From the NCBI GenBank assembly GCA_019359045.1, contig JAHHIA010000003.1:62001-126000 (forward strand): DNA of 64,000 nucleotides, read 5' to 3'. Source of the DNA: Scytolyngbya sp. HA4215-MV1. Lineage in GTDB: Bacteria; Cyanobacteriota; Cyanobacteriia; Leptolyngbyales; Leptolyngbyaceae. Numbering within the stretch: position 1 is the first letter of the stretch; every line of letters begins with the position of its first letter. Below the pieces are notes generated by a model. That model did no database searches and had not been told where the DNA came from. It worked only from the letters and a program-made list of their open reading frames with translations. The translations under genes were made by a program, and so were the position numbers. This document shows positions 1-64,000 of the stretch, one piece after another.

Positions 1-362
1 CAATGTGGCTAATGTTGCAGCAGGAGCAGCCTGATGACTATGTTGTCGCAACTGGCGAAACTCACTCTGTCGAAGAATTTCTTGGCATTGCCTTCGGTCA
101 TGTCAACCTCGACTGGCACGATTATGTAGAGTTTGATGAGCGCTACCTGCGTCCGGCAGAGGTCGAATTATTGATTGGAGACCCTGCCAAAGCCAAGCAA
201 AAATTGGGTTGGGAACCAACCGTAACGTTTGAACAATTGGTCATTTTGATGGTAGAAGCTGACCTGAAAGCGTTGGGCTTGGTACCTCTGAATGGTCACA
301 AACAACAACAGGTTCAAGATATTGCGACCGTCCGTCAGGGTGTGAGCGGTTTAATGTCCTAA
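1..362 (+). CDS. gmd: GDP-mannose 4,6-dehydratase, C-terminal part (cut by window start)
   Basis: The last 120 or so residues of an extended short-chain dehydrogenase. The stretch [13 protein letters not shown] followed by [19 protein letters not shown] and then [14 protein letters not shown] is the hallmark C-terminal part of GDP-D-mannose 4,6-dehydratase. This enzyme makes GDP-4-keto-6-deoxymannose, the first step from GDP-mannose to GDP-L-fucose in the cytoplasm. The catalytic Tyr/Lys and the Rossmann glycine motif lie upstream of the window. The next gene on the same strand, 128 bases on, is the epimerase/reductase that completes the pathway, which supports the call strongly. The 5' end cannot be seen. 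Confidence 0.95.
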
Positions 363-395
363 GTTCTGGAAGATCCACTTTCAGAGAAATCCCCA

Positions 396-425
396 TTTCC
401 AGAGATGCGATCGCGTCTCTGGAAA
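396..425. repeat. 30-bp near-perfect palindrome centred on a HIP1 octamer
   Basis: TTTCCAGAGA at 396-405 is mirrored by TCTCTGGAAA at 416-425. The centre is GCGATCGC (407-414), with only the 406/415 pair imperfect. It lies between gmd and fcl. It shares the AGAGACGC/GCGTCTCT core with the hairpin at 14031-14066, so it probably belongs to a dispersed palindrome family. No T-tract follows, so it is not an obvious terminator. Confidence 0.75.
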
Positions 426-490
426 GTACAGTACGGTTATCCATAAATTACCTAGAATCTCTAGCCTATCCCCCTTTATAGGAGTGCCCC

Positions 491-1444
491 ATGACCTCCA
501 CGCCTTTGGATCTGACCAACAAGCGCATTTTGGTGACAGGTGGAGCAGGCTTCCTGGGTCGCCAGGTGATTGCCCAACTCTGTCAAGCCGGAGCCGATCC
601 TGAGAAAATCACGGTGCCGCGATCGCGCGATTGTGACCTGCGCCAGATGGAAAGCTGCAAACGTGCCGCCGATCAACAAGACATCATCGTTCACCTAGCT
701 GCTCACGTGGGTGGTATCGGCTTGAACCAGGAAAAACCCGCCGAACTGTTCTACGACAACCTGATGATGGGCACCCAACTCATCCACGCTGCTTATGAAG
801 CAGGTGTGCAGAAGTTCGTCTGCGTAGGCACCATCTGCGCCTATCCCAAATTCACCCCCGTTCCGTTCAAAGAAGATGACATCTGGAACGGCTACCCTGA
901 AGAAACCAATGCCCCTTATGGCGTTGCCAAAAAAGCACTGCTGGTGCAACTCCAGTCCTATCGCCAACAGTATGGATTTGATGGAATCTATCTCTTGCCC
1001 GTCAACCTCTACGGTCCTGAAGACAATTTCGACCCACGTAGTTCCCATGTCATTCCTGCCCTAGTGCGTAAGGTGCATGAGGCACAACAGCGCGGTGATG
1101 CCCAAATCCCGGTTTGGGGTGATGGCAGCCCCACCCGCGAGTTTCTTTATTCGGAAGATGCTGCTCGTGGCATCGTCATGGGCACCCAGTTCTACAGCGA
1201 CCCGGAACCGGTCAACCTGGGAACAGGTTACGAAATCTCCATCAAAAACCTGATTGAACTGATCTGTGAACTGATGGAATACAAAGGCGAACTAGTCTGG
1301 CAAACCGACAAACCGAACGGTCAACCCCGGCGTTGTTTAGACACTCAACGCGCAAAGGAAAAGTTTGGCTTTGTCGCACAGGTAGAGTTTAAGCAAGGGC
1401 TGAAAAACACGATCGACTGGTATCGCCAGCACGCTGCTGAGTAA
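491..1444 (+). CDS. fcl: GDP-L-fucose synthase
   Basis: 317 residues, the usual length for the family. It catalyses the 3,5-epimerisation and NADPH reduction of GDP-4-keto-6-deoxymannose to GDP-L-fucose. The N-terminal Rossmann motif GGAGFLG lies near residues 18-24. The catalytic Tyr-Lys pair is in [10 protein letters not shown] near residue 140. The family signatures [18 protein letters not shown] and [11 protein letters not shown] are all present. The ATG at 491 is preceded by TAGGAG and follows gmd on the same strand, so the two probably form one GDP-fucose unit feeding surface glycan or glycolipid synthesis. The glycan genes at 5.2-11 kb may use the product, which is an inference. Confidence 0.96.
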
Positions 1445-1476
1445 AAATTCGCGAATTTTCTTCGCACCCTTGTAAA

Positions 1477-1537
1477 GATCCCCGATTTCTCAAACGCTCC
1501 TGCTTAGCATGGAGTTATAGCTGAGAAATCGGGGATC
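1477..1537. repeat. Inverted repeat with 16-bp perfect arms downstream of fcl
   Basis: GATCCCCGATTTCTCA at 1477-1492 is exactly complementary to 1522-1537, enclosing a 29-base loop. It follows the fcl stop by about 30 bases and could stop transcription, but no run of T follows directly. GATCCCCGATTTCT-type arms look like a dispersed cyanobacterial repeat; that family assignment is from memory. Confidence 0.7.
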
Positions 1538-1592
1538 TGTCGTTTACAGGTCTCGATTGAATTGAAATATCAAAAATCAAGGATAGGAAAAA

Positions 1593-2123
1593 ATGAAATT
1601 ACAAAAATTGTCAGCGATCGGGTTAACTACTCTGGCGTTCTTCCCCAGCTTATGCTTGACTGCTCCTCAATCGGTTCAAGCACAAACTTGCAACTACTCT
1701 GCCGGTCGAGCCATCGGTGGGCAGAGTGTAAATGTTGATCTATGCTCGATTTCGCAAGCCAGTTCTCGCAGTATCGACTTTGTTTACTACTTGGGAAATG
1801 AGCGCGTTCAAAGTCAGGCAAATTGTGAAGCAGGCACCTGGACGACTTTTCCAGAACGATCGGTGCATCGTCCCCAATCTCAGGCAACCCAGAATATGTT
1901 GAAGGTGGTTTGTAGCTATCGGGCTTACAGCCCAACCTCTGATGTAGGCGTTGCCACCGTGTTCGATCCTCCTTCCAATGTCAGAACTGCCCCCAATGGC
2001 AAAGTTCTCTGCTCAGTTACAAAACGTACCAAGATTAATGTCTACGGTTCTACTGGACAATGGTATTACACGGATGCGTGTGGCGATATGGGAGTCATTC
2101 ATTCCAGTCAAATTCGGTTTTAA
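1593..2123 (+). CDS. Secreted protein with a C-terminal SH3-like domain
   Basis: 176 residues, not assigned to a named family. A Sec signal peptide covers roughly residues 1-30 (lysines, then a hydrophobic run, then an Ala-rich VQAQ cleavage region). The mature part contains several cysteines (for example TCNYS, VDLCS, ANCEAG, VVCSY, VLCSV, DACGD), consistent with disulfides in an oxidising compartment. The last 55 or so residues (PPSNVRTAPNGKVLCSVT...GQWYYTDACG) have the pattern of a bacterial SH3 (SH3b) domain, often used to bind cell-wall material. The ATG at 1593 has AGGA about ten bases upstream. It stands alone between fcl and a broken Uma2 gene. The function is unknown; periplasmic or surface location is inferred. 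Confidence 0.75.
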   Translation: MKLQKLSAIGLTTLAFFPSLCLTAPQSVQAQTCNYSAGRAIGGQSVNVDLCSISQASSRSIDFVYYLGNERVQSQANCEAGTWTTFPERSVHRPQSQATQNMLKVVCSYRAYSPTSDVGVATVFDPPSNVRTAPNGKVLCSVTKRTKINVYGSTGQWYYTDACGDMGVIHSSQIRF

Positions 2124-2187
2124 GCGATCGTCCACTCGTCAAACCATCCGATAAGTTCGAGGATGTAAGCTCCACCAAACTCTGAAG

Positions 2188-2782
2188 TCAAACGCCCACA
2201 GCCTCATTGCCTGACGGCCGTAAGAATTGGATATTTTCGTCAAGCAGTTTAATCGGACACTCAAAATCAATACTTGCAAGTTGCAGGGTTTCACCTTCGC
2301 AGTAAGGCGTGAGTTCCCATTTGTCCCGATCGTTCAGGCGGAAAATATCAACACTGATACTATCAGAACTGATCAGGGCATACTCTCGCAAGCTATCTAA
2401 ACGACGGTATTGGGCAAATTTACCCCCTCGGTTGTAGGCTTCGGTACTAGGGGACAGCACTTCCACCAATAAGCAAGGAAATTGCACAAATTCGATCGCC
2501 CGCCGATCGCGTGCATCACAGGTCACCAGTAGATCGGGATACAGAAAGGGACCTGTGGTAGTAATGCAGTTTGGCATCTGCCACGTTAATCCGGCAACCC
2601 TTGGCTCGGAGGTGAGGATAGAGCGATCGATAGAGATTCAGCGCAATGTCGTTGTGAGGGATAGTGCCCCCGGTCATGGCAAATACTTCACCATCAATAT
2701 ATTCATACCGAAGTTCTTGCCCAGTTTCCCACGACAGATACGCTTCTGGAGTCATGCGAGGCTGATTGGTCAGGGCAATCAT
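2188..2782 (-). pseudogene. Uma2-family (DUF820) putative endonuclease, frameshifted
   Basis: Two minus-strand reading frames together make one complete Uma2-like protein. The N-terminal half starts at 2782 and carries MTPEAYLSWE, RYEYIDGEVFAMTGG and NVADAKLHY. The C-terminal half carries FLYPDLLVTCD, FPCLLVEVLSPSTE and REYALIS. They join only if one base is skipped (or two restored) around 2535-2560; in the first frame a stop follows within a few codons. Uma2 proteins have a PD-(D/E)XK-like fold and are abundant in cyanobacteria, often in variable or decaying states. The join removes the middle of the core, so the product is probably inactive. A sequencing error is the main alternative. Confidence 0.85.
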
Positions 2783-2920
2783 GGCGATGTTCCTTTCTTC
2801 AAAATGTAACCAGGGATCGGGTCAATTAAATGGCATGTTAAACCGACGATACTTTTACGATAACCGTTCAGGCTTTCACCAGCCGCACTCTAAAATGGCA
2901 TCAGTTTGGCTGGAGCGTTC

Positions 2921-3493
2921 ATGAACAAAGCAGAACTGAGACGATCGCTCCTCCAGACCCGCCGCCAACTCTCCCCCGAAGTGTGGCAAGCCCAAAGCGC
3001 TCAGATCTGCGCGCACCTGCAAACTTCATCCCAGTTCCAACAAGCCAAAACCATTCTTGCCTACTTCAGCTTCCGACAAGAAGTGGATCTCAGTTCTCTA
3101 TTCCGCCTGAATAAAGTGTGGGGATTTCCTCGTTGTGTCGAGCAATCCCTGTCCTGGCACCAATGTTTACCCACCGATGCGGCATCTCTCCGAACAGGCA
3201 AATACGGCATTTTGGAGCCTCTTCCTGATGCACCCGTATTGTCTCCTGAAGCGGTAGATTTGATTTTAGTACCCTGTGTCGCCTGTGATGATCGCGGCTA
3301 CCGTTTGGGTTATGGCGGTGGCTTCTACGATCGTCTGCTCACTTCCCCTGAATGGCAAAGGATTCCGACGATCGGCATCACCTTCGCTTTTGCCCATCTG
3401 TCCCAACTCCCCATCGATGCTTGGGATCAACCGCTCCACGCCATCTGCACTGAACATCGCCTGTGGCAAATTTCTCCAATCCGGGCATTCTGA
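2921..3493 (+). CDS. 5-formyltetrahydrofolate cyclo-ligase
   Basis: About 190 residues from the ATG at 2921; a TTG five codons upstream is less likely. It converts 5-formyl-THF to 5,10-methenyl-THF with ATP and recycles a folate by-product. The signature phosphate-binding motif GYGGGFYDRLL is present, as are the basic N-terminal segment MNKAELRRSLLQTRRQLSP and VDLILVPCVACDDRGYRLG. The gene ends 24 bases before the RecQ-like helicase on the same strand, so co-transcription is possible. In E. coli the homologue lies next to 6S RNA, but the upstream gap here is too short for that RNA. Confidence 0.95.
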   Translation: MNKAELRRSLLQTRRQLSPEVWQAQSAQICAHLQTSSQFQQAKTILAYFSFRQEVDLSSLFRLNKVWGFPRCVEQSLSWHQCLPTDAASLRTGKYGILEPLPDAPVLSPEAVDLILVPCVACDDRGYRLGYGGGFYDRLLTSPEWQRIPTIGITFAFAHLSQLPIDAWDQPLHAICTEHRLWQISPIRAF

Positions 3494-3517
3494 ATCGAGG
3501 TGTATCGACTTCGAGCC

Positions 3518-4963
3518 ATGATGCCGACTCAAACCACTGCCTGGGATACCGTTCTTGCTGCATTTAAGCGCATTTGGGGATACGAGAATTTTCGATCGCC
3601 CCAGGGAGAAATTGTTCAATGTCTGTTGGCGCAACAAGATGCACTCATCATTATGCCAACGGGTGGAGGGAAATCGATTTGCTTCCAGTTGCCTGCCCTG
3701 TTACAGAGTGGGTTGACGCTGGTGGTTTCGCCGCTGGTCGCCTTGATGGAAAACCAAGTTGAGGAACTGCTGCAGCGCCAGTTGCCTGCGGCTTTGTTGC
3801 ACAGCGAAATGCCCAGAACTGACTATAAGCGGACATTATGGACATTAGAGCGGCATCAGCTGAGGTTACTCTATCTTTCGCCGGAAACCCTGTTGAGTGC
3901 AGCGGTTTGGGAACGGCTCTGTCAGCCCACCCTCAAGATTAATGGGTTGATTTTGGATGAGGCACATTGCTTGGTGCAATGGGGGGATACGTTCCGTCCG
4001 GCGTACTATCGCCTGGGAGCAGTGCGATCAGCGTTGTTGAAGTCGAAACCTGCTGGGAGTCGGATGGCGATCGCCGCCTTCACTGCAACAGCTGATCCGC
4101 AAGCGCAGCAGACGATTCAGCAAATTCTGAAGCTGGAACATCCCCAGATCTTTCGCCTCAATCCTTATCGCGCCAATCTGTATCTAGGGGTACAGACAGT
4201 CTGGACGCCACAACAGCGGCGGCAGGCGTTGCTCAAATTTATCCAATCTAAGTCGGGGCAGGCAGGATTGGTCTATATCCGCACCCGTCGAGATAGCGAA
4301 ACTCTGGCAGATTGGCTCACGCAAAAGGGTTACCACACAGCGGCTTACCACGCCGGACTCAGTCCTCAGGAACGTCGCCAGATCGAACAGGATTGGATCA
4401 CGGGAACGTTACCCTTTGTAGTCTGTACCAATGCCTTTGGCATGGGGATAAACAAACCAGATTGCCGCTGGGTGGCACATTTTCACTCGCCGTTGCTGCT
4501 AGCCGAGTATGTGCAAGAAGTAGGACGAGCCGGGCGCGATGGCAACCCGGCGGAGGCGTTGATGCTGGTGAGTGAACGGACGGGTTGGCTAGACTCGGCA
4601 GACCAGCAACGCCGACAGTTTTTTGAAAACCAGGCACAGGAACAACAACGATCAGCGCAACAACTGGTGCAGAAGTTGCCAAAGCAAGGAGCGGTGAATT
4701 CCGTGGCAAGGCAGTTTCCACAGGGAGCGATCGCGCTATCGCTCCTGCACGGACAGGGACAACTCGATTGGCTCGATCCCTTTCACTACCAAATCAAGCC
4801 GCAAAAAACCGGACACAGGGTGGTTGCCCAATCCAACACCCAAGCAGCAAAACAGATGGTGCAGTTTATCCACACCAAGGACTGTCGCTGGCAATTTCTA
4901 CTCAAAAGCTTCGGCTTTCCTGAAGCGAAAAAGTGTGGACACTGCGATCGTTGTCGCTTTTGA
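3518..4963 (+). CDS. recQ: RecQ-family ATP-dependent DNA helicase (short form)
   Basis: About 480 residues, shorter than canonical RecQ (around 600). The SF2 motifs are in order: Q-motif/FRSPQGEIV, Walker A MPTGGGKS, SPLVALMENQ, DEAHC, AFTATAD, YIRTRRDSETLADWL, and TNAFGMGINKPD with VGRAGRDG. The C-terminus ends in CGHCDRCRF, the remnant of the RecQ zinc-binding element. No HRDC domain is visible, so it is a RecQ-like helicase of the short cyanobacterial type, unwinding DNA 3'-5' in repair or recombination. The start is taken as the ATG pair at 3518/3521; a GTG at 3500 is possible. It follows the cyclo-ligase closely. Confidence 0.9.
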   Translation: MMPTQTTAWDTVLAAFKRIWGYENFRSPQGEIVQCLLAQQDALIIMPTGGGKSICFQLPALLQSGLTLVVSPLVALMENQVEELLQRQLPAALLHSEMPRTDYKRTLWTLERHQLRLLYLSPETLLSAAVWERLCQPTLKINGLILDEAHCLVQWGDTFRPAYYRLGAVRSALLKSKPAGSRMAIAAFTATADPQAQQTIQQILKLEHPQIFRLNPYRANLYLGVQTVWTPQQRRQALLKFIQSKSGQAGLVYIRTRRDSETLADWLTQKGYHTAAYHAGLSPQERRQIEQDWITGTLPFVVCTNAFGMGINKPDCRWVAHFHSPLLLAEYVQEVGRAGRDGNPAEALMLVSERTGWLDSADQQRRQFFENQAQEQQRSAQQLVQKLPKQGAVNSVARQFPQGAIALSLLHGQGQLDWLDPFHYQIKPQKTGHRVVAQSNTQAAKQMVQFIHTKDCRWQFLLKSFGFPEAKKCGHCDRCRF

Positions 4964-5170
4964 GTCAGGCAGTGACTAGCTTTTTCAGAACTGGCATCAA
5001 AGCTGTGGAACAATTTGTTCCTTCTTCCGACAACTGCGCCAATTTACAGATTCTGAACTTCGCGTCAAACTGTTTACTGAAGAGGCCGCCACGGCCATTG
5101 GATAACTATCACGCGATGTGCACCTAAGGTTTTGCAAAGAAAGTCTCACCCTACGAAAAAGTATAATCAA

Positions 5171-5191
5171 TCCGTTAGAGGCTCTAACGGA
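5171..5191. repeat. 21-bp perfect palindrome between convergent genes
   Basis: TCCGTTAGAG at 5171-5180 and CTCTAACGGA at 5182-5191 are exact complements around a single central base. It is too tight to form a good RNA hairpin and has no T-tract, so a protein-binding site is as likely as a terminator. It lies in the 275-base gap between the 3' ends of recQ and the glycosyltransferase. Confidence 0.7.
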
Positions 5192-5238
5192 ACAACGGTG
5201 AGCGTTTGTCTACCTATAGCAGACGAATCTCTGGGGAA

Positions 5239-6429
5239 TTAAACTCGACTCTGTACCAGCTCGCGATAGATTTTCGCTAAGTTTTCCCCTTGTTTTATAG
5301 CGTTAAATTCTTGTTCTATATGGGCACGACCAGCAGTTGCCATCCCTTGCCACTGATTGGGATGCCGAATCAGCCAGCGCAGATGATCAAGCAAACTCGC
5401 AACATCTCGCTCTGGAGCTAATAGCCCTGTCTTACCCTGCTGAATTACCTCTGGAATATCACAGTGGGTTGTGCTGACGATCGGCATCCCCGTAGCAGCC
5501 ATTTCAATCAGGCTTACTGGTGCACCGCCCTCTGTATCGCCACTGCTAGCAGTAATACTAGGCAAGAGAAAAACGTGATGGGCATAAGCAGCCTCAAGCA
5601 TTACAGAATGAGGCTGGTAGCCTAGCAGTAAGGTATGAGACTGAAGCTGATGTTTTTCGATCGTTGCCAAAATTTTTCGTTTTTCTGCCAGGTTTTCCGG
5701 ATGATTTCTAGCGTCTCCAATAATTGTGATTTTGAGGGGAATTTCATGCCGGAGTTGCCCCAGGGCTTGCAATGCGTAGGGGATGCCTTTTTTTTCACTG
5801 AAAGAGGCTGCAATCAGCACCTTTAAAGGTTCGCCACGATGCCAAATGCGGGATTGAAACGAAATCTGGTCAATCGCAATACCAAGATGGTGAACTCGCA
5901 CCTTCTCTTCGGGACAACCAAGTTGAACAATGCATTGAGCCATGTGCGGACCTTCGCAAAGAATCCGGTCTACTCGCTGAAACAGAGTTTGGTAACGCTG
6001 ATACCAGCGTTTGTCTTGGGTTGGCAATTCATTGACATCGTAACCGTAGAAGGTGACAACGTGTTTCAGCCCAGCACGTTTGGCAACTGCCAAATCTATC
6101 CAACCAATGTCACCAAAGTGGGAGTGGAGGATGGCAGCAGATTGCTGTTGGGCGATCGCAATCCCATAACCTAAATATCGACGCAGATTCAACTTGCGTA
6201 AACCCTTGTCCCAGATATAACGCCAGCGAGGAGCACTTGCCAGCGAGTGAATATTGGGGAGGTTAAATTGATCCAGATTTTCAGTGGTTTCGCAAACGAT
6301 GGAGGATTCAATATCATCTGGCAGGTAGCGAACCTGATTGTAGAGCCAGGTTTGGGTTTGAGGTAGCCAGACTGGAAAACTATGGAGTATTCCAATCTGC
6401 TGCGATCGCTGGGATAATTGAGGATTCAA
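5239..6429 (-). CDS. GT4-family glycosyltransferase
   Basis: About 396 residues if it starts at the TTG at 6429-6427, which overlaps the stop of the upstream flippase as TTGA. The frame stays open to 6510, but that part lies inside the flippase gene. It is a GT-B fold enzyme: an N-terminal acceptor domain (HSFPVWLPQTQTWLYNQV, LHSHFGDIGW), then the donor domain with VLIAASFSEKKGIPYALQAL, LLLGYQP and the family EX7E motif in GGAPVSLIEMAATGMPIVST. Such retaining enzymes add a sugar to a lipid-linked oligosaccharide or exopolysaccharide at the inner membrane face. It is the last gene of the glycan block and is probably translationally coupled to the flippase. The sugar specificity is unknown. Confidence 0.88.
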   Translation of the reverse strand: MNPQLSQRSQQIGILHSFPVWLPQTQTWLYNQVRYLPDDIESSIVCETTENLDQFNLPNIHSLASAPRWRYIWDKGLRKLNLRRYLGYGIAIAQQQSAAILHSHFGDIGWIDLAVAKRAGLKHVVTFYGYDVNELPTQDKRWYQRYQTLFQRVDRILCEGPHMAQCIVQLGCPEEKVRVHHLGIAIDQISFQSRIWHRGEPLKVLIAASFSEKKGIPYALQALGQLRHEIPLKITIIGDARNHPENLAEKRKILATIEKHQLQSHTLLLGYQPHSVMLEAAYAHHVFLLPSITASSGDTEGGAPVSLIEMAATGMPIVSTTHCDIPEVIQQGKTGLLAPERDVASLLDHLRWLIRHPNQWQGMATAGRAHIEQEFNAIKQGENLAKIYRELVQSRV

Positions 6430-7865
6430 TTTCTCATTCCTACGATACTCAAGGTTTCTTGCAGTTGCTCTCGGTTGAGCAACCAACTGGACAACAGATA
6501 GGTGAGACAACCAACTGGAATTAGGATACCTAGCTGCCAGACACTTGCTAAACCATTAGGAAGAATTAAACGTGATCCAGCAAGCACTGCAAGCATTAGT
6601 AAACTGCATAGAAAGGGTCGCCACAGTCCTGCCAGGAACTCTCGCATCGACAGACCAATCAGCTTGAAGGGAATGGCAAAACTGGGATAAATCAGCAGCG
6701 CACTAACGATCGCGTAGGCACCAGCAACACCCACGATGCCCCACTGTAAACCAATGCAGAAAAAACACACCACCAATGTTCCAGCAAATAGCCCCCAGCG
6801 GAGCATCCAATCAGTTCGCCCTTTTGCTTGGTAGATATCGCCTACAGTTGTGCCAATAGAGTGGATCATGCCAATTGGGCTCAAAATCAGCACCAGGAGA
6901 ATGACAGGTTGCCAACTTGCACCAAACGTAGCTAAGACAAACGGCTCAGCCAATGCCCAGAGTCCAACCATCAAAGGGAAAACTACGAATGCGATGGTTT
7001 GTGTTACACGTAAATAGGCATAACAAAACCTGGTATTATCATGCTGCATTTGAGAAAAAGCTGGAAAAATAACCCGACCAATAACCCAGACAATATTCTG
7101 TAGTGGGTAAAGCATGATGCGATATGCCAGCGTATAGTATCCCAGTGACTGAACCCCCAAAAAACGCCCGATTAGAAAGTAGTCAGCATTCCTAGCAAAA
7201 TAATTAAAAATACTAAATCCAGTTAGATTCAAACTATAACTAGTAATAGACTTTAATTCGTTCCAATCAAAAATAATTTTTGGTTGCCAACCAGTTACAA
7301 ACCAGAGCAGAATAGTAGTTGCTGAAACGGATACAAGTGTTTGGTATACAAGACTCCAAGCTCCTGCCTGAAATAGTGCAGAAATAACCCCAATAATAGA
7401 ACTGAGTAAAGTTACACCTAGTTCTATTTTGGCTAATTTACCAAATTCCAAATTTCGCTCAAGCACGGTTTGCTGCAGAGTACTTAAACCAGCGATAAAG
7501 AAAGTCAGAGATAGAGTCCCCAAAATCGGGGTAACTCTAGGTTCGTGATATATTCTGCCAATCAGGGGAGCACTCCCTAAGAGAATAGCTGTTGCAAGAA
7601 GCCCGAACATAGCATTGAGCCAAAAAATACTATATAAAAGCTCGTCCGAAATGTGTTTTCGTTGAATGAGAGCAGATGCAGTTCCGAGATCTTTGAATAT
7701 AGCGATAAACCCGATCACAACTGTTGCCATACTCACTAATCCAAAATCTATGGGAGAAAGCAACCGCGCTAGAATGATCATGGTTACTATTTGCATTCCC
7801 TGCCGTCCAATTTGAGAAGCAGTGGACCATTTTACTCCCATAAAAACGGATTTTTTAAGGCTCAT
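6426..7865 (-). CDS. Oligosaccharide flippase (Wzx-like, MOP superfamily)
   Basis: 479 residues, very hydrophobic, with an estimated 12-14 membrane helices, the usual form for polysaccharide export proteins. It begins with KSVFMGVKWSTASQIGRQGMQ, typical of the family, followed by the SALIQRKHISDELLYSIFW region. It would move an undecaprenyl-linked oligosaccharide across the plasma membrane. The ATG at 7865 shares one base with the stop of the formyltransferase (TAATG), and its own stop overlaps the glycosyltransferase start, so all three are coupled. The base composition is AT-rich compared with flanking housekeeping genes, which suggests acquired surface-glycan DNA (inference). Confidence 0.9.
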   Translation of the reverse strand: MSLKKSVFMGVKWSTASQIGRQGMQIVTMIILARLLSPIDFGLVSMATVVIGFIAIFKDLGTASALIQRKHISDELLYSIFWLNAMFGLLATAILLGSAPLIGRIYHEPRVTPILGTLSLTFFIAGLSTLQQTVLERNLEFGKLAKIELGVTLLSSIIGVISALFQAGAWSLVYQTLVSVSATTILLWFVTGWQPKIIFDWNELKSITSYSLNLTGFSIFNYFARNADYFLIGRFLGVQSLGYYTLAYRIMLYPLQNIVWVIGRVIFPAFSQMQHDNTRFCYAYLRVTQTIAFVVFPLMVGLWALAEPFVLATFGASWQPVILLVLILSPIGMIHSIGTTVGDIYQAKGRTDWMLRWGLFAGTLVVCFFCIGLQWGIVGVAGAYAIVSALLIYPSFAIPFKLIGLSMREFLAGLWRPFLCSLLMLAVLAGSRLILPNGLASVWQLGILIPVGCLTYLLSSWLLNREQLQETLSIVGMRN

Positions 7866-8929
7866 TAGAGCAGCTTTTCTCCAATATAGATTTGATATTT
7901 TTTTGCCCAGTTATAGGAAAGATATAACTCTCCATTTTCTTCAATCTGATAAATATGAATACAGGCATCTCTTGCTTTAACAACAAGGCTATCTTTATCA
8001 ATGTCCACGATCGTACCGGTTTCAACCAGAACTTGATTAGTTAAATTTCGATTTGTTGACTGAATCTTGGTCTTCAGACACTGAATTCTGACATTTCTGA
8101 AGAAACAAAATGCTTGCTCTGTTCTGCACAAATTGTGAATTTCTATCGCCGTATGTAACTCCCAAAAAATACGACGATGAATTTCGCGATCGTTTCTAAA
8201 AAATGAAGCTTCTGATAAATTTTGTGGAATTGCAACTGAATCTTGATTTTGAAAAAACTGATCAACTAATTTGACTAAATTAGGAGTCTCCTGGATAAGT
8301 TTCTGGTAGAACTCGGCATAAGTACAATGCTCGATCAGGATTTCTAGCTGCGCTACGATATCACCATCATCAAGATTTTCAGTCATAAAGTGAGCAGTCA
8401 TGCCACTAACCTTTTCGCCTTTGACAATCGCCCAGAAATGAGGGTGTGCTCCGCGATATTTTGGTAGAAGAGAGGGATGAAAGTTAACACTCCCTTTTTT
8501 AGAAATCGAAATGAGCTCTTTTGAAAAGACCTGGGGATATGCCGCAGAAAGAATGAGATCAGGTTTAGCCGCTCGAACCTGCTGTAGAAAACTTGCTTCA
8601 TTAGCATCAGATACCTGCCAAACAGGAATTTGATAGCGGTGGGTTAGCTCACTAACAAATGCAATATCCGGTAATGATTTTTTTAAGAGCTTTAGCAGGG
8701 ATGGAGGAAATTTTCGCTTGATGAACGCTTTTATATTATTCCAGGGCCTTTGCTGACTGCGGGGCTGATAGTAAATTTTACCTCCCAGCGCATCCCAGAA
8801 GTGCTGCCATCGTTCATCTGTGGCAACTACAACAGCAATCACCTCAAGATCTGATTCTAGAATCGGTTCCAGGTGAGCTAAGCCATAGGGTGACTTATGA
8901 CCACAGAAAAATATTGTTCGCAGTTTCAT
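7865..8929 (-). CDS. Sugar N-formyltransferase-like protein (10-formyl-THF dependent)
   Basis: 354 residues. The N-terminal 200 or so residues match the formyltransferase fold of methionyl-tRNA formyltransferase and amino-sugar formyltransferases: IFFCGHKSPYG, then NFHPSLLPKYRGAHP with the catalytic Asn and His, then ENLDDGDIVAQ with the catalytic Asp. The remaining 100 or so residues include a possible OP-like C-terminal domain (TIVDIDKDSLVVKARD). The real fmt gene would lie in another context; here it is placed between a DegT-type sugar aminotransferase and a flippase with overlapping ends (ATGA upstream, TAATG downstream). N-formylation of a nucleotide-linked amino sugar is therefore the likely role. 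The exact substrate cannot be read from the sequence. Confidence 0.82.
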   Translation of the reverse strand: MKLRTIFFCGHKSPYGLAHLEPILESDLEVIAVVVATDERWQHFWDALGGKIYYQPRSQQRPWNNIKAFIKRKFPPSLLKLLKKSLPDIAFVSELTHRYQIPVWQVSDANEASFLQQVRAAKPDLILSAAYPQVFSKELISISKKGSVNFHPSLLPKYRGAHPHFWAIVKGEKVSGMTAHFMTENLDDGDIVAQLEILIEHCTYAEFYQKLIQETPNLVKLVDQFFQNQDSVAIPQNLSEASFFRNDREIHRRIFWELHTAIEIHNLCRTEQAFCFFRNVRIQCLKTKIQSTNRNLTNQVLVETGTIVDIDKDSLVVKARDACIHIYQIEENGELYLSYNWAKKYQIYIGEKLL

Positions 8930-10137
8930 GCCTTCAAAATATGCCTTACTGCTTGAATCACATCTTCTACATCGTCATCGGTGAGCTTTGCCGAGAGCGG
9001 TAGGCTCACTGTTTGGCGACCAACTTTCATGGCATGGGGACAATCTTCCGGTTTCCAGCCAAAGGTTTGCTGATAATAGGGATGTTCAGGAATACTCAGG
9101 TAGTGGACGCCAATACCAATATTTTCAACTGTCATGGCATCTAAAAACTGATCGCGACTGATTCCCGTTTTAGCTTCATCAATCAGGATTGTATAGAGAT
9201 GGTAAGCGTGGCGGGTATCAGCTTCGGGTGCAGATGGCAAGGTAACGGGCAGATCAGCAAAAGCCTGGTTGTAGCGGTGCCAGATTTCCTGACGATGTAG
9301 CCAGTAGGTTTCAATGCGTTTGAGTTGATGGATGCCGATCGCCGCTTGCAGATCCATCATATTGTACTTGAAGCCACACTCCACCACCTGATAGTGCTTG
9401 TAACCCTCATCTTTGAAACGTTTCCAGGCATCTTTGCTCATTCCGTGCAGTGCCAGCACTTTGATCCGGGCAGCATCTTCCTCGCGACGGGTCAGCACCA
9501 TCCCCCCTTCACCCGTCACAATATTTTTGGTCACATAAAAACTGAAGCAACCAAAATCCCCTAAAGTTCCAGCTTTACGCCCTTTGTACTCCGTTTCGAT
9601 CGCGTGGGCACAATCTTCAATTAACTTCAGGTTATGGGCTGCTGCCAGACTACATAATGCATCCATTTCGCAGGGACGCCCCGCAAAGTGGACTGGAACG
9701 ATCGCGCGAGTCTTGGTAGTAATCCGAGCAGCAACTTGTGTCGGGTCTATATTCATTGTTACCGGATCGATATCTGCCAGGACAGGCGTTGCTCCGGCAT
9801 GGATGATGGCATTGACAGTAGCACAGAAGGTGAGAGGCGTTGTGATGACTTCATCTCCCGACTGTAACCCTGCTGCCAGCAAACCCAAATGCAACGCAGC
9901 TGTGCAGGAATTGACAGCAACGGAGTGCTGTACTTTCTTATAAGCTCCAAAATCTCGTTCAAACTGGGCAACCTTCGGTCCTGTGCCTAACCAACCACTT
10001 CCCATGCTGGCAACCACTTCTCGGATTTCTGCCTCTTCAATGGCAGGCGAACCGAAGACTAAAAAATTTTTGCGGGTGCAACGAGACTTGGCAGGTAATC
10101 GATCGGATGGCAAGGGCGAAATAGGTGGGGCTGGCAT
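8926..10137 (-). CDS. DegT/DnrJ/EryC1/StrS sugar aminotransferase
   Basis: 403 residues. A PLP enzyme that aminates keto-sugar nucleotides. Visible family blocks are GSGWLGTGPKVAQFE, NSCTAALHLGL, GDEVITTPLTFCATVNAI, LIEDCAHAIET and the Schiff-base lysine in FSFYVTKNIVTGEGGM. The C-terminal block GIGVHYLSIPEHPYY is typical of ArnB/PseC-like 4-aminotransferases. Its stop overlaps the formyltransferase start by four bases (ATGA), so the pair probably makes and then formylates an amino sugar. The ATG at 10137 gives a rather long Pro-rich leader before the conserved NFLVFGSP, so an internal start is possible. Confidence 0.92.
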   Translation of the reverse strand: MPAPPISPLPSDRLPAKSRCTRKNFLVFGSPAIEEAEIREVVASMGSGWLGTGPKVAQFERDFGAYKKVQHSVAVNSCTAALHLGLLAAGLQSGDEVITTPLTFCATVNAIIHAGATPVLADIDPVTMNIDPTQVAARITTKTRAIVPVHFAGRPCEMDALCSLAAAHNLKLIEDCAHAIETEYKGRKAGTLGDFGCFSFYVTKNIVTGEGGMVLTRREEDAARIKVLALHGMSKDAWKRFKDEGYKHYQVVECGFKYNMMDLQAAIGIHQLKRIETYWLHRQEIWHRYNQAFADLPVTLPSAPEADTRHAYHLYTILIDEAKTGISRDQFLDAMTVENIGIGVHYLSIPEHPYYQQTFGWKPEDCPHAMKVGRQTVSLPLSAKLTDDDVEDVIQAVRHILKA

Positions 10138-10218
10138 GGATTTAACTGGACACAGATTGGAGGTTAAGTCTTAAAGTGATTCTTTTTAGGATTCCCTATT
10201 CCGATAAAGGAGCGATCG

Positions 10219-11049
10219 CTAGATTACATCAGCAAAGGTTCGCTCAGTCTTGCGAAAGTACCAGATGCCACTTCCCAATAGCAACAGCACAAGGGTGGTC
10301 GATAACCCAAATCCTTGCCAATCCGGAGCGACGTTGCGTCCCAAAATTGCCCATCGGAAGCCATCAATTACACCAACCATAGGATTGAGGGCGTAAAGTA
10401 AGCGCCATTGGGTAGGGATAAGGCTGCTACTAAAGCCAACAGGCGAGATATACAAGCCAAACTGGACGATAAATGGCACGATGTAGCGAAAGTCGCGGTA
10501 CTTTACATTCAAAGCTGCTAACCACAAGCCTGCTCCCATTGCTGCAGCAAAGGCGATCGCAATAAACACAGGCAGGGTCACAATCCGCCAGTTTGGCGTA
10601 AAGTTATATCCAATCATGAGTGCCAGCAGAATCATGCCAGAGATCAAGAAGTCCACAAAACTCACAATGACTGAACTGGCAGGAATAATCAGCCGAGGGA
10701 AATAGACTTTAGAAATTAGATTATTGTTCGCAATTAAGCTATTGCTGCATTCTGAGAGGGCATTAGCAAAGAACTGCCAGGGCAACATTCCGGCAAACAC
10801 CAAGATAGGGTAGGGAGCGCCGCTGGAAGGCAATTTAGCCAGAGTGCCAAAGACCACCGTAAAGACCACCATTGTGAGCAATGGGCGGATCAGCGCCCAA
10901 GCAATTCCGATCGCTGTTTGCTTATAGCGCACTAAAATGTCTCTCCATGCCAGGAAATAGAAGAGTTCTCGGTAGCGCCAAAGATCCTTCCAATACTGGC
11001 GTTCAATGCGTCCAGCTTCAATGACAAATTCGACAGAGAGTTGATTCAT
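10219..11049 (-). CDS. ABC-2 type polysaccharide export permease (Wzm/TagG-like)
   Basis: 276 residues with about six membrane helices, the normal size of Wzm-type permeases. Signatures include LFYFLAWRDILVRYKQTAIGIAWALIRPLLTM, AGMLPWQFFANALSECSNSLI, LISKVYFPRLIIP, and LWLAALNVKYRDFRYIVPF near the C-terminus. It would form the membrane part of an O-antigen or exopolysaccharide exporter with a Wzt-type ATPase. No ATPase gene is adjacent: downstream is the aminotransferase (81 bases away) and upstream is the divergent ftsH. The partner must be encoded elsewhere. It starts at the ATG at 11049. Confidence 0.93.
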   Translation of the reverse strand: MNQLSVEFVIEAGRIERQYWKDLWRYRELFYFLAWRDILVRYKQTAIGIAWALIRPLLTMVVFTVVFGTLAKLPSSGAPYPILVFAGMLPWQFFANALSECSNSLIANNNLISKVYFPRLIIPASSVIVSFVDFLISGMILLALMIGYNFTPNWRIVTLPVFIAIAFAAAMGAGLWLAALNVKYRDFRYIVPFIVQFGLYISPVGFSSSLIPTQWRLLYALNPMVGVIDGFRWAILGRNVAPDWQGFGLSTTLVLLLLGSGIWYFRKTERTFADVI

Positions 11050-11248
11050 AAAAGTGGGATGACTTCAGCAACGATTCAGTCACTAACCCTTTCACTGCAT
11101 TAAGCGCGATGACAGGAAGGTGAAAGAACTTTATGTCTGTGCTGTGATCCTGAAGGCTGAATCACCCATCTGAATCCAACCCCCATTTTTCGGGCGAAAT
11201 GTCAGAATGGGATCATATGAGTGACCAGTGATGCGGAGCCTAATTGTG

Positions 11249-11296
11249 CAGAATTCTCAGATTACGTTAATATTAGTTAACATAATTAGAATTCTG
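11249..11296. promoter_or_regulatory. Inverted repeat in the divergent ftsH/permease region
   Basis: CAGAATTCT at 11249-11257 and AGAATTCTG at 11288-11296 are exact complements. They flank an AT-rich centre that itself holds GTTAA...TTAAC (about 11265-11280). The element ends some 40 bases before the ftsH GTG start. It is a candidate operator or promoter region for ftsH or for the divergent permease; no specific regulator can be named. Confidence 0.5.
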
Positions 11297-11336
11297 AAAA
11301 ACTCCGATAACAGACTTTTAAGGAGGATGAATCCCG

Positions 11337-13178
11337 GTGAATAAACGGTGGAGAAACGCTGGACTGTATGCCCTGCTAGCGATCGTTGTTATCGCCTTGG
11401 CAACAGTATTTTTTGAGAACAAGCCTCAAGCAGCTAATCCCTTGAGATATAGCGACTTCTTAAGCAAAGTTGAGAGTAAGTCGATTGATGCGGTCAGAGT
11501 CAGTGCGGATCGTACGCAAGCCGATGTCACTGCTCAAGACGGTACAAAATATCATGTCAACTTAATTCCGACAGATTCCACCCTGATCGATACATTGACT
11601 CGTAATGGTGTTGATATTGCAGTTCGTCCTCCCAGCGATGATGGCATCTGGTTTAAGGCGCTGAGCGGTTTGTTTTTCCCCGTTTTGTTGCTGGTTGCTT
11701 TGTTTTTCTTACTCCGACGCGCACAAAATGGACCGGGTAGCCAGGCGATGAACTTTGGCAAATCAAAAGCCAGAGTGCAAATGGAACCTCAAACCCAGGT
11801 CACGTTTGGTGATGTTGCTGGAATTGAGCAGGCAAAGCTTGAGTTGAGCGAAGTTGTAGACTTCCTCAAAAACGCCGATCGCTTCACTGCAGTAGGAGCG
11901 AAAATTCCCAAAGGTGTTTTGTTAGTAGGACCTCCGGGTACTGGAAAGACCCTGCTTGCCCGTGCGGTAGCAGGAGAAGCTGGTGTTCCTTTCTTCTCGA
12001 TTTCAGGTTCTGAGTTTGTTGAAATGTTCGTAGGTGTGGGTGCTTCTCGTGTACGCGACTTATTTGAGCAAGCGAAGTCAAACGCACCTTGCATCGTATT
12101 TATTGATGAAATTGACGCGGTTGGTCGTCAACGAGGCGCAGGTCTCGGCGGCGGCAACGACGAACGCGAGCAGACATTGAACCAGCTGTTGACTGAGATG
12201 GATGGGTTTGAAGGTAATACTGGCATTATTATTATTGCTGCAACAAACCGTCCAGACGTTTTGGATGCTGCGTTGTTGCGTCCCGGTCGTTTCGATCGCC
12301 AGGTTGTGGTCGATCGCCCTGACTTTGCAGGTCGTTTAGAAATTCTCAACGTCCATGCTCGCGGCAAAACGTTGTCCAAAGATGTGGATTTGGAGAAGAT
12401 CGCCCGTCGGACGCCAGGTTTCACAGGAGCTGACCTGTCAAACTTGCTGAACGAAGCCGCAATTCTGGCAGCCCGTCGCAACCTGACTGAAATCTCGATG
12501 GATGAGGTCAATGATGCGATCGATCGGGTGCTGGCAGGGCCCGAAAAGAAAGACCGTGTAATGAGCGAAAAGCGTAAGACGCTGGTTGCCTATCATGAGG
12601 CAGGGCACGCACTCGTAGGCGCTTTGATGCCTGACTATGATCCCGTTCAGAAAATCAGTATCATTCCTCGCGGTCGCGCCGGTGGCTTGACCTGGTTCAC
12701 TCCCAGCGAAGATCGAATGGACTCAGGTCTGTACTCTCGGTCTTACTTGCAAAATCAGATGGCAGTGGCATTGGGGGGTCGAATTGCTGAAGAAATCATC
12801 TTTGGCGAGGAAGAAGTCACGACTGGCGCATCCAATGACCTGCAACAAGTTGCCCGAGTGGCTCGCCAAATGGTAACCCGCTTTGGGATGAGTGATCGAC
12901 TAGGTCCTGTTGCACTAGGACGTCAGCAAGGCAACATGTTTCTAGGCAGAGATATCGCCGCTGAACGCGATTTTTCTGAAGAGACGGCTGCTGCGATCGA
13001 TGATGAAGTGCGTAACCTGGTTGAGCAAGCATACCGTCGGGCAAAAGCGGTGCTGATCCAAAACCGCACGATTCTAGATGCACTCGCGCAAATGCTAGTG
13101 GAGAAAGAAACCGTTGATGCAGAAGAACTCCAAGACTTGTTAGCTGTAAGCGATGTGAAAGTTGCAGCCTTAGCATAG
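11337..13178 (+). CDS. ftsH: ATP-dependent zinc metalloprotease FtsH (FtsH3-like paralogue)
   Basis: 613 residues. Membrane-anchored AAA+ protease that degrades damaged thylakoid or plasma-membrane proteins as a hexamer. Two membrane helices at about 8-26 and 112-127 flank a lumenal/periplasmic domain. Walker A GPPGTGKT is near 198-205, followed by Walker [16 protein letters not shown] and the second region of homology. The zinc-binding HEAGH is at residues 420-424 and [10 protein letters not shown] follows. The GTG start at 11337 is supported by AGGAGG ten bases upstream. The N-terminus [14 protein letters not shown] resembles the cyanobacterial FtsH3 type from memory. A terminator follows at 13216. 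Confidence 0.95.
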
Positions 13179-13215
13179 CGTTTCTTTCATTGCATTCTCC
13201 TTAAGTAAGTTGTGA

Positions 13216-13242
13216 GGGGGCAGCCAGACTGTCCCCTTTTTT
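13216..13242 (+). terminator. Rho-independent terminator of ftsH
   Basis: GGGGGCAG (13216-13223) pairs with CTGTCCCC (13229-13236), with one G-T pair, around a five-base loop. TTTTTT follows at 13237-13242. It lies 38 bases after the ftsH stop. Confidence 0.88.
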
Positions 13243-13313
13243 GCCATCTGGAGCATGTAGACCCGTAACTTTAGACACTAGACTTGAGACTGTCTAAATT
13301 TTGGTCTCTGTCC

Positions 13314-13988
13314 ATGCAAACGCAAACCTGGCTACAGATTCTGCGCTCCCATCGGGCAATCGCTGTGATCCGCACCGCCGAAATTGGGGTCGGTTACCAG
13401 ATGGCACAGGCGGTTGCCAGGGGAGGAATGCATTTAATTGAAATTACCTGGAACAGCGATCGTCCGGCTGAACTAATTCGTCAATTGCGCTTAGACCTCA
13501 AAACCTGTCTGATTGGGGCTGGCACCTTATTGGATAGAAACCAGGCTCAACAGGCGATTGTAGCGGGAGCACAGTTTCTTTTTACGCCCCATGTTGATAT
13601 CGATTTGATTCGATTAGCCATTGCTCAACAGGTTCCAATTGTCCCAGGTGCATTATCTCCCAGCGAAATTGTTGCAGCATGGCAGGCAGGAGCGAGTAGT
13701 GTCAAAGTCTTTCCTATCCAAACAGCGGGGGGGGCAACCTATCTTCGAAGTCTGCAAGGTCCTTTGGGGCAAATCCCACTGATCCCCACCGGAGGGGTAA
13801 CGTTGGACAATGCAAGTGAATTGCTTGCAGCAGGGGCAATCGCGGTGGGGTTATCCGGTTGTCTATTTCCCAAGACTGCGATCGTCAATGCTGATTGGCA
13901 AACCATCACTCAGCAAGCTCAAGTCCTGACTCAAAGGCTACTGCCATATCAGGAAAAAGAATCCGCACCTGAGAGCAAGTTGGAGTAG
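13314..13988 (+). CDS. eda: KDPG/KHG aldolase (2-dehydro-3-deoxy-6-phosphogluconate aldolase)
   Basis: 224 residues from the ATG at 13314. A class I aldolase that splits KDPG to pyruvate and glyceraldehyde 3-phosphate in the Entner-Doudoroff route, and also acts on 4-hydroxy-2-oxoglutarate. Visible residues are the Arg of AVIRTAE, the Glu of LIEITWNS, the phosphate-site GAGTLLD, and the Schiff-base Lys in ASSVKVFPIQTAGG. The IPTGGV phosphate loop comes later in the chain. It stands alone between ftsH and the convergent ferrochelatase-like gene. No 6-phosphogluconate dehydratase (edd) is in the window. Confidence 0.93.
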   Translation: MQTQTWLQILRSHRAIAVIRTAEIGVGYQMAQAVARGGMHLIEITWNSDRPAELIRQLRLDLKTCLIGAGTLLDRNQAQQAIVAGAQFLFTPHVDIDLIRLAIAQQVPIVPGALSPSEIVAAWQAGASSVKVFPIQTAGGATYLRSLQGPLGQIPLIPTGGVTLDNASELLAAGAIAVGLSGCLFPKTAIVNADWQTITQQAQVLTQRLLPYQEKESAPESKLE

Positions 13989-14030
13989 ACGGAAAGACCG
14001 AACCAGGAACCTAGAAAAAGGGAAATTCGG

Positions 14031-14066
14031 AAAAGTAGAGACGCAAGTCCTTGCGTCTCTACTTTT
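14031..14066. terminator. Bidirectional hairpin with 17-bp perfect arms
   Basis: AAAAGTAGAGACGCAAG (14031-14047) is exactly complementary to 14050-14066, with a two-base nominal loop. The AAAA/TTTT outer arms give a T-run on either strand, so it can end both the eda (+) and ferrochelatase-like (-) transcripts. The GTAGAGACGCAAG core looks like a dispersed cyanobacterial repeat. Confidence 0.85.
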
Positions 14067-14081
14067 CATAAATTATTTAAT

Positions 14082-15281
14082 CTATGTTCCTGAGTGAGGG
14101 TGATCATGGTGAGAATGATCATGGGCGTGGCGATCGTGGGAGTGATGATGCGAATGCACATGTTGTAGGTGCTGATCCCGACCTGGTTTTGCCGCAATTG
14201 ACATCTCTGTCATGAGCGCCTCAATTTGAGGATTTGCCCACTCCGCTGCCATTTTCAAGAAGGCTGGATGGTCGTTGACGCAATCCATGCGTACATAAGT
14301 CACGTGAGGAGCTTTACGTCGTAATGCCTCGATGATGTGGTCAACATCCAAAAGGGTTTCGTGATTTTCGGTGGCAAACCCAATCGGCATAAAGACGACC
14401 GCGGTTGCGCCCAGATCAATCAGGTTCTTCGCTGCCAATTCAGCATGAGGTTGAGTCCATTCAATTAAGGGAGTTTGGTGATTGAGCCAGCCCACGGAAA
14501 TCAAAGGATACTTATTGATTAACTTTTCTCGTACCCGTTCATAAAGCGCCTGACTTTCATCAATCCCCGAAGTAAAGCCTTTTGCTTTGTGCGGACAACC
14601 ATGGTTCATCAATACAATCCCACTCTGAGAAGGGAGATGTGCCACGGCTAAATCTGTCTTAATCCGCTCTTCGACCAGAGTCGCCATCAAATTAATATAG
14701 TCAGGCTCGTTATAAAAAGAAGGGATGTAACGAGTTCCTTTGACCCAATATTCTGCCTGATCAGACAACTCTGCAAGAGATTTATTGACTTGTTCGACCG
14801 CAATTCCACTGGTAAAAATGGAGTCTACAACCAATAAGGGATAAATTAATAGTTTGTCGAATCCCTGTGCTTTAATTTCAGTTAAAACTTGTTTAGGCAA
14901 GAAAGGTGCACAAAAGTTAAAGGCTTTGAATACTTGTACACGATCGCCCCATTTTTCTTGCAACCATTGCTCAATTCCCGCTCTTTGTCGTTCAAAAATT
15001 GCATTATGGGGAGAAATGAAATGATCATGTTGATGGCTCCATTCATGGAGGTCGAATACTGCCAACAGTTTTGCCAGAGGAGGATAAATCCAAGTAGGAA
15101 CTGGCGCAAACTTTGCCGTCAATAAATTGAGTGCTTGTTCATTGTAGTTCGCGAAATCTTCGTAGCTTTCTACTTCGCCATAACCCATCAAGAGCACAGC
15201 CACACGATCGGACTGAGCAGTCTTATTTGTAGTAGATTCTTGCAATTTTTCTGGAGTAGCGACCACAATACTCACCTTCAA
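14082..15281 (-). CDS. Ferrochelatase-like chelatase with a histidine-rich C-terminus
   Basis: 399 residues. The body has the class II chelatase pattern of ferrochelatase: VAVLLMGYGEV at the start, FISPHNAIFERQRAGIE, and YPLLVVDSIFTSG. The active-site His region is LMNHGCPHKAKGFTSG and the active-site Glu region is GFATENHETLLDVDH, compared with the usual FSAHG and SEHIETL motifs. The last 29 residues contain 14 histidines alternating with Ser and Asp, which would bind divalent metal. It is clearly divergent from the usual HemH and lacks the chlorophyll-binding-type C-terminal helix of cyanobacterial HemH. The substrate (iron, cobalt or nickel; porphyrin or another tetrapyrrole) is uncertain. 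The start may be the TTG at 15281 or the GTG at 15275. Confidence 0.75.
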   Translation of the reverse strand: MKVSIVVATPEKLQESTTNKTAQSDRVAVLLMGYGEVESYEDFANYNEQALNLLTAKFAPVPTWIYPPLAKLLAVFDLHEWSHQHDHFISPHNAIFERQRAGIEQWLQEKWGDRVQVFKAFNFCAPFLPKQVLTEIKAQGFDKLLIYPLLVVDSIFTSGIAVEQVNKSLAELSDQAEYWVKGTRYIPSFYNEPDYINLMATLVEERIKTDLAVAHLPSQSGIVLMNHGCPHKAKGFTSGIDESQALYERVREKLINKYPLISVGWLNHQTPLIEWTQPHAELAAKNLIDLGATAVVFMPIGFATENHETLLDVDHIIEALRRKAPHVTYVRMDCVNDHPAFLKMAAEWANPQIEALMTEMSIAAKPGRDQHLQHVHSHHHSHDRHAHDHSHHDHPHSGT

Positions 15282-15615
15282 ATTCGTTGGTGGATAAAAG
15301 ACTGAGCAACGTTCAGAGATTAAACCAAAGTCATGATTGAAGTAGAGTTTTTAAAGGGGCAATTGCGGATCGCGATGAAAAAGCATCACCAGACCTTTTT
15401 GTATTCCCTAAAAGCCCCCAAAAAACTTGAGTCTGCTTTGGTGTCCGTAAAGCAAATCACGAACAATCTAAGAAAACCTTTTGAGTTTTCTACAAGAACT
15501 TTTTAAATTCTCTGAGAACTGTTTACAGGGTAGCATCCTCCCTAGTGGGATGCAGGCACATCCTAATGATTTCTAGCAATTTCCCAATTGCCCTCGTCCC
15601 AAAGGTCGATTTTTG
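15282..15615. other. Divergent intergenic region, no gene seen
   Basis: 334 bases between the divergent ferrochelatase-like gene and the hydrolase. It is moderately AT-rich. A small hairpin GCATCC...GGATGC (15533-15553) lies about 60 bases before the hydrolase start. It probably holds promoters for both genes; no recognisable operator was found. Confidence 0.5.
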
Positions 15616-16191
15616 ATGACGATCGTGCTCTGTCCAGGAATACACGAACCCACCTTGAGCCAAAGTTTTTTGACTCAATTACGACGTAGCTGGGCGATCT
15701 CGACAGAGCCATTTCCCCACACCTGTCTAGTCTTTCCATCTGAGCACTATCCCGCCTATTCAGGGTTTCATATCTTACAGTTTTTGCAAAGACAACAGGT
15801 AAGTCATGCTCATCCGCTGATTTTGATTGGTTTCAGTGCGGGGGTGGCAGGAGCGATCGCCACTGCTTGGGCATGGCAAGCTCAGGGAGGAAGGATAAGG
15901 GCGCTGATCGCCTTAGATGGTTGGGGAGTGCCACTCTATGGCGATTTCCCGATTCATCGAGTGAGCCACGATGCTTTTACCCACTGGAGTTCAGCCTTAC
16001 TAGGCAGTGGCGAAAGTAGTTTTTATGCAGACCCTCCGATCGGGCATTTAGAGCTGTGGCGATCGCCCCAAACCATCCAAGGGTGGGAAATTTCTGATTC
16101 TCTGCATCCTACCCGTCGAGCAACTACGGCTGCCACTTTTTTAACTGCCCTAATCCGACGTTATCGCAACAATTTTGTGAGCTATAAGTAA
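15616..16191 (+). CDS. Small alpha/beta-hydrolase-like protein
   Basis: 191 residues from the ATG at 15616. It opens with a beta strand and turn, TIVLCPGIHEP, and has a nucleophile elbow LIGFSAGVAGAIA (G-x-S-x-G) near residue 75. IRALIALDGWGVP follows, as expected for the strand after the nucleophile. A late histidine that could complete a triad is in PPIGHLELWRSP. No named family was recognised; similar short proteins occur as cyanobacterial hypotheticals. It has no signal peptide, so it is probably cytoplasmic. It is followed on the same strand by an MFS transporter 138 bases on. Confidence 0.7.
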   Translation: MTIVLCPGIHEPTLSQSFLTQLRRSWAISTEPFPHTCLVFPSEHYPAYSGFHILQFLQRQQVSHAHPLILIGFSAGVAGAIATAWAWQAQGGRIRALIALDGWGVPLYGDFPIHRVSHDAFTHWSSALLGSGESSFYADPPIGHLELWRSPQTIQGWEISDSLHPTRRATTAATFLTALIRRYRNNFVSYK

Positions 16192-16329
16192 AGTCGGTTC
16201 AAACCATTTTTTTACATATCAGTAAATTCACTTAAAAACGGGTGAATATATCTGAACACTGGCGTAATCAACCCACAAAGGCGCAAACTAAGGGAGGGAA
16301 CTCCACTGTCTCTCGAATCATCTCGTCCT

Positions 16330-17574
16330 ATGCTCCCAACCAGCCCATCGGGTGGCGGATTCCGCACTCTGATCCACAATCGACCGTTCCTGGCACTCTG
16401 GATCGGACAAATTTTGTCTCAGATTGCGGACAAGGTATTTTTTGTGTTGATGATCAGCCTGTTGACACAGTACAGACCCTTGCCAGGTCTAGAAAATTCA
16501 GCCCGATCGCTGCTGATGATAGCATTTACGCTGCCCGCTATATTGCTGGGTTCAGCTGCTGGGATTGTGGTCGATCGCTTCTCCAAAAAACAAATTTTGA
16601 CTTACAGCAACTTTTTGCGAGGGCTACTGGTTCTCTCCATTCCCGTGTTGCCTAAAGTTTTCCTCGTGCTTTTGGTCATTACTTTTTTGGAATCTATTTT
16701 GACTCAGTTTTTTGCTCCAGCCGAGCAAACAGCGATTCCCCTCCTAGTAGAACGCCAAGGATTAATGACTGCCAACGCTTTGTTTACCACCACCATGCTG
16801 GGGTCGTTAATCGTGGGCTTTGCGATTGGCGAACCTTTACTCAGCCTTGCAAGGACTTGGGGACAGTTTGGCGAAGAGTTTTTGGTCAGTGTGTTGTATT
16901 TATTAGCAGCAGGGGTAATTTGGTCGATTCCGATGCGAGAAACCCAGTACCCAGAACAACAGGTCAAAATGCATCCTTGGAATGACTTCAAATCTGGGCT
17001 TAAATACCTGCGGCAAGATCGCTTGGTGAGTAATGCCATGCTGCAACTAGCTATCCTATACTCAGTATTTGCAGCGCTGGTCGGCTTGTCTATCCCACTA
17101 GTCAAAGATCTGGGGTTAAAGGATGAGCAATTCGGCTTTTTGTTAGCTGCGGCAGGCATCGGCATTGTTTTGGGATCAGCCGTACTGGGACATTGGGGCG
17201 ATCGTTTCCACCATAAACCGTTGCCCCTGATCGGCTTTCTAATGATGGCAATTGGTTTGAGTGTTTTTACCTTCGTTGATAGTATTTGGGTTGGCTTGGG
17301 GTTGAGCACGTTTCTTGGCATTGGGGCATCGCTAGTCGGTGTTCCGATGCAAACCCTGATCCAGCAACAAACGCCTGAGTCGATGCGGGGTAAAATATTT
17401 GGCTTCCAAAACAATTTAGTGAATATAGCGCTCATTTTACCGCTCGCGATCGCCACCTCTTTAACCGATGCAGTGGGTTTACGAGCCGTCCTGATCGGAA
17501 TGAGTATCATTATTATTGTGATTGGCATTTGGGCATGGAAGAGCACCCGCAACGTATTACAAGACGTCATTTAG
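16330..17574 (+). CDS. MFS transporter
   Basis: 414 residues with about 12 hydrophobic helices. The N-terminal half begins FRTLIHNRPFLALWIGQILSQIADKVFFVLMI and continues with the MFS loop signature AAGIVVDRFSKKQIL between helices 2 and 3. The second half has the equivalent LGHWGDRFHHKPLPL. TPESMRGKIFGFQNNLVN near helix 10 is typical of the MFS_3/enterobactin-exporter-like group. It probably effluxes a small molecule across the plasma membrane; the substrate is unknown. The ATG at 16330 is chosen because the hydrophobic core begins soon after it. Confidence 0.88.
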   Translation: MLPTSPSGGGFRTLIHNRPFLALWIGQILSQIADKVFFVLMISLLTQYRPLPGLENSARSLLMIAFTLPAILLGSAAGIVVDRFSKKQILTYSNFLRGLLVLSIPVLPKVFLVLLVITFLESILTQFFAPAEQTAIPLLVERQGLMTANALFTTTMLGSLIVGFAIGEPLLSLARTWGQFGEEFLVSVLYLLAAGVIWSIPMRETQYPEQQVKMHPWNDFKSGLKYLRQDRLVSNAMLQLAILYSVFAALVGLSIPLVKDLGLKDEQFGFLLAAAGIGIVLGSAVLGHWGDRFHHKPLPLIGFLMMAIGLSVFTFVDSIWVGLGLSTFLGIGASLVGVPMQTLIQQQTPESMRGKIFGFQNNLVNIALILPLAIATSLTDAVGLRAVLIGMSIIIIVIGIWAWKSTRNVLQDVI

Positions 17575-17870
17575 GGTCCAGTTTTCCCAAGCAGCATAGT
17601 GGATGTCACAGTTTTTTGACGATTAATAATCTGCCTAAACTGGTAAAAATCAAACGAGGCAAAGAGTTTAGCGATTTTTCTGAATCAATTGTCTCGACAG
17701 GGATCGGGTTCAGCACTAGACTAGAGTTCTGGCTCTTAATGCATCATTAGATACAGAATAGATTTCTTGCAAAGATTCAGTCGGTCGCTCTAACGAGAGC
17801 AGATTTTGCAGAGATTCATTCCACTTTAAGAGTCTAAGTATCCTTCTAGCGGGTTTGGTGAGGTTTCCCA

Positions 17871-19706
17871 GTGCAACTGCAAAGTGTGGCTGTAAAGCGG
17901 GTAACTGGCGCTTTTGCCTTGATTGATAGTCTCAGAAGGCAGGGTGTCAAGCATATCTTTGGCTATCCAGGTGGGGCAATTCTGCCGATTTATGATGAGC
18001 TGTATCGAGCCGAAGCTGAAGGTGGAATTCAGCACATCCTGGTTCGCCATGAGCAAGGAGCAGCCCATGCTGCGGACGGCTATGCCCGTGCGACTGGGCG
18101 AGTAGGAGTTTGCTTTGCCACTTCCGGTCCCGGTGCCACCAACTTGGTCACAGGGATTGCCACGGCTCATATGGACTCAATTCCGATGGTGATTGTTACT
18201 GGGCAAGTCGGGCGAGCCGCGATCGGCAGTGACGCCTTCCAGGAAACTGACATTTATGGCATTACCTTGCCAATCGTCAAGCACTCTTATGTAGTGCGCG
18301 ATCCCCAAGATATGGGACGCATTGTGGCAGAGGCTTTTCATATTGCCAGCACCGGACGACCCGGACCTGTTTTGATTGATGTCCCTAAAGATGTTGGGTT
18401 AGAAGAATTTGACTATACCCCCGTCAACCCAGGAGATGTGAAACTGCCAGGATATCGCCCTACGGTGAAAGGCAATCCGCGCCAAATAACGCAAGCATTG
18501 AAGTTGATCCATCAGTCGCAACGCCCCCTTTTGTATGTGGGTGGAGGGGCGATCTCCGCCAGTGCTCACGCTGAACTCAAAGAACTGGCTGAACGATTCC
18601 ACATCCCGGTGACCACCACTTTGATGGGATTAGGAGTCTTTGATGAACGTCATCCCCTGGCTTTGGGCATGTTGGGGATGCATGGAACCGCCTATGCCAA
18701 CTTCGCCGTGAGTGAGTGTGATCTCTTGATTGCGGTGGGTGCTCGTTTCGACGATCGGGTCACTGGCAAGCTTGATGAGTTTGCTTCACGAGCCAAAGTA
18801 ATTCATATCGACATTGACCCAGCCGAAGTCGGTAAAAATCGTGCGCCTGAGGTGCCGATCGTGGGTGATGTGCGCCATGTCCTGACTGATCTACTACGTC
18901 GTAGTCAGGTTGAAGGAATTGCGATTGATCCGACTCAAACCCAGGCGTGGCGAGATCGCATTGCCCGCTGGCAAGAAGACTACCCCCTGCAAGTACCTCA
19001 CTATGCCGATAGTTTAGCTCCTCAAGAAGTCATTGTTGAATTAGGACGACAAGCACCCAACGCTTTCTACAGTACGGATGTCGGTCAGCACCAAATGTGG
19101 GCAGCGCAGTTTCTCAAAATGGGACCCCGTCGCTGGATTTCGAGCGCTGGATTAGGCACCATGGGCTATGGTTTACCCGCTGCGATGGGCGCAAAGATGG
19201 CACTGCCTGACGAAGAAGTGATTTGTGTGAGCGGCGATGCGAGTTTCCAAATGAATCTTCAAGAGCTGGCAACGCTTGCACAATATGGCATCAACGTCAA
19301 AATCGTGATCATCAATAATGGTTGGCAGGGGATGGTGCGTCAATGGCAAGAAGCCTTCTATGGAGAGCGCTATTCTTGCTCCAACATGGAAACGGGCATG
19401 CCAGATTTTGTCAAACTAGCAGATGCATTTGGGCTCAAAGGCAGAGTTGTTCGTTCACGCGATGAACTGGAATCGGCGATCGCCGAAATGCTTGCCCACG
19501 ATGGACCGATGTTGATAGATGCCCAGGTCAAGCGAGACGAAAATTGCTACCCCATGGTTGCACCTGGCAAGAGCAATGCCCAAATGATTGGCTTACCCCA
19601 ACACAAAAAATTAGAGCAGCCGACCGAAATCCTTTATTGTTCAAGCTGTGGTGCCAAAAACATCTCAACTCATAATTTCTGTCCTGAATGTGGGACAAAG
19701 CTTTAA
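17871..19706 (+). CDS. ilvB: Acetolactate synthase large subunit with C-terminal zinc ribbon
   Basis: 611 residues. A ThDP- and FAD-dependent enzyme that joins two pyruvates, or pyruvate and 2-oxobutyrate, at the first common step of Val/Leu/Ile synthesis. Three domains are visible: N-terminal ThDP/pyrimidine with [14 protein letters not shown] and [18 protein letters not shown]; the central FAD domain with [10 protein letters not shown] and [11 protein letters not shown]; and the C-terminal ThDP domain with [15 protein letters not shown] and [16 protein letters not shown]...[11 protein letters not shown]. After the normal end (CYPMVAPG) the chain continues about 50 residues and finishes with CxxC-x10-CxxC (Cys 590, 593, 604, 607), a zinc-ribbon pattern. 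It starts at the GTG at 17871. The small subunit ilvH is not in the window. Confidence 0.95.
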
Positions 19707-20131
19707 CCTGAAAGGAATTGAAGCGTTTGCTCTGAACGCATCGTTTTAAAGAACGCTCTCGGTTGATAACCGAGAGCGTTTTTACGTTTAAAAATCCATC
19801 GTTAAAGTCAGCCTGCTAGGCGACACAGAACGACCTGACTTAGTTGTATCGAGCACTTAAAAGCCCAGAAAAATGCGGAAGAAGAATTGCTTTTTGAGAC
19901 TTTACCCGATATTATTTGATCCAACCCAAAGCAAATACCAAATTCCGACCAATATATCGTAGTTTGCTTTGGATAGAGTTTTCAGGATTGATCGGGACAC
20001 TCAGCGAGCTAATGAGAAGTCTTCGTCATTCTGCATCTCTATACTTTCCATAACAAAAAAATCTGCTTGTGAATGGGGATAACTGGTAAAGTAATTCTCT
20101 CAAGCTGACGATTGCATGTTCTATTTCAGGT
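19707..20131. other. Intergenic region with the ilvB terminator
   Basis: 425 bases between ilvB and the porin. The first part holds the ilvB terminator (19752-19783). The rest is AT-rich without an open reading frame of interest. The porin promoter is expected in the last 150 bases, but no convincing Fur-type operator could be read. Confidence 0.5.
19752..19783 (+). terminator. Rho-independent terminator of ilvB
   Basis: AACGCTCTCGGTT (19752-19764) pairs perfectly with 19768-19780 around the loop GAT. The run of T continues to 19783. It lies 46 bases after the ilvB stop. Confidence 0.92.
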
Positions 20132-21892
20132 GTGAGGAAAATGTCAAATTTTTTGCGTTTGTTATGGCTAACTCCTGCAGTGTTAGGGATGTCCTTGATT
20201 GGTTCTCCTGCTTCGGCGACCACTACCGAAGCACTCACAACCGTTTCCCGGTCTAATACTCAAGTACAAAGTCAGACGGGAATTCTAGCAGCAATCCCCC
20301 AGCCAAAACCAACAACTGCTGCCATGCCGATCGACGCGATCGCCTCTGACTCAACCCAATTGTCAAACCAGTACACAACTGAAAATCAAGGTACGGCTGA
20401 CATTGATCAGGTCACTTCTGTTTCTCAACTCTCAGATGTACAGCCAACCGACTGGGCATTTCAAGCGTTGCAATCTCTGGTTGAACGGTATGGTTGTATT
20501 GCTGGATACCCGGATGGCACCTTCAAAGGCAATCGAGCACTTACCCGCTATGAGTTCGCCGCAGGCGTCAATGCCTGTCTGGATCGCGTGAATGAGCTGA
20601 TTGCTGCAGGTACCACTGGGCTAGCAACTAAAGAAGATCTAGCAACGCTACAAAAGTTGCAAGAAGAATTTGCAGCAGAACTGGCAACCCTGAGAGGTCG
20701 GGTAGATGCTTTAGAAGCGCGTGCTACTGACTTGGAAAAGCATCAATTTTCTACTACTACCAAACTTAATGCAGAGGTAATCTTTAGCCTAGCGGGTGCT
20801 TTTGGCGGCGATAAAGCAGTCCCTTCTGGCGGTGTGGCAGGGTCTGCAGGAGAAGTGGACGACAACATTGCATTCAGCGATCGCGTGCGGTTGAACTTTG
20901 ACACCAGCTTCACTGGCAAAGACCGCTTGAGAACCCGATTGGAAGCCCGGAATACGGCAATTTTTGATGGAGGTGCTGCCACTCGTCCTAACTTGACTGG
21001 CACCAATGAAACTCGCCTCAGCTATGACGGGGACGAGGGCAATGATTTCAGGCTGAGTAAGTTGTTTTACCGGTTCCCGTTGGGTAGTCAAGCAACCGTG
21101 GTGGTGGATGCAACGGGCGGTGAGTATTACGACAACTTATATACATTCAACCCCTCCTTTGAAAGTAGCGGTACAGGTTCCTTGTCTCGGTTTGGACGGT
21201 TTAACCCCATTTACCGTCTAGGAGCTGGTGGCGCCGGGGCTACCTTAAACTACAACTTTGGTAAGCAATTGACCTTCTCGCTGGGCTATTTGGCAGATGA
21301 GCCTGCTGATCCGAGTAGCGATCGCGGATTATTGAACGGGTCCTTTGCAGCATTGGCTCAGGTGGCATTCCGACCCAGCAAAAATCTGGATCTAGGTTTC
21401 ACTTACGCACGTTCCTACGATCGCGGTGGCAACGTTGATGTGACCTCTGCCACGGGTAGCGGTTTTTCCAGAAGACCTTTTGGAGCAAACGTCGCCACTT
21501 CTGGCGATAACTTTAGCTTACAAGCAGCATTCAAGCTAAGTCCCAAATTCACGATCGCAGGATGGGCAGGCTATACCAATGCCCATCGCGAAACTGGGCT
21601 TGACCAGAGTGCCGATATCTGGAACTGGGCAGTTACCTTGGCTTTGTCAGATTTGGGTAAAAAGGGGAACCTGGCAGGTCTAATTCTTGGACAACCTCCT
21701 AAAGTTACCAACAATGACTTAGTTACCCGCGAAGATGATAATAGTTCCTTCCATGTAGAAGGTCTTTATCGTTATCAAGTCAATAACAACATCTCCATTA
21801 CTCCGGGGCTGATTGTGATCTTCAATCCAGAAAACAACAATGATAACGACACAACCTTTGTGGGCGTTGTACGGACTACCTTCCGGTTTTAG
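20132..21892 (+). CDS. Iron-uptake-type outer-membrane porin (SLH plus OprB/SomA-like)
   Basis: 586 residues. A signal peptide covers about residues 1-30 (LRLLWLTPAVLGMSLIGSPASA). An S-layer homology domain follows at about 100-165 (VSQLSDVQPTDWAFQALQSL...GYPDGTFKGNRALTRYEFA). A coiled-coil spans about 170-210 (LQKLQEEFAAELATLRGRVDALEARATDLE). The rest is a beta-barrel rich in alternating aromatic strands and ends in TTFRF, a typical outer-membrane C-terminal Phe. Cyanobacterial proteins of this design form the main outer-membrane pores and anchor to the cell wall through the SLH domain; several are linked to iron uptake. The start is the GTG at 20132 or the ATG at 20141. Confidence 0.92.
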   Translation: MRKMSNFLRLLWLTPAVLGMSLIGSPASATTTEALTTVSRSNTQVQSQTGILAAIPQPKPTTAAMPIDAIASDSTQLSNQYTTENQGTADIDQVTSVSQLSDVQPTDWAFQALQSLVERYGCIAGYPDGTFKGNRALTRYEFAAGVNACLDRVNELIAAGTTGLATKEDLATLQKLQEEFAAELATLRGRVDALEARATDLEKHQFSTTTKLNAEVIFSLAGAFGGDKAVPSGGVAGSAGEVDDNIAFSDRVRLNFDTSFTGKDRLRTRLEARNTAIFDGGAATRPNLTGTNETRLSYDGDEGNDFRLSKLFYRFPLGSQATVVVDATGGEYYDNLYTFNPSFESSGTGSLSRFGRFNPIYRLGAGGAGATLNYNFGKQLTFSLGYLADEPADPSSDRGLLNGSFAALAQVAFRPSKNLDLGFTYARSYDRGGNVDVTSATGSGFSRRPFGANVATSGDNFSLQAAFKLSPKFTIAGWAGYTNAHRETGLDQSADIWNWAVTLALSDLGKKGNLAGLILGQPPKVTNNDLVTREDDNSSFHVEGLYRYQVNNNISITPGLIVIFNPENNNDNDTTFVGVVRTTFRF

Positions 21893-21934
21893 AGCCTGGT
21901 CGGTTTAGCTTGTTTTAGAGCCTGGTCGGTTTAG
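21886..21934 (+). repeat. Tandem 26-bp duplication across the porin stop codon
   Basis: The 23-base string beginning GTTTTAGAGCCTGGTCGG occurs at 21886-21908 and again at 21912-21934, a period of 26 bases. The first copy contains the porin stop codon (21890-21892). It looks like a recent local duplication. Confidence 0.9.
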
Positions 21935-22295
21935 TTTAAAGTTACAAATTCTCATCCCAATCCCCCTTAAATTCTGATCAGAATTTAAGGGGGATTTTAT
22001 GGATTCGTAACGGTTGAAACTTTTAGCTCGCGACATCCATCACTTTACTCATTTTCTGCCCCAACAGAGGGAGCAACTCCCAAAGCTTGCCTGCCACCTT
22101 CTCGTGTCGCCTTGCCGTCCATCTTGAAGAGACAACTGCAACCGCTTCAAGATGTGGTATATTCAAATAACAAATACGGTATCTTGATAAAGTTATCGTA
22201 GATTTTTTGAAGACTTTCCAGGTTGTGAATACTTCACTTCATTAGGGATGATTAAGCTGGGTTCAACAGACAACGAGGGCACGCCCTGAAATCGC
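21893..22295. other. Intergenic region between the porin and the Crp/Fnr gene
   Basis: 403 bases. It contains the second copy of the 26-bp duplication, the 38-bp palindromic terminator at 21959 and the promoter region of the regulator. A minus-strand reading frame of 25 codons (22045-22122) begins MDGKATREGG but has no recognisable identity. An AT-rich stretch near 22155-22220 probably holds the promoter. Confidence 0.5.
21959..21998 (+). terminator. 38-bp perfect palindrome acting as terminator
   Basis: AATCCCCCTTAAATTCTGA (21959-21977) is exactly complementary to 21978-21996 and is followed by TT. It follows the porin gene. The outer arms AATCCCCCT/AGGGGGATTTTA are the same as those of the hairpin at 39146-39187, which indicates a repeat family used at gene ends. 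Confidence 0.8.
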
Positions 22296-22895
22296 ATGGT
22301 CACAAAATCGGATATTTCTCCTTTGCTCCGCTCAGCAACGATTTCAAACGATCGTCAAACCTTCGGGCGACGATCGCCCATCCCCTGCCGACAAAACTCC
22401 CTTTGGAGAATTGAGAGTGGCGTCGTGCGCTCCTTTACTTGGCTAGAAGATGGTACTAGCATCACGTTGGGTTTATGGGGCGCAGGCGATGTGGTGGGCA
22501 AGGCATTGTCCAGAGTTGATCCATACCAAATTGAATGTTTAACCCCAGTTGAAGCAACTTTTATCCCCAATACACATTGCAGTCAGATCACCGAAAATCT
22601 GGTTGCCCATATCCAACAAATTGAAGAATTAACCGTTATTCGTAGCCACCGAAAAGTGGAAGATATGCTGCTGAAACTGTTGACCTGGTTAGCAAAGCGA
22701 TTTGGGCATCCGGTTGAGCAAGGGAATGCGATCGACTTGCGCCTAACTCACCAAGATCTGGCTGAATTACTGGCTTCAACTCGCGTCACGGTGACTCGAT
22801 TGCTGAATCAGTTTGAGCAACAGGGATTGATTCAGCGCTTGCCCCGTCAATTGATCGTGCTACAAGCCGATGAATTGTGGCACTACGAAATTTAA
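22296..22895 (+). CDS. Crp/Fnr-family transcriptional regulator
   Basis: 199 residues. The N-terminal cyclic-nucleotide-binding-like beta-roll is short: LWRIESGVVRSFTWLEDGTSITLGLWGAGDVVGKALS. The dimerisation helix is around 105-140 (QQIEELTVIRSHRKVEDMLLKLLTWLAKRFG). The C-terminal winged helix is clear: LRLTHQDLAELLASTRVTVTRLLNQFEQQGLIQ. The arginine and acidic residues needed for cAMP binding are not obvious, so the signal is unknown. It resembles the small Crp-type regulators of cyanobacteria rather than NtcA, whose helix sequence differs. It stands alone, downstream of the porin and upstream of the M23 gene. Confidence 0.88.
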   Translation: MVTKSDISPLLRSATISNDRQTFGRRSPIPCRQNSLWRIESGVVRSFTWLEDGTSITLGLWGAGDVVGKALSRVDPYQIECLTPVEATFIPNTHCSQITENLVAHIQQIEELTVIRSHRKVEDMLLKLLTWLAKRFGHPVEQGNAIDLRLTHQDLAELLASTRVTVTRLLNQFEQQGLIQRLPRQLIVLQADELWHYEI

Positions 22896-23277
22896 TTGAG
22901 TGCGATGTCTTCCTGTTCGTGAGCTAGAATACTCCGAGTGAGTGGGTGTAGATCTCGAAAGGTTCTTCTATTTTTCCGGAAATTCGCCAATAGGTTCAGC
23001 AATAAGGGAAAAGCAAAACCCTTGAAATTGAATGATTTTAAATTGAGTTTTGATCTCAGTCGTCTGACCCTTTAGGAGATTTTCAGAGAAGATTTTACCC
23101 TCTGCCATTGCCCTTGGACTTTGTTCAGGGCAAAAGCTGGCTGGGCGGAGTCTAAGCCATCGGGTAATTTGTTTGCTAGAAATCTCCCTAAAACTTAGTC
23201 ATTGAATTTGCTGGAATTAGCACCCTCGGAAAATAAGGTTTCGTAATCCATTCATTGGGCATTCTGGGAGCAGAGGA
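22896..23277. other. Long leader region of the M23 peptidase gene
   Basis: 382 bases between the regulator and the M23 gene. It has no gene. A nested hairpin lies at 23100-23150, followed by about 125 bases before the ATG. The region could be a long 5' untranslated leader. Confidence 0.5.
23100..23150 (+). other. Nested stem-loop in the M23 leader (candidate structured RNA)
   Basis: The outer stem is CTCTGCC (23100-23106) with GGCGGAG (23144-23150), one G-U pair. The inner stem is TGCCCT plus GGAC (23109-23119, one bulged T) with GTTCAGGGCA (23123-23132) around a three-base loop. Leaders of cell-wall hydrolase genes often carry riboswitches, but the conserved c-di-AMP (ydaO) motifs were looked for and not seen. 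Confidence 0.4.
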
Positions 23278-23934
23278 ATGAAGCAAAAGTTTGTGCAGCA
23301 CTTGCACCTGCCGAAGCTGAATTGGCTTGGGAATACGCTGCTAGTTGCAGGATTAAGTTTTTCAAGCTTGATGGTTTTGGGAGCTAAAGAAAGCAGGGTT
23401 GGTGCTTTGGAAACCACATCTCAACCCACCATCTCAACTGGGAGCACCTGGCAAGGCGCCTCTTTCCCAGTTGAAAACTTTCAAGGGTATACTTCTCCCT
23501 TTGGTTATCGCTCTTCGCCGTATGGGGGCGAAGCCCAGGAATTTCACCGGGGATTGGATATGGCAGCACCTGAGGGTAGCTATGTCCGTAATTGGTGGGC
23601 AGGAACCGTTGTGGAAGTTTCCGACGATAGTGCATGTGGTACGTCTGTGGTGATTCAGTCAGGCAACTGGGAGCATATCTATTGCCATATGCAAGGGCAT
23701 ATCGAAACGGCAGATGGGAAGAAATACATGAGCGATCGTGCCGGTGGACTTCAAATCTGGGAAGGACAGACCATCCCAGCCGGGTCCCGTATTGGGCGAG
23801 TAGGTATGACAGGACGAACCACAGGTCCTCATCTGCACTGGGGGCTGAAGTACAATGGGCAGTTGGTCAATCCCGCCTTGGTGTTAAGAGCCATGTATGC
23901 AGAACAAATTGCATCTCGCCCAACTGTGCGATAA
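23278..23934 (+). CDS. M23-family (LytM-like) metallopeptidase, secreted
   Basis: 218 residues. The N-terminus is a signal anchor or signal peptide (NWLGNTLLVAGLSFSSLMVLG). The catalytic domain covers about 70-210: SPFGYRSSPYGGEAQEFHRGLDMAAPEGSY supplies the first His and Asp of the zinc site, and GRTTGPHLHWGLKYNG supplies the HxH motif. Such enzymes cut peptide cross-links in peptidoglycan or serve as non-catalytic activators; here all zinc ligands appear intact. No LysM domain is visible. A strong terminator follows at 23967, facing the convergent ftsH. Confidence 0.92.
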   Translation: MKQKFVQHLHLPKLNWLGNTLLVAGLSFSSLMVLGAKESRVGALETTSQPTISTGSTWQGASFPVENFQGYTSPFGYRSSPYGGEAQEFHRGLDMAAPEGSYVRNWWAGTVVEVSDDSACGTSVVIQSGNWEHIYCHMQGHIETADGKKYMSDRAGGLQIWEGQTIPAGSRIGRVGMTGRTTGPHLHWGLKYNGQLVNPALVLRAMYAEQIASRPTVR

Positions 23935-23966
23935 CGCTCCAGTGCAGAGGTTCATGATTAACCTTT

Positions 23967-24003
23967 AAAAAGCGCTGCCTCTCATTACGAGGCAGCGCTT
24001 TTT
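23967..24003. terminator. Bidirectional terminator between M23 gene and ftsH
   Basis: AAAAAGCGCTGCCTC (23967-23981) pairs perfectly with 23989-24003 around a seven-base loop. The A5/T5 outer arms serve both strands. It separates the M23 gene (+) from the convergent ftsH (-). Confidence 0.93.
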
Positions 24004-24082
24004 AATTACTCCTAGAAGCTCGAAACGATCCATTTCCTTCATCAAATTGAAGTTTCTGACTCCTTATTTTTTAAGACAGAAC

Positions 24083-25987
24083 TTACGCAGTTGAGGCGGT
24101 ACTCGTGGTTGCCGAAGTTAAGTTCTGTCCAGTGTATTCTTCCACAATCTGCCGAAACTGCTCACCCTCGATCGTTTCTTGTTCTAGAAGTAGCTCGACT
24201 AAGCGATCGACCAGCACCCGATTTTCACGAACCAAGCGACAGGCGTCCTGGTAAGAACGCACCGCGATCGCACGAACCTGCTGATCGACTTGTGTTGCCA
24301 CCTCTTCGGAATATTCCATCTTGGGCATCCAATTGCGCCCTAAAAAGACTTCATTGTTGCCATTTTCCAGCGCCACTAATCCTAAATCGGACATGCCGTA
24401 ACGGGTCACCATTTCTCTCGCCAAATCTGCGACCGCTCTCAAATCACTACTGGCGCCTGCGGTGACCTCCGAATCACCAAAAACCTCTTCCTCAGCGGCT
24501 CGTCCCCCCAGAGCAATGGTGATGCGATCGGTCAGCCAAGCACGGGTGTAGAGTCCGCTATCAATCATTTCTTCATTGAAAGATTGTTGGGCAAAGCCAC
24601 CTACCCCACCTGATCGGGGAATAATGGTGACTTTATTCAGGGGATCAGAGTTCTTCAGCAGCGTCATCAACAACGCATGTCCCACTTCGTGATAGGCGAT
24701 CAGCCGCTTTTTCTTGCTGTCGAGCAGGGGCGTTAAAGAGAGTCCGATTGTGACCCGATCGATAGCGTCATCGATCTCTTTGCTGCCAATCGCATCCTTG
24801 CGACGACGCGCCGTCAGAATTGCCGCCTCATTCAGCAAGTTTGCCAGATCGGCTCCAGCAAAACCCGGCGTTCGACGGGCGATCGTTTCTAGGGAAATTT
24901 CTGGAGCCAGTTTTTTATTGCGCGAGTGCACTTCCAGAATTCCCAAGCGTCCTTTGTAGCTGGGTAAATCGACATTGACCTGGCGATCGAACCGACCGGG
25001 GCGAAGGAGAGCAGAATCCAACACGTCAGGACGGTTGGTTGCGGCAATGATGATGATGCCCGTATTGCCCTCAAACCCATCCATTTCAGTCAACAACTGA
25101 TTCAGGGTTTGCTCCCGTTCGTCGTTGCCCCCCCCAATTCCGGCTCCCCGTTGCCGCCCAACTGCATCAATCTCATCAATAAAAATAATGCAGGGCGCAT
25201 TTTCTTTTGCTTTCTTGAATAAATCGCGGACACGAGAAGCGCCAACTCCAACGAACATTTCCACAAACTCTGAACCTGAAATGCTGAAAAAGGGTACGCC
25301 TGCTTCACCCGCGATCGCTTTTGCCAGCAAAGTTTTTCCAGTTCCCGGTGGACCAATCAGCAGCACTCCCTTAGGAATCCGAGCACCCACAGCAGTAAAG
25401 CGCTCCGGTTTTTTCAAAAAAGTAACCACTTCTTGCAGTTCTTCTTTGGCTTCTTCAATCCCGGCGACATCATCAAACATTACGCCAGTCTTCGCTTCCA
25501 TTTGAAACCGGGCACGGGACTTGCCAAAATTCAGTGCCTGCCCAGGACCCCCTGGAGAATTGCTAGAGCGACGCAAGATGAGCATCAATACCCCAAATAG
25601 CAAAAAGACCAGCAGGAGGTTGCCCAAAATTGTCATTGCCACGTTGTTATCGCCCGTCGGCTTAACATCCACGGTGACATTATTGACTCGTAGCTTTTCA
25701 ATCAACTCTGGGTTTTGATCAAACAAGGGGATTTCTTCAACTTTCTGACCTTCCAGCGTCACTCTGGCAACTCGCTGCGCCGGATCAATTTCCACCTTAG
25801 TCACTTCGCCTGCTTCAATTTTCTTCAGCAGTTTGCTATACGAGAGAGGTTCCTGAGTCTGCGCCAGGACGGCTGGACTGAGCAACAGATTTTGAGCAAT
25901 TATCCAGCTAATCGTAATGAAGCCAGTCATTGCCGAACCTTTGACGGGCGATCGCTTCATCAATGCGTTTATCCAGGAACCTTTCAT
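24083..25987 (-). CDS. ftsH: ATP-dependent zinc metalloprotease FtsH (second paralogue, FtsH1-like)
   Basis: 634 residues. The N-terminal hydrophobic segment is at about 22-41 and the second membrane helix at 118-138. Walker A GPPGTGKT is at 212-219, with Walker [20 protein letters not shown]. The zinc motif is HEVGH in [12 protein letters not shown]. Where the first paralogue has GLTWFTPSE, this one has [15 protein letters not shown] followed by [12 protein letters not shown], a known subtype among cyanobacterial FtsHs. It is a membrane-bound hexameric AAA+ protease, probably in a homo- or hetero-complex with FtsH3. The paralogue assignment is from memory of sequence style. Confidence 0.93.
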
Positions 25988-26299
25988 ATTGAATGCCTTA
26001 TACCTGCTTGAAATTACCCTACGCCGGTTTTTGAATCACTGTAATTCAGGTTTCTTCCAATCTAGTGTAACGCTCCGATTCGGGCTGCTGGGAGATCATC
26101 GAGGGCGATTTTTGCAGGGAAATAAGTTGCCATCAAGCAAATTTTGATGATGTGTATCGCTCTGAATGTAGAAAGGTCAGGGGTGACAGATGGGCACTAG
26201 CAAAGCGACTATGCAACAACCGCAATCAGATTCCTTTTATTACAATCCGTTACAATCGAAAAACCTGTTTTTTTGAGATTGGGTAAAAGGGGTAAAAGC

Positions 26300-26788
26300 A
26301 TGAGCAGCGTCTCTGATATTTCGGTAAAAACGATCGATCATCAAGAAAAACAACTGAGCGAGTACCTTGGCAAGGTGCTGTTGATTGTCAACGTGGCATC
26401 CTACTGTGGTTTCACGTCGCAATATCGCGGGTTAGAAGAAATCTATCAAAAGTATCAGGCACAGGGATTGCGAGTGCTTGCCTTCCCATGCAATGACTAC
26501 GGCAGGCAGGAACCAGACAGCAACGAAAAAATTGCTCAGTTTTGCTCGACTAAATATGGAGTTAGCTTTGAGCTATTTGACAAGGTTCACGCCAAAGGTG
26601 CCGAACAGCATCCTTTGTATCAACGTCTGACCACCTCGGTGAATCCAACCGGGGACGTGGGTTGGAATTTTGAGAAATTTTTGGTGAGTAAACGGGGAGA
26701 AGTGGTTGCTCGGTTCAAGAGCAGCGTTGCGCCCGATGCACCCGAATTGATTGCAGCGATCGAACAAGAACTGGCAAAGGCGAGTTAG
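26300..26788 (+). CDS. Glutathione peroxidase-family (thiol peroxidase)
   Basis: 162 residues from the ATG at 26300. It reduces hydrogen or lipid peroxides. The peroxidatic Cys is in VNVASYCGFTSQY; a second Cys is in LAFPCNDYGRQEP and a third, likely resolving, Cys in FCSTKYGVSFELFDKV. This three-Cys layout is typical of non-selenium enzymes that use thioredoxin more readily than glutathione. The Trp-Asn pair in VGWNFEKFLV is conserved. The usual Gln of CNQFG is replaced by Asp (CNDYG), which is common in bacterial members. No signal peptide, so cytoplasmic. Confidence 0.93.
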   Translation: MSSVSDISVKTIDHQEKQLSEYLGKVLLIVNVASYCGFTSQYRGLEEIYQKYQAQGLRVLAFPCNDYGRQEPDSNEKIAQFCSTKYGVSFELFDKVHAKGAEQHPLYQRLTTSVNPTGDVGWNFEKFLVSKRGEVVARFKSSVAPDAPELIAAIEQELAKAS

Positions 26789-27018
26789 GCTGATCAGGGA
26801 AAATGGGGATATGGAGACGCAGGGAACGGCATTAACTGGTCTTCTGCGTCCCCTTTGCCTCAGTTTAAATTTTGGATGTGTGATTTTGGATTTTAGAAAT
26901 CTGGTGCGCTAATCCAGTCCGCGAGTTGCCTCGTCCGCCATTTCAATAGGTGTGACCTGCGTTGGGTTCAGCGACTTCCTGACTTCATTTTTTTCTGGTT
27001 CCTCTACCCTGTATTCTT

Positions 27019-28458
27019 ATGTCCGATCTGATTCTGTTCTGGCACCGTCGAGATCTCCGCATCTCAGACAATCTAGGGCTGGCAGCAGCCCGTCAGCGCA
27101 GTCGCAAAGTGATCGGGGTGTTTTGTCTTGATCCCCATATTCTGCAACGGGATGATGTCGCGCCGGCACGGATTACCTATCTCATGGGGTGTTTGCAAAG
27201 TCTTCAGCAAAGCTATGCCCAGACAAACAGTCAACTGTTGATTTTGCAGGCTCCTCCTTTAGAAGGCATCACGAAACTGGCAACAGCTTTGCTAGTCAAG
27301 GCAGTGTACTGGAACAAAGATGTAGAGCCTTATTCTCGTGATCGCGATCGCGTCATTGCAGCAGCCTTGCGAGAAATAGGGATCGAAGTCTGCACAGTTT
27401 GGGATCAACTTTTGCATGAACCTCAAGCAATTTCTACGGGAAACGGACAGCCCTACACGGTTTACACACCGTTTTGGAAAAACTGGAGCAGTAAACCGAA
27501 AGCACAGCCCGTTGCACCATTTGCCGGAGCGATCGCCCTCACCGAAACCGAACAAAATCTTGCTCAACAGGCAGGGGCGATCGCCTTGCCCACCGCCAAA
27601 GCTTTGGGATTTATCTGGCACAATCCTTTATTTCTGGAGCCAGGCGAACAGGTTGCCCAAGAACGACTGACTGAATTTTGCGATCGGGCGATCGCAAACT
27701 ACCAAGAACAGCGTAACCTCCCGTTTCAAACCGAAGGCACTTCCCATCTCAGCCCTGCCCTCAAGTTTGGCGTAATTGGCATTCGCACCGTTTGGGCTGC
27801 GACAGTGACTGCGCTGGAGCAAAGCCGCAGTGAGGAAGCGCAAGACAGCATCCGCGTCTGGCGGCAAGAATTGGCATGGCGTGAGTTTTATCAGCATGTT
27901 TTGTACTTTTACCCGGAATTGGCAGAGGGTGCCTATCGCCAGCCGTTCAAAACCTTTCCCTGGGATAATCGCGCCGAACACTTTGAAGCCTGGTGTACGG
28001 GGAGAACAGGCTACCCGATCGTCGATGCAGCAATGCGCCAGTTGAATGAACTCGGCTGGATGCACAACCGCTGCCGCATGATTGTCGCCAGTTTCCTCAC
28101 CAAAGACCTGATGATTGATTGGCGCTGGGGTGAGAAATATTTTATGCAAAATTTAATTGATGGAGATCTGGCTGCCAACAATGGGGGTTGGCAATGGAGC
28201 GCTTCTAGTGGCATGGACCCCAAGCCCCTGAGGATTTTTAACCCAGCAAGTCAAGCTCAAAAATTTGATTCTGAAGCGGAATACATACGAGGGTGGTTGC
28301 CTGAATTACGGAGTGTTGAAACAGAAGCTCTGGTCACAGGTAAGATTGCGCCTGACGATCGCGATCGATGTGACTATCCCGCTCCCATTGTGGATCACCA
28401 ACAACAACAACGTCTATTTAAAGAACGCTATCAGCGACAAAAAGCAAAAGAACGTTAG
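27019..28458 (+). CDS. phr: Deoxyribodipyrimidine photolyase (class I CPD photolyase)
   Basis: 479 residues. It repairs cyclobutane pyrimidine dimers with blue light. The N-terminal alpha/beta domain (LILFWHRRDLRISDNLGL, VYWNKDVEPYSRDRD) binds the antenna cofactor. The FAD-binding helical domain has LSPALKFGVIGIRTVW, VWRQELAWREFYQHVLYFYPEL, TGYPIVDAAMRQLNELGWMHNRCRMIVASFL, and DGDLAANNGGWQWSASSGMD. These match class I (8-HDF or MTHF type) CPD photolyases; a (6-4) enzyme or cryptochrome is less likely. It starts at the ATG at 27019 and converges with argZ. Confidence 0.95.
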   Translation: MSDLILFWHRRDLRISDNLGLAAARQRSRKVIGVFCLDPHILQRDDVAPARITYLMGCLQSLQQSYAQTNSQLLILQAPPLEGITKLATALLVKAVYWNKDVEPYSRDRDRVIAAALREIGIEVCTVWDQLLHEPQAISTGNGQPYTVYTPFWKNWSSKPKAQPVAPFAGAIALTETEQNLAQQAGAIALPTAKALGFIWHNPLFLEPGEQVAQERLTEFCDRAIANYQEQRNLPFQTEGTSHLSPALKFGVIGIRTVWAATVTALEQSRSEEAQDSIRVWRQELAWREFYQHVLYFYPELAEGAYRQPFKTFPWDNRAEHFEAWCTGRTGYPIVDAAMRQLNELGWMHNRCRMIVASFLTKDLMIDWRWGEKYFMQNLIDGDLAANNGGWQWSASSGMDPKPLRIFNPASQAQKFDSEAEYIRGWLPELRSVETEALVTGKIAPDDRDRCDYPAPIVDHQQQQRLFKERYQRQKAKER

Positions 28459-28490
28459 TTAGTGTTTGCTGCTGAGCAAGGAGATGACAG

Positions 28491-28532
28491 ATAAAAAAGA
28501 ACTCCAATGACTGTGAAAGAAATTGGAGTTCT
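28491..28532 (-). terminator. Terminator of argZ (minus strand)
   Basis: AGAACTCCAAT (28498-28508) pairs with ATTGGAGTTCT (28522-28532). On the minus strand the stem is followed by TTTTTTAT (complement of 28491-28497). It is 33 bases past the argZ stop. Confidence 0.88.
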
Positions 28533-28565
28533 GAAGTCAATCAGCAGTCAGAATTTTGTCGTCAG

Positions 28566-30680
28566 TTAAGCGATTTGGGCAAGCTGATAAGGACTGGTCA
28601 ATTTGCCTAACTGTTGCACCAGTAAACTGAGGAACAACCCCACATCCGTAACCACTCCCACCGACTCCACCGAGCCACGATCGCTCAGCTTGGTCACCAC
28701 CGCTGGATTGATATCGACACACACCATCTTTACACCTGCCGGAGTCATGTTGCCGACCCCGATCGAGTGCAGCATCGAAGACAGCATCAGGATGAGATCG
28801 GCTCCTTGAATCAGGTTGGCATAATCCTGTTGTGCTTTGATTAAATCCATCTGCGTGTCGGGTAAGGGACCATCATCCCGAATCGAGCCAGCTAGGGAAA
28901 AGGGAATTTGGTGCTTAACGCATTCATAAAAGACGCCCTGGTTAACCACGCCTGCTTCTACAGCTTTGGCAATGCTGCCATAGCGCCGAACCGTGTTAAT
29001 CACCTTTAAGTGGTGGCGATGTCCACCGCGCACAGACACTCCTCGCTTCATATCAACTCCCAGTGAAGTGCCCAGCATGGCTTGCTCCATATCATGCACC
29101 GCGATCGCATTTCCCCCTAGCAATGCCTGGACATAGCCTTCGCGGATCAGGTGAGACAAGTGTTCGCCACCGCCCGTATGAATCACTACGGGACCCGCAG
29201 TCACCACGACTTTGCCACCCTGATCGCGGATCTGGCGCATTTCCCAGGCAATTTGTTCGACCACAAGTTCGACGCGCCGTTCGCTCGAAACGCCCGCCCC
29301 CATGAAGCCAAACTCTTGAGAATTGCGTTGTTCGCGCGATTCTACTTTTCGCACGGTGCGGATACCTTCAACCCCAACCACGACCCGATCTCCCACTTGT
29401 AAATCGCGTAAGAGTTTACAACGAGTTGCTACACCCGTAGTCGTTGAGCTGACCACGATCGCCGCATCCATCCGTTGTCCCTGCACCTGTACCCACTCGT
29501 CGTTTACACGCACCTCGGTAGGATAGATCGTGGTAACGTAAAAATCATCGGGAGACACGCCTGCCAAAACAACTGGCTCGGTATGGGCATCGCACACCTC
29601 TTGAGGGGGCGGCAGCGCACCCAAGTCAATCAACTGACTCATGATACTTTCCATCACTTCGTGCGATGGGGCTGTCACTTTCACATCGGCGACGGATGTA
29701 CTTTGCCGCTGCTCACCTAGATGGAAATTCAGCACTTGGAAGCTGCCACCGCCTTCTACAACCAGATCCAGGGCGCGATTAATGATGCCTGCATCCAGCA
29801 GATGGCCTTCCAGGCGGATGATACGGCTTTCGACGGTTGCTGTGGCATGAACTTCAGTACGGATCGGTTCAGTGACTCGGAGGGTCAGGCACTTGGCAGC
29901 TCCGCCCGCCTTTAAGAACTCCGTAAGTGGGGTTTCAATCACCTGAAACCCTAGCCCCGTCAGGCGTTGCTTCAGTTCCTGACTAGCTTTATTCATCACG
30001 ACAATGTGCTCAATATTTACCGCATTACAGGCAAAATTGACGGCGTCGGCTTCGGTGATCGCAATCCGCTTGGCTTCTGGCACCCGCATCTCAATCAGGC
30101 GATTGGAGTAGGAATCGAAAGCGGGGGGATAGTAGAGCAAATAACCGCCACTCAAGGGACAGAAGCAAGTATCCAGGTGATAAAAGCGATCGTCCATTAA
30201 CCGCAAAGACAACACTTCAATATCGAGCCACTTGGCAATCAGGGGATGGGAGTCCAATTCTGAGCGGAACCCATACCCTGCCCAAAGCCAGCGTCCTTCG
30301 CGATCGAGTAACGCATCACCTGCCCCTTCAAAAGGTAAGTCTTTGGGCAATTCATGCACAGTGTAACCCTGTTGCAAAAACCATTCGTTGAAGAACGGTT
30401 CTTCTCCCTGCCGTTCTTTGTGATAGAAGCGACTGAGGACAACTGTGTCTCCTAACACCAGTCCAGCATTGGCTGTAAACACCATGTCTGGCACACCCTT
30501 GTGAGGTGTGACCAATTCCACCACTGCATGTTCTTTGAGGACATGGAACAGCTTTTGCCACTGCTCCACTGCGCGATCGCGAGAGGATTTGTGTACGTTT
30601 CCTTCCATCCAAGGATTAATCACATAATCCACGTCATAGTGGTCAGGCGCACACATGAGAAAACGAATGGCGGCAGTCAT
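28566..30680 (-). CDS. argZ: Bifunctional arginine dihydrolase / ornithine cyclodeaminase (ArgZ/AgrE)
   Basis: 704 residues. The N-terminal half is a guanidino-group-modifying domain that turns arginine into ornithine, CO2 and two ammonia. The C-terminal half is the LOR/SDH-type ornithine cyclodeaminase domain that yields proline (established for Anabaena AgrE). Asn71 (FTANAGL), His168 (FYHLDTCF) and Cys264 (AAKCLTLR) sit at the positions described for Synechocystis ArgZ, from memory. The C-terminal NAD-binding region includes GGEHLSHLIREGYVQALLGGNAIAVHDMEQAMLGTSLG. It mobilises nitrogen from arginine or cyanophycin. It is preceded by a long leader (448 bases) with two hairpins. Confidence 0.95.
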   Translation of the reverse strand: MTAAIRFLMCAPDHYDVDYVINPWMEGNVHKSSRDRAVEQWQKLFHVLKEHAVVELVTPHKGVPDMVFTANAGLVLGDTVVLSRFYHKERQGEEPFFNEWFLQQGYTVHELPKDLPFEGAGDALLDREGRWLWAGYGFRSELDSHPLIAKWLDIEVLSLRLMDDRFYHLDTCFCPLSGGYLLYYPPAFDSYSNRLIEMRVPEAKRIAITEADAVNFACNAVNIEHIVVMNKASQELKQRLTGLGFQVIETPLTEFLKAGGAAKCLTLRVTEPIRTEVHATATVESRIIRLEGHLLDAGIINRALDLVVEGGGSFQVLNFHLGEQRQSTSVADVKVTAPSHEVMESIMSQLIDLGALPPPQEVCDAHTEPVVLAGVSPDDFYVTTIYPTEVRVNDEWVQVQGQRMDAAIVVSSTTTGVATRCKLLRDLQVGDRVVVGVEGIRTVRKVESREQRNSQEFGFMGAGVSSERRVELVVEQIAWEMRQIRDQGGKVVVTAGPVVIHTGGGEHLSHLIREGYVQALLGGNAIAVHDMEQAMLGTSLGVDMKRGVSVRGGHRHHLKVINTVRRYGSIAKAVEAGVVNQGVFYECVKHQIPFSLAGSIRDDGPLPDTQMDLIKAQQDYANLIQGADLILMLSSMLHSIGVGNMTPAGVKMVCVDINPAVVTKLSDRGSVESVGVVTDVGLFLSLLVQQLGKLTSPYQLAQIA

Positions 30681-31128
30681 GGGAAGAACCTAATGAAATG
30701 AGGTAGACGCAATTAAGAAAGAGAAAAATTAAACAGAAAAACAGGCGCACAAACAACAGTCGAAATGTAAATTGAGGTCGTTTGAGTGACTCAGTTTTTG
30801 TCCAACACCCAGGACTGAATTCTGCCCAATGAAGCAGGTTGTTCACAGAATTTTTTCGAATAAATATCCGATCAGACCACTGGTACAAACACTTTTTGTG
30901 AGAGGAACTTTCCCACTAGCTAGCTGTCAGAAACTCTGGGGAATTTAAACTTACTCTGAAATGGCGCTTTCTGTGGCATCGAAATGTCAGGGATTGATGA
31001 AGGTCAGCGCTTGCAGCCATCCCTGTAGAGTGTAGTATCCTCACTCTCGTTGGTCTAACCTGAATTTGATTCAATTCAAGGCTAACCCGTTAAGAAAGAC
31101 TTTTGCCTGAAATGATTAAAAACTCTCT
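30681..31128. other. Leader region of argZ, no gene
   Basis: 448 bases between the nuclease stop and the argZ start, both on the minus strand. It holds two adjacent hairpins at 30988-31047. No GTA-N8-TAC (NtcA) site was found on inspection. The remainder is AT-rich. Confidence 0.5.
30988..31047 (-). other. Two adjacent stem-loops upstream of argZ (candidate RNA element)
   Basis: CAGGGAT (30988-30994) pairs with ATCCCTG (31019-31025); AGAGTG (31027-31032) pairs with CACTCT (31042-31047). On the minus strand they would lie about 310-365 bases before the argZ start codon. They might instead be the 3' end of the upstream nuclease transcript's region. No riboswitch class was recognised. Confidence 0.35.
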
Positions 31129-32004
31129 CTACAACGCGACCTCCTGAATTTCTGCAAGCAGGGGAATCGTCTCCTGACCTCCTGCAGAGGCATTCTCTTC
31201 TTTTCTTTGGCAGCGCCAAGCAAAGGAACAGCTCTGGCATACCCCTTTCGCGACTGGCACTTGAGGCAGCGGAACGCCCTGTTGATACTCATAGAGCCAC
31301 TGTGCCAGATGACTAAGCAAATGCGTTAAATCCTGGCGGGTTTGTTCGTGTTGTGTAGCACTATAGGGAAAATTAAGACTTTGGGGTTCAAGATTAGAGA
31401 CCCAATCGTTTTGAGCCTGCCCCCCTTGAGCTGGCTCCCCGTGAGCCTGAAAGAACCAATACGTCATCGAGATTTGCTCTGGCAAGTAATCGCTGGTTTC
31501 TGCCAGAACAAAAGGATAAAGCCGCGTTTGCCAGTCTTGTTGCAGCCATTGCCCATTCTGGGGGCGCGGATAAGTTTTCCAGTCTAAAATGCGCGCCTGG
31601 TGCTCACCCCAGATCAACAAATCGTAGACGACGACCAGAAGATAGTTTTGAGTAGCAGGTACGCCATTGGCTTGTTCCCAAGGCACTGAGAATTCGAGAC
31701 TGAGTGGGTATTCACTCTGCCGCATCGTAATGCAATTCTCTTTTAGATCAAGCGACAAAATTCGCTCAGCCGATTGGGCAAAGGCGGTGTACCAACCTTG
31801 TAATTGCGGATCTGCTTGCAGCAAAGGGGCGATCGGTAAGTCCAATTCTCGTTGCTGCATCAACTGGTGAAAGCGGCTCCCTGCCAGCAGACGTTCTTGC
31901 TGCTCTGGTGTGGTTAAGATGCCTAGCTGTTCCAGGTAGGTATGCTGGAATTTACGGGGGCAAGTTTCCAGTAAGTTTAACTGTCCTTGAGAGAGTTGCA
32001 GCAT
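31129..32004 (-). CDS. PD-(D/E)XK nuclease-family protein with iron-sulfur-type cysteines
   Basis: 291 residues from the ATG at 32004; a TTG at 32025 is also in frame. The core motif is GEHQARILDWKTYPRP, the (D/E)xK part of RecB/Cas4-like nucleases. One Cys lies near the N-terminus (LLETCPRKFQHTYLE) and three at the C-terminus (CQSCSFAWRC, C-x2-C-x5-C). This is the arrangement that holds a 4Fe-4S cluster in AddB and Cas4 nucleases. It has no helicase domain and no neighbouring CRISPR or recombination gene, so it may work alone in DNA repair. The function is inferred from the fold. Confidence 0.82.
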   Translation of the reverse strand: MLQLSQGQLNLLETCPRKFQHTYLEQLGILTTPEQQERLLAGSRFHQLMQQRELDLPIAPLLQADPQLQGWYTAFAQSAERILSLDLKENCITMRQSEYPLSLEFSVPWEQANGVPATQNYLLVVVYDLLIWGEHQARILDWKTYPRPQNGQWLQQDWQTRLYPFVLAETSDYLPEQISMTYWFFQAHGEPAQGGQAQNDWVSNLEPQSLNFPYSATQHEQTRQDLTHLLSHLAQWLYEYQQGVPLPQVPVAKGVCQSCSFAWRCQRKEENASAGGQETIPLLAEIQEVAL

Positions 32005-32115
32005 TTGGTATGGGCATTGCTTCAAAAATATCTGTCAGGCAATCTCAATAATTCAATTGGTTGAATTTAGGCTGGCGATCCTATTAACTATTCTGTATTG
32101 CAGAGAGGAAAAAGG

Positions 32116-32319
32116 ATGCAAATACCGATAGACAACCCAGAATTGCTCATAGGGCTTCTTTTGATCATCATTTCGGTTGTTGGTTTGGTGGGTGGCAATG
32201 TCGTTTTGGGTTCATTTACCCTAAATCTGGCAAGCGCAAAAGGTGTCGCTTACGCATTTCTTTTAGCGGTTGGAGGATTAGGAATCGTCATGATATTGAA
32301 AGAGCTATTTAGTAACTAA
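32116..32319 (+). CDS. Small two-helix membrane protein, unknown
   Basis: 67 residues from the ATG at 32116, preceded by GAGGAAAAAGG. Two hydrophobic segments: LLIGLLLIIISVVGLVGGNVVLG and, after a short turn, VAYAFLLAVGGLGIVMIL. Between them is a short polar turn (NLASAKG), and the chain ends KELFSN. No family was recognised. The good ribosome site and membrane pattern argue that it is a real gene. It lies between the nuclease (divergent) and the fibrillin gene (convergent). Confidence 0.6.
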   Translation: MQIPIDNPELLIGLLLIIISVVGLVGGNVVLGSFTLNLASAKGVAYAFLLAVGGLGIVMILKELFSN

Positions 32320-32385
32320 TTGTGTGATCGAGGGAATTTGCCATCCCCAATTTGAGCCGAGCAGCCAAAAGAACGCTCAACTGCG

Positions 32386-32991
32386 TCACACTTTGGTTAG
32401 GACAAAAACACTGCCTTCGTTGCCTCGACCAATTCTGAGGTCTCGGTCGAGATAGGTGATGTCTAGCCAACCCAGTTGCTCTCGATTTTGGAGATTGAAA
32501 TCGATCGCCATGAATCTTTGTCCCGATTCAATCTGCTGAATATAACCTTGGGGCGATTGGTAGTTGATCAGGCGACTGAGACCCAGAATCGATCGCTCAA
32601 ACTTGACATTGACTCGGCGTTCTGAAACAGGAGTAAAACTCGCTGCCACACTCACAATTCCTTCTAGGAAAGGCAATCCATAAACTTCAGCAATGTTATA
32701 AACGCGGCTGTTTTTAACGCGAATGGATTGATAGACCTGCCCCAGTTTGAGGAGTGGAAACTGATCGATGCCTAAGATGCCTTTGCTGGTGGTGTAGATG
32801 AGCCGCCAGTCTCCATCCAGCAGTTCGACTGCCTCAATCGGGCGGGGCGTCGGGTTGCGGTCTTCCAGTTGAGCGATCGCTGCCAAAATTGCCTGCTTGT
32901 CTAATTCAGTGGCTAATAGCCCTCGATTCTTGCCTGAGACCGATTCCAATAAGCCGGCTTTCCCGATCATCTGATAAGTCTCCGTATGCAT
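32386..32991 (-). CDS. PAP/fibrillin-family protein
   Basis: 201 residues. It matches plastid-lipid-associated protein/fibrillin: a helical N-terminus (KQAILAAIAQLEDRNPTPRP), then the lipocalin-like core beginning ELLDGDWRLIYTTSKGILGIDQFPLL. It continues with GQVYQSIRVKNSRVYNIAEV and ends YLDRDLRIGRGNEGSVFVLTK. In plants and cyanobacteria these proteins associate with thylakoid lipids or plastoglobules and help in photoprotection; the exact ligand is unknown. It is divergent from the DUF3134 gene. Confidence 0.93.
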   Translation of the reverse strand: MHTETYQMIGKAGLLESVSGKNRGLLATELDKQAILAAIAQLEDRNPTPRPIEAVELLDGDWRLIYTTSKGILGIDQFPLLKLGQVYQSIRVKNSRVYNIAEVYGLPFLEGIVSVAASFTPVSERRVNVKFERSILGLSRLINYQSPQGYIQQIESGQRFMAIDFNLQNREQLGWLDITYLDRDLRIGRGNEGSVFVLTKV

Positions 32992-33172
32992 GTAGAGGGA
33001 TTTCTGGAATGGATTCGAATACGCTTATTAACGAACAAAACCGTATCAAGCGCTTGATCGACAAAATCGATGCACTTTTAGTTTCTCCAAATTCTTGCTT
33101 CAGTGGTAAACTTTTGGGTGTTTATTTCATAAGATATGGCTAAAATAAGCAATCACTAACTCATGATTCGGT

Positions 33173-33412
33173 ATGGTATACAATCCTTCTCTCCGTCAAG
33201 AACCGCGTAGTAAACCCGCAGCTGTAATTCCAACGAAGCCGGAATCCTCACTTTTGGACTGGTTAGAGAGTTCAGGACGCTTGCTCGCAAGAGACTCTCA
33301 AGATTTCGATTATTCCGATGAAGAAGAAGAAATTTCGGAACTGATGGCCGGCGACGATGGCTCCTTTGATGTCGATGATGACGACGATGATGACCTGGAG
33401 TTAGATGATTAG
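33173..33412 (+). CDS. DUF3134-family small acidic protein
   Basis: 79 residues. The N-terminus VYNPSLRQEPRSKPAAVIP followed by SSLLDWLESSGRLLARD is the conserved part of the cyanobacterial DUF3134 family. The last 35 or so residues are very acidic, with runs of Asp and Glu. The function is unknown. Cytoplasmic, no signal or membrane segment. It is followed 171 bases later by mraY on the same strand. Confidence 0.85.
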   Translation: MVYNPSLRQEPRSKPAAVIPTKPESSLLDWLESSGRLLARDSQDFDYSDEEEEISELMAGDDGSFDVDDDDDDDLELDD

Positions 33413-33583
33413 GAATCAGAGAGTCATAAGCTCTGATTAGACGCCTAGGAGAAACTGAGCAAAAATGCTTATCACTAACCATTTAAGATCAACAACACTC
33501 AGTGATAAAGTTTTGTTTAGAGTTATCCCGAAAGCAAGTTAGAGCTTGTGAAATCACGGTGTGTGGAGTGAAGTGAGGCTTTT

Positions 33584-34675
33584 GTGGACGCTAAGTTATT
33601 CTCTGATAGGTCTATTAATCTTTCGGGTAAAGGATTATCAATTCTTTTGGCAGCTGGGCTACTACTAGTTGCGTTTTTATTGGATCTTCAGGCTGGTCGT
33701 TCTTTGTTTCAAGGAATGCTATTGCCCTTAGGAGTGTGTGCCGCCTTGACGGCTGCAGTCGGTTCCTGGGCGGTTCCAGCATTGCGAGCACTCAAAGCAG
33801 GCCAAATCATTCGAGAAGATGGTCCTCAGGCTCATTTGAAAAAGGCTGGAACGCCGACGATGGGTGGGGTTTTCTTCATCCCCGTAGCGGTTTTGATTGC
33901 GGTGCTTTGGTCGGGGTTTGACCCCAATGTGATTGCTGTCTCTGCCCTAACGCTTTCTTATGCTGCGATCGGGCTGTTAGATGATTGGCAGATTATTCGG
34001 CGTAAGTCGAATAAGGGGATCTCTCCCCGCATGAAGTTATCATTACAGGTTTTGTTTGGAGCACTTTTTTGCTTGTGGATGGCTCAAAATGAAACGCTCA
34101 GTTTCGACAAATTGGTTCTGCCGTTTGGCTGGGTTCTTCCTCTAGGCTTCTTGTTTTTGCCGATCGCTCTTTTTTCACTCGTCGCTGAAAGCAATGCCAC
34201 CAACCTAACTGATGGGTTGGATGGTTTAGCAGGAGGAACCGTGGCGATTTCCCTATTGGGTCTATCTGCCCTGGTCGCGCCTACTTCACCTAGTTTGATG
34301 ATTTTTTGTGCCTGTCTGAGTGGCAGTTGTCTGGGTTTCTTGTCGCATAACCGTCATCCTGCTCGCGTGTTTATGGGTGACACGGGAGCGTTGGCGCTAG
34401 GAGGTGCGCTCGCTGCGGTTGCTTTGCTAACACAGAATTTGTTTGCTTTGTTAATTTTGAGTGGCTTATTTTTAGTTGAGACGCTATCGGTAATGGCTCA
34501 GGTAAGCTACTACAAAGCGACCAAAGGCTCTGATGGGATTGGTAGACGATTATTTAAAATGTCACCATTCCACAACCATCTAGAACTGTCTGGTTGGTCA
34601 GAAATCCAAATTGTCGGCACTTTTTATTTGGTTGGTTTATTTCTGGTATTTTTCTGCTTAGCGATTTACGCATAA
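33584..34675 (+). CDS. mraY: Phospho-N-acetylmuramoyl-pentapeptide transferase
   Basis: 363 residues with about ten membrane helices. It moves phospho-MurNAc-pentapeptide to undecaprenyl phosphate, making lipid I for peptidoglycan. Conserved motifs are LKKAGTPTMGGVFF, the catalytic DD in AIGLLDDWQIIRRKSNKG, ATNLTDGLDGLAGG, and FMGDTGALALGGAL. The C-terminal SPFHNHLELSGWSE follows. The GTG start at 33584 has GAGG six bases upstream. It is not in a dcw cluster, as is common in cyanobacteria. A terminator follows at 34715. Confidence 0.96.
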   Translation: MDAKLFSDRSINLSGKGLSILLAAGLLLVAFLLDLQAGRSLFQGMLLPLGVCAALTAAVGSWAVPALRALKAGQIIREDGPQAHLKKAGTPTMGGVFFIPVAVLIAVLWSGFDPNVIAVSALTLSYAAIGLLDDWQIIRRKSNKGISPRMKLSLQVLFGALFCLWMAQNETLSFDKLVLPFGWVLPLGFLFLPIALFSLVAESNATNLTDGLDGLAGGTVAISLLGLSALVAPTSPSLMIFCACLSGSCLGFLSHNRHPARVFMGDTGALALGGALAAVALLTQNLFALLILSGLFLVETLSVMAQVSYYKATKGSDGIGRRLFKMSPFHNHLELSGWSEIQIVGTFYLVGLFLVFFCLAIYA

Positions 34676-34714
34676 GATTGATGCTTCTTGATTTGAAGCA
34701 AGAATTGATGGGTT

Positions 34715-34751
34715 GAGCGCGTTAAGAACTTCGTTAACGCGCTCTATTTTT
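34715..34751 (+). terminator. Rho-independent terminator of mraY
   Basis: GAGCGCGTTAA (34715-34725) pairs with TTAACGCGCTC (34734-34744) around an eight-base loop. TATTTTT follows. Confidence 0.88.
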
Positions 34752-34870
34752 GGGATGATGCTGAGCCTATCGAAGCTGAGCAGTTGAGCCTGAAGAATAT
34801 CGGTATACATTCGGAAGCCCTTAATTATAAGGACGTAAGGAGACCCAACTTCGAATGCTTCATTTCCCGG

Positions 34871-35416
34871 TCACCACCATTTTCCAGTTTGTAAAAACCA
34901 ACGAGTTTGTTTACGTGGCTCTAAAGAAGTAGGTTTTCCACGCAGCAATAGCCAAGTGATTTGATCGACTTTGCCATCGACCTTGAGTTTGCAAGATTGC
35001 TGAAAATCCAAGATCGCCTCATGCGTCTGAGCACAAAAAATGCCATTGCGCGGCACTTGATAACCATTAATTTGCAGCAGCCCCTGCAACTGATTCACAT
35101 CAGCCCCAGTATGTCCTTGTTTCAACACTCGACTGCCAGCTTGTATTGTTGTCTTCAAGATCATCCAAAGCCGGGGTCTCACAATGCCATCAATTCGCAA
35201 TTGATGCTGCCGCTGTAGCGACTTCACTGCGGCTTCGGTAATGAAGCCAAAGTCACCATCAATTCTCATCTTAAAACCATGGGCATTGAGTAGCTCTTGC
35301 AACTCAGCAACAGCAGGTTTGCGATCCCAAGGGTGCAAGACGGGTCCAGACAGCGCAGATTCTTCACCCTCATGAGTAAATTCTGGATTGGTGTGCATAA
35401 ACACCTTGATTGCCAC
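34871..35416 (-). CDS. Peptidoglycan-binding protein with two PG_binding_1 domains
   Basis: 181 residues from the GTG at 35416 (an ATG lies six codons later). It has two copies of the peptidoglycan-binding repeat. The first runs at about 35-95 (VAELQELLNAHGFKMRIDGDFGFITEAAVKSLQRQHQLRIDGIV); the second at about 97-160 (GADVNQLQGLLQINGYQVPRNGIFCAQTHEAILDFQQSCKLKVDGKV). No catalytic domain and no clear signal peptide are visible. It could bind cell wall if exported by another route. It converges with mraY. Confidence 0.9.
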   Translation of the reverse strand: MAIKVFMHTNPEFTHEGEESALSGPVLHPWDRKPAVAELQELLNAHGFKMRIDGDFGFITEAAVKSLQRQHQLRIDGIVRPRLWMILKTTIQAGSRVLKQGHTGADVNQLQGLLQINGYQVPRNGIFCAQTHEAILDFQQSCKLKVDGKVDQITWLLLRGKPTSLEPRKQTRWFLQTGKWW

Positions 35417-35580
35417 GTCCAGCGCAGAACAGCTCTACATTGACAGGACTATCCTACAGCAGTTTTACAAAGCTTCTCGTGCATTTACCCAGGAAGTAAC
35501 CGATTTTAGATAACAGATTTTTGGGGATCACCGGAATCTGATTCCAAGGTCTATACCCTATCCCAACGGACTGCCCCTTG

Positions 35581-37743
35581 CTATTGATTAGCAATGCCAT
35601 GAGATCGCTGATGTGCCCAATTCATCAAAAATTGTTGAGCACTCAATTCGGGTTCTTTGGTTTGGGGCGCGCGTTGAAGATACGTGCCATCTGATCGCAA
35701 TTCCCAGGCTTGGCGATTGTCCTTCAGCAGAATATCTAAAATTTCTTTGAGTTCTTTCGCAATGTCTGCATCATCAATGGGCGTGACGGCTTCTACCCGA
35801 CGATCGAGGTTACGTGTCATCCAATCGGCACTGCCAATGAACCGCTCTTCTTGTCCATCATTATGGAACTCAAAAATTCTGGAGTGCTCCAAAAAACGTC
35901 CAATTACACTGATCACCCGAATATTGTCGCTCACACCTGTCATTCCAGGGCGTAAACAACAGATGCCCCGAACAATCAGGTCAATTTCAACCCCTGCTTG
36001 CGACGCTTGATACAACGCCTGGATCATCCGGCGATCGACCAGGGAATTCATTTTGGCACGAATACGACCGGGTCTGCCCTTCTGGCAGTGTTCTACTTCT
36101 CTTTGGATCAGAGCGAGGAAGCGATCTCGTAACGTCACCGGAGCCACCAGCAACTTGCGATAAGACTTCTGCTTCGAGAAACCCGTTAAATAGTTAAACA
36201 AATCGATCAAATCGGCACCCAGTTCTTGCCGACAACTCAATAAGCTCAAATCGGTATAGAGTCGGGCGGTTTTGGGATTATAGTTACCCGTTCCAATATG
36301 GACATAGCGATTGAGATGGTCATTTTCTTGCCGCACCACCAAGACTATTTTGGTATGGGTTTTGAGTCCTACTACTCCATAAACCACATGCACCCCAGTA
36401 TCTTCCAACTTCCGTGCCCAGGAGATGTTACGCTCTTCATCAAATCGAGCCTTTAGCTCGACTAATACCGCCACCTGTTTGCCATTTTCAGCCGCTGCAA
36501 TCAATGCCTTGATAATGGGCGAATCACCCGATGTGCGATATAGCGTCATTTTGATCGCCAAAACATTGGGATCTTGAGCTGCCTGGGTAACGAACTGTTC
36601 GACTGAAGCGGTAAACGATTCATAGGGATGGTGAACAAGCAAATCGCGCTGACGAATTACCGAGAAAATGTCTTCTCCCTCTGGTTCATCATCAATGCAA
36701 CGATCGATCCAGCGCAAGCGAGGGGGAGTAATGGGGGTCCAAGGAGCATCTTTGTGATGGGATAAAGGCAATGCAGCAAACAAGAATAAGTCTTTCAGCC
36801 CTAACCATCCCTGCATGGTGTAGACATCTTTTTCAGTGAGCTTCATGCCGTGCATCAGAATTTGCTGCACCGATTCGGGCATTGAAGTCGGGATCTGGAG
36901 CCGAACCACAGACCCACCAATGTGACGTTTTCGGAGTTCCTGCTCGATCGCCAACAGTAAGTCATCTGCTTCATCTTCTCGTACACCCAAATCGGCATCG
37001 CGTGTGATCCGAAACAAGTGATGTGCCTGAATAGTCATCCCCGGAAACAATGCATCCAGATTATGGGCAATAATTTGCTCCAATGCCACACCAGACCACA
37101 CAGAAGACTTGGGGCGTAGCTCCTGAGGCAAGGGTACAAAACGGGGTAGACTGCTCGGCACTTTGACCCGGGCAAAGTTTTTTTCCTCTGTTTCTGGGTC
37201 TTTGACGATGACAGCCAGATTCAAGCTCAAATTGGACATTTGCGGGAATGGGTGTGCTGGGTCAACGGCTAGGGGCGTCAGAATCGGAAAGATCCGTTCC
37301 TCAAAATACTGTTGTAAATAGCGTTGCTGGGGTTGGGTGAGTTCGTTATAGCTTAGGACTTGTACCCCTTCCTCTGCCAACTGAGGAATCAGGGTTTTCT
37401 GTAACAACTCCTGCAACTGAAGTGCCATCTGGTGAACTTGTTGACTAATTTCGTCCAGTTGCTGCTGGGGAGTGCGCCCATCGGGAGTTAAATTACTTAC
37501 CCCAGCTTCCACTTGTTGCTTGAGTGCTGCTACGCGCACCATGAAGAACTCATCCAAGTTTGAGCTAAAAATTGCGACAAATTTAACTCTTTCCAAGAGG
37601 GGCGTGCGAGGATCGATCGCCTCATGCAGCACTCGCCGATTAAACTCCAACCAACTCAATTCTCGGTTTAAATAATATTTCGGATCATTTAAGTTTAGTT
37701 CTGCGGTAATTTCTTCTGCTTTTGGCATGTTAACTTTTGGCAT
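35581..37743 (-). CDS. ppk1: Polyphosphate kinase 1
   Basis: About 720 residues from the ATG at 37743; in-frame TTG (37761) and ATG (37728) are alternatives. It reversibly makes long-chain polyphosphate from ATP. The N-terminal signature YYLNRELSWLEFNRRVLHEA is clear. The two active-site histidine regions are seen in RYVHIGTGNYNPKTARLYTDL and in IGRFLEHSRIFEFHN, both in PLD-like domains. The middle has DILVHHPYESF-type LLVHHPYESFTASV and KMTLYRTSGDSPI. Length agrees with the family. It is read divergently from the BON gene across a 477-base region; no clear Pho box was found there. Confidence 0.96.
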   Translation of the reverse strand: MPKVNMPKAEEITAELNLNDPKYYLNRELSWLEFNRRVLHEAIDPRTPLLERVKFVAIFSSNLDEFFMVRVAALKQQVEAGVSNLTPDGRTPQQQLDEISQQVHQMALQLQELLQKTLIPQLAEEGVQVLSYNELTQPQQRYLQQYFEERIFPILTPLAVDPAHPFPQMSNLSLNLAVIVKDPETEEKNFARVKVPSSLPRFVPLPQELRPKSSVWSGVALEQIIAHNLDALFPGMTIQAHHLFRITRDADLGVREDEADDLLLAIEQELRKRHIGGSVVRLQIPTSMPESVQQILMHGMKLTEKDVYTMQGWLGLKDLFLFAALPLSHHKDAPWTPITPPRLRWIDRCIDDEPEGEDIFSVIRQRDLLVHHPYESFTASVEQFVTQAAQDPNVLAIKMTLYRTSGDSPIIKALIAAAENGKQVAVLVELKARFDEERNISWARKLEDTGVHVVYGVVGLKTHTKIVLVVRQENDHLNRYVHIGTGNYNPKTARLYTDLSLLSCRQELGADLIDLFNYLTGFSKQKSYRKLLVAPVTLRDRFLALIQREVEHCQKGRPGRIRAKMNSLVDRRMIQALYQASQAGVEIDLIVRGICCLRPGMTGVSDNIRVISVIGRFLEHSRIFEFHNDGQEERFIGSADWMTRNLDRRVEAVTPIDDADIAKELKEILDILLKDNRQAWELRSDGTYLQRAPQTKEPELSAQQFLMNWAHQRSHGIANQ

Positions 37744-38220
37744 CGATTTCAATAAAAACAAGCAAGGTTTTCATAAAAACAAGCATTCATGAATCTTCTC
37801 AAAAATATCCATTTGCCGTAAAGATTACTAGAACACATTGTATGATTCGTCTGCATACTTAAATCCGATTTCTGGCATCAGTCCAGCGAGTCTGACAGGA
37901 AAGATATTCTTAATATTTTTGCAAGCTTTGTTAAAAAAATTGTAGATTCACGGTTTGAGGGATTCTTATGAATCATGGCATGTTTCCCTTGTTTTTTAAT
38001 CTTTGAATTGGCACACAACCGTAAGCGAACCCAAAGCAAACCCCCACTTTTCCATCATTGCTTGCTATCACGATTTCAAGCTCAAGCAGACTATGATGAA
38101 TCATCATAGAACTTAAATTTTTCGCTGATTTGTAAATGAACTTACACCTTAAGGGAGTAGATTTTATGAAAAAATCTATGATATTTTTTCGGAGAATCTA
38201 GCATTTGGAGATTGATAGCC
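37744..38220. other. Divergent AT-rich promoter region of ppk1 and BON gene
   Basis: 477 bases without a credible gene. It is strongly AT-rich, with short A and T runs. It must hold the promoters of ppk1 (leftward) and of the BON-DUF937 pair (rightward). I looked for CTTAACCT-like Pho-box repeats and saw none convincing. Confidence 0.5.
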
Positions 38221-38559
38221 ATGGGTTGGTTACAAAGAATTTTTGGTGGACAACAAGCTGCCACCGCTGAAACGGGGGGTTCACCCGAAGCGCCTACTGC
38301 CGCTGAAGCTATTCCTCCAGAACGGGTTGGGCTGAATGGGGAGTACGACCAGAGTGGTTTGGCAAAGCGCGTTGCCCAAGCATTTGATCAAGATGCAACC
38401 TTGGATGATATTGAGACGCTCTGGGTCGCACAAACGAGTGGCACAGTGGTGTTGAAGGGTAAAGTTCCCAGTGATGACTTGCTGCAAAAGTGTGTCTCGA
38501 TCGCCAGTGGAGTCAGTGGTGCAACCTCTGTAGATACCAGCCAAGTCTCAATTGGTTAA
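38221..38559 (+). CDS. BON-domain protein
   Basis: 112 residues from the ATG at 38221. The N-terminal 40 or so residues are Ala/Pro/Glu-rich linker (MGWLQRIFGGQQAATAETGG). The rest is a BON domain (AKRVAQAFDQDATLDDIETLWVAQ then TVVLKGKVPSDDLLQKCVSIA), a small alpha/beta fold that associates with phospholipids or partner proteins. No signal peptide. It is 24 bases before the DUF937 gene and is likely co-transcribed with it. Confidence 0.85.
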   Translation: MGWLQRIFGGQQAATAETGGSPEAPTAAEAIPPERVGLNGEYDQSGLAKRVAQAFDQDATLDDIETLWVAQTSGTVVLKGKVPSDDLLQKCVSIASGVSGATSVDTSQVSIG

Positions 38560-38583
38560 ATCATTTCTCAATGGTGAATAAGA

Positions 38584-39111
38584 ATGGGGCTTTTTGATCA
38601 GGTAATCGGTGCGATCAACAATCCTAGCCAGCAAGCCAGCACTGACCAAATCGGAATGATTTTGAACACAGTGCAGCAGATGTCAAGTGGTAACGGGTTA
38701 GATCCAAACGCGACCCAGGCGGTAATGTCAGTGCTGGGCGGGCATGTTCGCTCTGCCCTTCAGCAGCAGCGGGCAACCCAGGGAGACCAGCAAGTCGAGT
38801 CTTTGGTCAACCAATTTGCTGGCACAGATGCCAGCATGACAGCGGTGAATGCGCTGTTTTCATCCCAGCAAGCCCAGCATGTGATTCAAGATATTGCCCA
38901 GAAAACTGGGCTAGATCCTCAGATGATTCAATCGTTGCTCCCGACCTTAGTACCGATCGCGCTGAATTTGCTGCAATCAGGAGCAAATAACCAGGGAGAT
39001 CCGGGCGGTAATCCTGTGCTGAATACCTTTTTGGATAGTGATCACGATGGAGATGTCGATCTAGGAGATACGCTGGCGATCGCGAGTCGTTTTCTCAACC
39101 AGCCTGGTTAG
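38584..39111 (+). CDS. DUF937-family protein with a C-terminal EF-hand/dockerin-like loop
   Basis: 175 residues. The helical body (LFDQVIGAINNPSQQASTDQ ... MILNTVQQMSSGNGLDPNA) matches YidB/DUF937. Short repeated helices include QVESLVNQFAG and FSSQQAQHVIQDIAQKTGLD. The C-terminus carries a calcium-type loop, LDSDHDGDVDLGDTL (D-x-D-x-D-G...D), followed by AIASRFL, as in dockerins and EF-hands. No signal peptide is visible. Function unknown. It closely follows the BON gene. Confidence 0.82.
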   Translation: MGLFDQVIGAINNPSQQASTDQIGMILNTVQQMSSGNGLDPNATQAVMSVLGGHVRSALQQQRATQGDQQVESLVNQFAGTDASMTAVNALFSSQQAQHVIQDIAQKTGLDPQMIQSLLPTLVPIALNLLQSGANNQGDPGGNPVLNTFLDSDHDGDVDLGDTLAIASRFLNQPG

Positions 39112-39145
39112 TTCAACCCAGTTCTACAGACGTTAAGAATACTTG

Positions 39146-39187
39146 AAATCCCCCTAGAGCATACATTGTGTGCTCTAGGGGGATTTT
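39146..39187. terminator. Bidirectional terminator between DUF937 and rhomboid genes
   Basis: AAATCCCCCTAGAGCA (39146-39161) is exactly complementary to 39171-39186, and pairing can extend into the loop with one G-U pair. TTT ends the right arm. It shares outer arms with the palindrome at 21959. Confidence 0.9.
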
Positions 39188-39222
39188 AATGATCTTTCTA
39201 TCTAGATCTCCGATGTTGTGCG

Positions 39223-39912
39223 TTAGAACAAGGTATTACTGGCAGGGGGCTTGGGTTGTGCCAGCATCCGGGCTGCCAGAACACCGCCAATAAAGCCGAA
39301 CAGATGCCCTTCCCAAGAAATCCCATTTTGTTGTGGTAAGACCCCCCAGATCAGTCCTCCATAAAACAGCCCGACCACCAGGGAAAGCAAGATCGATCGA
39401 AAACTGCGCTCAAAATACCCGCGTAGTAGCAAGAACCCAAAATAACCAAAAATGATGCCACTGGCACCAATGTGAAATCCGGGTGACCCAAACAGCCAAG
39501 TACCGAAACCACTCACCAGTAACGTAATCGCACTGACTGTAAAAAAATCGCGCGTCTCTCGCAGCATCACAAACCAACCGAGTGCCAGAAACGGAATGGT
39601 ATTACTGACTAGGTGGGCAATGCTGCCATGTAAAAAAGGCGCCAACAAAATACCCCGCAGCCCAATGACCGTACGCGGCAGAATACCGTAAATATCCAAT
39701 CCACAGGCTCTCCGAAAAATGCCACTCCCACTCCAGCCACAGCCTAGAACCACCAGATCTACGATCTCTAAAAACCAGGCAATGGCAACTAATGTTCCCA
39801 AAATAGTGATTTGTAGTTTGAGTTCCGCCGCGATCGCAGCTTTATCTGCTTGTTTCATGGGTTCGTCTCTGGATGAATCGTCTATCCAACCTGATTTGAA
39901 AATTTCGAGCAT
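39223..39912 (-). CDS. Rhomboid-family intramembrane serine protease
   Basis: 229 residues with about six membrane helices. The catalytic Ser is in FHIGASGIIFGYFGFLLLRG (GxSG) and the catalytic His in WEGHLFGFIGGVLAARML. The family HGSIAHLVSNTIPFLALGW (helix 2 His-Asn region) is present. It cuts membrane-spanning substrates within the bilayer; the substrate is unknown. The start is the ATG at 39912; the ATG at 39858 (MKQADKAAIAAELKLQ) is a plausible alternative. Confidence 0.93.
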   Translation of the reverse strand: MLEIFKSGWIDDSSRDEPMKQADKAAIAAELKLQITILGTLVAIAWFLEIVDLVVLGCGWSGSGIFRRACGLDIYGILPRTVIGLRGILLAPFLHGSIAHLVSNTIPFLALGWFVMLRETRDFFTVSAITLLVSGFGTWLFGSPGFHIGASGIIFGYFGFLLLRGYFERSFRSILLSLVVGLFYGGLIWGVLPQQNGISWEGHLFGFIGGVLAARMLAQPKPPASNTLF

Positions 39913-40487
39913 ATTTCAGCATCTGCAAACATCCTAACAAGCAGTGTTAATTGGCAAAATTCTCTCAATTTATCCTGACAAATATTCAACTCTTCCGGGT
40001 GAAGTTTTTTAGATTATGAAAGGTTAGGGTGTTCACACAGGTGACTGGGTGCGGGTAGACAAGGTGAGTGGGCTTGGCTTCTATATAAGCAATTCCCCGA
40101 CCCTCGACTTTCGCTCAGCCCAAAAATTAATTTCCTTTCGATATTTTGTGTTCCGATGAGTATCGACTGCTGATCGCAGCGGACTCAAACCGAGCCGACA
40201 CCGTTCGATCGTTTTCTTGTTTGCATCTACTCGTGACACTTTAGGACTTGACCCCAAGCGTTGGCACCGTTCCTGTTTGGGAAACCGCCTCAGTAGTTTC
40301 CCAACCCCGCATAAACGCCTAGCCAGAGCGCTGGTGAACTCTTGACTAAAGTTCAGCGTCTAATCTCAAAAGAAATCGCCCAGAAGCCTATCCAGAGACA
40401 ATCTAACAACTGGCATAGGTTTTTCAATTTCCTACGGAATTGAATGAGGCAAGACCGTATTGAAGAGTAGTGCATCCAAGGTTCCGT
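39913..40487. other. 575-base intergenic region before the unknown gene at 40488
   Basis: No open reading frame is supported. The first 160 bases are AT-rich and hold TATATAAG near 40083. The part from about 40130 on is less AT-rich and can form several hairpins (40258-40358). It may be a long leader or an independent RNA gene. Confidence 0.5.
40258..40358 (+). other. Nested hairpins (candidate ncRNA or leader element)
   Basis: GCGTT (40258-40262) with AACGC (40314-40318) encloses the nine-base stem TTGGGAAAC (40277-40285) with GTTTCCCAA (40296-40304). A second hairpin follows at about 40328-40358: CGCT-GAACT with AGTTC-AGCG, one bulge. The known motifs of RNase P, tmRNA and SRP RNA were not seen. 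Confidence 0.4.
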
Positions 40488-41033
40488 ATGTCTCCTGCAA
40501 AAACGTCACAATTTGATCTCGTTCAGACCCTCGTCTTAGCTGACCCTAGCCGACGGACATCAGCTCCCATCGTCGCCCAACGTGCCAAGGGATCGGTTCA
40601 ACTCAATTTCCAAAATTTATCTGCTTTTGAACGGATTACGGATCAGTACGCAAATCAAGGTATCAAATTTGACGGAGCGATCGCGCTTGAACCCTCTAAC
40701 CCCTTGTTTCAAACAGGCATCGGTAAACTTGTTCTAATGCCCATCTCAAACCAAGCCTGTTTTTCCGCTCAATTCAACGGCGACCTGCGCCAGGTCGATG
40801 TTTTTGTCAGCTCTGCCAGACCCGTCTGTCTTACCGCTTATGATGCCGAAGGCAACCTAATTGACCAGATCAGTAGCGATTGGCAGCAAATCTTCTCTGA
40901 AGAAGGTGAGATGAGAAATCCTCTACCGATTCAGAAGCTAGAGTTACGCACCGCAAATATTGCCAAAATTGTGCTTCAATCCTACGCTCCGTTTATTGTT
41001 ACGGGCGTAGATTTTGAGGCTAATCACGACTAA
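40488..41033 (+). CDS. Unknown protein, probable beta-sandwich
   Basis: 181 residues from the ATG at 40488 (a GTG at 40470 is possible). The core FERITDQYANQGIKFDGAIAL then EPSNPLFQTGIGKLVLMP and VDVFVSSARPVCLTAYDAEGNLIDQI reads as alternating beta strands. It resembles secreted lectin-like domains seen in cyanobacterial and PEP-CTERM proteins, but it has no signal peptide. It has no neighbour in an operon. The length and codon pattern support a real gene; the function is not known. Confidence 0.65.
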   Translation: MSPAKTSQFDLVQTLVLADPSRRTSAPIVAQRAKGSVQLNFQNLSAFERITDQYANQGIKFDGAIALEPSNPLFQTGIGKLVLMPISNQACFSAQFNGDLRQVDVFVSSARPVCLTAYDAEGNLIDQISSDWQQIFSEEGEMRNPLPIQKLELRTANIAKIVLQSYAPFIVTGVDFEANHD

Positions 41034-41249
41034 GGCTGCCCATTTTGAGAAATCTGGCTCTGCAAATTCTCGATAAGCAATCCTCACAGTTTTGAAAAGT
41101 TACGATGTACCTGAATCAATTCGAGTAGCTGTGATATCAGTGGCACAGATAGACTAGACGCATCTGGAAACGACCCTGCGGCTTTATTAAGCAGTTTTCA
41201 TTGCATCCAGCCTGCAAATGATTAAGACTTCAAGTGAGGCAGAGTTTAT

Positions 41250-42716
41250 ATGGTTCATCCTTCTCCAATGTTAGCGATCGCAAACCCAATTAAGTTTGGG
41301 ACAGACGGTTGGCGAGGTTTAATTGCAGCAGATTTCACCTTCGATCGCGTGGCATTGGTTGCCCCTTTGGCAGCACAAGTTTTGTCAGAAGTTTACGGCG
41401 AATCAACAGGTAGCCGAACGATAATTGTGGGTTACGATCGTCGGTTTCTCTCCGAAGAGTTTGCCCAAACGACGGCTGAAGCAGTTAAAGCAGCTGGGTT
41501 CGATGTGTTATTGTCAGACACTTTTGCCCCAACCCCCGCTTTTAGTTGGGCAGCCAAGCAATTTAACGCTTTAGGTGCACTGGTGATTACTGCAAGCCAC
41601 AATCCTGGTGGCTACTCCGGACTGAAAGTCAAAGGAGCCTTTGGCGGCTCAGTTCCTCCCGAAGTAACCAAAAAGATTGAAGCGTTGCTGCGACATGACG
41701 TCAAAGGCAGCCAAGATGCAGGCAGCCTGGCTTCTATCAAAACATTTAATCCCTGGACCAGTTACTGCGAAGCACTCCAGGCCCAGGTTGATATTGGGGC
41801 AATTCGCGAGGCAATCACCAAAGGTAAGCTTACAGTTTTTGCCGATGTAATGCATGGAGCCGCCGCAACGGGGCTAGAACAATTGCTTGGTGTACCCGTG
41901 CGAGAAATCAACAGCAACCGCGATCCCCTGTTTGAAGGAGGCGCACCAGAGCCGCTGCCCAAATATCTCTCTGAGCTATTTGAACAGGTGAAGTTTCATG
42001 CAGATGCTGATGGTGGATTGACCGTCGGACTAGTCTTTGATGGCGATAGCGATCGCGTTGCTGCGGTGGATGGACAGGGCAATTTTTTGAGTTCTCAAAT
42101 CTTGATCCCCATTCTGCTGGAGCACTTGACCACGCACAAAGGGTTCACTGGCGAAGTAATTAAAACGGTCAGTGGGTCTGATTTGATCCCTAAAGTGGCA
42201 GCGCTTTATAATCTGCCAATTTACGAAACTCCGATCGGCTACAAATATATCGCTGATCGCATGTTAGAAAGCTCTGTGTTGCTGGGAGGGGAAGAATCGG
42301 GTGGAATTGGTTACGGACACCATATTCCAGAACGGGATGCCTTGTTATCAGCACTATACGTCCTGGAAACCGTAGTCAAAACCGGGCGCGACTTGAGCGA
42401 TCTCTATCGACAACTCCAACAACAAACTGGGTTTGACTCAGCCTACGATCGCATCGACTTGCCCCTAGCTGGCATGGATGTCCGGGCACGCTTACTCGAG
42501 CAACTGCAAAGCCAACCGCCGACCGAAATTGCGGGCGAAGCTGTAATCAGTTGCCAGACCACAGATGGCTACAAATTCCGTTTGGCAAATCAAAGTTGGT
42601 TGCTGATTCGGTTTAGTGGCACTGAACCCGTGCTGCGACTCTATTGCGAAGCTGCTGATCTGGCACAAGTCCATAAAACTCTGGAATGGGCAAAAGATTG
42701 GGCAAGCGCGACGTAA
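41250..42716 (+). CDS. Phosphoglucomutase/phosphomannomutase family protein
   Basis: 488 residues, the four-domain alpha-D-phosphohexomutase fold. The catalytic phosphoserine is in ALVITASHNPGGYSGLKVKG. The magnesium loop is LVFDGDSDRVAAVD, the sugar-binding loop is LGGEESGGIGYG and the phosphate-binding loop is RFSGTEPVLRLY. The substrate could be glucose, mannose or glucosamine phosphate; the first two would feed glycogen or GDP-mannose synthesis. The ATG at 41250 is chosen. It is followed 38 bases later by the convergent rlmN. Confidence 0.93.
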   Translation: MVHPSPMLAIANPIKFGTDGWRGLIAADFTFDRVALVAPLAAQVLSEVYGESTGSRTIIVGYDRRFLSEEFAQTTAEAVKAAGFDVLLSDTFAPTPAFSWAAKQFNALGALVITASHNPGGYSGLKVKGAFGGSVPPEVTKKIEALLRHDVKGSQDAGSLASIKTFNPWTSYCEALQAQVDIGAIREAITKGKLTVFADVMHGAAATGLEQLLGVPVREINSNRDPLFEGGAPEPLPKYLSELFEQVKFHADADGGLTVGLVFDGDSDRVAAVDGQGNFLSSQILIPILLEHLTTHKGFTGEVIKTVSGSDLIPKVAALYNLPIYETPIGYKYIADRMLESSVLLGGEESGGIGYGHHIPERDALLSALYVLETVVKTGRDLSDLYRQLQQQTGFDSAYDRIDLPLAGMDVRARLLEQLQSQPPTEIAGEAVISCQTTDGYKFRLANQSWLLIRFSGTEPVLRLYCEAADLAQVHKTLEWAKDWASAT

Positions 42717-42754
42717 GACAGAAAAGCTGATTCAAAGATGGGGAGGTATAAAAG

Positions 42755-43861
42755 TCATTGTGTCGCTATTTTGCTGGTCGCTTGGGAGGCTCGTAACTGT
42801 CCACAGGCAGCATCGGTTTCGAGACCACGAGATCGCCGGACACTGACTGCAATGTGGCGGTCTTTCAAAGCCGTGACAAATGCCTGAATGCGCTGAGGCG
42901 AAGGGCGTTGATAATCGACTTCAGAAATGGGGTTATAGGGAATCAAATTGACATGGCTCTGAAATCCGCGCAAATGCCCTGCTAGCTCAATCGCATGTTC
43001 TGGGCAATCGTTTAAACCTGCCAGCAAAATATATTCAAACGTGACGCGCCGTCCAGTCAGCTTGACATATTCCCGGCATTCTTCCAACAAGGCTTCTAGG
43101 GGATAGGGACGAGCACTAGGGATCAGCCTTTCTCTCAATGGCTGATTGGAAGCATGTAAGCTCACTGCTAGCGTAATTTGCAAATGGTGTTCGGCTAACC
43201 GTCGAATGCGATCGGCAATGCCAACTGTCGAAATTGTCATACAGCGCTGGCCAATACCCACCTCCTGATTCAAGCACCGCACGGCTGCGAGTACATTCTC
43301 TAAATTGAGCAAAGGTTCTCCCATACCCATAAACACCAGATTGCTGACCCGCTGCTGAAAGTCCTCTTGCACAGTTAACACCTGATCCACAATTTCATGC
43401 CTGGCGAGATTGCGAGTAAAGCCTCCCTTGCCCGTAGCGCAAAAATCACACGCCATAGGACAGCCAACTTGCGAAGAAACACAAACTGTTAGCCGTTTTT
43501 CTGTAGGGATTCCAACCGTTTCAATGATCTGTCCATCTGCCAACCGTAGTAGAAACTTGACCGTGCCATCAGGTGCCGCAGCCCGGTAATGTAAGCTCGA
43601 TCGCCCAACCGAAACCTCCGAAAGTTCAGCTCGCCATTGCTTTGGGAAAACTGAAATATCCGTAAGACGACGAATTCCTCTTTCGTAAATCCACTGGTGT
43701 AATTGTTTCGCGCGATAGACAGGTTGTTGCTGTTGGAGCACCCAAGCCGTTAGCTCATCCAGGGACGCCCCTAACAGGGGCATCACCTCCTCAACAGAAT
43801 GACGCTTCTGAGGTTGCAAATCTGATTCAAACTGCGTAGTAGGAGGAAGCACGGAGGGCAC
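42755..43861 (-). CDS. rlmN: 23S rRNA (adenine(2503)-C(2))-methyltransferase
   Basis: 368 residues. A radical SAM enzyme that methylates C2 of A2503 in 23S rRNA (and A37 of some tRNAs). The [4Fe-4S] Cys motif [15 protein letters not shown] (C-x3-C-x2-C) is clear. [35 protein letters not shown] and VNLIPYNPI follow, and the C-terminal Cys of the methyl-carrier pair is in [10 protein letters not shown]. It starts at the GTG at 43861. It is divergent from the histidine kinase. Confidence 0.96.
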
Positions 43862-43970
43862 TCACGAAATAATAGTCAAGCCTTTATTTTAGAGCTTTTT
43901 TGTGAGTTGGCAGGTAAAGAGGAAAAACACTAAAGTAGAGAGCGGAAGCCCAGGATTTGGTCAAATACGA

Positions 43971-45932
43971 ATGTCTCAAGACAATCCAGGAGATCCTTTA
44001 TTCCCAGTTGGTTCGCTGCCTATGAGCTTGCATGAGGCAGAAGCGCTGTCGCGTGTCTATGTAGAAGCGGCAAATGACATGGTTTACACGGTGGATCTGG
44101 CAGGTTGTTTGACTTTCATGAATCCCTATGGGCAAAGATTGGTGGGATGTGCTCCAGCAGAAATTGTAGGTCGTCCTTACTTAGATTTTGTAGCACCTGC
44201 GTTTCGAGAAAAAACGGCACTGGCTTTTAGAAACTTGTTGCAAACTGGTGAACTCAGAGATTTTGAGTTTATGCTGCAACCCTTTGTGGGTCCACCCATC
44301 TGTATGGAAGTCAATGGCAGATTGCTTTATCGCAATGGTGAATTGATCGGGGGCATTGGCATTGCCCGTGACATTACGGAGCGGAAGCGGGTGGAGCAGC
44401 AACTACAAATGTTCTCAAAAGCAGTGGAGTCTGCCTACGACAGTGCAATTATTACCGATTTACAGGGACAGATCCTTTATGCCAATCCGGCGGCAAGCCG
44501 AATTTTCCAGTACCGCCTGGATACACTCAAGGGCAAGAATGCTTCGATCTTTTATCTAGGAATCGAGCAAATCGAGTGGCTGATTCAACAAGCGATCGCA
44601 GGCGGTTGGAGTGGAGAAGTGATCTGCCAACGACAACCAGGTGAGCGTTTTCCAGCCTTAGTCTCAGTGGGACTGATTTGTGATGACAAGGGAAAACCCA
44701 CTGCAATTTCAGTCATTAGCCGCGACATTACGCAACAAAAACAGATTCAGGCAGAACTGGCAGCTAAAAATATTGAACTAGAGCGAGCTAATCGGCTCAA
44801 GTCAGAATTTTTAGCCAATATGTCCCACGAACTGCGAACTCCACTGACCTCAATTCTGGGTTTTTCATCTTTATTGAGCCAGCAGATTTTTGGTGACCTC
44901 AACAGTAAACAATTGCTCTACACTCAGCAGATTCATCAAAGTGGGCAACATCTGCTGAGTTTAATCAATGACGTACTGGATTTGTCGAAAGTGGAAGCTG
45001 GGCAGATGCTGCTGGATGTAACCGAAATTTCGGTGATGGAACTCTGCGAGGACGTGCTTGCGCTCGTGAGCGCCCAGGCGGAAGCACGTCAGTTAACGCT
45101 CCATCAAGAAATTGAGCCGAACTTGCCCTCCTTGATGGCTGATGAATTGCGGGTGAGACAAATGTTGCTCAACCTACTCTCGAATGCAATCAAATTTTCT
45201 TACGAAAAAGGAAATATTGGTCTCGAAGCGAAAGCACAAGCTGGCTATTTATATTTCACAGTCTGGGATCAAGGCATTGGAATTGCTGAAAGTAAGCACA
45301 AGCTATTATTTCAACCCTTTCAACAGGTGGATGGTTCGCTGGCTCGCCGTCACGAGGGCACCGGACTAGGTTTAGCACTAACTCGGCGCTTGGCAGAACT
45401 GCATCATGGAACCGTCGAATTTGAATCGAAAGAAAAAGAAGGGAGTCGTTTTACGATTCGGCTACCGTGTAATCTTCATTCCAATATTGTTGACCTTGCT
45501 CTAGAAGCCGAGCCTGCCTTTGTTCCTTCACTTCAATTGGATGCTTCTGCTCCAATCCAGGTGTTGATTGTTGAAGATCATCCGCTCAATGCCATGCTTT
45601 TGCAAGATATTTTGGTGCATTGGGGATATAAAGCCCATCACGTTGCAGATGGACAGCAAGCAATTACCTGGTTAGAAACTCAGAAAGCAGATCTGATTCT
45701 GCTTGATATTCAATTGCCGGGGATGGACGGCTTTGAAATTGCCTATCAGATTCGCGCCAATCCAGCCTGGCAAGAGATTCCCATCATTGCGATTACAGCT
45801 CTCGCCATGGCAGGCGATCGCGAACGCTGTCTGGCAGCCGGGTTGCATGACTACATCAGCAAACCGCTCAACTATGAAGAACTGGCAACCGTTTTAACCA
45901 AATACACCGGCAAATGCCCAACCTTACCCTAA
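43971..45932 (+). CDS. Hybrid sensor histidine kinase (PAS-PAS-HisKA-HATPase-REC)
   Basis: 653 residues from the ATG at 43971; a GTG at 43902 would add 23. Two PAS/PAC domains at about 30-145 (YVEAANDMVYTVDLAGCLTFM, GGIGIARDITERKR) and 150-270 (VESAYDSAIITDLQGQILYA, ISVISRDITQQK). The HisKA H-box is FLANMSHELRTPLTSILGF. The HATPase blocks are LLSNAIKFSYEKGN, VWDQGIGIAESK and EGTGLGLALTRRLAEL. The receiver at the end (VLIVEDHPLNAML, phospho-Asp in LILLDIQLPGMDGFE, Lys in YISKPLNYEEL) is complete. There is no membrane segment, so it is a cytoplasmic sensor. The signal is unknown, as is the partner. Confidence 0.93.
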   Translation: MSQDNPGDPLFPVGSLPMSLHEAEALSRVYVEAANDMVYTVDLAGCLTFMNPYGQRLVGCAPAEIVGRPYLDFVAPAFREKTALAFRNLLQTGELRDFEFMLQPFVGPPICMEVNGRLLYRNGELIGGIGIARDITERKRVEQQLQMFSKAVESAYDSAIITDLQGQILYANPAASRIFQYRLDTLKGKNASIFYLGIEQIEWLIQQAIAGGWSGEVICQRQPGERFPALVSVGLICDDKGKPTAISVISRDITQQKQIQAELAAKNIELERANRLKSEFLANMSHELRTPLTSILGFSSLLSQQIFGDLNSKQLLYTQQIHQSGQHLLSLINDVLDLSKVEAGQMLLDVTEISVMELCEDVLALVSAQAEARQLTLHQEIEPNLPSLMADELRVRQMLLNLLSNAIKFSYEKGNIGLEAKAQAGYLYFTVWDQGIGIAESKHKLLFQPFQQVDGSLARRHEGTGLGLALTRRLAELHHGTVEFESKEKEGSRFTIRLPCNLHSNIVDLALEAEPAFVPSLQLDASAPIQVLIVEDHPLNAMLLQDILVHWGYKAHHVADGQQAITWLETQKADLILLDIQLPGMDGFEIAYQIRANPAWQEIPIIAITALAMAGDRERCLAAGLHDYISKPLNYEELATVLTKYTGKCPTLP

Positions 45933-45956
45933 GTTAAGATTGACCCGCCTCTGCAC

Positions 45957-47135
45957 TTATTCACTCCTTCGCCCTTTTACCCCATCATTCCCCCGTCGGT
46001 CATACCAAAGCGCTTCCACCCTTTGTGCGATCGTTGCTACTTGCTGTGGCAATGCCAAACTCTCGCAGGCTTCCAAGGTAACGGTGACATGCCCTAATTT
46101 CCGACCTATGCGAGATTCCGTCTTGCCATACCAGTGTAGATGGGCATTGGGGATAGCCAATAACTGCTGGCGTTTTTCCCAATAATTGCAGCTGGCGTTC
46201 TCATAGCCCAGCAAATTCACCATAACCGCTCCGGCACAGATGAGGTGAGGACTGCCGAGCGGTAAGCCACAAATAGCGCGAAGATGCTGCTCAAATTGGG
46301 AAGTGGCGCAGGCATCGATCGTGTAATGTCCAGAATTATGCGTACGGGGCGCAATCTCATTCACCAATACTTGACCAGAAGGGGTTAGAAATAGCTCGAT
46401 GCCAAAAATCCCAACCGCATCGAGACTGGGTAGCAAAGTGCGGGCGATCGCCTCGATTTCTGCCATGATCGAGACACTGACTTGTGCGGGTGCAATGACT
46501 CGACGGCATACCTGGTGCTCTTGTTGCGTTTCGACGACAGGATAGACCACCATTTCACCCGCGATCGATCTCGCAGCAATCACTGCTAATTCGCGATCGA
46601 AGGGCACAAATTCTTCTAGAAGCAACGGGACATCAGGTAAGCGTGTCAGCGCTGCCTGCAATTCTGCTAGATTAGAGAGAATGAAAGTGCCCTGCCCATC
46701 GTAGCCATGCCGACGGGTTTTGAGAACGAGGGGAAATTCCAGAGTGGTAAGCGAATGTTCAAACGAAGAAAAATCAGTAAAGTTGGGAACGGGTAATCCC
46801 AGGTTCTTCAAATAACAGCGCTGGTCGTATTTATCCAGTAAAGGAGAAAGGCTGTCAAGGCTGGGATAGAAGCGGGTCCCCCTCTCTGCTAAGCAACGCA
46901 AAGCAGGTAGATCAACAAATTCATTCTCAAACGTAATGACATCACATTTTGCCGCGAGTTGAGCTGTGGCTGTAGCGTCGGCGAGCGTCGCTAACACTGT
47001 GTCGCTAGCAATGGCAACTGCCGGATCAGAAAGATGCGGTGTTTGAACGACTAACTCAATGCCCAGTTGCTTCGCTGGCTCTGCCATCATCCAGGCGAGT
47101 TGTCCGCCGCCAATTACCCCCACACGTTTGAACAT
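45957..47135 (-). CDS. purK: 5-(carboxyamino)imidazole ribonucleotide synthase
   Basis: 392 residues. It makes N5-CAIR from AIR, ATP and bicarbonate in purine synthesis. The N-terminal domain starts VGVIGGGQLAWMMAEPAKQLG. The ATP-grasp domain has LVLKTRRHGYDGQGTFIL, VPLLLEEFVPFDRELAVIAARS and VNEIAPRTHNSGHYTIDACATSQFEQHLRAICG. It ends only 24 bases from the convergent histidine kinase with no visible terminator between. Confidence 0.96.
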   Translation of the reverse strand: MFKRVGVIGGGQLAWMMAEPAKQLGIELVVQTPHLSDPAVAIASDTVLATLADATATAQLAAKCDVITFENEFVDLPALRCLAERGTRFYPSLDSLSPLLDKYDQRCYLKNLGLPVPNFTDFSSFEHSLTTLEFPLVLKTRRHGYDGQGTFILSNLAELQAALTRLPDVPLLLEEFVPFDRELAVIAARSIAGEMVVYPVVETQQEHQVCRRVIAPAQVSVSIMAEIEAIARTLLPSLDAVGIFGIELFLTPSGQVLVNEIAPRTHNSGHYTIDACATSQFEQHLRAICGLPLGSPHLICAGAVMVNLLGYENASCNYWEKRQQLLAIPNAHLHWYGKTESRIGRKLGHVTVTLEACESLALPQQVATIAQRVEALWYDRRGNDGVKGRRSE

Positions 47136-47210
47136 GAGTTGCGTCAGTTGATAGAATTACCCCGCAAATCTTATCCTATTTTGGATAGGCGATTGTAGCT
47201 TGGGCGATCG

Positions 47211-47714
47211 TCAACGACAGCCTAAAGAATTGCGGGTGGCAACCCCCGTTTTCGGATTAACCCCACTGGCTTGTTGACAGAGCAGCTTGACCTGAACCCC
47301 ATCCAGCACTGCATCGGTAAAGTCCGCTCCGACAATCTTGATTGCGTCAAAAGTCGATCGCAACAAAATTGCCTGACTCAACACAGCGTCGCTCAAATCG
47401 GTTTTCACAAACTTCACCTGATCGATCAGGGCATTGGTCAGATTGGCTCCATGCAAAATGGTCTTAGTCATCACTGAAGCGCTGAGGACTGCCCCTTCCA
47501 GATTGGCATCCGTAAAGTTGGTGCCTTCCAAATTAGCGTTGGAAAATTCTGCTGCTCGGAGCATTTGTCCCGAAAAATCTTGCCCGACCAAATCCGCATT
47601 GCTGAACGAGAGTGGTGGGGCATAGTTTTGCATGTAACTGGCAGCATGGGCAGGCAGCGGCAACCCACAAATGAGTGCAACCAGCAAAATAATGACCGAT
47701 CGCCCAATGCCCAT
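47211..47714 (-). CDS. Secreted pentapeptide-repeat protein
   Basis: 167 residues. A Sec signal peptide is clear (VIILLVALICGLPLPAHAAS, cleavage after AHA). The mature part is a run of A(D/N)Lxx pentapeptides (SNADLVGQDFSGQMLRAAEF, SNANLEGTNFTDANLEGAVL, HGANLTNALIDQVKFVKTDL) that form a right-handed quadrilateral beta-helix. The C-terminus has two cysteines (LLCQQASG and SLGCR). Likely periplasmic or in the thylakoid lumen. Function unknown. It lies 56 bases after the cbiG C-domain stop on the same strand. Confidence 0.88.
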   Translation of the reverse strand: MGIGRSVIILLVALICGLPLPAHAASYMQNYAPPLSFSNADLVGQDFSGQMLRAAEFSNANLEGTNFTDANLEGAVLSASVMTKTILHGANLTNALIDQVKFVKTDLSDAVLSQAILLRSTFDAIKIVGADFTDAVLDGVQVKLLCQQASGVNPKTGVATRNSLGCR

Positions 47715-47770
47715 AACAAAACCCCAGAGAAGAACCGCACCTTATTTCACTCAGCTTAACGTAGGGAAGG

Positions 47771-48208
47771 CTAAGGTGCATTTGGATTTGCTTGAGCGAT
47801 CGCAAGGGTCACCACTCCCGCAACTCGATCTATCCGAAAGATTTGCTTAGTAACCAACAATTTTGTCCTAAGCGCAGTCGGATCAACCGGGCTTCGCTCC
47901 TTGGACTCATTCGCTGCCAAAATAGCTGCGGCTTCTGCCACACTGCCCGTATCCACAGCAGTTCTCACTTTGCCGCAAGGGTTAGGCACCTGAACCAGCT
48001 TTAATTGATCTGACGAATAAAAAATTAAGCGGAGGTTACGATCGTGGCAGAACGATCGCAACCCCGTTTCGTTGGCTTTTAGGTCGATCGTCGCCATCCC
48101 TGCGATCTCAGCTTCTGACAGATGATGTTCTCGAAAAACAGTTTGAATTCCCAGCTCAATCACCTGTCTAGAGGTGCCCTTACCACAGCCCAATCCGACC
48201 CACAACAC
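47771..48208 (-). CDS. Cobalamin biosynthesis CbiG C-terminal domain protein (CobE-like)
   Basis: 145 residues from a GTG at 48208, only three bases after the ndhB stop. The pattern VGLGCGKGTSRQVIELGIQTV, ATIDLKANETGLRSFCHDRN, VDTGSVAEAAAILAA is that of CobE or the C-terminal domain of CbiG, which opens a ring in the cobalt precorrin pathway of vitamin B12. The N-terminal CbiG domains are missing, so it is a stand-alone C-domain as in CobE. Co-transcription with ndhB is likely, without a known functional link. Confidence 0.85.
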   Translation of the reverse strand: MLWVGLGCGKGTSRQVIELGIQTVFREHHLSEAEIAGMATIDLKANETGLRSFCHDRNLRLIFYSSDQLKLVQVPNPCGKVRTAVDTGSVAEAAAILAANESKERSPVDPTALRTKLLVTKQIFRIDRVAGVVTLAIAQANPNAP

Positions 48209-48211
48209 AGA

Positions 48212-49801
48212 CTACTTCACCACAGCAATCGGCTTGAGCGATGAAATCTGCCGAGTTGGCTGCAAAATGACAGCCGCAGGCTGGCTCTTAAGTGCTGATT
48301 GCAACATTGGCGTTTTTGTCACCGAATTATTTGCCAGCGTAAACAGCGGGTTGGACAAGATGCCAGCCAGTGATGTGGCAATCAAAGACAGCACTAGCCC
48401 AACTTGTAGAGCACGCATTCCAGGCAAATCCCAACGGATTTCCGGATAATTTTTCACCGCGTCTGACATTTCTTGCGGTTCTTTGACCACCATCATCTTC
48501 ACGACTCGGATGTAGTAATAGATAGAGATGACACTGGTCACCAAGCCCAGTAACACTAGCCCATAGGCGCCTGCTTGCCAACCTGCCCAAAACAGATAGA
48601 GTTTGCCAAAGAAGCCTGCCATGGGAGGAATTCCCCCCAGAGAGAGTAAGCAGATGCTGAGACCTAACGTGAGCAGTGGATCTTTTTGGTACAAGCCGCT
48701 GTACTCACTGATCTGATCAGTGCCGGTTCGCAAAGAAAACAAAATGACGCAGGTAAAAGCGCCCAGGTTCATAAACAGGTAAACCAGCAGGTAGAAGATC
48801 ATGCTGGCATATCCAGCATCAGTGCCAATGATCAGACCGATCATAACGAAGCCTGCCTGGGCGATCGAAGAATACGCCAGCATCCGCTTCATACTAGTCT
48901 GTGCCAGCGCCACCACATTTCCTAGAACCATGCTGAGGATTGCGAGCGCCGTCATGACAAAGTGCCACTCTTCTGTGAGCAAAGGGAAGGCGGTGACTAA
49001 CAGACGAATCGCCAACGCAAAACCAGCCGCCTTAGATCCCACCGAGAGAAACGCCACTACGGGGGTAGGTGACCCTTCGTACACATCAGGCGTCCACTGA
49101 TGGAAGGGCACTGCCGCAATTTTGAAGGCGATCCCCGCAATCACAAAGACCAGAGAAATGACCAAGCCCAAAGATTGGTTCAATCCGGAAGTTGCAATGC
49201 TTGCCGCGATCTCACTCAGTTGGGTTTCCCCACCCGATAACCCATACAGCAACGAAACGCCATAAAGGAAAATCGCCGAACTGGCAGCCCCGATCAGCAA
49301 ATACTTCAATGCAGCTTCATTCGATCTTGGATCGCGTTTTGCGTAACCCGTCAACAGATAAGACGAAATACTTAAAGTTTCCAGCGAGACAAACACCATG
49401 ACTAACTCGTCTGCCCCAGCCAAGAACATGCCCCCGATCGTCGCGGTCAGGAGAATTGTAATGAACTCTGCCAGCGAGGTTCCTGATTGCTCCACATAGC
49501 GAATTGACATCAAAATCGTCACAGCAGCAGAGAGCGCGATGATCCCTCGGAACACGACACTCAACGCATCACCATTAAATGCTCCCAAAAAAGAGACCGG
49601 ATCAGCTACATCCCATTGTAAGTAGAGCGCGACGATCGCCGTCAGTAGCCCCACAATCGCGAGATAAGGCGTCCAACGAGAGGAAGCAGTTCGTCCAACA
49701 ATCAGGTCACCGACTAGAACCAGCAAGAGGGTGATAATAACAATCCCCTCTGGAATGATGATTCCAGCATTCAACTGGGCTGCGAGACTAGAGACATCCA
49801 T
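48212..49801 (-). CDS. ndhB: NAD(P)H-quinone oxidoreductase subunit 2 (NDH-1)
   Basis: 529 residues, the usual length, with about 14 membrane helices. A core proton-pumping subunit of cyanobacterial NDH-1 complexes for respiration, cyclic electron flow and CO2 uptake. The N-terminus reads [18 protein letters not shown] and the conserved region [35 protein letters not shown] holds the key Lys/His residues. [16 protein letters not shown] and [22 protein letters not shown]-type blocks follow. It starts at the ATG at 49801. It is divergent from topA. Confidence 0.97.
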
Positions 49802-50396
49802 GAGAGTTGCGGCAGGTAAACAAAATGAACAAATCTTACAGTCAGAATGCTTTGACGACAGGATGAAGTCAAGTCATCCAAGAATCCTCTACAGTGGATT
49901 TTAACCCGCAACTTGACTCGAGCAGCGATCCACCGTTGATTAGGAATTGCACAGGATGAGTATTGAAAAAACTTAATATTCCTCATTTCAGCCACCTCCT
50001 GGTCTGAATCATCCAGATCGCGCTCAAATCGACAATTCCCTGCCAATATTGAACTTAAGACGATCGATGAGGTGATACAAAGCATGGAAATGGGGTGATA
50101 TTGACAATCGACTGCTCCAAATTCTTATTCCGAAAACTGCCTCAAACATTCAGTAGTCGATCAATATTGGTTATAAGTAGAAATCAGATGAACTCTTTCA
50201 ATCCGCTGAATCAAGCTTTATCCTGCTCAAATTTATTTGCCCCACCTAGCCCCTACATCAGACACGCCCATTCCCCCTGATTCATTTTGAACTCGCTATT
50301 TTAGCCAGATTGCTGCAATTTCTTTGCTATCCAAAGCATTTAAGCTGACTCAGGCTGTCTGGCTTTGTCGCCAATTTCCCTGAAGCACATACCCTC
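49802..50396. other. 595-base divergent region between ndhB and topA
   Basis: No convincing gene. A minus-strand frame at 49771-50085 is open but unlike any family, and its codons overlap the ndhB start. A good ribosome site (AGGAGG, minus strand, near 50001) precedes an ATG at about 49987, but the frame then runs out of phase into the ndhB start. Promoters for both genes must lie here. Confidence 0.5.
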
Positions 50397-53150
50397 ATGT
50401 CAACGCTTGTCATCGTCGAATCACCGACCAAAGCCCGTACTATTCGCGGTTTTCTGCCATCCAGTTATCGTGTTGAAGCTTCTATGGGGCATGTCCGAGA
50501 TCTGCCTCAGTCTGCGAGCGAAATCCCAGCCAAGGTAAAGGGAGAAAAATGGGCACAACTGGGAGTCAATGTAGAGGCAGATTTTGATCCGCTGTATGTC
50601 GTGCCGCAAGACAAGAAAAAAATTGTTAAGGAGCTCAAAGAGGCACTGAAGTCTGCGGATGAGCTGGTACTGGCAACTGACGAAGACCGCGAGGGAGAAA
50701 GCATTAGCTGGCATCTGTTGCAATTGCTGGAACCTAAAGTGCCGATCAAACGCATGGTGTTTCACGAAATTACCGAAGAGGCAATTCGGGAAGCAATCGC
50801 CAACTGTCGCGATATCGATGAGCGACTGGTGCGCGCTCAGGAAACCCGGCGGATTCTCGATCGCCTGGTGGGCTACACCCTCTCCCCCCTGTTGTGGAAA
50901 AAGATTGCGTTTGGGCTTTCGGCTGGACGGGTGCAATCGGTTGCCGTGCGGCTACTGGTGAAACGAGAGCGACAAAGACGAGCATTTCGCCAGGGTAGCT
51001 ATTGGGACTTGAAAGCCACGCTCTCCACAGGCACCGCTTCTAGTAAAGGCAAAAAAGTAGATGGCTTTGAGGCAAAGCTAGTCACCCTGGGAGGCGCGAA
51101 GGTCGCAGCCGGAAGTGACTTTGATGAAGCCACAGGACAAATCACGGCGGGACGCAATGTCGTACTGCTGAATGAAACCGAAGCTGGAGCATTGCGCGAT
51201 CGTCTCGCCAACAAAACCTGGACGATTAACAATCTAGAAGAGCGTCCCGTTACCCGCAAACCTTCCCCGCCTTTTACCACTTCCACCCTGCAACAAGAAG
51301 CCAACCGTAAATTAGGATTGTCGGCAAGAGATACTATGCGGGTTGCCCAAAGCCTTTATGAACAGGGGTACATCACTTACATGCGAACCGATTCGGTGCA
51401 TTTATCGCAGCAGGCGATCGGTGCTACCCGCTCCTGCGTCGAGCAGATGTATGGCAGTAACTATCTCAGCCCTGAACCCCGGCAATATGCTACCAAAAGC
51501 AAAGGCGCACAAGAAGCCCACGAAGCCATTCGTCCCGCTGGCAGCAGTTTCCGCACGCCGCAAGAAACCAAGCTCAGTGGGCGCGAATTTCAGCTTTATG
51601 ACTTAATCTGGAAGCGCACCGTGGCAACGCAGATGGCGGAAGCACGCCAAACCTTGATGACGGTACAAATTCAAGTCGAAGATGCAGGTTTCCGGGCTTC
51701 GGGTAAGCGGATCGACTTTCCTGGCTTCTTTCGGGCTTATGTGGAAGGGTCGGATGACCCGAATGCAGCGATCGAAGATCAAGAAATTGTTTTACCCCCA
51801 TTGCAAGTTGGCGATACCCCCAATTGCACCAACCTGGAAGCGATCGGGCATGAAACCCAACCGCCTGCTCGATATACCGAAGCATCCCTGGTCAAAATGC
51901 TAGAAAGTGAAGGCATTGGTCGTCCCAGTACCTACGCCAGCATCATCGGCACCATTATCGATCGGGGCTATGCTCAAATGACAGGTAATGCGCTGGTGCC
52001 CACGTTCACTGCCTTTGCCGTCACCACTCTGCTCGAAAAACATTTTCCCGATCTGGTCGATACCAGCTTCACTGCCCGGATGGAGCAGACGCTGGACGAG
52101 ATTTCTACAGGTGAAGCAAAATGGCTCCCGTATCTCAAAAAATTCTACTTAGGTGAGACAGGGTTAGAAACTCAGGTTAAAGAGCGTGAAAGCCAGATCG
52201 ATCCTAATGAAGCTCGCGCAGTTGAACTGGAAGGGCTGGAGGCAAAAGTTCGGATTGGGCGCTTTGGTGCCTACATAGAGGCAGAAAATGGCGACGGATT
52301 GGTCAAAGCATCCATTCCCAAAGACCTCACCCCCTCAGATCTGCACCCAGAACAGGTGAAAACCCTGCTCAAACAGAAAACCGAGGGACCCGATAAGGTG
52401 GGCTTCCATCCTGAAACCGGAGAACCGATTTACCAACTGATTGGGGCATATGGTCCCTATGTCCAACTGGGCGATGTAACCGATGAAAACCCGAAACCTA
52501 AGCGTGCCTCTCTCCCCAAAGGTGTGACCCCTGATCAGGTCACCCTGGAAATGGCAGTCGGTTTGCTCGCCTTACCTCGAACGTTGGGGGTTCACCCAGA
52601 GACAGGACGGAAAATTCAGGCAAGTCTGGGACGGTTTGGTCCCTACATCGTGCATGACCAGGGCAAGGATGGCAAAGAATATAGATCGCTGAAAGTAGGC
52701 GATGATGTGTTGACGATCGACCTGGAACGAGCATTGGCATTGCTAGCCGAACCTAAAACGGGACGGGGTAGACGAACTGCTGCCAAACCCCTACGCGAAC
52801 TGGGTGCCCATCCAGAAGATAGCGAACCCGTCAACATTTACGATGGTCCCTATGGCCCTTACATCAAGCACGGTAAGGTGAATGCATCTTTGCCAGAAGG
52901 GCAAACTCTAGAAGCCCTAACGATGGAAGAGGCTCTGGCAGCGCTGGCTGCCAAAACGGGTGCGAAGAAGTCGGGTCGCAAATCTTCTGGATCGGGTACT
53001 GCGACCACCAAAACAGCGGCAACTAGCAAAACTAAAACAGCCGCAACTAGCAAGAAAGAAACCACTAAAAAGACGACGGTGAAGGCAAATACGACCAAAA
53101 AGAAGTCAACAAGCACCAGCACTCGCAAAAAAACTGAAAAATTGGGTTGA
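50397..53150 (+). CDS. topA: DNA topoisomerase I
   Basis: 917 residues. A type IA enzyme that relaxes negative supercoils. The Toprim domain is at the start ([37 protein letters not shown]). The catalytic Tyr is in [17 protein letters not shown]. The core ends near residue 600. The C-terminal third carries repeated topoisomerase domains ([25 protein letters not shown]) in place of the Cys4 zinc fingers of E. coli TopA. A Lys/Thr-rich tail of about 60 residues follows, probably for DNA binding. It starts at the ATG at 50397. Confidence 0.97.
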
Positions 53151-53275
53151 GAAGAAGTACCACAATCGACAAAATTGCCGATTGTTAGGGAGCATACCAA
53201 TTGACATCTACAGCTTGCCTGCCTGATTCTAGGTGGCATCACCTGTTTAAAACAGTTCAACCTGGTGGAGGAATC

Positions 53276-53980
53276 ATGACACTTCGGACGCAACTGCAAA
53301 CTATCGTCGCGCAGAAGCATCTTCTTAAGCATCCCTTCTACATTGCCTGGACCGATGGCAAACTGACACGGGAGCACCTGAAACACTATGCCATTCAATA
53401 TTTTCAGAATGTGCTGGCGTTTCCGACTTACCTCAGTGCCGTGCACTTCAACACCCCCCATTTCGAAAATTCGATCGCAGTCCGGCAAGAAATTCTGGAT
53501 AACTTGATCAGCGAGGAACAAGGCGAACACAATCATCCCGCCCTATGGCGCAAGTTTGCTCTATCACTGGGTGCAACGGATGCCGAGTTGGCTGAAACTA
53601 CCCCGCTTCCTACCACAGCCACTCTAGTAGACACTTTTCGCCATCTGTGTCTCAGCAGCCCTTTTTATGTGGGTTTGGCAGCCTTGTATGCCTACGAATC
53701 TCAAATTCCTGAGATTGCTGGGGTGAAAGTGGATGGGTTGAAAACGTTTTATGGCATGACGAACCCAGAAGACTATCAATTTTTCACCGTCCACCAAATT
53801 GCCGATGTTTGGCATACAGAAACGGAGTTGAAACTGATTGAGCAATTTGCTGATACGCCTGAGAAAGAATCGGCGGTGCTAGAGGTAGCGGCTCAGGCAA
53901 CCAATGCTCTATGGCAGTTCTTGGATGGAGTTTACGAAACCTATTGTGCTGATTTGAAGGCTGAGGCGATCGCAGTCTAG
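53276..53980 (+). CDS. CADD-like haem-oxygenase-fold protein (candidate p-aminobenzoate synthase)
   Basis: 234 residues from the ATG at 53276, with GGTGGAGG close upstream. An all-helical TenA/haem-oxygenase-like fold. The chain aligns in my reading with chlamydial CADD almost without gaps: HPFYIAWTDGKLT, LAFPTYLSAVH, EEQGEHNHPALW, AALYAYESQIPEIAGVK, and NPEDYQFFTVHQIADVWH. The metal ligands expected (Glu80 or 81, His87, Glu141, His173, Asp177, His180) are in place, offset by one from CADD. Tyr22 matches CADD Tyr27 and Lys151 matches Lys152. CADD makes p-aminobenzoate from its own Tyr with an Fe/Mn centre. The role here is inferred. Confidence 0.85.
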   Translation: MTLRTQLQTIVAQKHLLKHPFYIAWTDGKLTREHLKHYAIQYFQNVLAFPTYLSAVHFNTPHFENSIAVRQEILDNLISEEQGEHNHPALWRKFALSLGATDAELAETTPLPTTATLVDTFRHLCLSSPFYVGLAALYAYESQIPEIAGVKVDGLKTFYGMTNPEDYQFFTVHQIADVWHTETELKLIEQFADTPEKESAVLEVAAQATNALWQFLDGVYETYCADLKAEAIAV

Positions 53981-54014
53981 TTCATTTCAGCATCCACAAC
54001 AAAATGGCTTAGGC

Positions 54015-54055
54015 AAAGGGGGAGCAGGCATTTCATGCCTTCGCTTCCCCTTTTT
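54015..54055 (+). terminator. Rho-independent terminator of the CADD-like gene
   Basis: AAAGGGGGAGC (54015-54025) pairs with GCTTCCCCTTT (54043-54053), one G-U pair. Inside is a second hairpin AGGCA-TTTCA-TGCCT (54026-54040). TTTTT ends the element. Confidence 0.85.
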
Positions 54056-54231
54056 ACTGCAACATTTTTGCAACGCTCCCCCAGCAGCTTAAGATGGGAG
54101 AATAGAATAAGCTAGTTAACGCATATCCGCAGAGTTTGCCTGATTGTGCAAACATAAGGCTTAAAATTTGAGCAAGCCCGGTTGATGTTGCAGGCAAGAA
54201 CTGAAGCCAGAACCCCACAGCATCCACATCT

Positions 54232-54894
54232 GTGAAAGTAATTATTTTTGATTTTGATGGTACGATCGCCGATTCGTTTGACACGGTACTAGGGATTGTC
54301 AATCGGTTGGCACTCGAATTTGGGTTTGAGCCTTTTAATCTGGATGAAGTTAAGCAACTGCGAAATTTGAACTCGCGCGAAATTGTTCGACAATCTCAGT
54401 CTCGTATTTCAGTGTTTCGATTGGTTCTGTTGCTACGGCGATTGAAGGCAGAAGTGAACCGAGAAATCCGCCGCCTCCAACCGATCGATGGCATGACAGA
54501 AACCTTGTGGGCACTCAAGCAGCGAGGCGATCGCTTGGGGATTGTCACCTCGAATTCTTACGAAAATGTCAGCGCCTTTTTGGAAACCCACGGCTTAAAA
54601 GATTGGTTCGAGTTTATTTACACAGGCACAACCATCTTTGGGAAAGGCAAAGTTCTACGAAGAGTCTTGCGCGATAACACCTTAAATGCTGCTGCTTTAA
54701 TTTATGTAGGGGATGAAACTCGCGATATTGAAGCAGCCAAAAAAACAGGAATTCGAGTCGTTGCAGTGAGTTGGGGCTTTAATTCCAAAGAAATTTTGGC
54801 TGAGCAACACCCCGATTTTTTGATTCAATATCCCCATCAGTTAGTTGAAGTTATCAACCATCTTGATCCAAAAAGTCAAGATAGCATCCGCTAG
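54232..54894 (+). CDS. HAD-family hydrolase (phosphoglycolate phosphatase-like)
   Basis: 220 residues from the GTG at 54232. Motif I is IIFDFDGTIADSFDTVL (nucleophile Asp), motif II the Thr/Ser in LGIVTSNSYENV, motif III the Lys in GKGKVLRRVL, and motif IV YVGDETRDIEAAKKTGIRVVAVSWG. The cap domain is helical (type C1). Members of this subgroup dephosphorylate small sugar phosphates such as 2-phosphoglycolate. The exact substrate cannot be given. Confidence 0.9.
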   Translation: MKVIIFDFDGTIADSFDTVLGIVNRLALEFGFEPFNLDEVKQLRNLNSREIVRQSQSRISVFRLVLLLRRLKAEVNREIRRLQPIDGMTETLWALKQRGDRLGIVTSNSYENVSAFLETHGLKDWFEFIYTGTTIFGKGKVLRRVLRDNTLNAAALIYVGDETRDIEAAKKTGIRVVAVSWGFNSKEILAEQHPDFLIQYPHQLVEVINHLDPKSQDSIR

Positions 54895-55197
54895 GCAGCT
54901 CGTACTGAGCGCAAATTTTCTCTAAACCGGATTAGTCTTCTCGTAATTACACGGAAGACTCTAAGGAATTGATTGAAAAATCGAGGGATTCAGACTCATA
55001 CTGTCCGGAAGCAAGGTTACATCCACCGAAGAACTAGCAAAACAGTCAGGTAACTTGCATCATGCTTGGCTCCTAATCTGATGCCAAAATCTCTCGCAAA
55101 AGTCGGTCTTGCGATGGCAATTCTCGATTTGTCTGCTTGAGCGCGCAAGAAGTCTCCTGAGTTTTTGAGTAGTTGGCTTTGCAAGGGAGGTTGAACC
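54895..55197. other. Intergenic region before the RodZ-like gene
   Basis: 303 bases. A weak hairpin AGTCTTC (54934-54940) / GAAGACT (54954-54960), extended by CGT/ACG, could end the HAD transcript, though no T-run follows. Otherwise nothing is seen. GGGAGG (55183-55188) is the ribosome site of the next gene. Confidence 0.45.
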
Positions 55198-56589
55198 GTG
55201 ACACAAAATTTAATAGGCTGCCTGAGCGCTCCTGGTGGGGTGACTGTTGAAACCAATCGAGATGGGTTACAAGCGATCGCAGGTCAAATAGAGGCTGAAC
55301 TTCAACAGAGTGAGGTGTACCGTCAGGCAGTGGCTAGCCTCCAATCCCTACCCGATGAGGTTGGGAAACAAGCCCACATGTTCCTCAGGGCAGTTAGTCG
55401 AACAGCCATTCGCTTGGCGCTCAAACGGTTTGTTAGAAAAAATCGGCATCTTTCGGAATCAGAACCTTCGCATTTTTCCGGAGACCGAGCGAAACCCACC
55501 GTCCCTTCTCAAGTGAATACTACTGCTGGGAGTATCACTGCCGCAGATGCATCCGACCACCAGGTGCTGGGAGTCGCAGCCTCTGGCGCAGGATGCCAGG
55601 ATGTATCATCCTTGGAGACAACATCTGCCACGCTCTCCTCCGCAGCCGGTCTCACGGGCGGTCCTTTACGGGCACAATCGTCAAATAGTCGAAAATCAAA
55701 ACCAGAATTATTCAAACTCCGCAAACGAAGCAAGCCAGAACTCTCGCGACAAAAAATCATCCAGCAACGAGAAGACCTGCTGCGACAATTGGGACAAACG
55801 ATTCAGGAGGTTCGAGAATCTAAGGCGGTATCGCTGCGGCAGTTGCATACAACCACACTAGTACCGCTCCATCACCTGGAAGCGCTGGAAATGGGTCGAG
55901 TCGATCGCCTGCCAGAAGATGTCTATTTGCGCGGCTTTATTCGGCGTATCGGCAATGCTTTGGGACTAGATGGCAACCATTTAGCAGCTTCTCTACCTAA
56001 ACCTGAGACTCAGGATATTTTGCCTTCCTGGTATCACCCAACGACCAGTAAATCTCCGAGCTTACATCTCGATTCAATGCATCTCTATCTGGGTTACGCC
56101 GCTTTGATGGCAGGGGGTTTCGTCTGGCTATCTCAACAAGCACCGCCCAAAGACTCATTTCAACTAGATCTAAACATCCCTAACGAAAGTAGCATCCAAC
56201 CCTCACCCACCAGCCAGATTTCCTCTCCGCCACCCCAAACAAACTCCAGCACCCTGGCATCCTCTCCAACTCATAGCCATCCCGCTGCTAAATCCGGTTC
56301 GATCGCCAAGCCCCCTGTGGCGACATCAAGTAGACCCACTGCAAAAATTAGCTCACCCCCAAAAACAAACCCGACCGCCACAGCCAACGCTGCTCCGATT
56401 GTCCAATCCGGCAGTAAAGCCAGCCCAGCATCCCCTAGCGCTTCTACAGCCAAAGGGAATCCCATCCACCCAATGGGCACCAGTAAATCTACAACGTCTC
56501 AAAAAGCAACTTCTGTCAAAGCCAAACCATTGGCTGGTTCAGGAATTGCACCACCCGAAACCCTTAACCAATCCAATTTGAGTCGGTGA
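55198..56589 (+). CDS. RodZ-like HTH membrane protein with long N-terminal extension
   Basis: 463 residues from the GTG at 55198 with GGGAGG nine bases upstream. The first 185 residues are unlike RodZ: a helical part (about 20-85) and then a low-complexity Ser/Thr/Ala stretch. The HTH_25 domain follows at about 190-265 (LGQTIQEVRESKAVSLRQLH, LEALEMGRVDRLPEDVYLRG, FIRRIGNALGL). A single membrane helix is at about 295-313 (LYLGYAALMAGGFVWL). The last 150 residues are Pro/Ser/Thr-rich and would be periplasmic. The beta-rich C-terminal domain of RodZ is absent. A role in cell shape or division is possible but inferred. Confidence 0.8.
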   Translation: MTQNLIGCLSAPGGVTVETNRDGLQAIAGQIEAELQQSEVYRQAVASLQSLPDEVGKQAHMFLRAVSRTAIRLALKRFVRKNRHLSESEPSHFSGDRAKPTVPSQVNTTAGSITAADASDHQVLGVAASGAGCQDVSSLETTSATLSSAAGLTGGPLRAQSSNSRKSKPELFKLRKRSKPELSRQKIIQQREDLLRQLGQTIQEVRESKAVSLRQLHTTTLVPLHHLEALEMGRVDRLPEDVYLRGFIRRIGNALGLDGNHLAASLPKPETQDILPSWYHPTTSKSPSLHLDSMHLYLGYAALMAGGFVWLSQQAPPKDSFQLDLNIPNESSIQPSPTSQISSPPPQTNSSTLASSPTHSHPAAKSGSIAKPPVATSSRPTAKISSPPKTNPTATANAAPIVQSGSKASPASPSASTAKGNPIHPMGTSKSTTSQKATSVKAKPLAGSGIAPPETLNQSNLSR

Positions 56590-56704
56590 GTCCTCACAGT
56601 TTATGCCGACGAGTAGTTCAATCGGCGGCTCAAAACAGACTGTAACCTACCAAAAAGCAAAAACTCCTCTGGATGAGACTGCTTTTATATCCACCTTTAA
56701 CCGT

Positions 56705-56773
56705 CGAAGTGAAGCATCCGCAGTAACACCTTTGCAATGCTGCAATCAAGGGTTGCCCAAATGCTTCACTTCG
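56705..56773. other. Three-tier inverted-repeat element between rodZ-like gene and recA
   Basis: CGAAGTGAAGCAT (56705-56717) is exactly complementary to 56761-56773. Inside, AACACCTT pairs with AAGGGTT (one bulge), and inside that TTGCA pairs with TGCAA around ATGC. It lies between two convergent genes. It may be a small RNA, a non-autonomous mobile repeat or a terminator. Confidence 0.55.
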
Positions 56774-56873
56774 GTAGGGAACAAGGACAAAGGCAATCTT
56801 TCCAGGAACAGGAGATCTCCTTTGATACCCTTGGCAAGGGATGATTTGCCTTCATCAAGCAATTGGCGAAGGG

Positions 56874-57959
56874 TTATTCTTCCTCATCGAACTCCGCTTC
56901 GTCGTCATCTTCATCTTCAAAAGCGGCTTTACTGACCGTGGTCGCAGAAACGGGTGTACCGATTTCTAGTTTCTGGCGAACTTCTTGCTCGATTTTTTTG
57001 GCAAATTCAGGTTTTTCTTCCAGATACTTAATTGCATTATCCCGACCCTGGCTAATGTTATCGCCTTCGTAGCTATACCAGGCTCCTTTGCGGACAATCA
57101 CTCCCATTTCTTCTGCCAGATCCACCAGACAGCCTAGCGTCGAGATGCCTTTGCCGAAAATAATATCAAATTCAGCAATGCGGAATGGAGGCGCAACTTT
57201 ATTTTTAGCAACTTTGACTTTTGCGCGAATTCCGTATTCATCGGTTCCCTTCTTCAGGGTTTGAATCCGACGAATATCCAAACGAACAGAAGCATAGAAT
57301 TTTAAAGCTTGCCCTCCCGTCGTGGTTTCTGGACTACCGTAAGTAACCCCAATTTTCTGGCGCAACTGGTTGAGGAAAACAACCGTGCAGCCAGATTTTC
57401 CCATGTTGCCCGCGATTTTACGGAGAGCTTGACTCATGAGTCGGGCTTGTAGACCTACGTGACTGTCCCCCATTTCACCCTCGATCTCGGCACGAGGGAC
57501 CAGAGCCGCGACAGAATCGATCACAATAATGTCGATCGCTGACGATCGAACCAACTGATCCACAATTTCTAGAGCTGCCTCGCCAGTATCAGGTTGGGAT
57601 ACCAGCAAATTATCAACATCGACTCCTAAAGCCCTAGCATATTCCGGATCGAGTGCATGTTCTGCATCCACAAAGGCAGCAATTCCGCCTGCCTTTTGCA
57701 CTTCAGAGAGGGCATGGAGTGCGACAGTCGTCTTACCAGAGCTTTCAGGCCCATAAATCTCAATCACACGTCCCTTCGGAATGCCTCCCCCCAACGCCAG
57801 GTCAAGGGTGAGCGCACCGCTAGGAATCGTTTCGACCTTCATGCGGCTGGCATCGCCTAACCGCATAATGGTGCCCTTACCAAAATTGCGTTCAATTTGG
57901 TTGAGTACAAGGCTTAGAGCCTTTTGTCTATCAGGGTTATCCGTTGTTTTAGCAGCCAT
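56874..57959 (-). CDS. recA: Recombinase A
   Basis: 361 residues. ATP-dependent strand exchange and SOS co-protease. Walker [16 protein letters not shown] is near 70, Walker [20 protein letters not shown] and loop L1 are present, and L2 is [24 protein letters not shown]. The C-terminus is strongly acidic ([14 protein letters not shown]), typical of RecA autoregulation. It starts at the ATG at 57959. It is divergent from xseA. I did not find a LexA-type box (GTAC-N4-GTTC style) upstream. Confidence 0.98.
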
Positions 57960-58287
57960 TAATACCTCAGAACTAAGATGCTTTTTGGGATTGAGGTTTT
58001 GGGAATTGCCAGGAAGGAAACTCCATTCTAGAGGCTTCCCTCACAGACGGCACAAAGCGCCGAAGTTCGCAAAAAGATGCGAAAGATCCAGAATGCAACT
58101 GAGCTTACCGTCTAATCTAGAAGGGACTCGTTACGCAATCAACCATTATCGCTACTTCAGTAGAGCGCTCTGTTGTTATCAGGTTGTTTGTTTTGATTGT
58201 TCGTCTGGGAATTGCATATGAGTTGTTATTTTGGAGTTGGACAATAGACTCAATCTTGCTTGGTAGAGAACCAGCCTGGGCTGAACC
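57960..58287. other. Divergent region between recA and xseA
   Basis: 328 bases without a gene. It contains the promoters of both genes. It was searched for cyanobacterial LexA-type boxes and inverted repeats; nothing convincing was found. Confidence 0.45.
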
Positions 58288-59523
58288 ATGACATCCTACC
58301 TTTCGAATCTGCTCGTTCCCGATACAGCACTCTCTGTTGCAGGACTCACTGCTTACATCCAAATCTTGTTAGAGCAGGATAACCAGTTACGTCAGATTTG
58401 GGTAACTGGAGAAGTTTCGAGTGCGACTCGATATCGTAGTGGACTATTTTTCACGCTACAAGATCCAGATGTGAAGGCTGCCATTAGTTGTGTGGTTTGG
58501 AATGCCCAGTTGGACAAGTTGACAACTTTACCCGTGCAAGGGGAGCAGTTAATTCTTCTAGGGCGAATCCATGTCCACCCGCAACGGGGGAGTTACCAGT
58601 TGGTGGTGTGGCAAGCTTTGCCTGCGGGAGAAGGATTACGGGCATTGCGCTATCGTCAGTTACGCCATCGCCTGGAAGCGGAGGGCTTATTTGACGCGAA
58701 TCGCAAATTACCGTTACCCATCCATCCCAAAACCGTGGCAGTCGTGACTTCGCCTCAAGCGGCGGCTTGGGGAGACATCCAACGCACCTTACGGCGACGT
58801 TACCCAGGTTTGCATGTTCTGTTTTCTCCAGCACTGGTTCAGGGCGAACAAGCACCAGCCTCGATCGTGGCTGCTTTGACCAGAGTCATCCAAGATGGTA
58901 GATCGGATGTACTAATTTTAGCACGAGGTGGAGGCGCGATCGAAGATATGGCGTGTTTTAATGACGAACGGGTCGTTCGAGCGATCGCCGAATGTCCAAT
59001 TCCGATCATTGCGGGAATAGGGCACCAGCGTGATGAATCGCTGGCAGACCTAGCAGCGGATGTTTGTGCCCATACTCCGACAGCAGCGGCGGAACAAGCA
59101 GTGCCTAAACTAGCTGACTTGTATGCTGAGCATCGGCAACAAGTGCTTGCCCTAAGTGAAGCGTTGAACCAACATTTGGAAACCGTTCGGGTGCAGTCAC
59201 TACGCCTGCGCGATCGCTTACGTCGATTTCAACCAGATTCATTGTTGCGGCAAGAATTACAGTCGCTACACTGGACACGCCAGCGCTTGATTCAAAACAC
59301 CACGCAACAACTGCGACAGGCGACTCAACATTGTCAGCTTTTGAAGCAAAAGTTAGCAACGCTCGATCCCCAGGCAGTTTTGCAGCGGGGTTATGCTGTA
59401 GTCAGGCAGGAAAATGGTGCGATTGCGCGTTCCGCTGTAGAACTAAAAGTGGGACGAGATTTGCAAATTCAATTGGGTCAAGGGCAGGTCAAAGCTAAAA
59501 TCACTGAGATTCTGGATGCTTAA
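58288..59523 (+). CDS. xseA: Exodeoxyribonuclease VII large subunit
   Basis: 411 residues. With XseB it degrades single-stranded DNA from both ends. The N-terminal OB-fold is at about 10-100 (SVAGLTAYIQILLEQDNQLR, VTGEVSSATRYRSGLFFTLQD). The catalytic core is at about 120-300: VAVVTSPQAAAWGDIQRTLRRR, DVLILARGGGAIEDMACFND, ERVVRAIAECPIPIIAGIGHQRDESLADLAAD and VCAHTPTAAAEQAVP. A coiled-coil at the end (about 300-370) binds XseB. xseB follows 91 bases later. Confidence 0.96.
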   Translation: MTSYLSNLLVPDTALSVAGLTAYIQILLEQDNQLRQIWVTGEVSSATRYRSGLFFTLQDPDVKAAISCVVWNAQLDKLTTLPVQGEQLILLGRIHVHPQRGSYQLVVWQALPAGEGLRALRYRQLRHRLEAEGLFDANRKLPLPIHPKTVAVVTSPQAAAWGDIQRTLRRRYPGLHVLFSPALVQGEQAPASIVAALTRVIQDGRSDVLILARGGGAIEDMACFNDERVVRAIAECPIPIIAGIGHQRDESLADLAADVCAHTPTAAAEQAVPKLADLYAEHRQQVLALSEALNQHLETVRVQSLRLRDRLRRFQPDSLLRQELQSLHWTRQRLIQNTTQQLRQATQHCQLLKQKLATLDPQAVLQRGYAVVRQENGAIARSAVELKVGRDLQIQLGQGQVKAKITEILDA

Positions 59524-59614
59524 TGGCTCGCTCGTCTACCTGCCAACCTATTTGGATCATCCATTCTTGAATGCGGCGGCTGTGTAATTCCTTTAATCTT
59601 TATCAAGACTTTCT

Positions 59615-59902
59615 GTGAATGATTCTTCAACGTTCCCTGTGAATATATCCCCATCTCATGCCCCACCGAATTCAGCAGACGCCAGCCTGAGCTTTCCACC
59701 AGACTGGAGTTACGAAACTACGGTTAAAAAAATTGAGACGATCGTCACTCGCATTGAAACTGGAGAATTGGAACTAGCAGATGTATTTCAGGAATTTTCT
59801 GAAGCAGTTGAATATCTCCAGCAATGTGAAAAATTTCTTTCGGAGCGACAAAAACAGGCAGATTTATTAATTGAAACGCTTTTGGATGAGCCGGAGTTTT
59901 GA
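59615..59902 (+). CDS. xseB: Exodeoxyribonuclease VII small subunit
   Basis: 95 residues from the GTG at 59615. The core [43 protein letters not shown] is the conserved helical hairpin of XseB. The N-terminal 25 residues are variable. It follows xseA on the same strand and its end lies 14 bases before the dehydrogenase gene, so the three are probably one transcript. Confidence 0.93.
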
Positions 59903-59915
59903 GGAATGTGGGCAG

Positions 59916-60806
59916 ATGCTGAATCCCTCCAGAGAACGGATTGGATTTATCGGGCTGGGAATTATGGGCAAACCGATGGCTGCTAACTTGCTGCAAGCCG
60001 ATTATCCATTGGTGGTGTATAACCGCAGTCGTCCAGCTATGGAAGCACTCGCTGCAGCAGGGGCGAAGGTGGCGTTGTCACCTGCGAATCTTGCCCAGAT
60101 GGTAGATGTGATCATTACCTGCTTACCCGATTCACCAGATGTCGAAGCGGTCTTTTTAGGCTCACAAGGAGTGATTGAAACAGTGAGATCGGGCAGCCTG
60201 TGCATTGATATGTCCACCATTGCCCCCGCGACAGCTCGTCAAGTCTACCGAGCGTTTCAGACCCGACAGGTACAATTTCTCGATGCACCTGTATCGGGAG
60301 GCGATATTGGCGCACAGCAGGGCACCTTGTCAATCATGGTTGGCGGAGAGGAGGCTGCTTTTCAGCGAGCGTTACCCATTTTTCAAGCGATGGGGAAGAA
60401 CATTATCCATATTGGCGAAACGGGAGCAGGACAGGTAACCAAAGCCTGCAATCAGATTGTGGTCGCCATGACGGTTCAAGCCGTAGCAGAAGCGCTAACG
60501 CTGGCAAAAAAATCGGGTGTGGATGCGGCGAAAGTGCGTGAGGCGTTGCTCGGCGGGTTTGCCCGGAGTCGCGTGCTGGAGGTGCATGGCAAGCGCATGT
60601 TGGAAGGCAACTTTCAGCCAGGATTTAAGCTGAAGCTACACCGAAAAGATATGAATATTGTGCTGAAAACAGGACAGGAACTCGGCCTGCCGCTGTTGGG
60701 CAGCAGCCAGGTCACTGAGTTAATGACTGCCTTGTTGGCACAGGGGTACGGTGAGTTGGATAATGCAGCTTTGGCAATGCTTTATGAGCGCTTAGGTGGG
60801 CTGTAA
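59916..60806 (+). CDS. NAD(P)-dependent beta-hydroxyacid dehydrogenase (GarR/HIBADH-like)
   Basis: 296 residues from the ATG at 59916. The Rossmann motif is [18 protein letters not shown]. The substrate-binding signature is [24 protein letters not shown], and the catalytic Lys is in [17 protein letters not shown]. These features fit tartronate-semialdehyde reductase or 3-hydroxyisobutyrate dehydrogenase; cyanobacterial members may instead reduce succinic semialdehyde or glyoxylate. The precise substrate is open. It is closely downstream of xseB. Confidence 0.9.
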
Positions 60807-60889
60807 TCTTTCTTACTCAGCCTCCTCTCATTCATCGACCGCACCAGGAACGCTAAGATAAGGGGTGGTCTTTTTACTCATGATCCACC

Positions 60890-61702
60890 GTGCTAAACAC
60901 CCTTCTGAGTGACTTTCGCATCATTTTCGATCGTGACCCTGCGGCTCGCAACTGGTTAGAAGTACTGTTCTGCTATCCCGGTTTTCAGGCGCTTCTGTTG
61001 CATCGTTTGGCGCACTGGCTGCGTCAAGTTGGGCTTCCTTTCATTCCGCGGCTAATTTCTCATCTTTCTCGCTTTCTAACAGGGATTGAAATTCATCCTG
61101 GGGCAGTCATTGGTAAAGGGGTATTCATTGATCACGGTATGGGAGTCGTGATTGGTGAAACAGCGATTATTGGAGATTATGCCCTGATTTATCAGGGCGT
61201 AACCTTGGGCGGTACAGGTAAAGAGACTGGCAAGCGTCATCCGACTCTGGGTGAAAATGTGGTCGTAGGTGCAGGTGCTAAGGTACTGGGCAATATTCAA
61301 TTAGGTAATAATGTCCGCATCGGTGCTGGGTCAGTAGTGCTACGAGATGTCCCGTCGGATTGCACCGTCGTCGGGGTACCCGGTCGAATTGTGTATCGAT
61401 CGGGTGAACGAGTCGATCCTCTCGAGCATGGTCGCCTGCCCGACTCGGAAGCGCAAGTCATCCGGGCATTGGTCGATCGCATTGAATTGTTAGAACAACA
61501 ACTGCAAACCTTCCAGGATCGACAATCGCTGATCGCAGCTTATACGTTAATTCCAGCACTCAGTAAGCCGAATGAGACCGAGCCAGCGTTAAGTCGTTCA
61601 ACGATTGGCGCACAATCCACCGATCCCTCCCATCACACCCAACAAAGCTGCCGAATTCGCGACAAAATTATTGAAGAGTATCTTGATGGTGCTGGGATCT
61701 AG
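60890..61702 (+). CDS. cysE: Serine O-acetyltransferase
   Basis: 270 residues from the GTG at 60890. It makes O-acetylserine for cysteine synthesis. The N-terminal helical domain ([37 protein letters not shown]) and the left-handed beta-helix of hexapeptide repeats ([59 protein letters not shown]) are complete. The C-terminal 60 or so residues are a variable tail. Its last 17 bases overlap the next gene. Confidence 0.96.
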
Positions 61703-62213
61703 TCAGGTCACCATCCGCTTTGCCAATGCTGCCGATGTACCTGCGCTCTTGCCGCTGATTGACAAAATTTGTGCTTTGCATCAGGCATGGGACGCTTCCA
61801 AGTATGGGTTTCTGCCAGAACCTGGAAAGCACTATGAAAGCTGGTTGATCTCCCAAATTGAAACCGATCGCAGCGTCGTATTGGTGGCTGAGACCCAACC
61901 CGATGCGATGCAGACCCCTAGCCACCTCGTCGGTTTTTTGATTGCGACGACAGAGGAGGAGATTCCGATCTATTACCTCCCAGCGTTTGGCTTTGTCCAT
62001 GATTTATGGGTGGAACCCGCGTATCGCCAACAAGGAATTGCCCGGCAATTGGTGCTGTGGACGATCGACTGCTTTCGCCGCATGGGAATTGAACAAATCC
62101 GACTGGATGTGGCGATGCGGAATCAAGCCGCCGCTAATCTTTTTCGGTCTTGTGGATTTCGTCCCAGCACCCAGGAAATGTTAATCGAACTTAAGGATTC
62201 ATGGCCTGAATGA
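61686..62213 (+). CDS. GNAT-family N-acetyltransferase
   Basis: 175 residues from the ATG at 61686, 17 bases before the cysE stop. The acetyl-CoA site is in [21 protein letters not shown] (R/Q-x-x-G-x-A pattern). The later block [19 protein letters not shown] completes the fold. The acceptor is unknown. The overlap with cysE suggests translational coupling. Its 3' end overlaps the convergent flavoprotein gene by 23 bases. Confidence 0.88.
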
Positions 62214-62796
62214 GCCAGTGGCGATCGTTGTCTTGGTTGTTTTGGCAAAAATAGCGGCAGCGATTGTGGGGATCGCCTCGCAATTCCAGGTGATCGACGC
62301 TCAGCGGTTCCAGCAGCAATAAACAAAAATTGGGTAACGGTTCGCTGGGATCAGGCGCAGAGCGAGAAAAAGTCGATTCTGTAGTTCTGGGTTGCCCAGG
62401 ATGCGACCAGGTAAACTGAGCCCGTGCTGGATCAGACAGTGCTTGCCAGGTAGCGCGACGGCTCGACTGCCAAGCAAGATTCTCCCGATCGTGGTCAACC
62501 AGATGGAGCAACCCCGCAATCCGGAACTGTTCGCGAGTTTTTGGGAAATACCAACACACTTCCCCTTGAGGGTTGTGGGCAATCTGTAATGTTTTCTCGC
62601 TGCGTGCATCTGTCACAAACATGAGATGATTGCTGCCTTCCAAAAAGCCTCGGAACACCAGCGTTCGATTGGCAGGTGCACCGTTGGCATTCACCGTCGC
62701 TAACTGTAGATAACGCGCGTAAACCAGGGAACGGTTACGGTGCAAAGCAAGAGCGAGCGGAGATCGCCACGGAGCCAAGTACATGACTAACTGCAC
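62191..62796 (-). CDS. FMN-binding PPOX-type flavoprotein (pyridoxamine 5'-phosphate oxidase-like)
   Basis: 201 residues from the GTG at 62796; the ATG at 62784 is an alternative. The fold matches split-barrel FMN proteins: YLQLATVNANGAPANRTLVFRGF, MFVTDARSEKTLQIAHNPQGEVCWYF, QFRIAGLLHLV. The C-terminus VDHLELRGDPHNRCRYFCQN resembles the PNPOx end that binds PLP/FMN. The family is common in cyanobacteria next to other genes and its substrate is not known. It ends over the GNAT stop. Confidence 0.88.
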   Translation of the reverse strand: MQLVMYLAPWRSPLALALHRNRSLVYARYLQLATVNANGAPANRTLVFRGFLEGSNHLMFVTDARSEKTLQIAHNPQGEVCWYFPKTREQFRIAGLLHLVDHDRENLAWQSSRRATWQALSDPARAQFTWSHPGQPRTTESTFSRSAPDPSEPLPNFCLLLLEPLSVDHLELRGDPHNRCRYFCQNNQDNDRHWLIQAMNP

Positions 62797-62826
62797 GCCT
62801 TAAAGGAATGTCTCAAAATTAACGTT

Positions 62827-63885
62827 TCACAATTTGGTGTCTATCGGCGTTTCAATCAACTTCAATTCATCCAATAAAGGATTGATGGATAGCGATTCGA
62901 TCGACAAAGTCTCGTGTGCCTCCAATCGAGGTGGCATCGCTTCCTGATCGACAATAGCGACCGATTGCTCTTCTGAAGCTTGAGAAATTTCGACTACCGC
63001 TTTCGTATGGGGTTTGTGAAACCGAATGCCCAAAAAAAGATCGTAAAGAAAACTCCAAAAACTTTTGCCCTGTAACAGTCCCAGCGTCAAGTGGCAGCCT
63101 TTCTCTTGCAACAATGGATAAGTCACTCGATAAGCCTTTTCGTAGTTGTACCAAGGGATAGAGGGCCAAAGGTGGTGAATCAGGTGGTAGTTTTGCCCAA
63201 AAATCAGCAAATTGAGCACTGGACTGGCGTAAACTCGAGCATTTTTCCAGCGATCGCGCTCCTGAAAAGGGCGATGTGGTAGGTAATCAAAAAACAAGCC
63301 TAAAGCCCATCCAACCACCGCTAGTGGGACAAACCAAAAATTCAAGATATAGCCCAAAAAGCCGAATTGCCATCCGAGCAAAACGATGACAACTAGCAAC
63401 GATCGGGCAATTATCCATTCCCCCAGCTCAAACTTTCGCCACAAACGGCGTTGGAAGAAGAAAATCTCATGATAAAAAAAACGGGCATTAATAATTAACA
63501 AGGGACCCGCTGTAGAAACAACATGATCGGGATCGTTGTCAGGATCATTCACATTAGCATGGTGCTGCATGTGAACCCGGGTAAATACTGGGAAAGAAAA
63601 CCCTAACAACAATGCACTGCCATGACCCAACACGGCATTGATAACCCGATTACGGTGAGCGACGTTATGACAAGCATCATGGATGACCGTCCCGGATAGA
63701 TGCAGAGCCAAAACGTTTAATGCAAAGCAGCACCAGTTTACCCAGTGCCCATAGAAATAACCTGTAGTGGATACAATTGCCAAACCAATAGACGCGATAA
63801 ACATCCATAGTGTTGGATTGTAATCACCGGGAGGACCAAGGAATTCCCTTGGCACGGTCAGGGGCTTCTCTGCCGCCGACACCAT
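62827..63885 (-). CDS. crtR: Beta-carotene hydroxylase
   Basis: 352 residues. A di-iron, membrane fatty-acid-desaturase-type enzyme that hydroxylates beta-rings to make zeaxanthin and related xanthophylls. Histidine boxes: SGTVIHDACHNVAHRNRV, FTRVHMQHHANVNDPDNDPDH, and QNYHLIHHLWPSIPWYNYEK; FDYLPHRPFQERDRWKNARVY lies before the last. About four membrane helices. The last 50 residues (about 300-352) are a variable acidic tail longer than in Synechocystis CrtR. It starts at the ATG at 63885. Confidence 0.95.
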   Translation of the reverse strand: MVSAAEKPLTVPREFLGPPGDYNPTLWMFIASIGLAIVSTTGYFYGHWVNWCCFALNVLALHLSGTVIHDACHNVAHRNRVINAVLGHGSALLLGFSFPVFTRVHMQHHANVNDPDNDPDHVVSTAGPLLIINARFFYHEIFFFQRRLWRKFELGEWIIARSLLVVIVLLGWQFGFLGYILNFWFVPLAVVGWALGLFFDYLPHRPFQERDRWKNARVYASPVLNLLIFGQNYHLIHHLWPSIPWYNYEKAYRVTYPLLQEKGCHLTLGLLQGKSFWSFLYDLFLGIRFHKPHTKAVVEISQASEEQSVAIVDQEAMPPRLEAHETLSIESLSINPLLDELKLIETPIDTKL

Positions 63886-64000
63886 CGTTGTCTCAACTCC
63901 TTGCTAGTACTCTTGGGTAGTATACGTTACCGTTGCTGCTAAATAAAGTTTTGTGACGCTGATTGCTGTAAGTATTCCAATAGAGAGATCCCTGCAAAAC

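Follow-up and report, generated by a model that had tools for sequence, protein, structure and literature searches.

A His-tailed, ferrochelatase-like protein family of cyanobacteria that is separate from HemH and co-occurs with a small alpha/beta hydrolase

The window, a stretch of 64,000 nucleotides from Scytolyngbya sp. HA4215-MV1, carries on its minus strand a ferrochelatase-like open reading frame at positions 14082-15281, an interval in which plus-strand frame 1 is full of stops. A sequence-only reading of this DNA had drawn attention to the frame and had counted 14 His among the last 29 encoded residues, a count that proves exact. Translation probably does not begin with the TTG at 15281 but with the GTG at 15266, since the orthologs open with MVATPEK... 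at a GTG that lies behind a GAGG-like ribosome site. The chelatase gene therefore probably spans positions 14082-15266 and encodes 394 amino acids. Residue numbers used throughout (H222, E303 and others) are counted from this GTG; in the numbering of the 399-residue frame, the NHG motif corresponds to residues 226-228 and ENHETL to residues 305-310. The features of the locus, including a divergently oriented hydrolase gene and an inverted repeat between the two genes, are compiled in Table 1.

Table 1 Features of the chelatase-hydrolase locus (positions within the window)
Feature	Position	Strand	Remarks
Putative chelatase gene, His-tailed, ferrochelatase-like	14082..15266	minus	GTG start at 15266, 394 aa, stop 14082-14084; PF00762 135 bits
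His-rich tail, final 29 codons, 14 His	14085..14171	minus	
NHG with catalytic-type His H222 (GTG-start numbering)	14598..14606	minus	His invariant in 46/46 sequences of A1
ENHETL with catalytic-type Glu E303, flanked by Asn and an additional His	14352..14369	minus	Alignments A1 and A2
Inverted repeat, operator-like, consensus YATCCCCNNNNNGGGGATGYTA	15531..15552	minus	2 mismatches in the window; support from orthologs
Promoter-like element of the extended -10 type, TGCTACCCT, sharing bases with the right arm of the repeat	15527..15535	minus	Read from sequence
Small alpha/beta hydrolase, divergent, co-occurring partner	15616..16191	plus	

We scored the window protein against profile libraries and compared an AlphaFold model of the chelatase body (pLDDT 85.4, pTM 0.85) with known structures. 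In Pfam, the protein matches PF00762 (Ferrochelatase) at 135.3 bits (cut-off 27) over positions 2-313 of the 317 profile positions, and CbiX at 24.3 bits (cut-off 22); these two chelatase families are the only ones matched by hmmscan. PF00762 is matched by all 46 members of alignment A1. The NCBIfam hemH equivalog TIGR00109 is missed (87.3 bits against a cut-off of 124.6 bits), and the CbiK model gives 15 bits against a cut-off of 400. Sirohydrochlorin nickelochelatase models match 15-16 of the 46 A1 members, matches that probably stem from the His-rich tails, since the tail-trimmed window protein gives none. In structural alignment, the modelled body reaches Z 31.2 with human ferrochelatase (3.1-3.3 A over about 327 residues), Z 30.4 with CpfC from Listeria (LmCpfC) and Z about 28.5 with CpfC from Bacillus (BsCpfC), whereas the sirohydrochlorin chelatases SirB, CbiK and CbiX reach 19.9, 18.6 and 16.2, respectively; Foldseek likewise ranks HemH and CpfC chains far in front. 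As judged from the model, the nearest fold of the body is that of ferrochelatase and not that of the sirohydrochlorin chelatases. CpfC proteins also provide the top PDB sequence matches of the window protein, although identity in the structural alignment is 18-19% and CpfC is not known to have a His tail.

The distal His/Glu pair of ferrochelatases is retained in this body. H222, E303, W270, S85 and P86 are invariant over the family and canonical HemH (A1, 46 sequences), and in an alignment with Bacillus CpfC, H222 and E303 coincide with its distal His and Glu. Within the family, Y29, N117, C119, N221, H222, E300, N301, H302 and E303 are invariant (alignment A2, 19 sequences); Y29 stands at what we take, by motif position, to be the place of the proximal Tyr of CpfC. 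The sequence-only reading had described NHG and ENHETL as altered active-site regions, and the alteration is real and conserved in both alignments. Canonical sequences read MRYWHPF, FSAHG and SEHIETL at the matching stretches, and in the columns of A1 the Arg of MRYWHPF is replaced by N117, the Tyr ahead of the GGGSP loop by H80, the His of SEHIETL by N301 and its Ile by H302. The altered Arg, Tyr and His of the pocket are presumably R164, Y123 and H341 in human numbering. For LmCpfC, PMC7340540 describes a site composed of a proximal Tyr12 and a distal His182/Glu263 pair, together with Arg/Tyr propionate contacts. Judging by these alignments, the pair required for metal insertion looks intact, while the surrounding pocket positions differ.

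We further determined how the protein relates to the canonical ferrochelatases of the same genome and of other cyanobacteria. The search for a second canonical hemH, proposed in the sequence-only reading, yields two genes of the CAB type in the window genome (G000; C16:316682-317635 and C31:431877-432833), which score 416.8 and 404.3 bits compared to 135.7 bits for the His-tailed gene. The EXXNXR motif of the CAB domain is readable in both encoded proteins (L001 and L002) and absent from the His-tailed protein, which is 23-27% identical to seven cyanobacterial HemH sequences. The His-tailed gene is found in 44 of 58 searched genomes and is absent from 14; according to the match table, a canonical HemH match is present in all 44. 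We calculated a tree of 34 rows containing 17 tailed rows including the window protein, the more distant homolog L143, five rows of a paralog group described below and 11 HemH rows (seven from cyanobacteria, two from haloarchaea, one from an alphaproteobacterium and one from E. coli). In this tree, the family is split from the 11 HemH rows by a branch of 8.64 changes per column with a support of 100/100, while its relation to CpfC and the position of the root are unsure because long branches meet there and the tree holds no CpfC row.

Given the two canonical hemH genes, the missed equivalog cut-off and the separate, very long branch, the His-tailed protein is, at the level of sequence, not the HemH of the cell, in line with the doubt already voiced in the sequence-only reading that it duplicates HemH. 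The outcome named there as a refutation, a clear place within canonical HemH in a genome that has no other hemH, is thus not what the data show. It shares with cyanobacterial CAB-type HemH, the protoporphyrin ferrochelatase, the fold class and the His and Glu positions, but differs in lacking the CAB tail, in the changed Arg, Tyr and His positions of the pocket and in forming a separate clade. A second heme ferrochelatase isozyme, acting on protoporphyrin or coproporphyrin in particular circumstances, for example in the dark or when iron is limiting, and aided in iron loading by its tail, would fit the ferrochelatase fold (Z about 31), the retained His/Glu pair and the presumed CpfC-like Tyr at the proximal position. 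This explanation appears rather unlikely to us in view of (i) N117, H80 and N301 at the pocket columns that hold Arg, Tyr and His in canonical sequences, (ii) the score under the hemH cut-off and the length of the branch, (iii) the presence of canonical HemH in 44 of 44 gene-bearing genomes and (iv) the close co-occurrence with a hydrolase, which heme synthesis does not need.

A second group of ferrochelatase-like paralogs (L142 and L144-L149), 49-54% identical and without a His tail, is present in scattered genomes. Its members carry FYFCQPF or a near variant, TVHGGP and mostly TENYET. A search of plasmids gave matches in 14 records in all, of which one is a paralog of this kind, from Nostoc sp. 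UHCC 0926 (51.9%), and the remainder are matches of 22-27%.

Across the phylum, matches at E <= 0.001 are found in 202 of 386 genomes, many of which are merely HemH-like (E about 1e-14 to 1e-26). The family is present in most other listed members of the class and is absent from the listed f2 genomes, which are small and which we infer to be those of photosynthetic picocyanobacteria, and from several other genera. A search of named genomes returned 443 relatives, and the 80 that were kept are cyanobacterial by title. In the 58-genome search, the body shows 70-84% identity to that of the window protein in most other families, and over many cyanobacterial families the whole range is 70-85%. Sequence comparison thus places the protein in a conserved cyanobacterial family that is distinct from HemH and spread widely in cyanobacteria.

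Among 80 chelatase loci, some of which stop early at contig ends, 48 have the gene of the small hydrolase less than 4 kb from the chelatase gene and divergent from it; in none of the 48 does it lie on the same strand. To follow this association beyond the locus, we used a sample of 80 genomes, consisting of the 58 searched for the chelatase and 22 without it that were hand-picked across genera. Of the 44 chelatase-bearing genomes, 43 give a hydrolase match, G015 being the lone exception, and none of the 36 genomes without the chelatase has an intact copy. Among the 43 matches, the frame is interrupted in G008 and G039 and is split over two contigs in G050. Two genomes without the chelatase, G229 and G312, contain stop-ridden hydrolase remnants, and since G229 also holds a chelatase fragment of 74 residues, both genes have decayed there. 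Within the 43 genomes, the two genes are divergent within 1.5 kb in 27, 2.8 kb apart in one and far apart or on other contigs in 15; linkage alone is therefore insufficient to account for the co-occurrence. The genes are likewise adjacent and divergent at the locus of L143.

We mapped the changes of both genes onto a HemH tree that covers 65 of the 80 genomes, namely those with listed hemH coordinates. The chelatase requires 9 changes on this tree (shuffled mean 18.0) and the hydrolase 10. Nine independent pairs are obtained over all branches and three on supported branches. Averaged over 200 pairings, the hydrolase followed the chelatase in 3.0 of the 3 supported pairs and in no case behaved in the opposite way, with a median p of 0.25 in a sign test that cannot reach 0.05 with three pairs.

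The model of the hydrolase (pLDDT 94.5) shows a minimal alpha/beta hydrolase fold with Z 15.6 to the thioesterase TesA and Z 13.7 to a Bacillus lipase, and S74, D101 and H144 are invariant in 34 sequences. The Pfam family Thioesterase is weakly matched by 8 of these 34 members (best E 1.7e-6); the window copy reaches 16.3 bits against a cut-off of 26.4, with no family over the cut-off in Pfam and no match in NCBIfam. By its modelled fold, the protein appears esterase- or thioesterase-like; the fold is a generic one, and it is through the chelatase that the hydrolase may be connected to a tetrapyrrole. An esterase- or thioesterase-like partner with invariant S74, D101 and H144, together with the alteration of those pocket residues that contact the porphyrin in HemH, would also suit a dechelatase or breakdown enzyme, which takes Mg out of a chlorophyll derivative, or Fe out of heme, with the hydrolase taking off a side-chain ester and the tail catching the released metal. 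The listed f2 genomes lack the chelatase, however, and the six of them that were tested lack the hydrolase, so that a general step of chlorophyll metabolism is excluded, and nothing in the sequence indicates the direction of the reaction; we regard this possibility as improbable.

For the promoter survey, we used 108 non-redundant regions out of 129 upstream regions, each 400 bases long with starts set by script. A loose palindrome, ATCC-N9-GGAT-N-Y-T, is present in 53 of the 108 regions (dinucleotide-shuffle mean 0.06), and in 49 it is joined to an extended -10 element, TGYTANNYT (dinucleotide-shuffle mean 0.0). The 55 regions without either form include the Nostocaceae-like ones and many of the Microcoleus-like ones. 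The exact form, YATCCCCNNNNNGGGGATGYTA, occurs in 24 of 97 genomes with one site each, while a control with the reversed pattern occurs once in 97. All 24 exact sites lie upstream of the chelatase gene and in its orientation, including that of L188, where the chelatase frame is interrupted and the site was placed by gene coordinates. Judged by these counts, the palindrome is nearly unique per genome and near gene-specific. The copy in the window lies 265 bases ahead of the GTG and 64 bases ahead of the hydrolase start. Taken by itself this copy is not beyond chance, as sites with at most 3 mismatches occur in 25 of 100 shuffled 64-kb windows (mean 0.26), and two further sites with two mismatches are found in the window genome, the same number as for the reversed control.

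Several candidate explanations of the palindrome were considered and not adopted. A regulator of the CsoR/InrS type fits the GC-rich palindrome only loosely; PF02583 is present in 41 of the 44 gene-bearing genomes but also in 14 of the 36 that lack the gene, and two genomes, G001 (82% complete) and G037, have the exact palindrome and no CsoR match. An RNA element is disfavoured, with no Rfam match at the gathering threshold between positions 13000 and 16500 and with a start site, as implied by the extended -10 element, that would fall downstream of the palindrome. For a wider regulon, a relaxed symmetric pattern searched in 35 genomes gave 24 sites at the chelatase gene and 8 others in 7 genomes. 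Of these 8, two lie beside genes for DUF3120 in genomes of different families (G432 and G051), and most others lie in or at reading frames; a symmetric copy at L287:1561 (G016) is located between the genes of a Crp-like regulator and an MFS transporter. DUF3120 was rejected as a specific partner, being present in 78 of 80 genomes and accompanied by the palindrome at 1 of 30 loci, that of G051 itself. DUF3120 (PF11318) is a membrane protein (L280:379-1149, L286:798-1502, L187:1858-2454). Its gene adjoins the chelatase or the hydrolase in Microcoleus-like loci (for example L091 and L139) and in G046, and is unlinked in the two genomes in which it carries the palindrome. It has decayed in G229 and G312, whose genomes are reduced, and was not found in G195 and G049.

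The His-rich tail is a property of the orthologs and not of the window protein alone. The binomial chance of at least 14 His in 29 residues is about 1e-16 to 6e-13 at His frequencies of 2-3.8%, and conservation among orthologs is the stronger test. We collected 125 distinct orthologs (>65% identity to the window protein) from 162 locus copies; all 125 have at least 5 His in their last 29 residues and 115 have at least 9, with a range of 5-20. The searches of 58 and 386 genomes used as query the body without most of the tail; the query of the named-genome search included the tail, yet each of the six peptides used for searching comes from the body. In the 123 orthologs whose tail start is marked by a motif, the last 29 residues consist of 49% His, with Gly, Ser and Asp as further constituents, and Cys is present in none of these tails. 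L143 (56% identical, outside the main group), whose genome we take to be that of Gloeobacter violaceus, has no His in its tail, and the seven members of the paralog group have at most 3. These tail-less homologs show that the ferrochelatase fold can persist without the tail.

In composition, the tail resembles metal-storage tails, and such a make-up would suit a non-catalytic buffer for a metal (Ni, Co, Zn or Cu) or a tetrapyrrole, or a metallochaperone, built on a ferrochelatase body. With regard to the His-tailed metallochaperones HypB, CooJ and UreE, hmmscan gave no family besides the two chelatase ones. A comparable region is known from CbiXL, a class II chelatase that also has a His-rich C-terminal region (PMC5816740, PMC7689651); in PMC7689651, the region with the His-rich stretch is described as dispensable for cobalt insertion and is proposed to store and deliver metal. 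CbiXL differs in carrying an MXCXXC iron-sulfur motif, compared to the Cys-free tails of the present family. A buffer or chaperone would leave unexplained that N117, H222, N301, H302 and E303 are invariant (A2) in a body of 70-84% identity, which points to a selected active site and not just to a carrier for the tail, and that the tail-less L143 retains this site; it is, in our estimate, of low probability.

The sequence-only reading had also suggested insertion of cobalt or nickel and had taken a stand-alone CbiG domain in the window as a sign that cobalamin synthesis is present. The domain is indeed there, as a C-terminal CbiG domain at 47795-48205 on the minus strand in a frame of 146 aa; in many other cyanobacteria, it lies in a frame of >600 aa. 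The argument built on it finds no support in the distribution of CbiG. Matches to CbiG occur in 40 of the 44 gene-bearing genomes and in 22 of the 36 others, so genomes with CbiG can clearly do without the gene. Of the four gene-bearing genomes without a CbiG match, three are only 82-87% complete and one, G055, is a complete single contig. The sole CbiX/SirB-type chelatase found in the window genome (G000:C15:388897-389478, L140; frame of 300 aa) is without a His tail and adjoins a frame that by eye resembles a uroporphyrinogen methyltransferase. A cobalt or nickel chelatase of the cobalamin or an F430-like pathway, for which the CbiXL-like tail, the presence of CbiG beside a CbiX/SirB-type gene that has no such tail and the greater frequency of CbiG alongside the gene could be cited, is ruled out as the main reading by the CbiG distribution and, with a fold and profile of ferrochelatase and not of CbiX, CbiK or SirB, is very improbable.

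A subset of cyanobacterial ferrochelatases with a His-rich C-terminus and without a CAB domain, previously neither identified nor studied, is mentioned in PMC8529089 (J Biol Chem 2021). The window protein has the features given there for this subset, being a cyanobacterial ferrochelatase homolog with a His-rich C-terminus, no CAB domain and the catalytic His kept, and the family described here is presumably the same subset. The sections of PMC8529089 that treat the subset are silent on coexistence with HemH, the changed pocket, the hydrolase partner and the palindrome. While the subset as such had thus been noted in passing (PMC8529089), the hydrolase partner and the palindrome are new here. 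Our literature search, with most subscription journals outside its scope, brought up no paper on the pairing with the hydrolase or on the palindrome, and no member of the family with an experimentally determined activity, metal or substrate.

Metal insertion into tetrapyrroles in cyanobacteria is usually described in terms of HemH, Mg-chelatase and CbiX/SirB. The comparisons of sequence delineate a separate, deep clade that coexists with HemH, conserves the distal His/Glu pair, carries the His tail throughout its main group and co-occurs with the hydrolase, which is of the serine-hydrolase type by sequence; roughly half of the orthologs also show the near gene-specific palindrome at the extended -10 promoter element. 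The reading that we tentatively favour, and consider quite possible, is that of a divergent class II metal chelatase with a ferrochelatase fold and a metal-loading tail, whose tetrapyrrole substrate is shared with the hydrolase. In such an enzyme, (i) the flexible tail would gather a divalent metal and hand it over, (ii) the His/Glu pair of the active site would deprotonate the tetrapyrrole and pass in the metal, (iii) the substrate would be a modified tetrapyrrole other than protoporphyrin IX on which the hydrolase also acts, (iv) the hydrolase would cleave, for example, an ester or thioester, either ahead of the metal insertion or following it, and (v) a dedicated regulator would act on the chelatase gene via the palindrome.

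Extended to the whole group, the chelatase reading leads to a more speculative proposal, which we consider somewhat unlikely as it stands: most non-picoplanktonic cyanobacteria, back to a Gloeobacter-like lineage, would possess a hitherto undescribed two-enzyme tetrapyrrole step under a dedicated regulator, in which the serine hydrolase trims a side chain and the His-tailed ferrochelatase paralog inserts or removes a metal outside the route to protoheme, yielding a metallo-tetrapyrrole new to these organisms or its breakdown product. The existence of a second, deeply separate family, which has a partner of its own and in many cases a promoter element as well, suggests that the name ferrochelatase conceals a distinct function. 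The pairing of chelatase and hydrolase, which offers a clean gene pair for knock-out studies, hints at a new step in the handling of metal-containing pigments.
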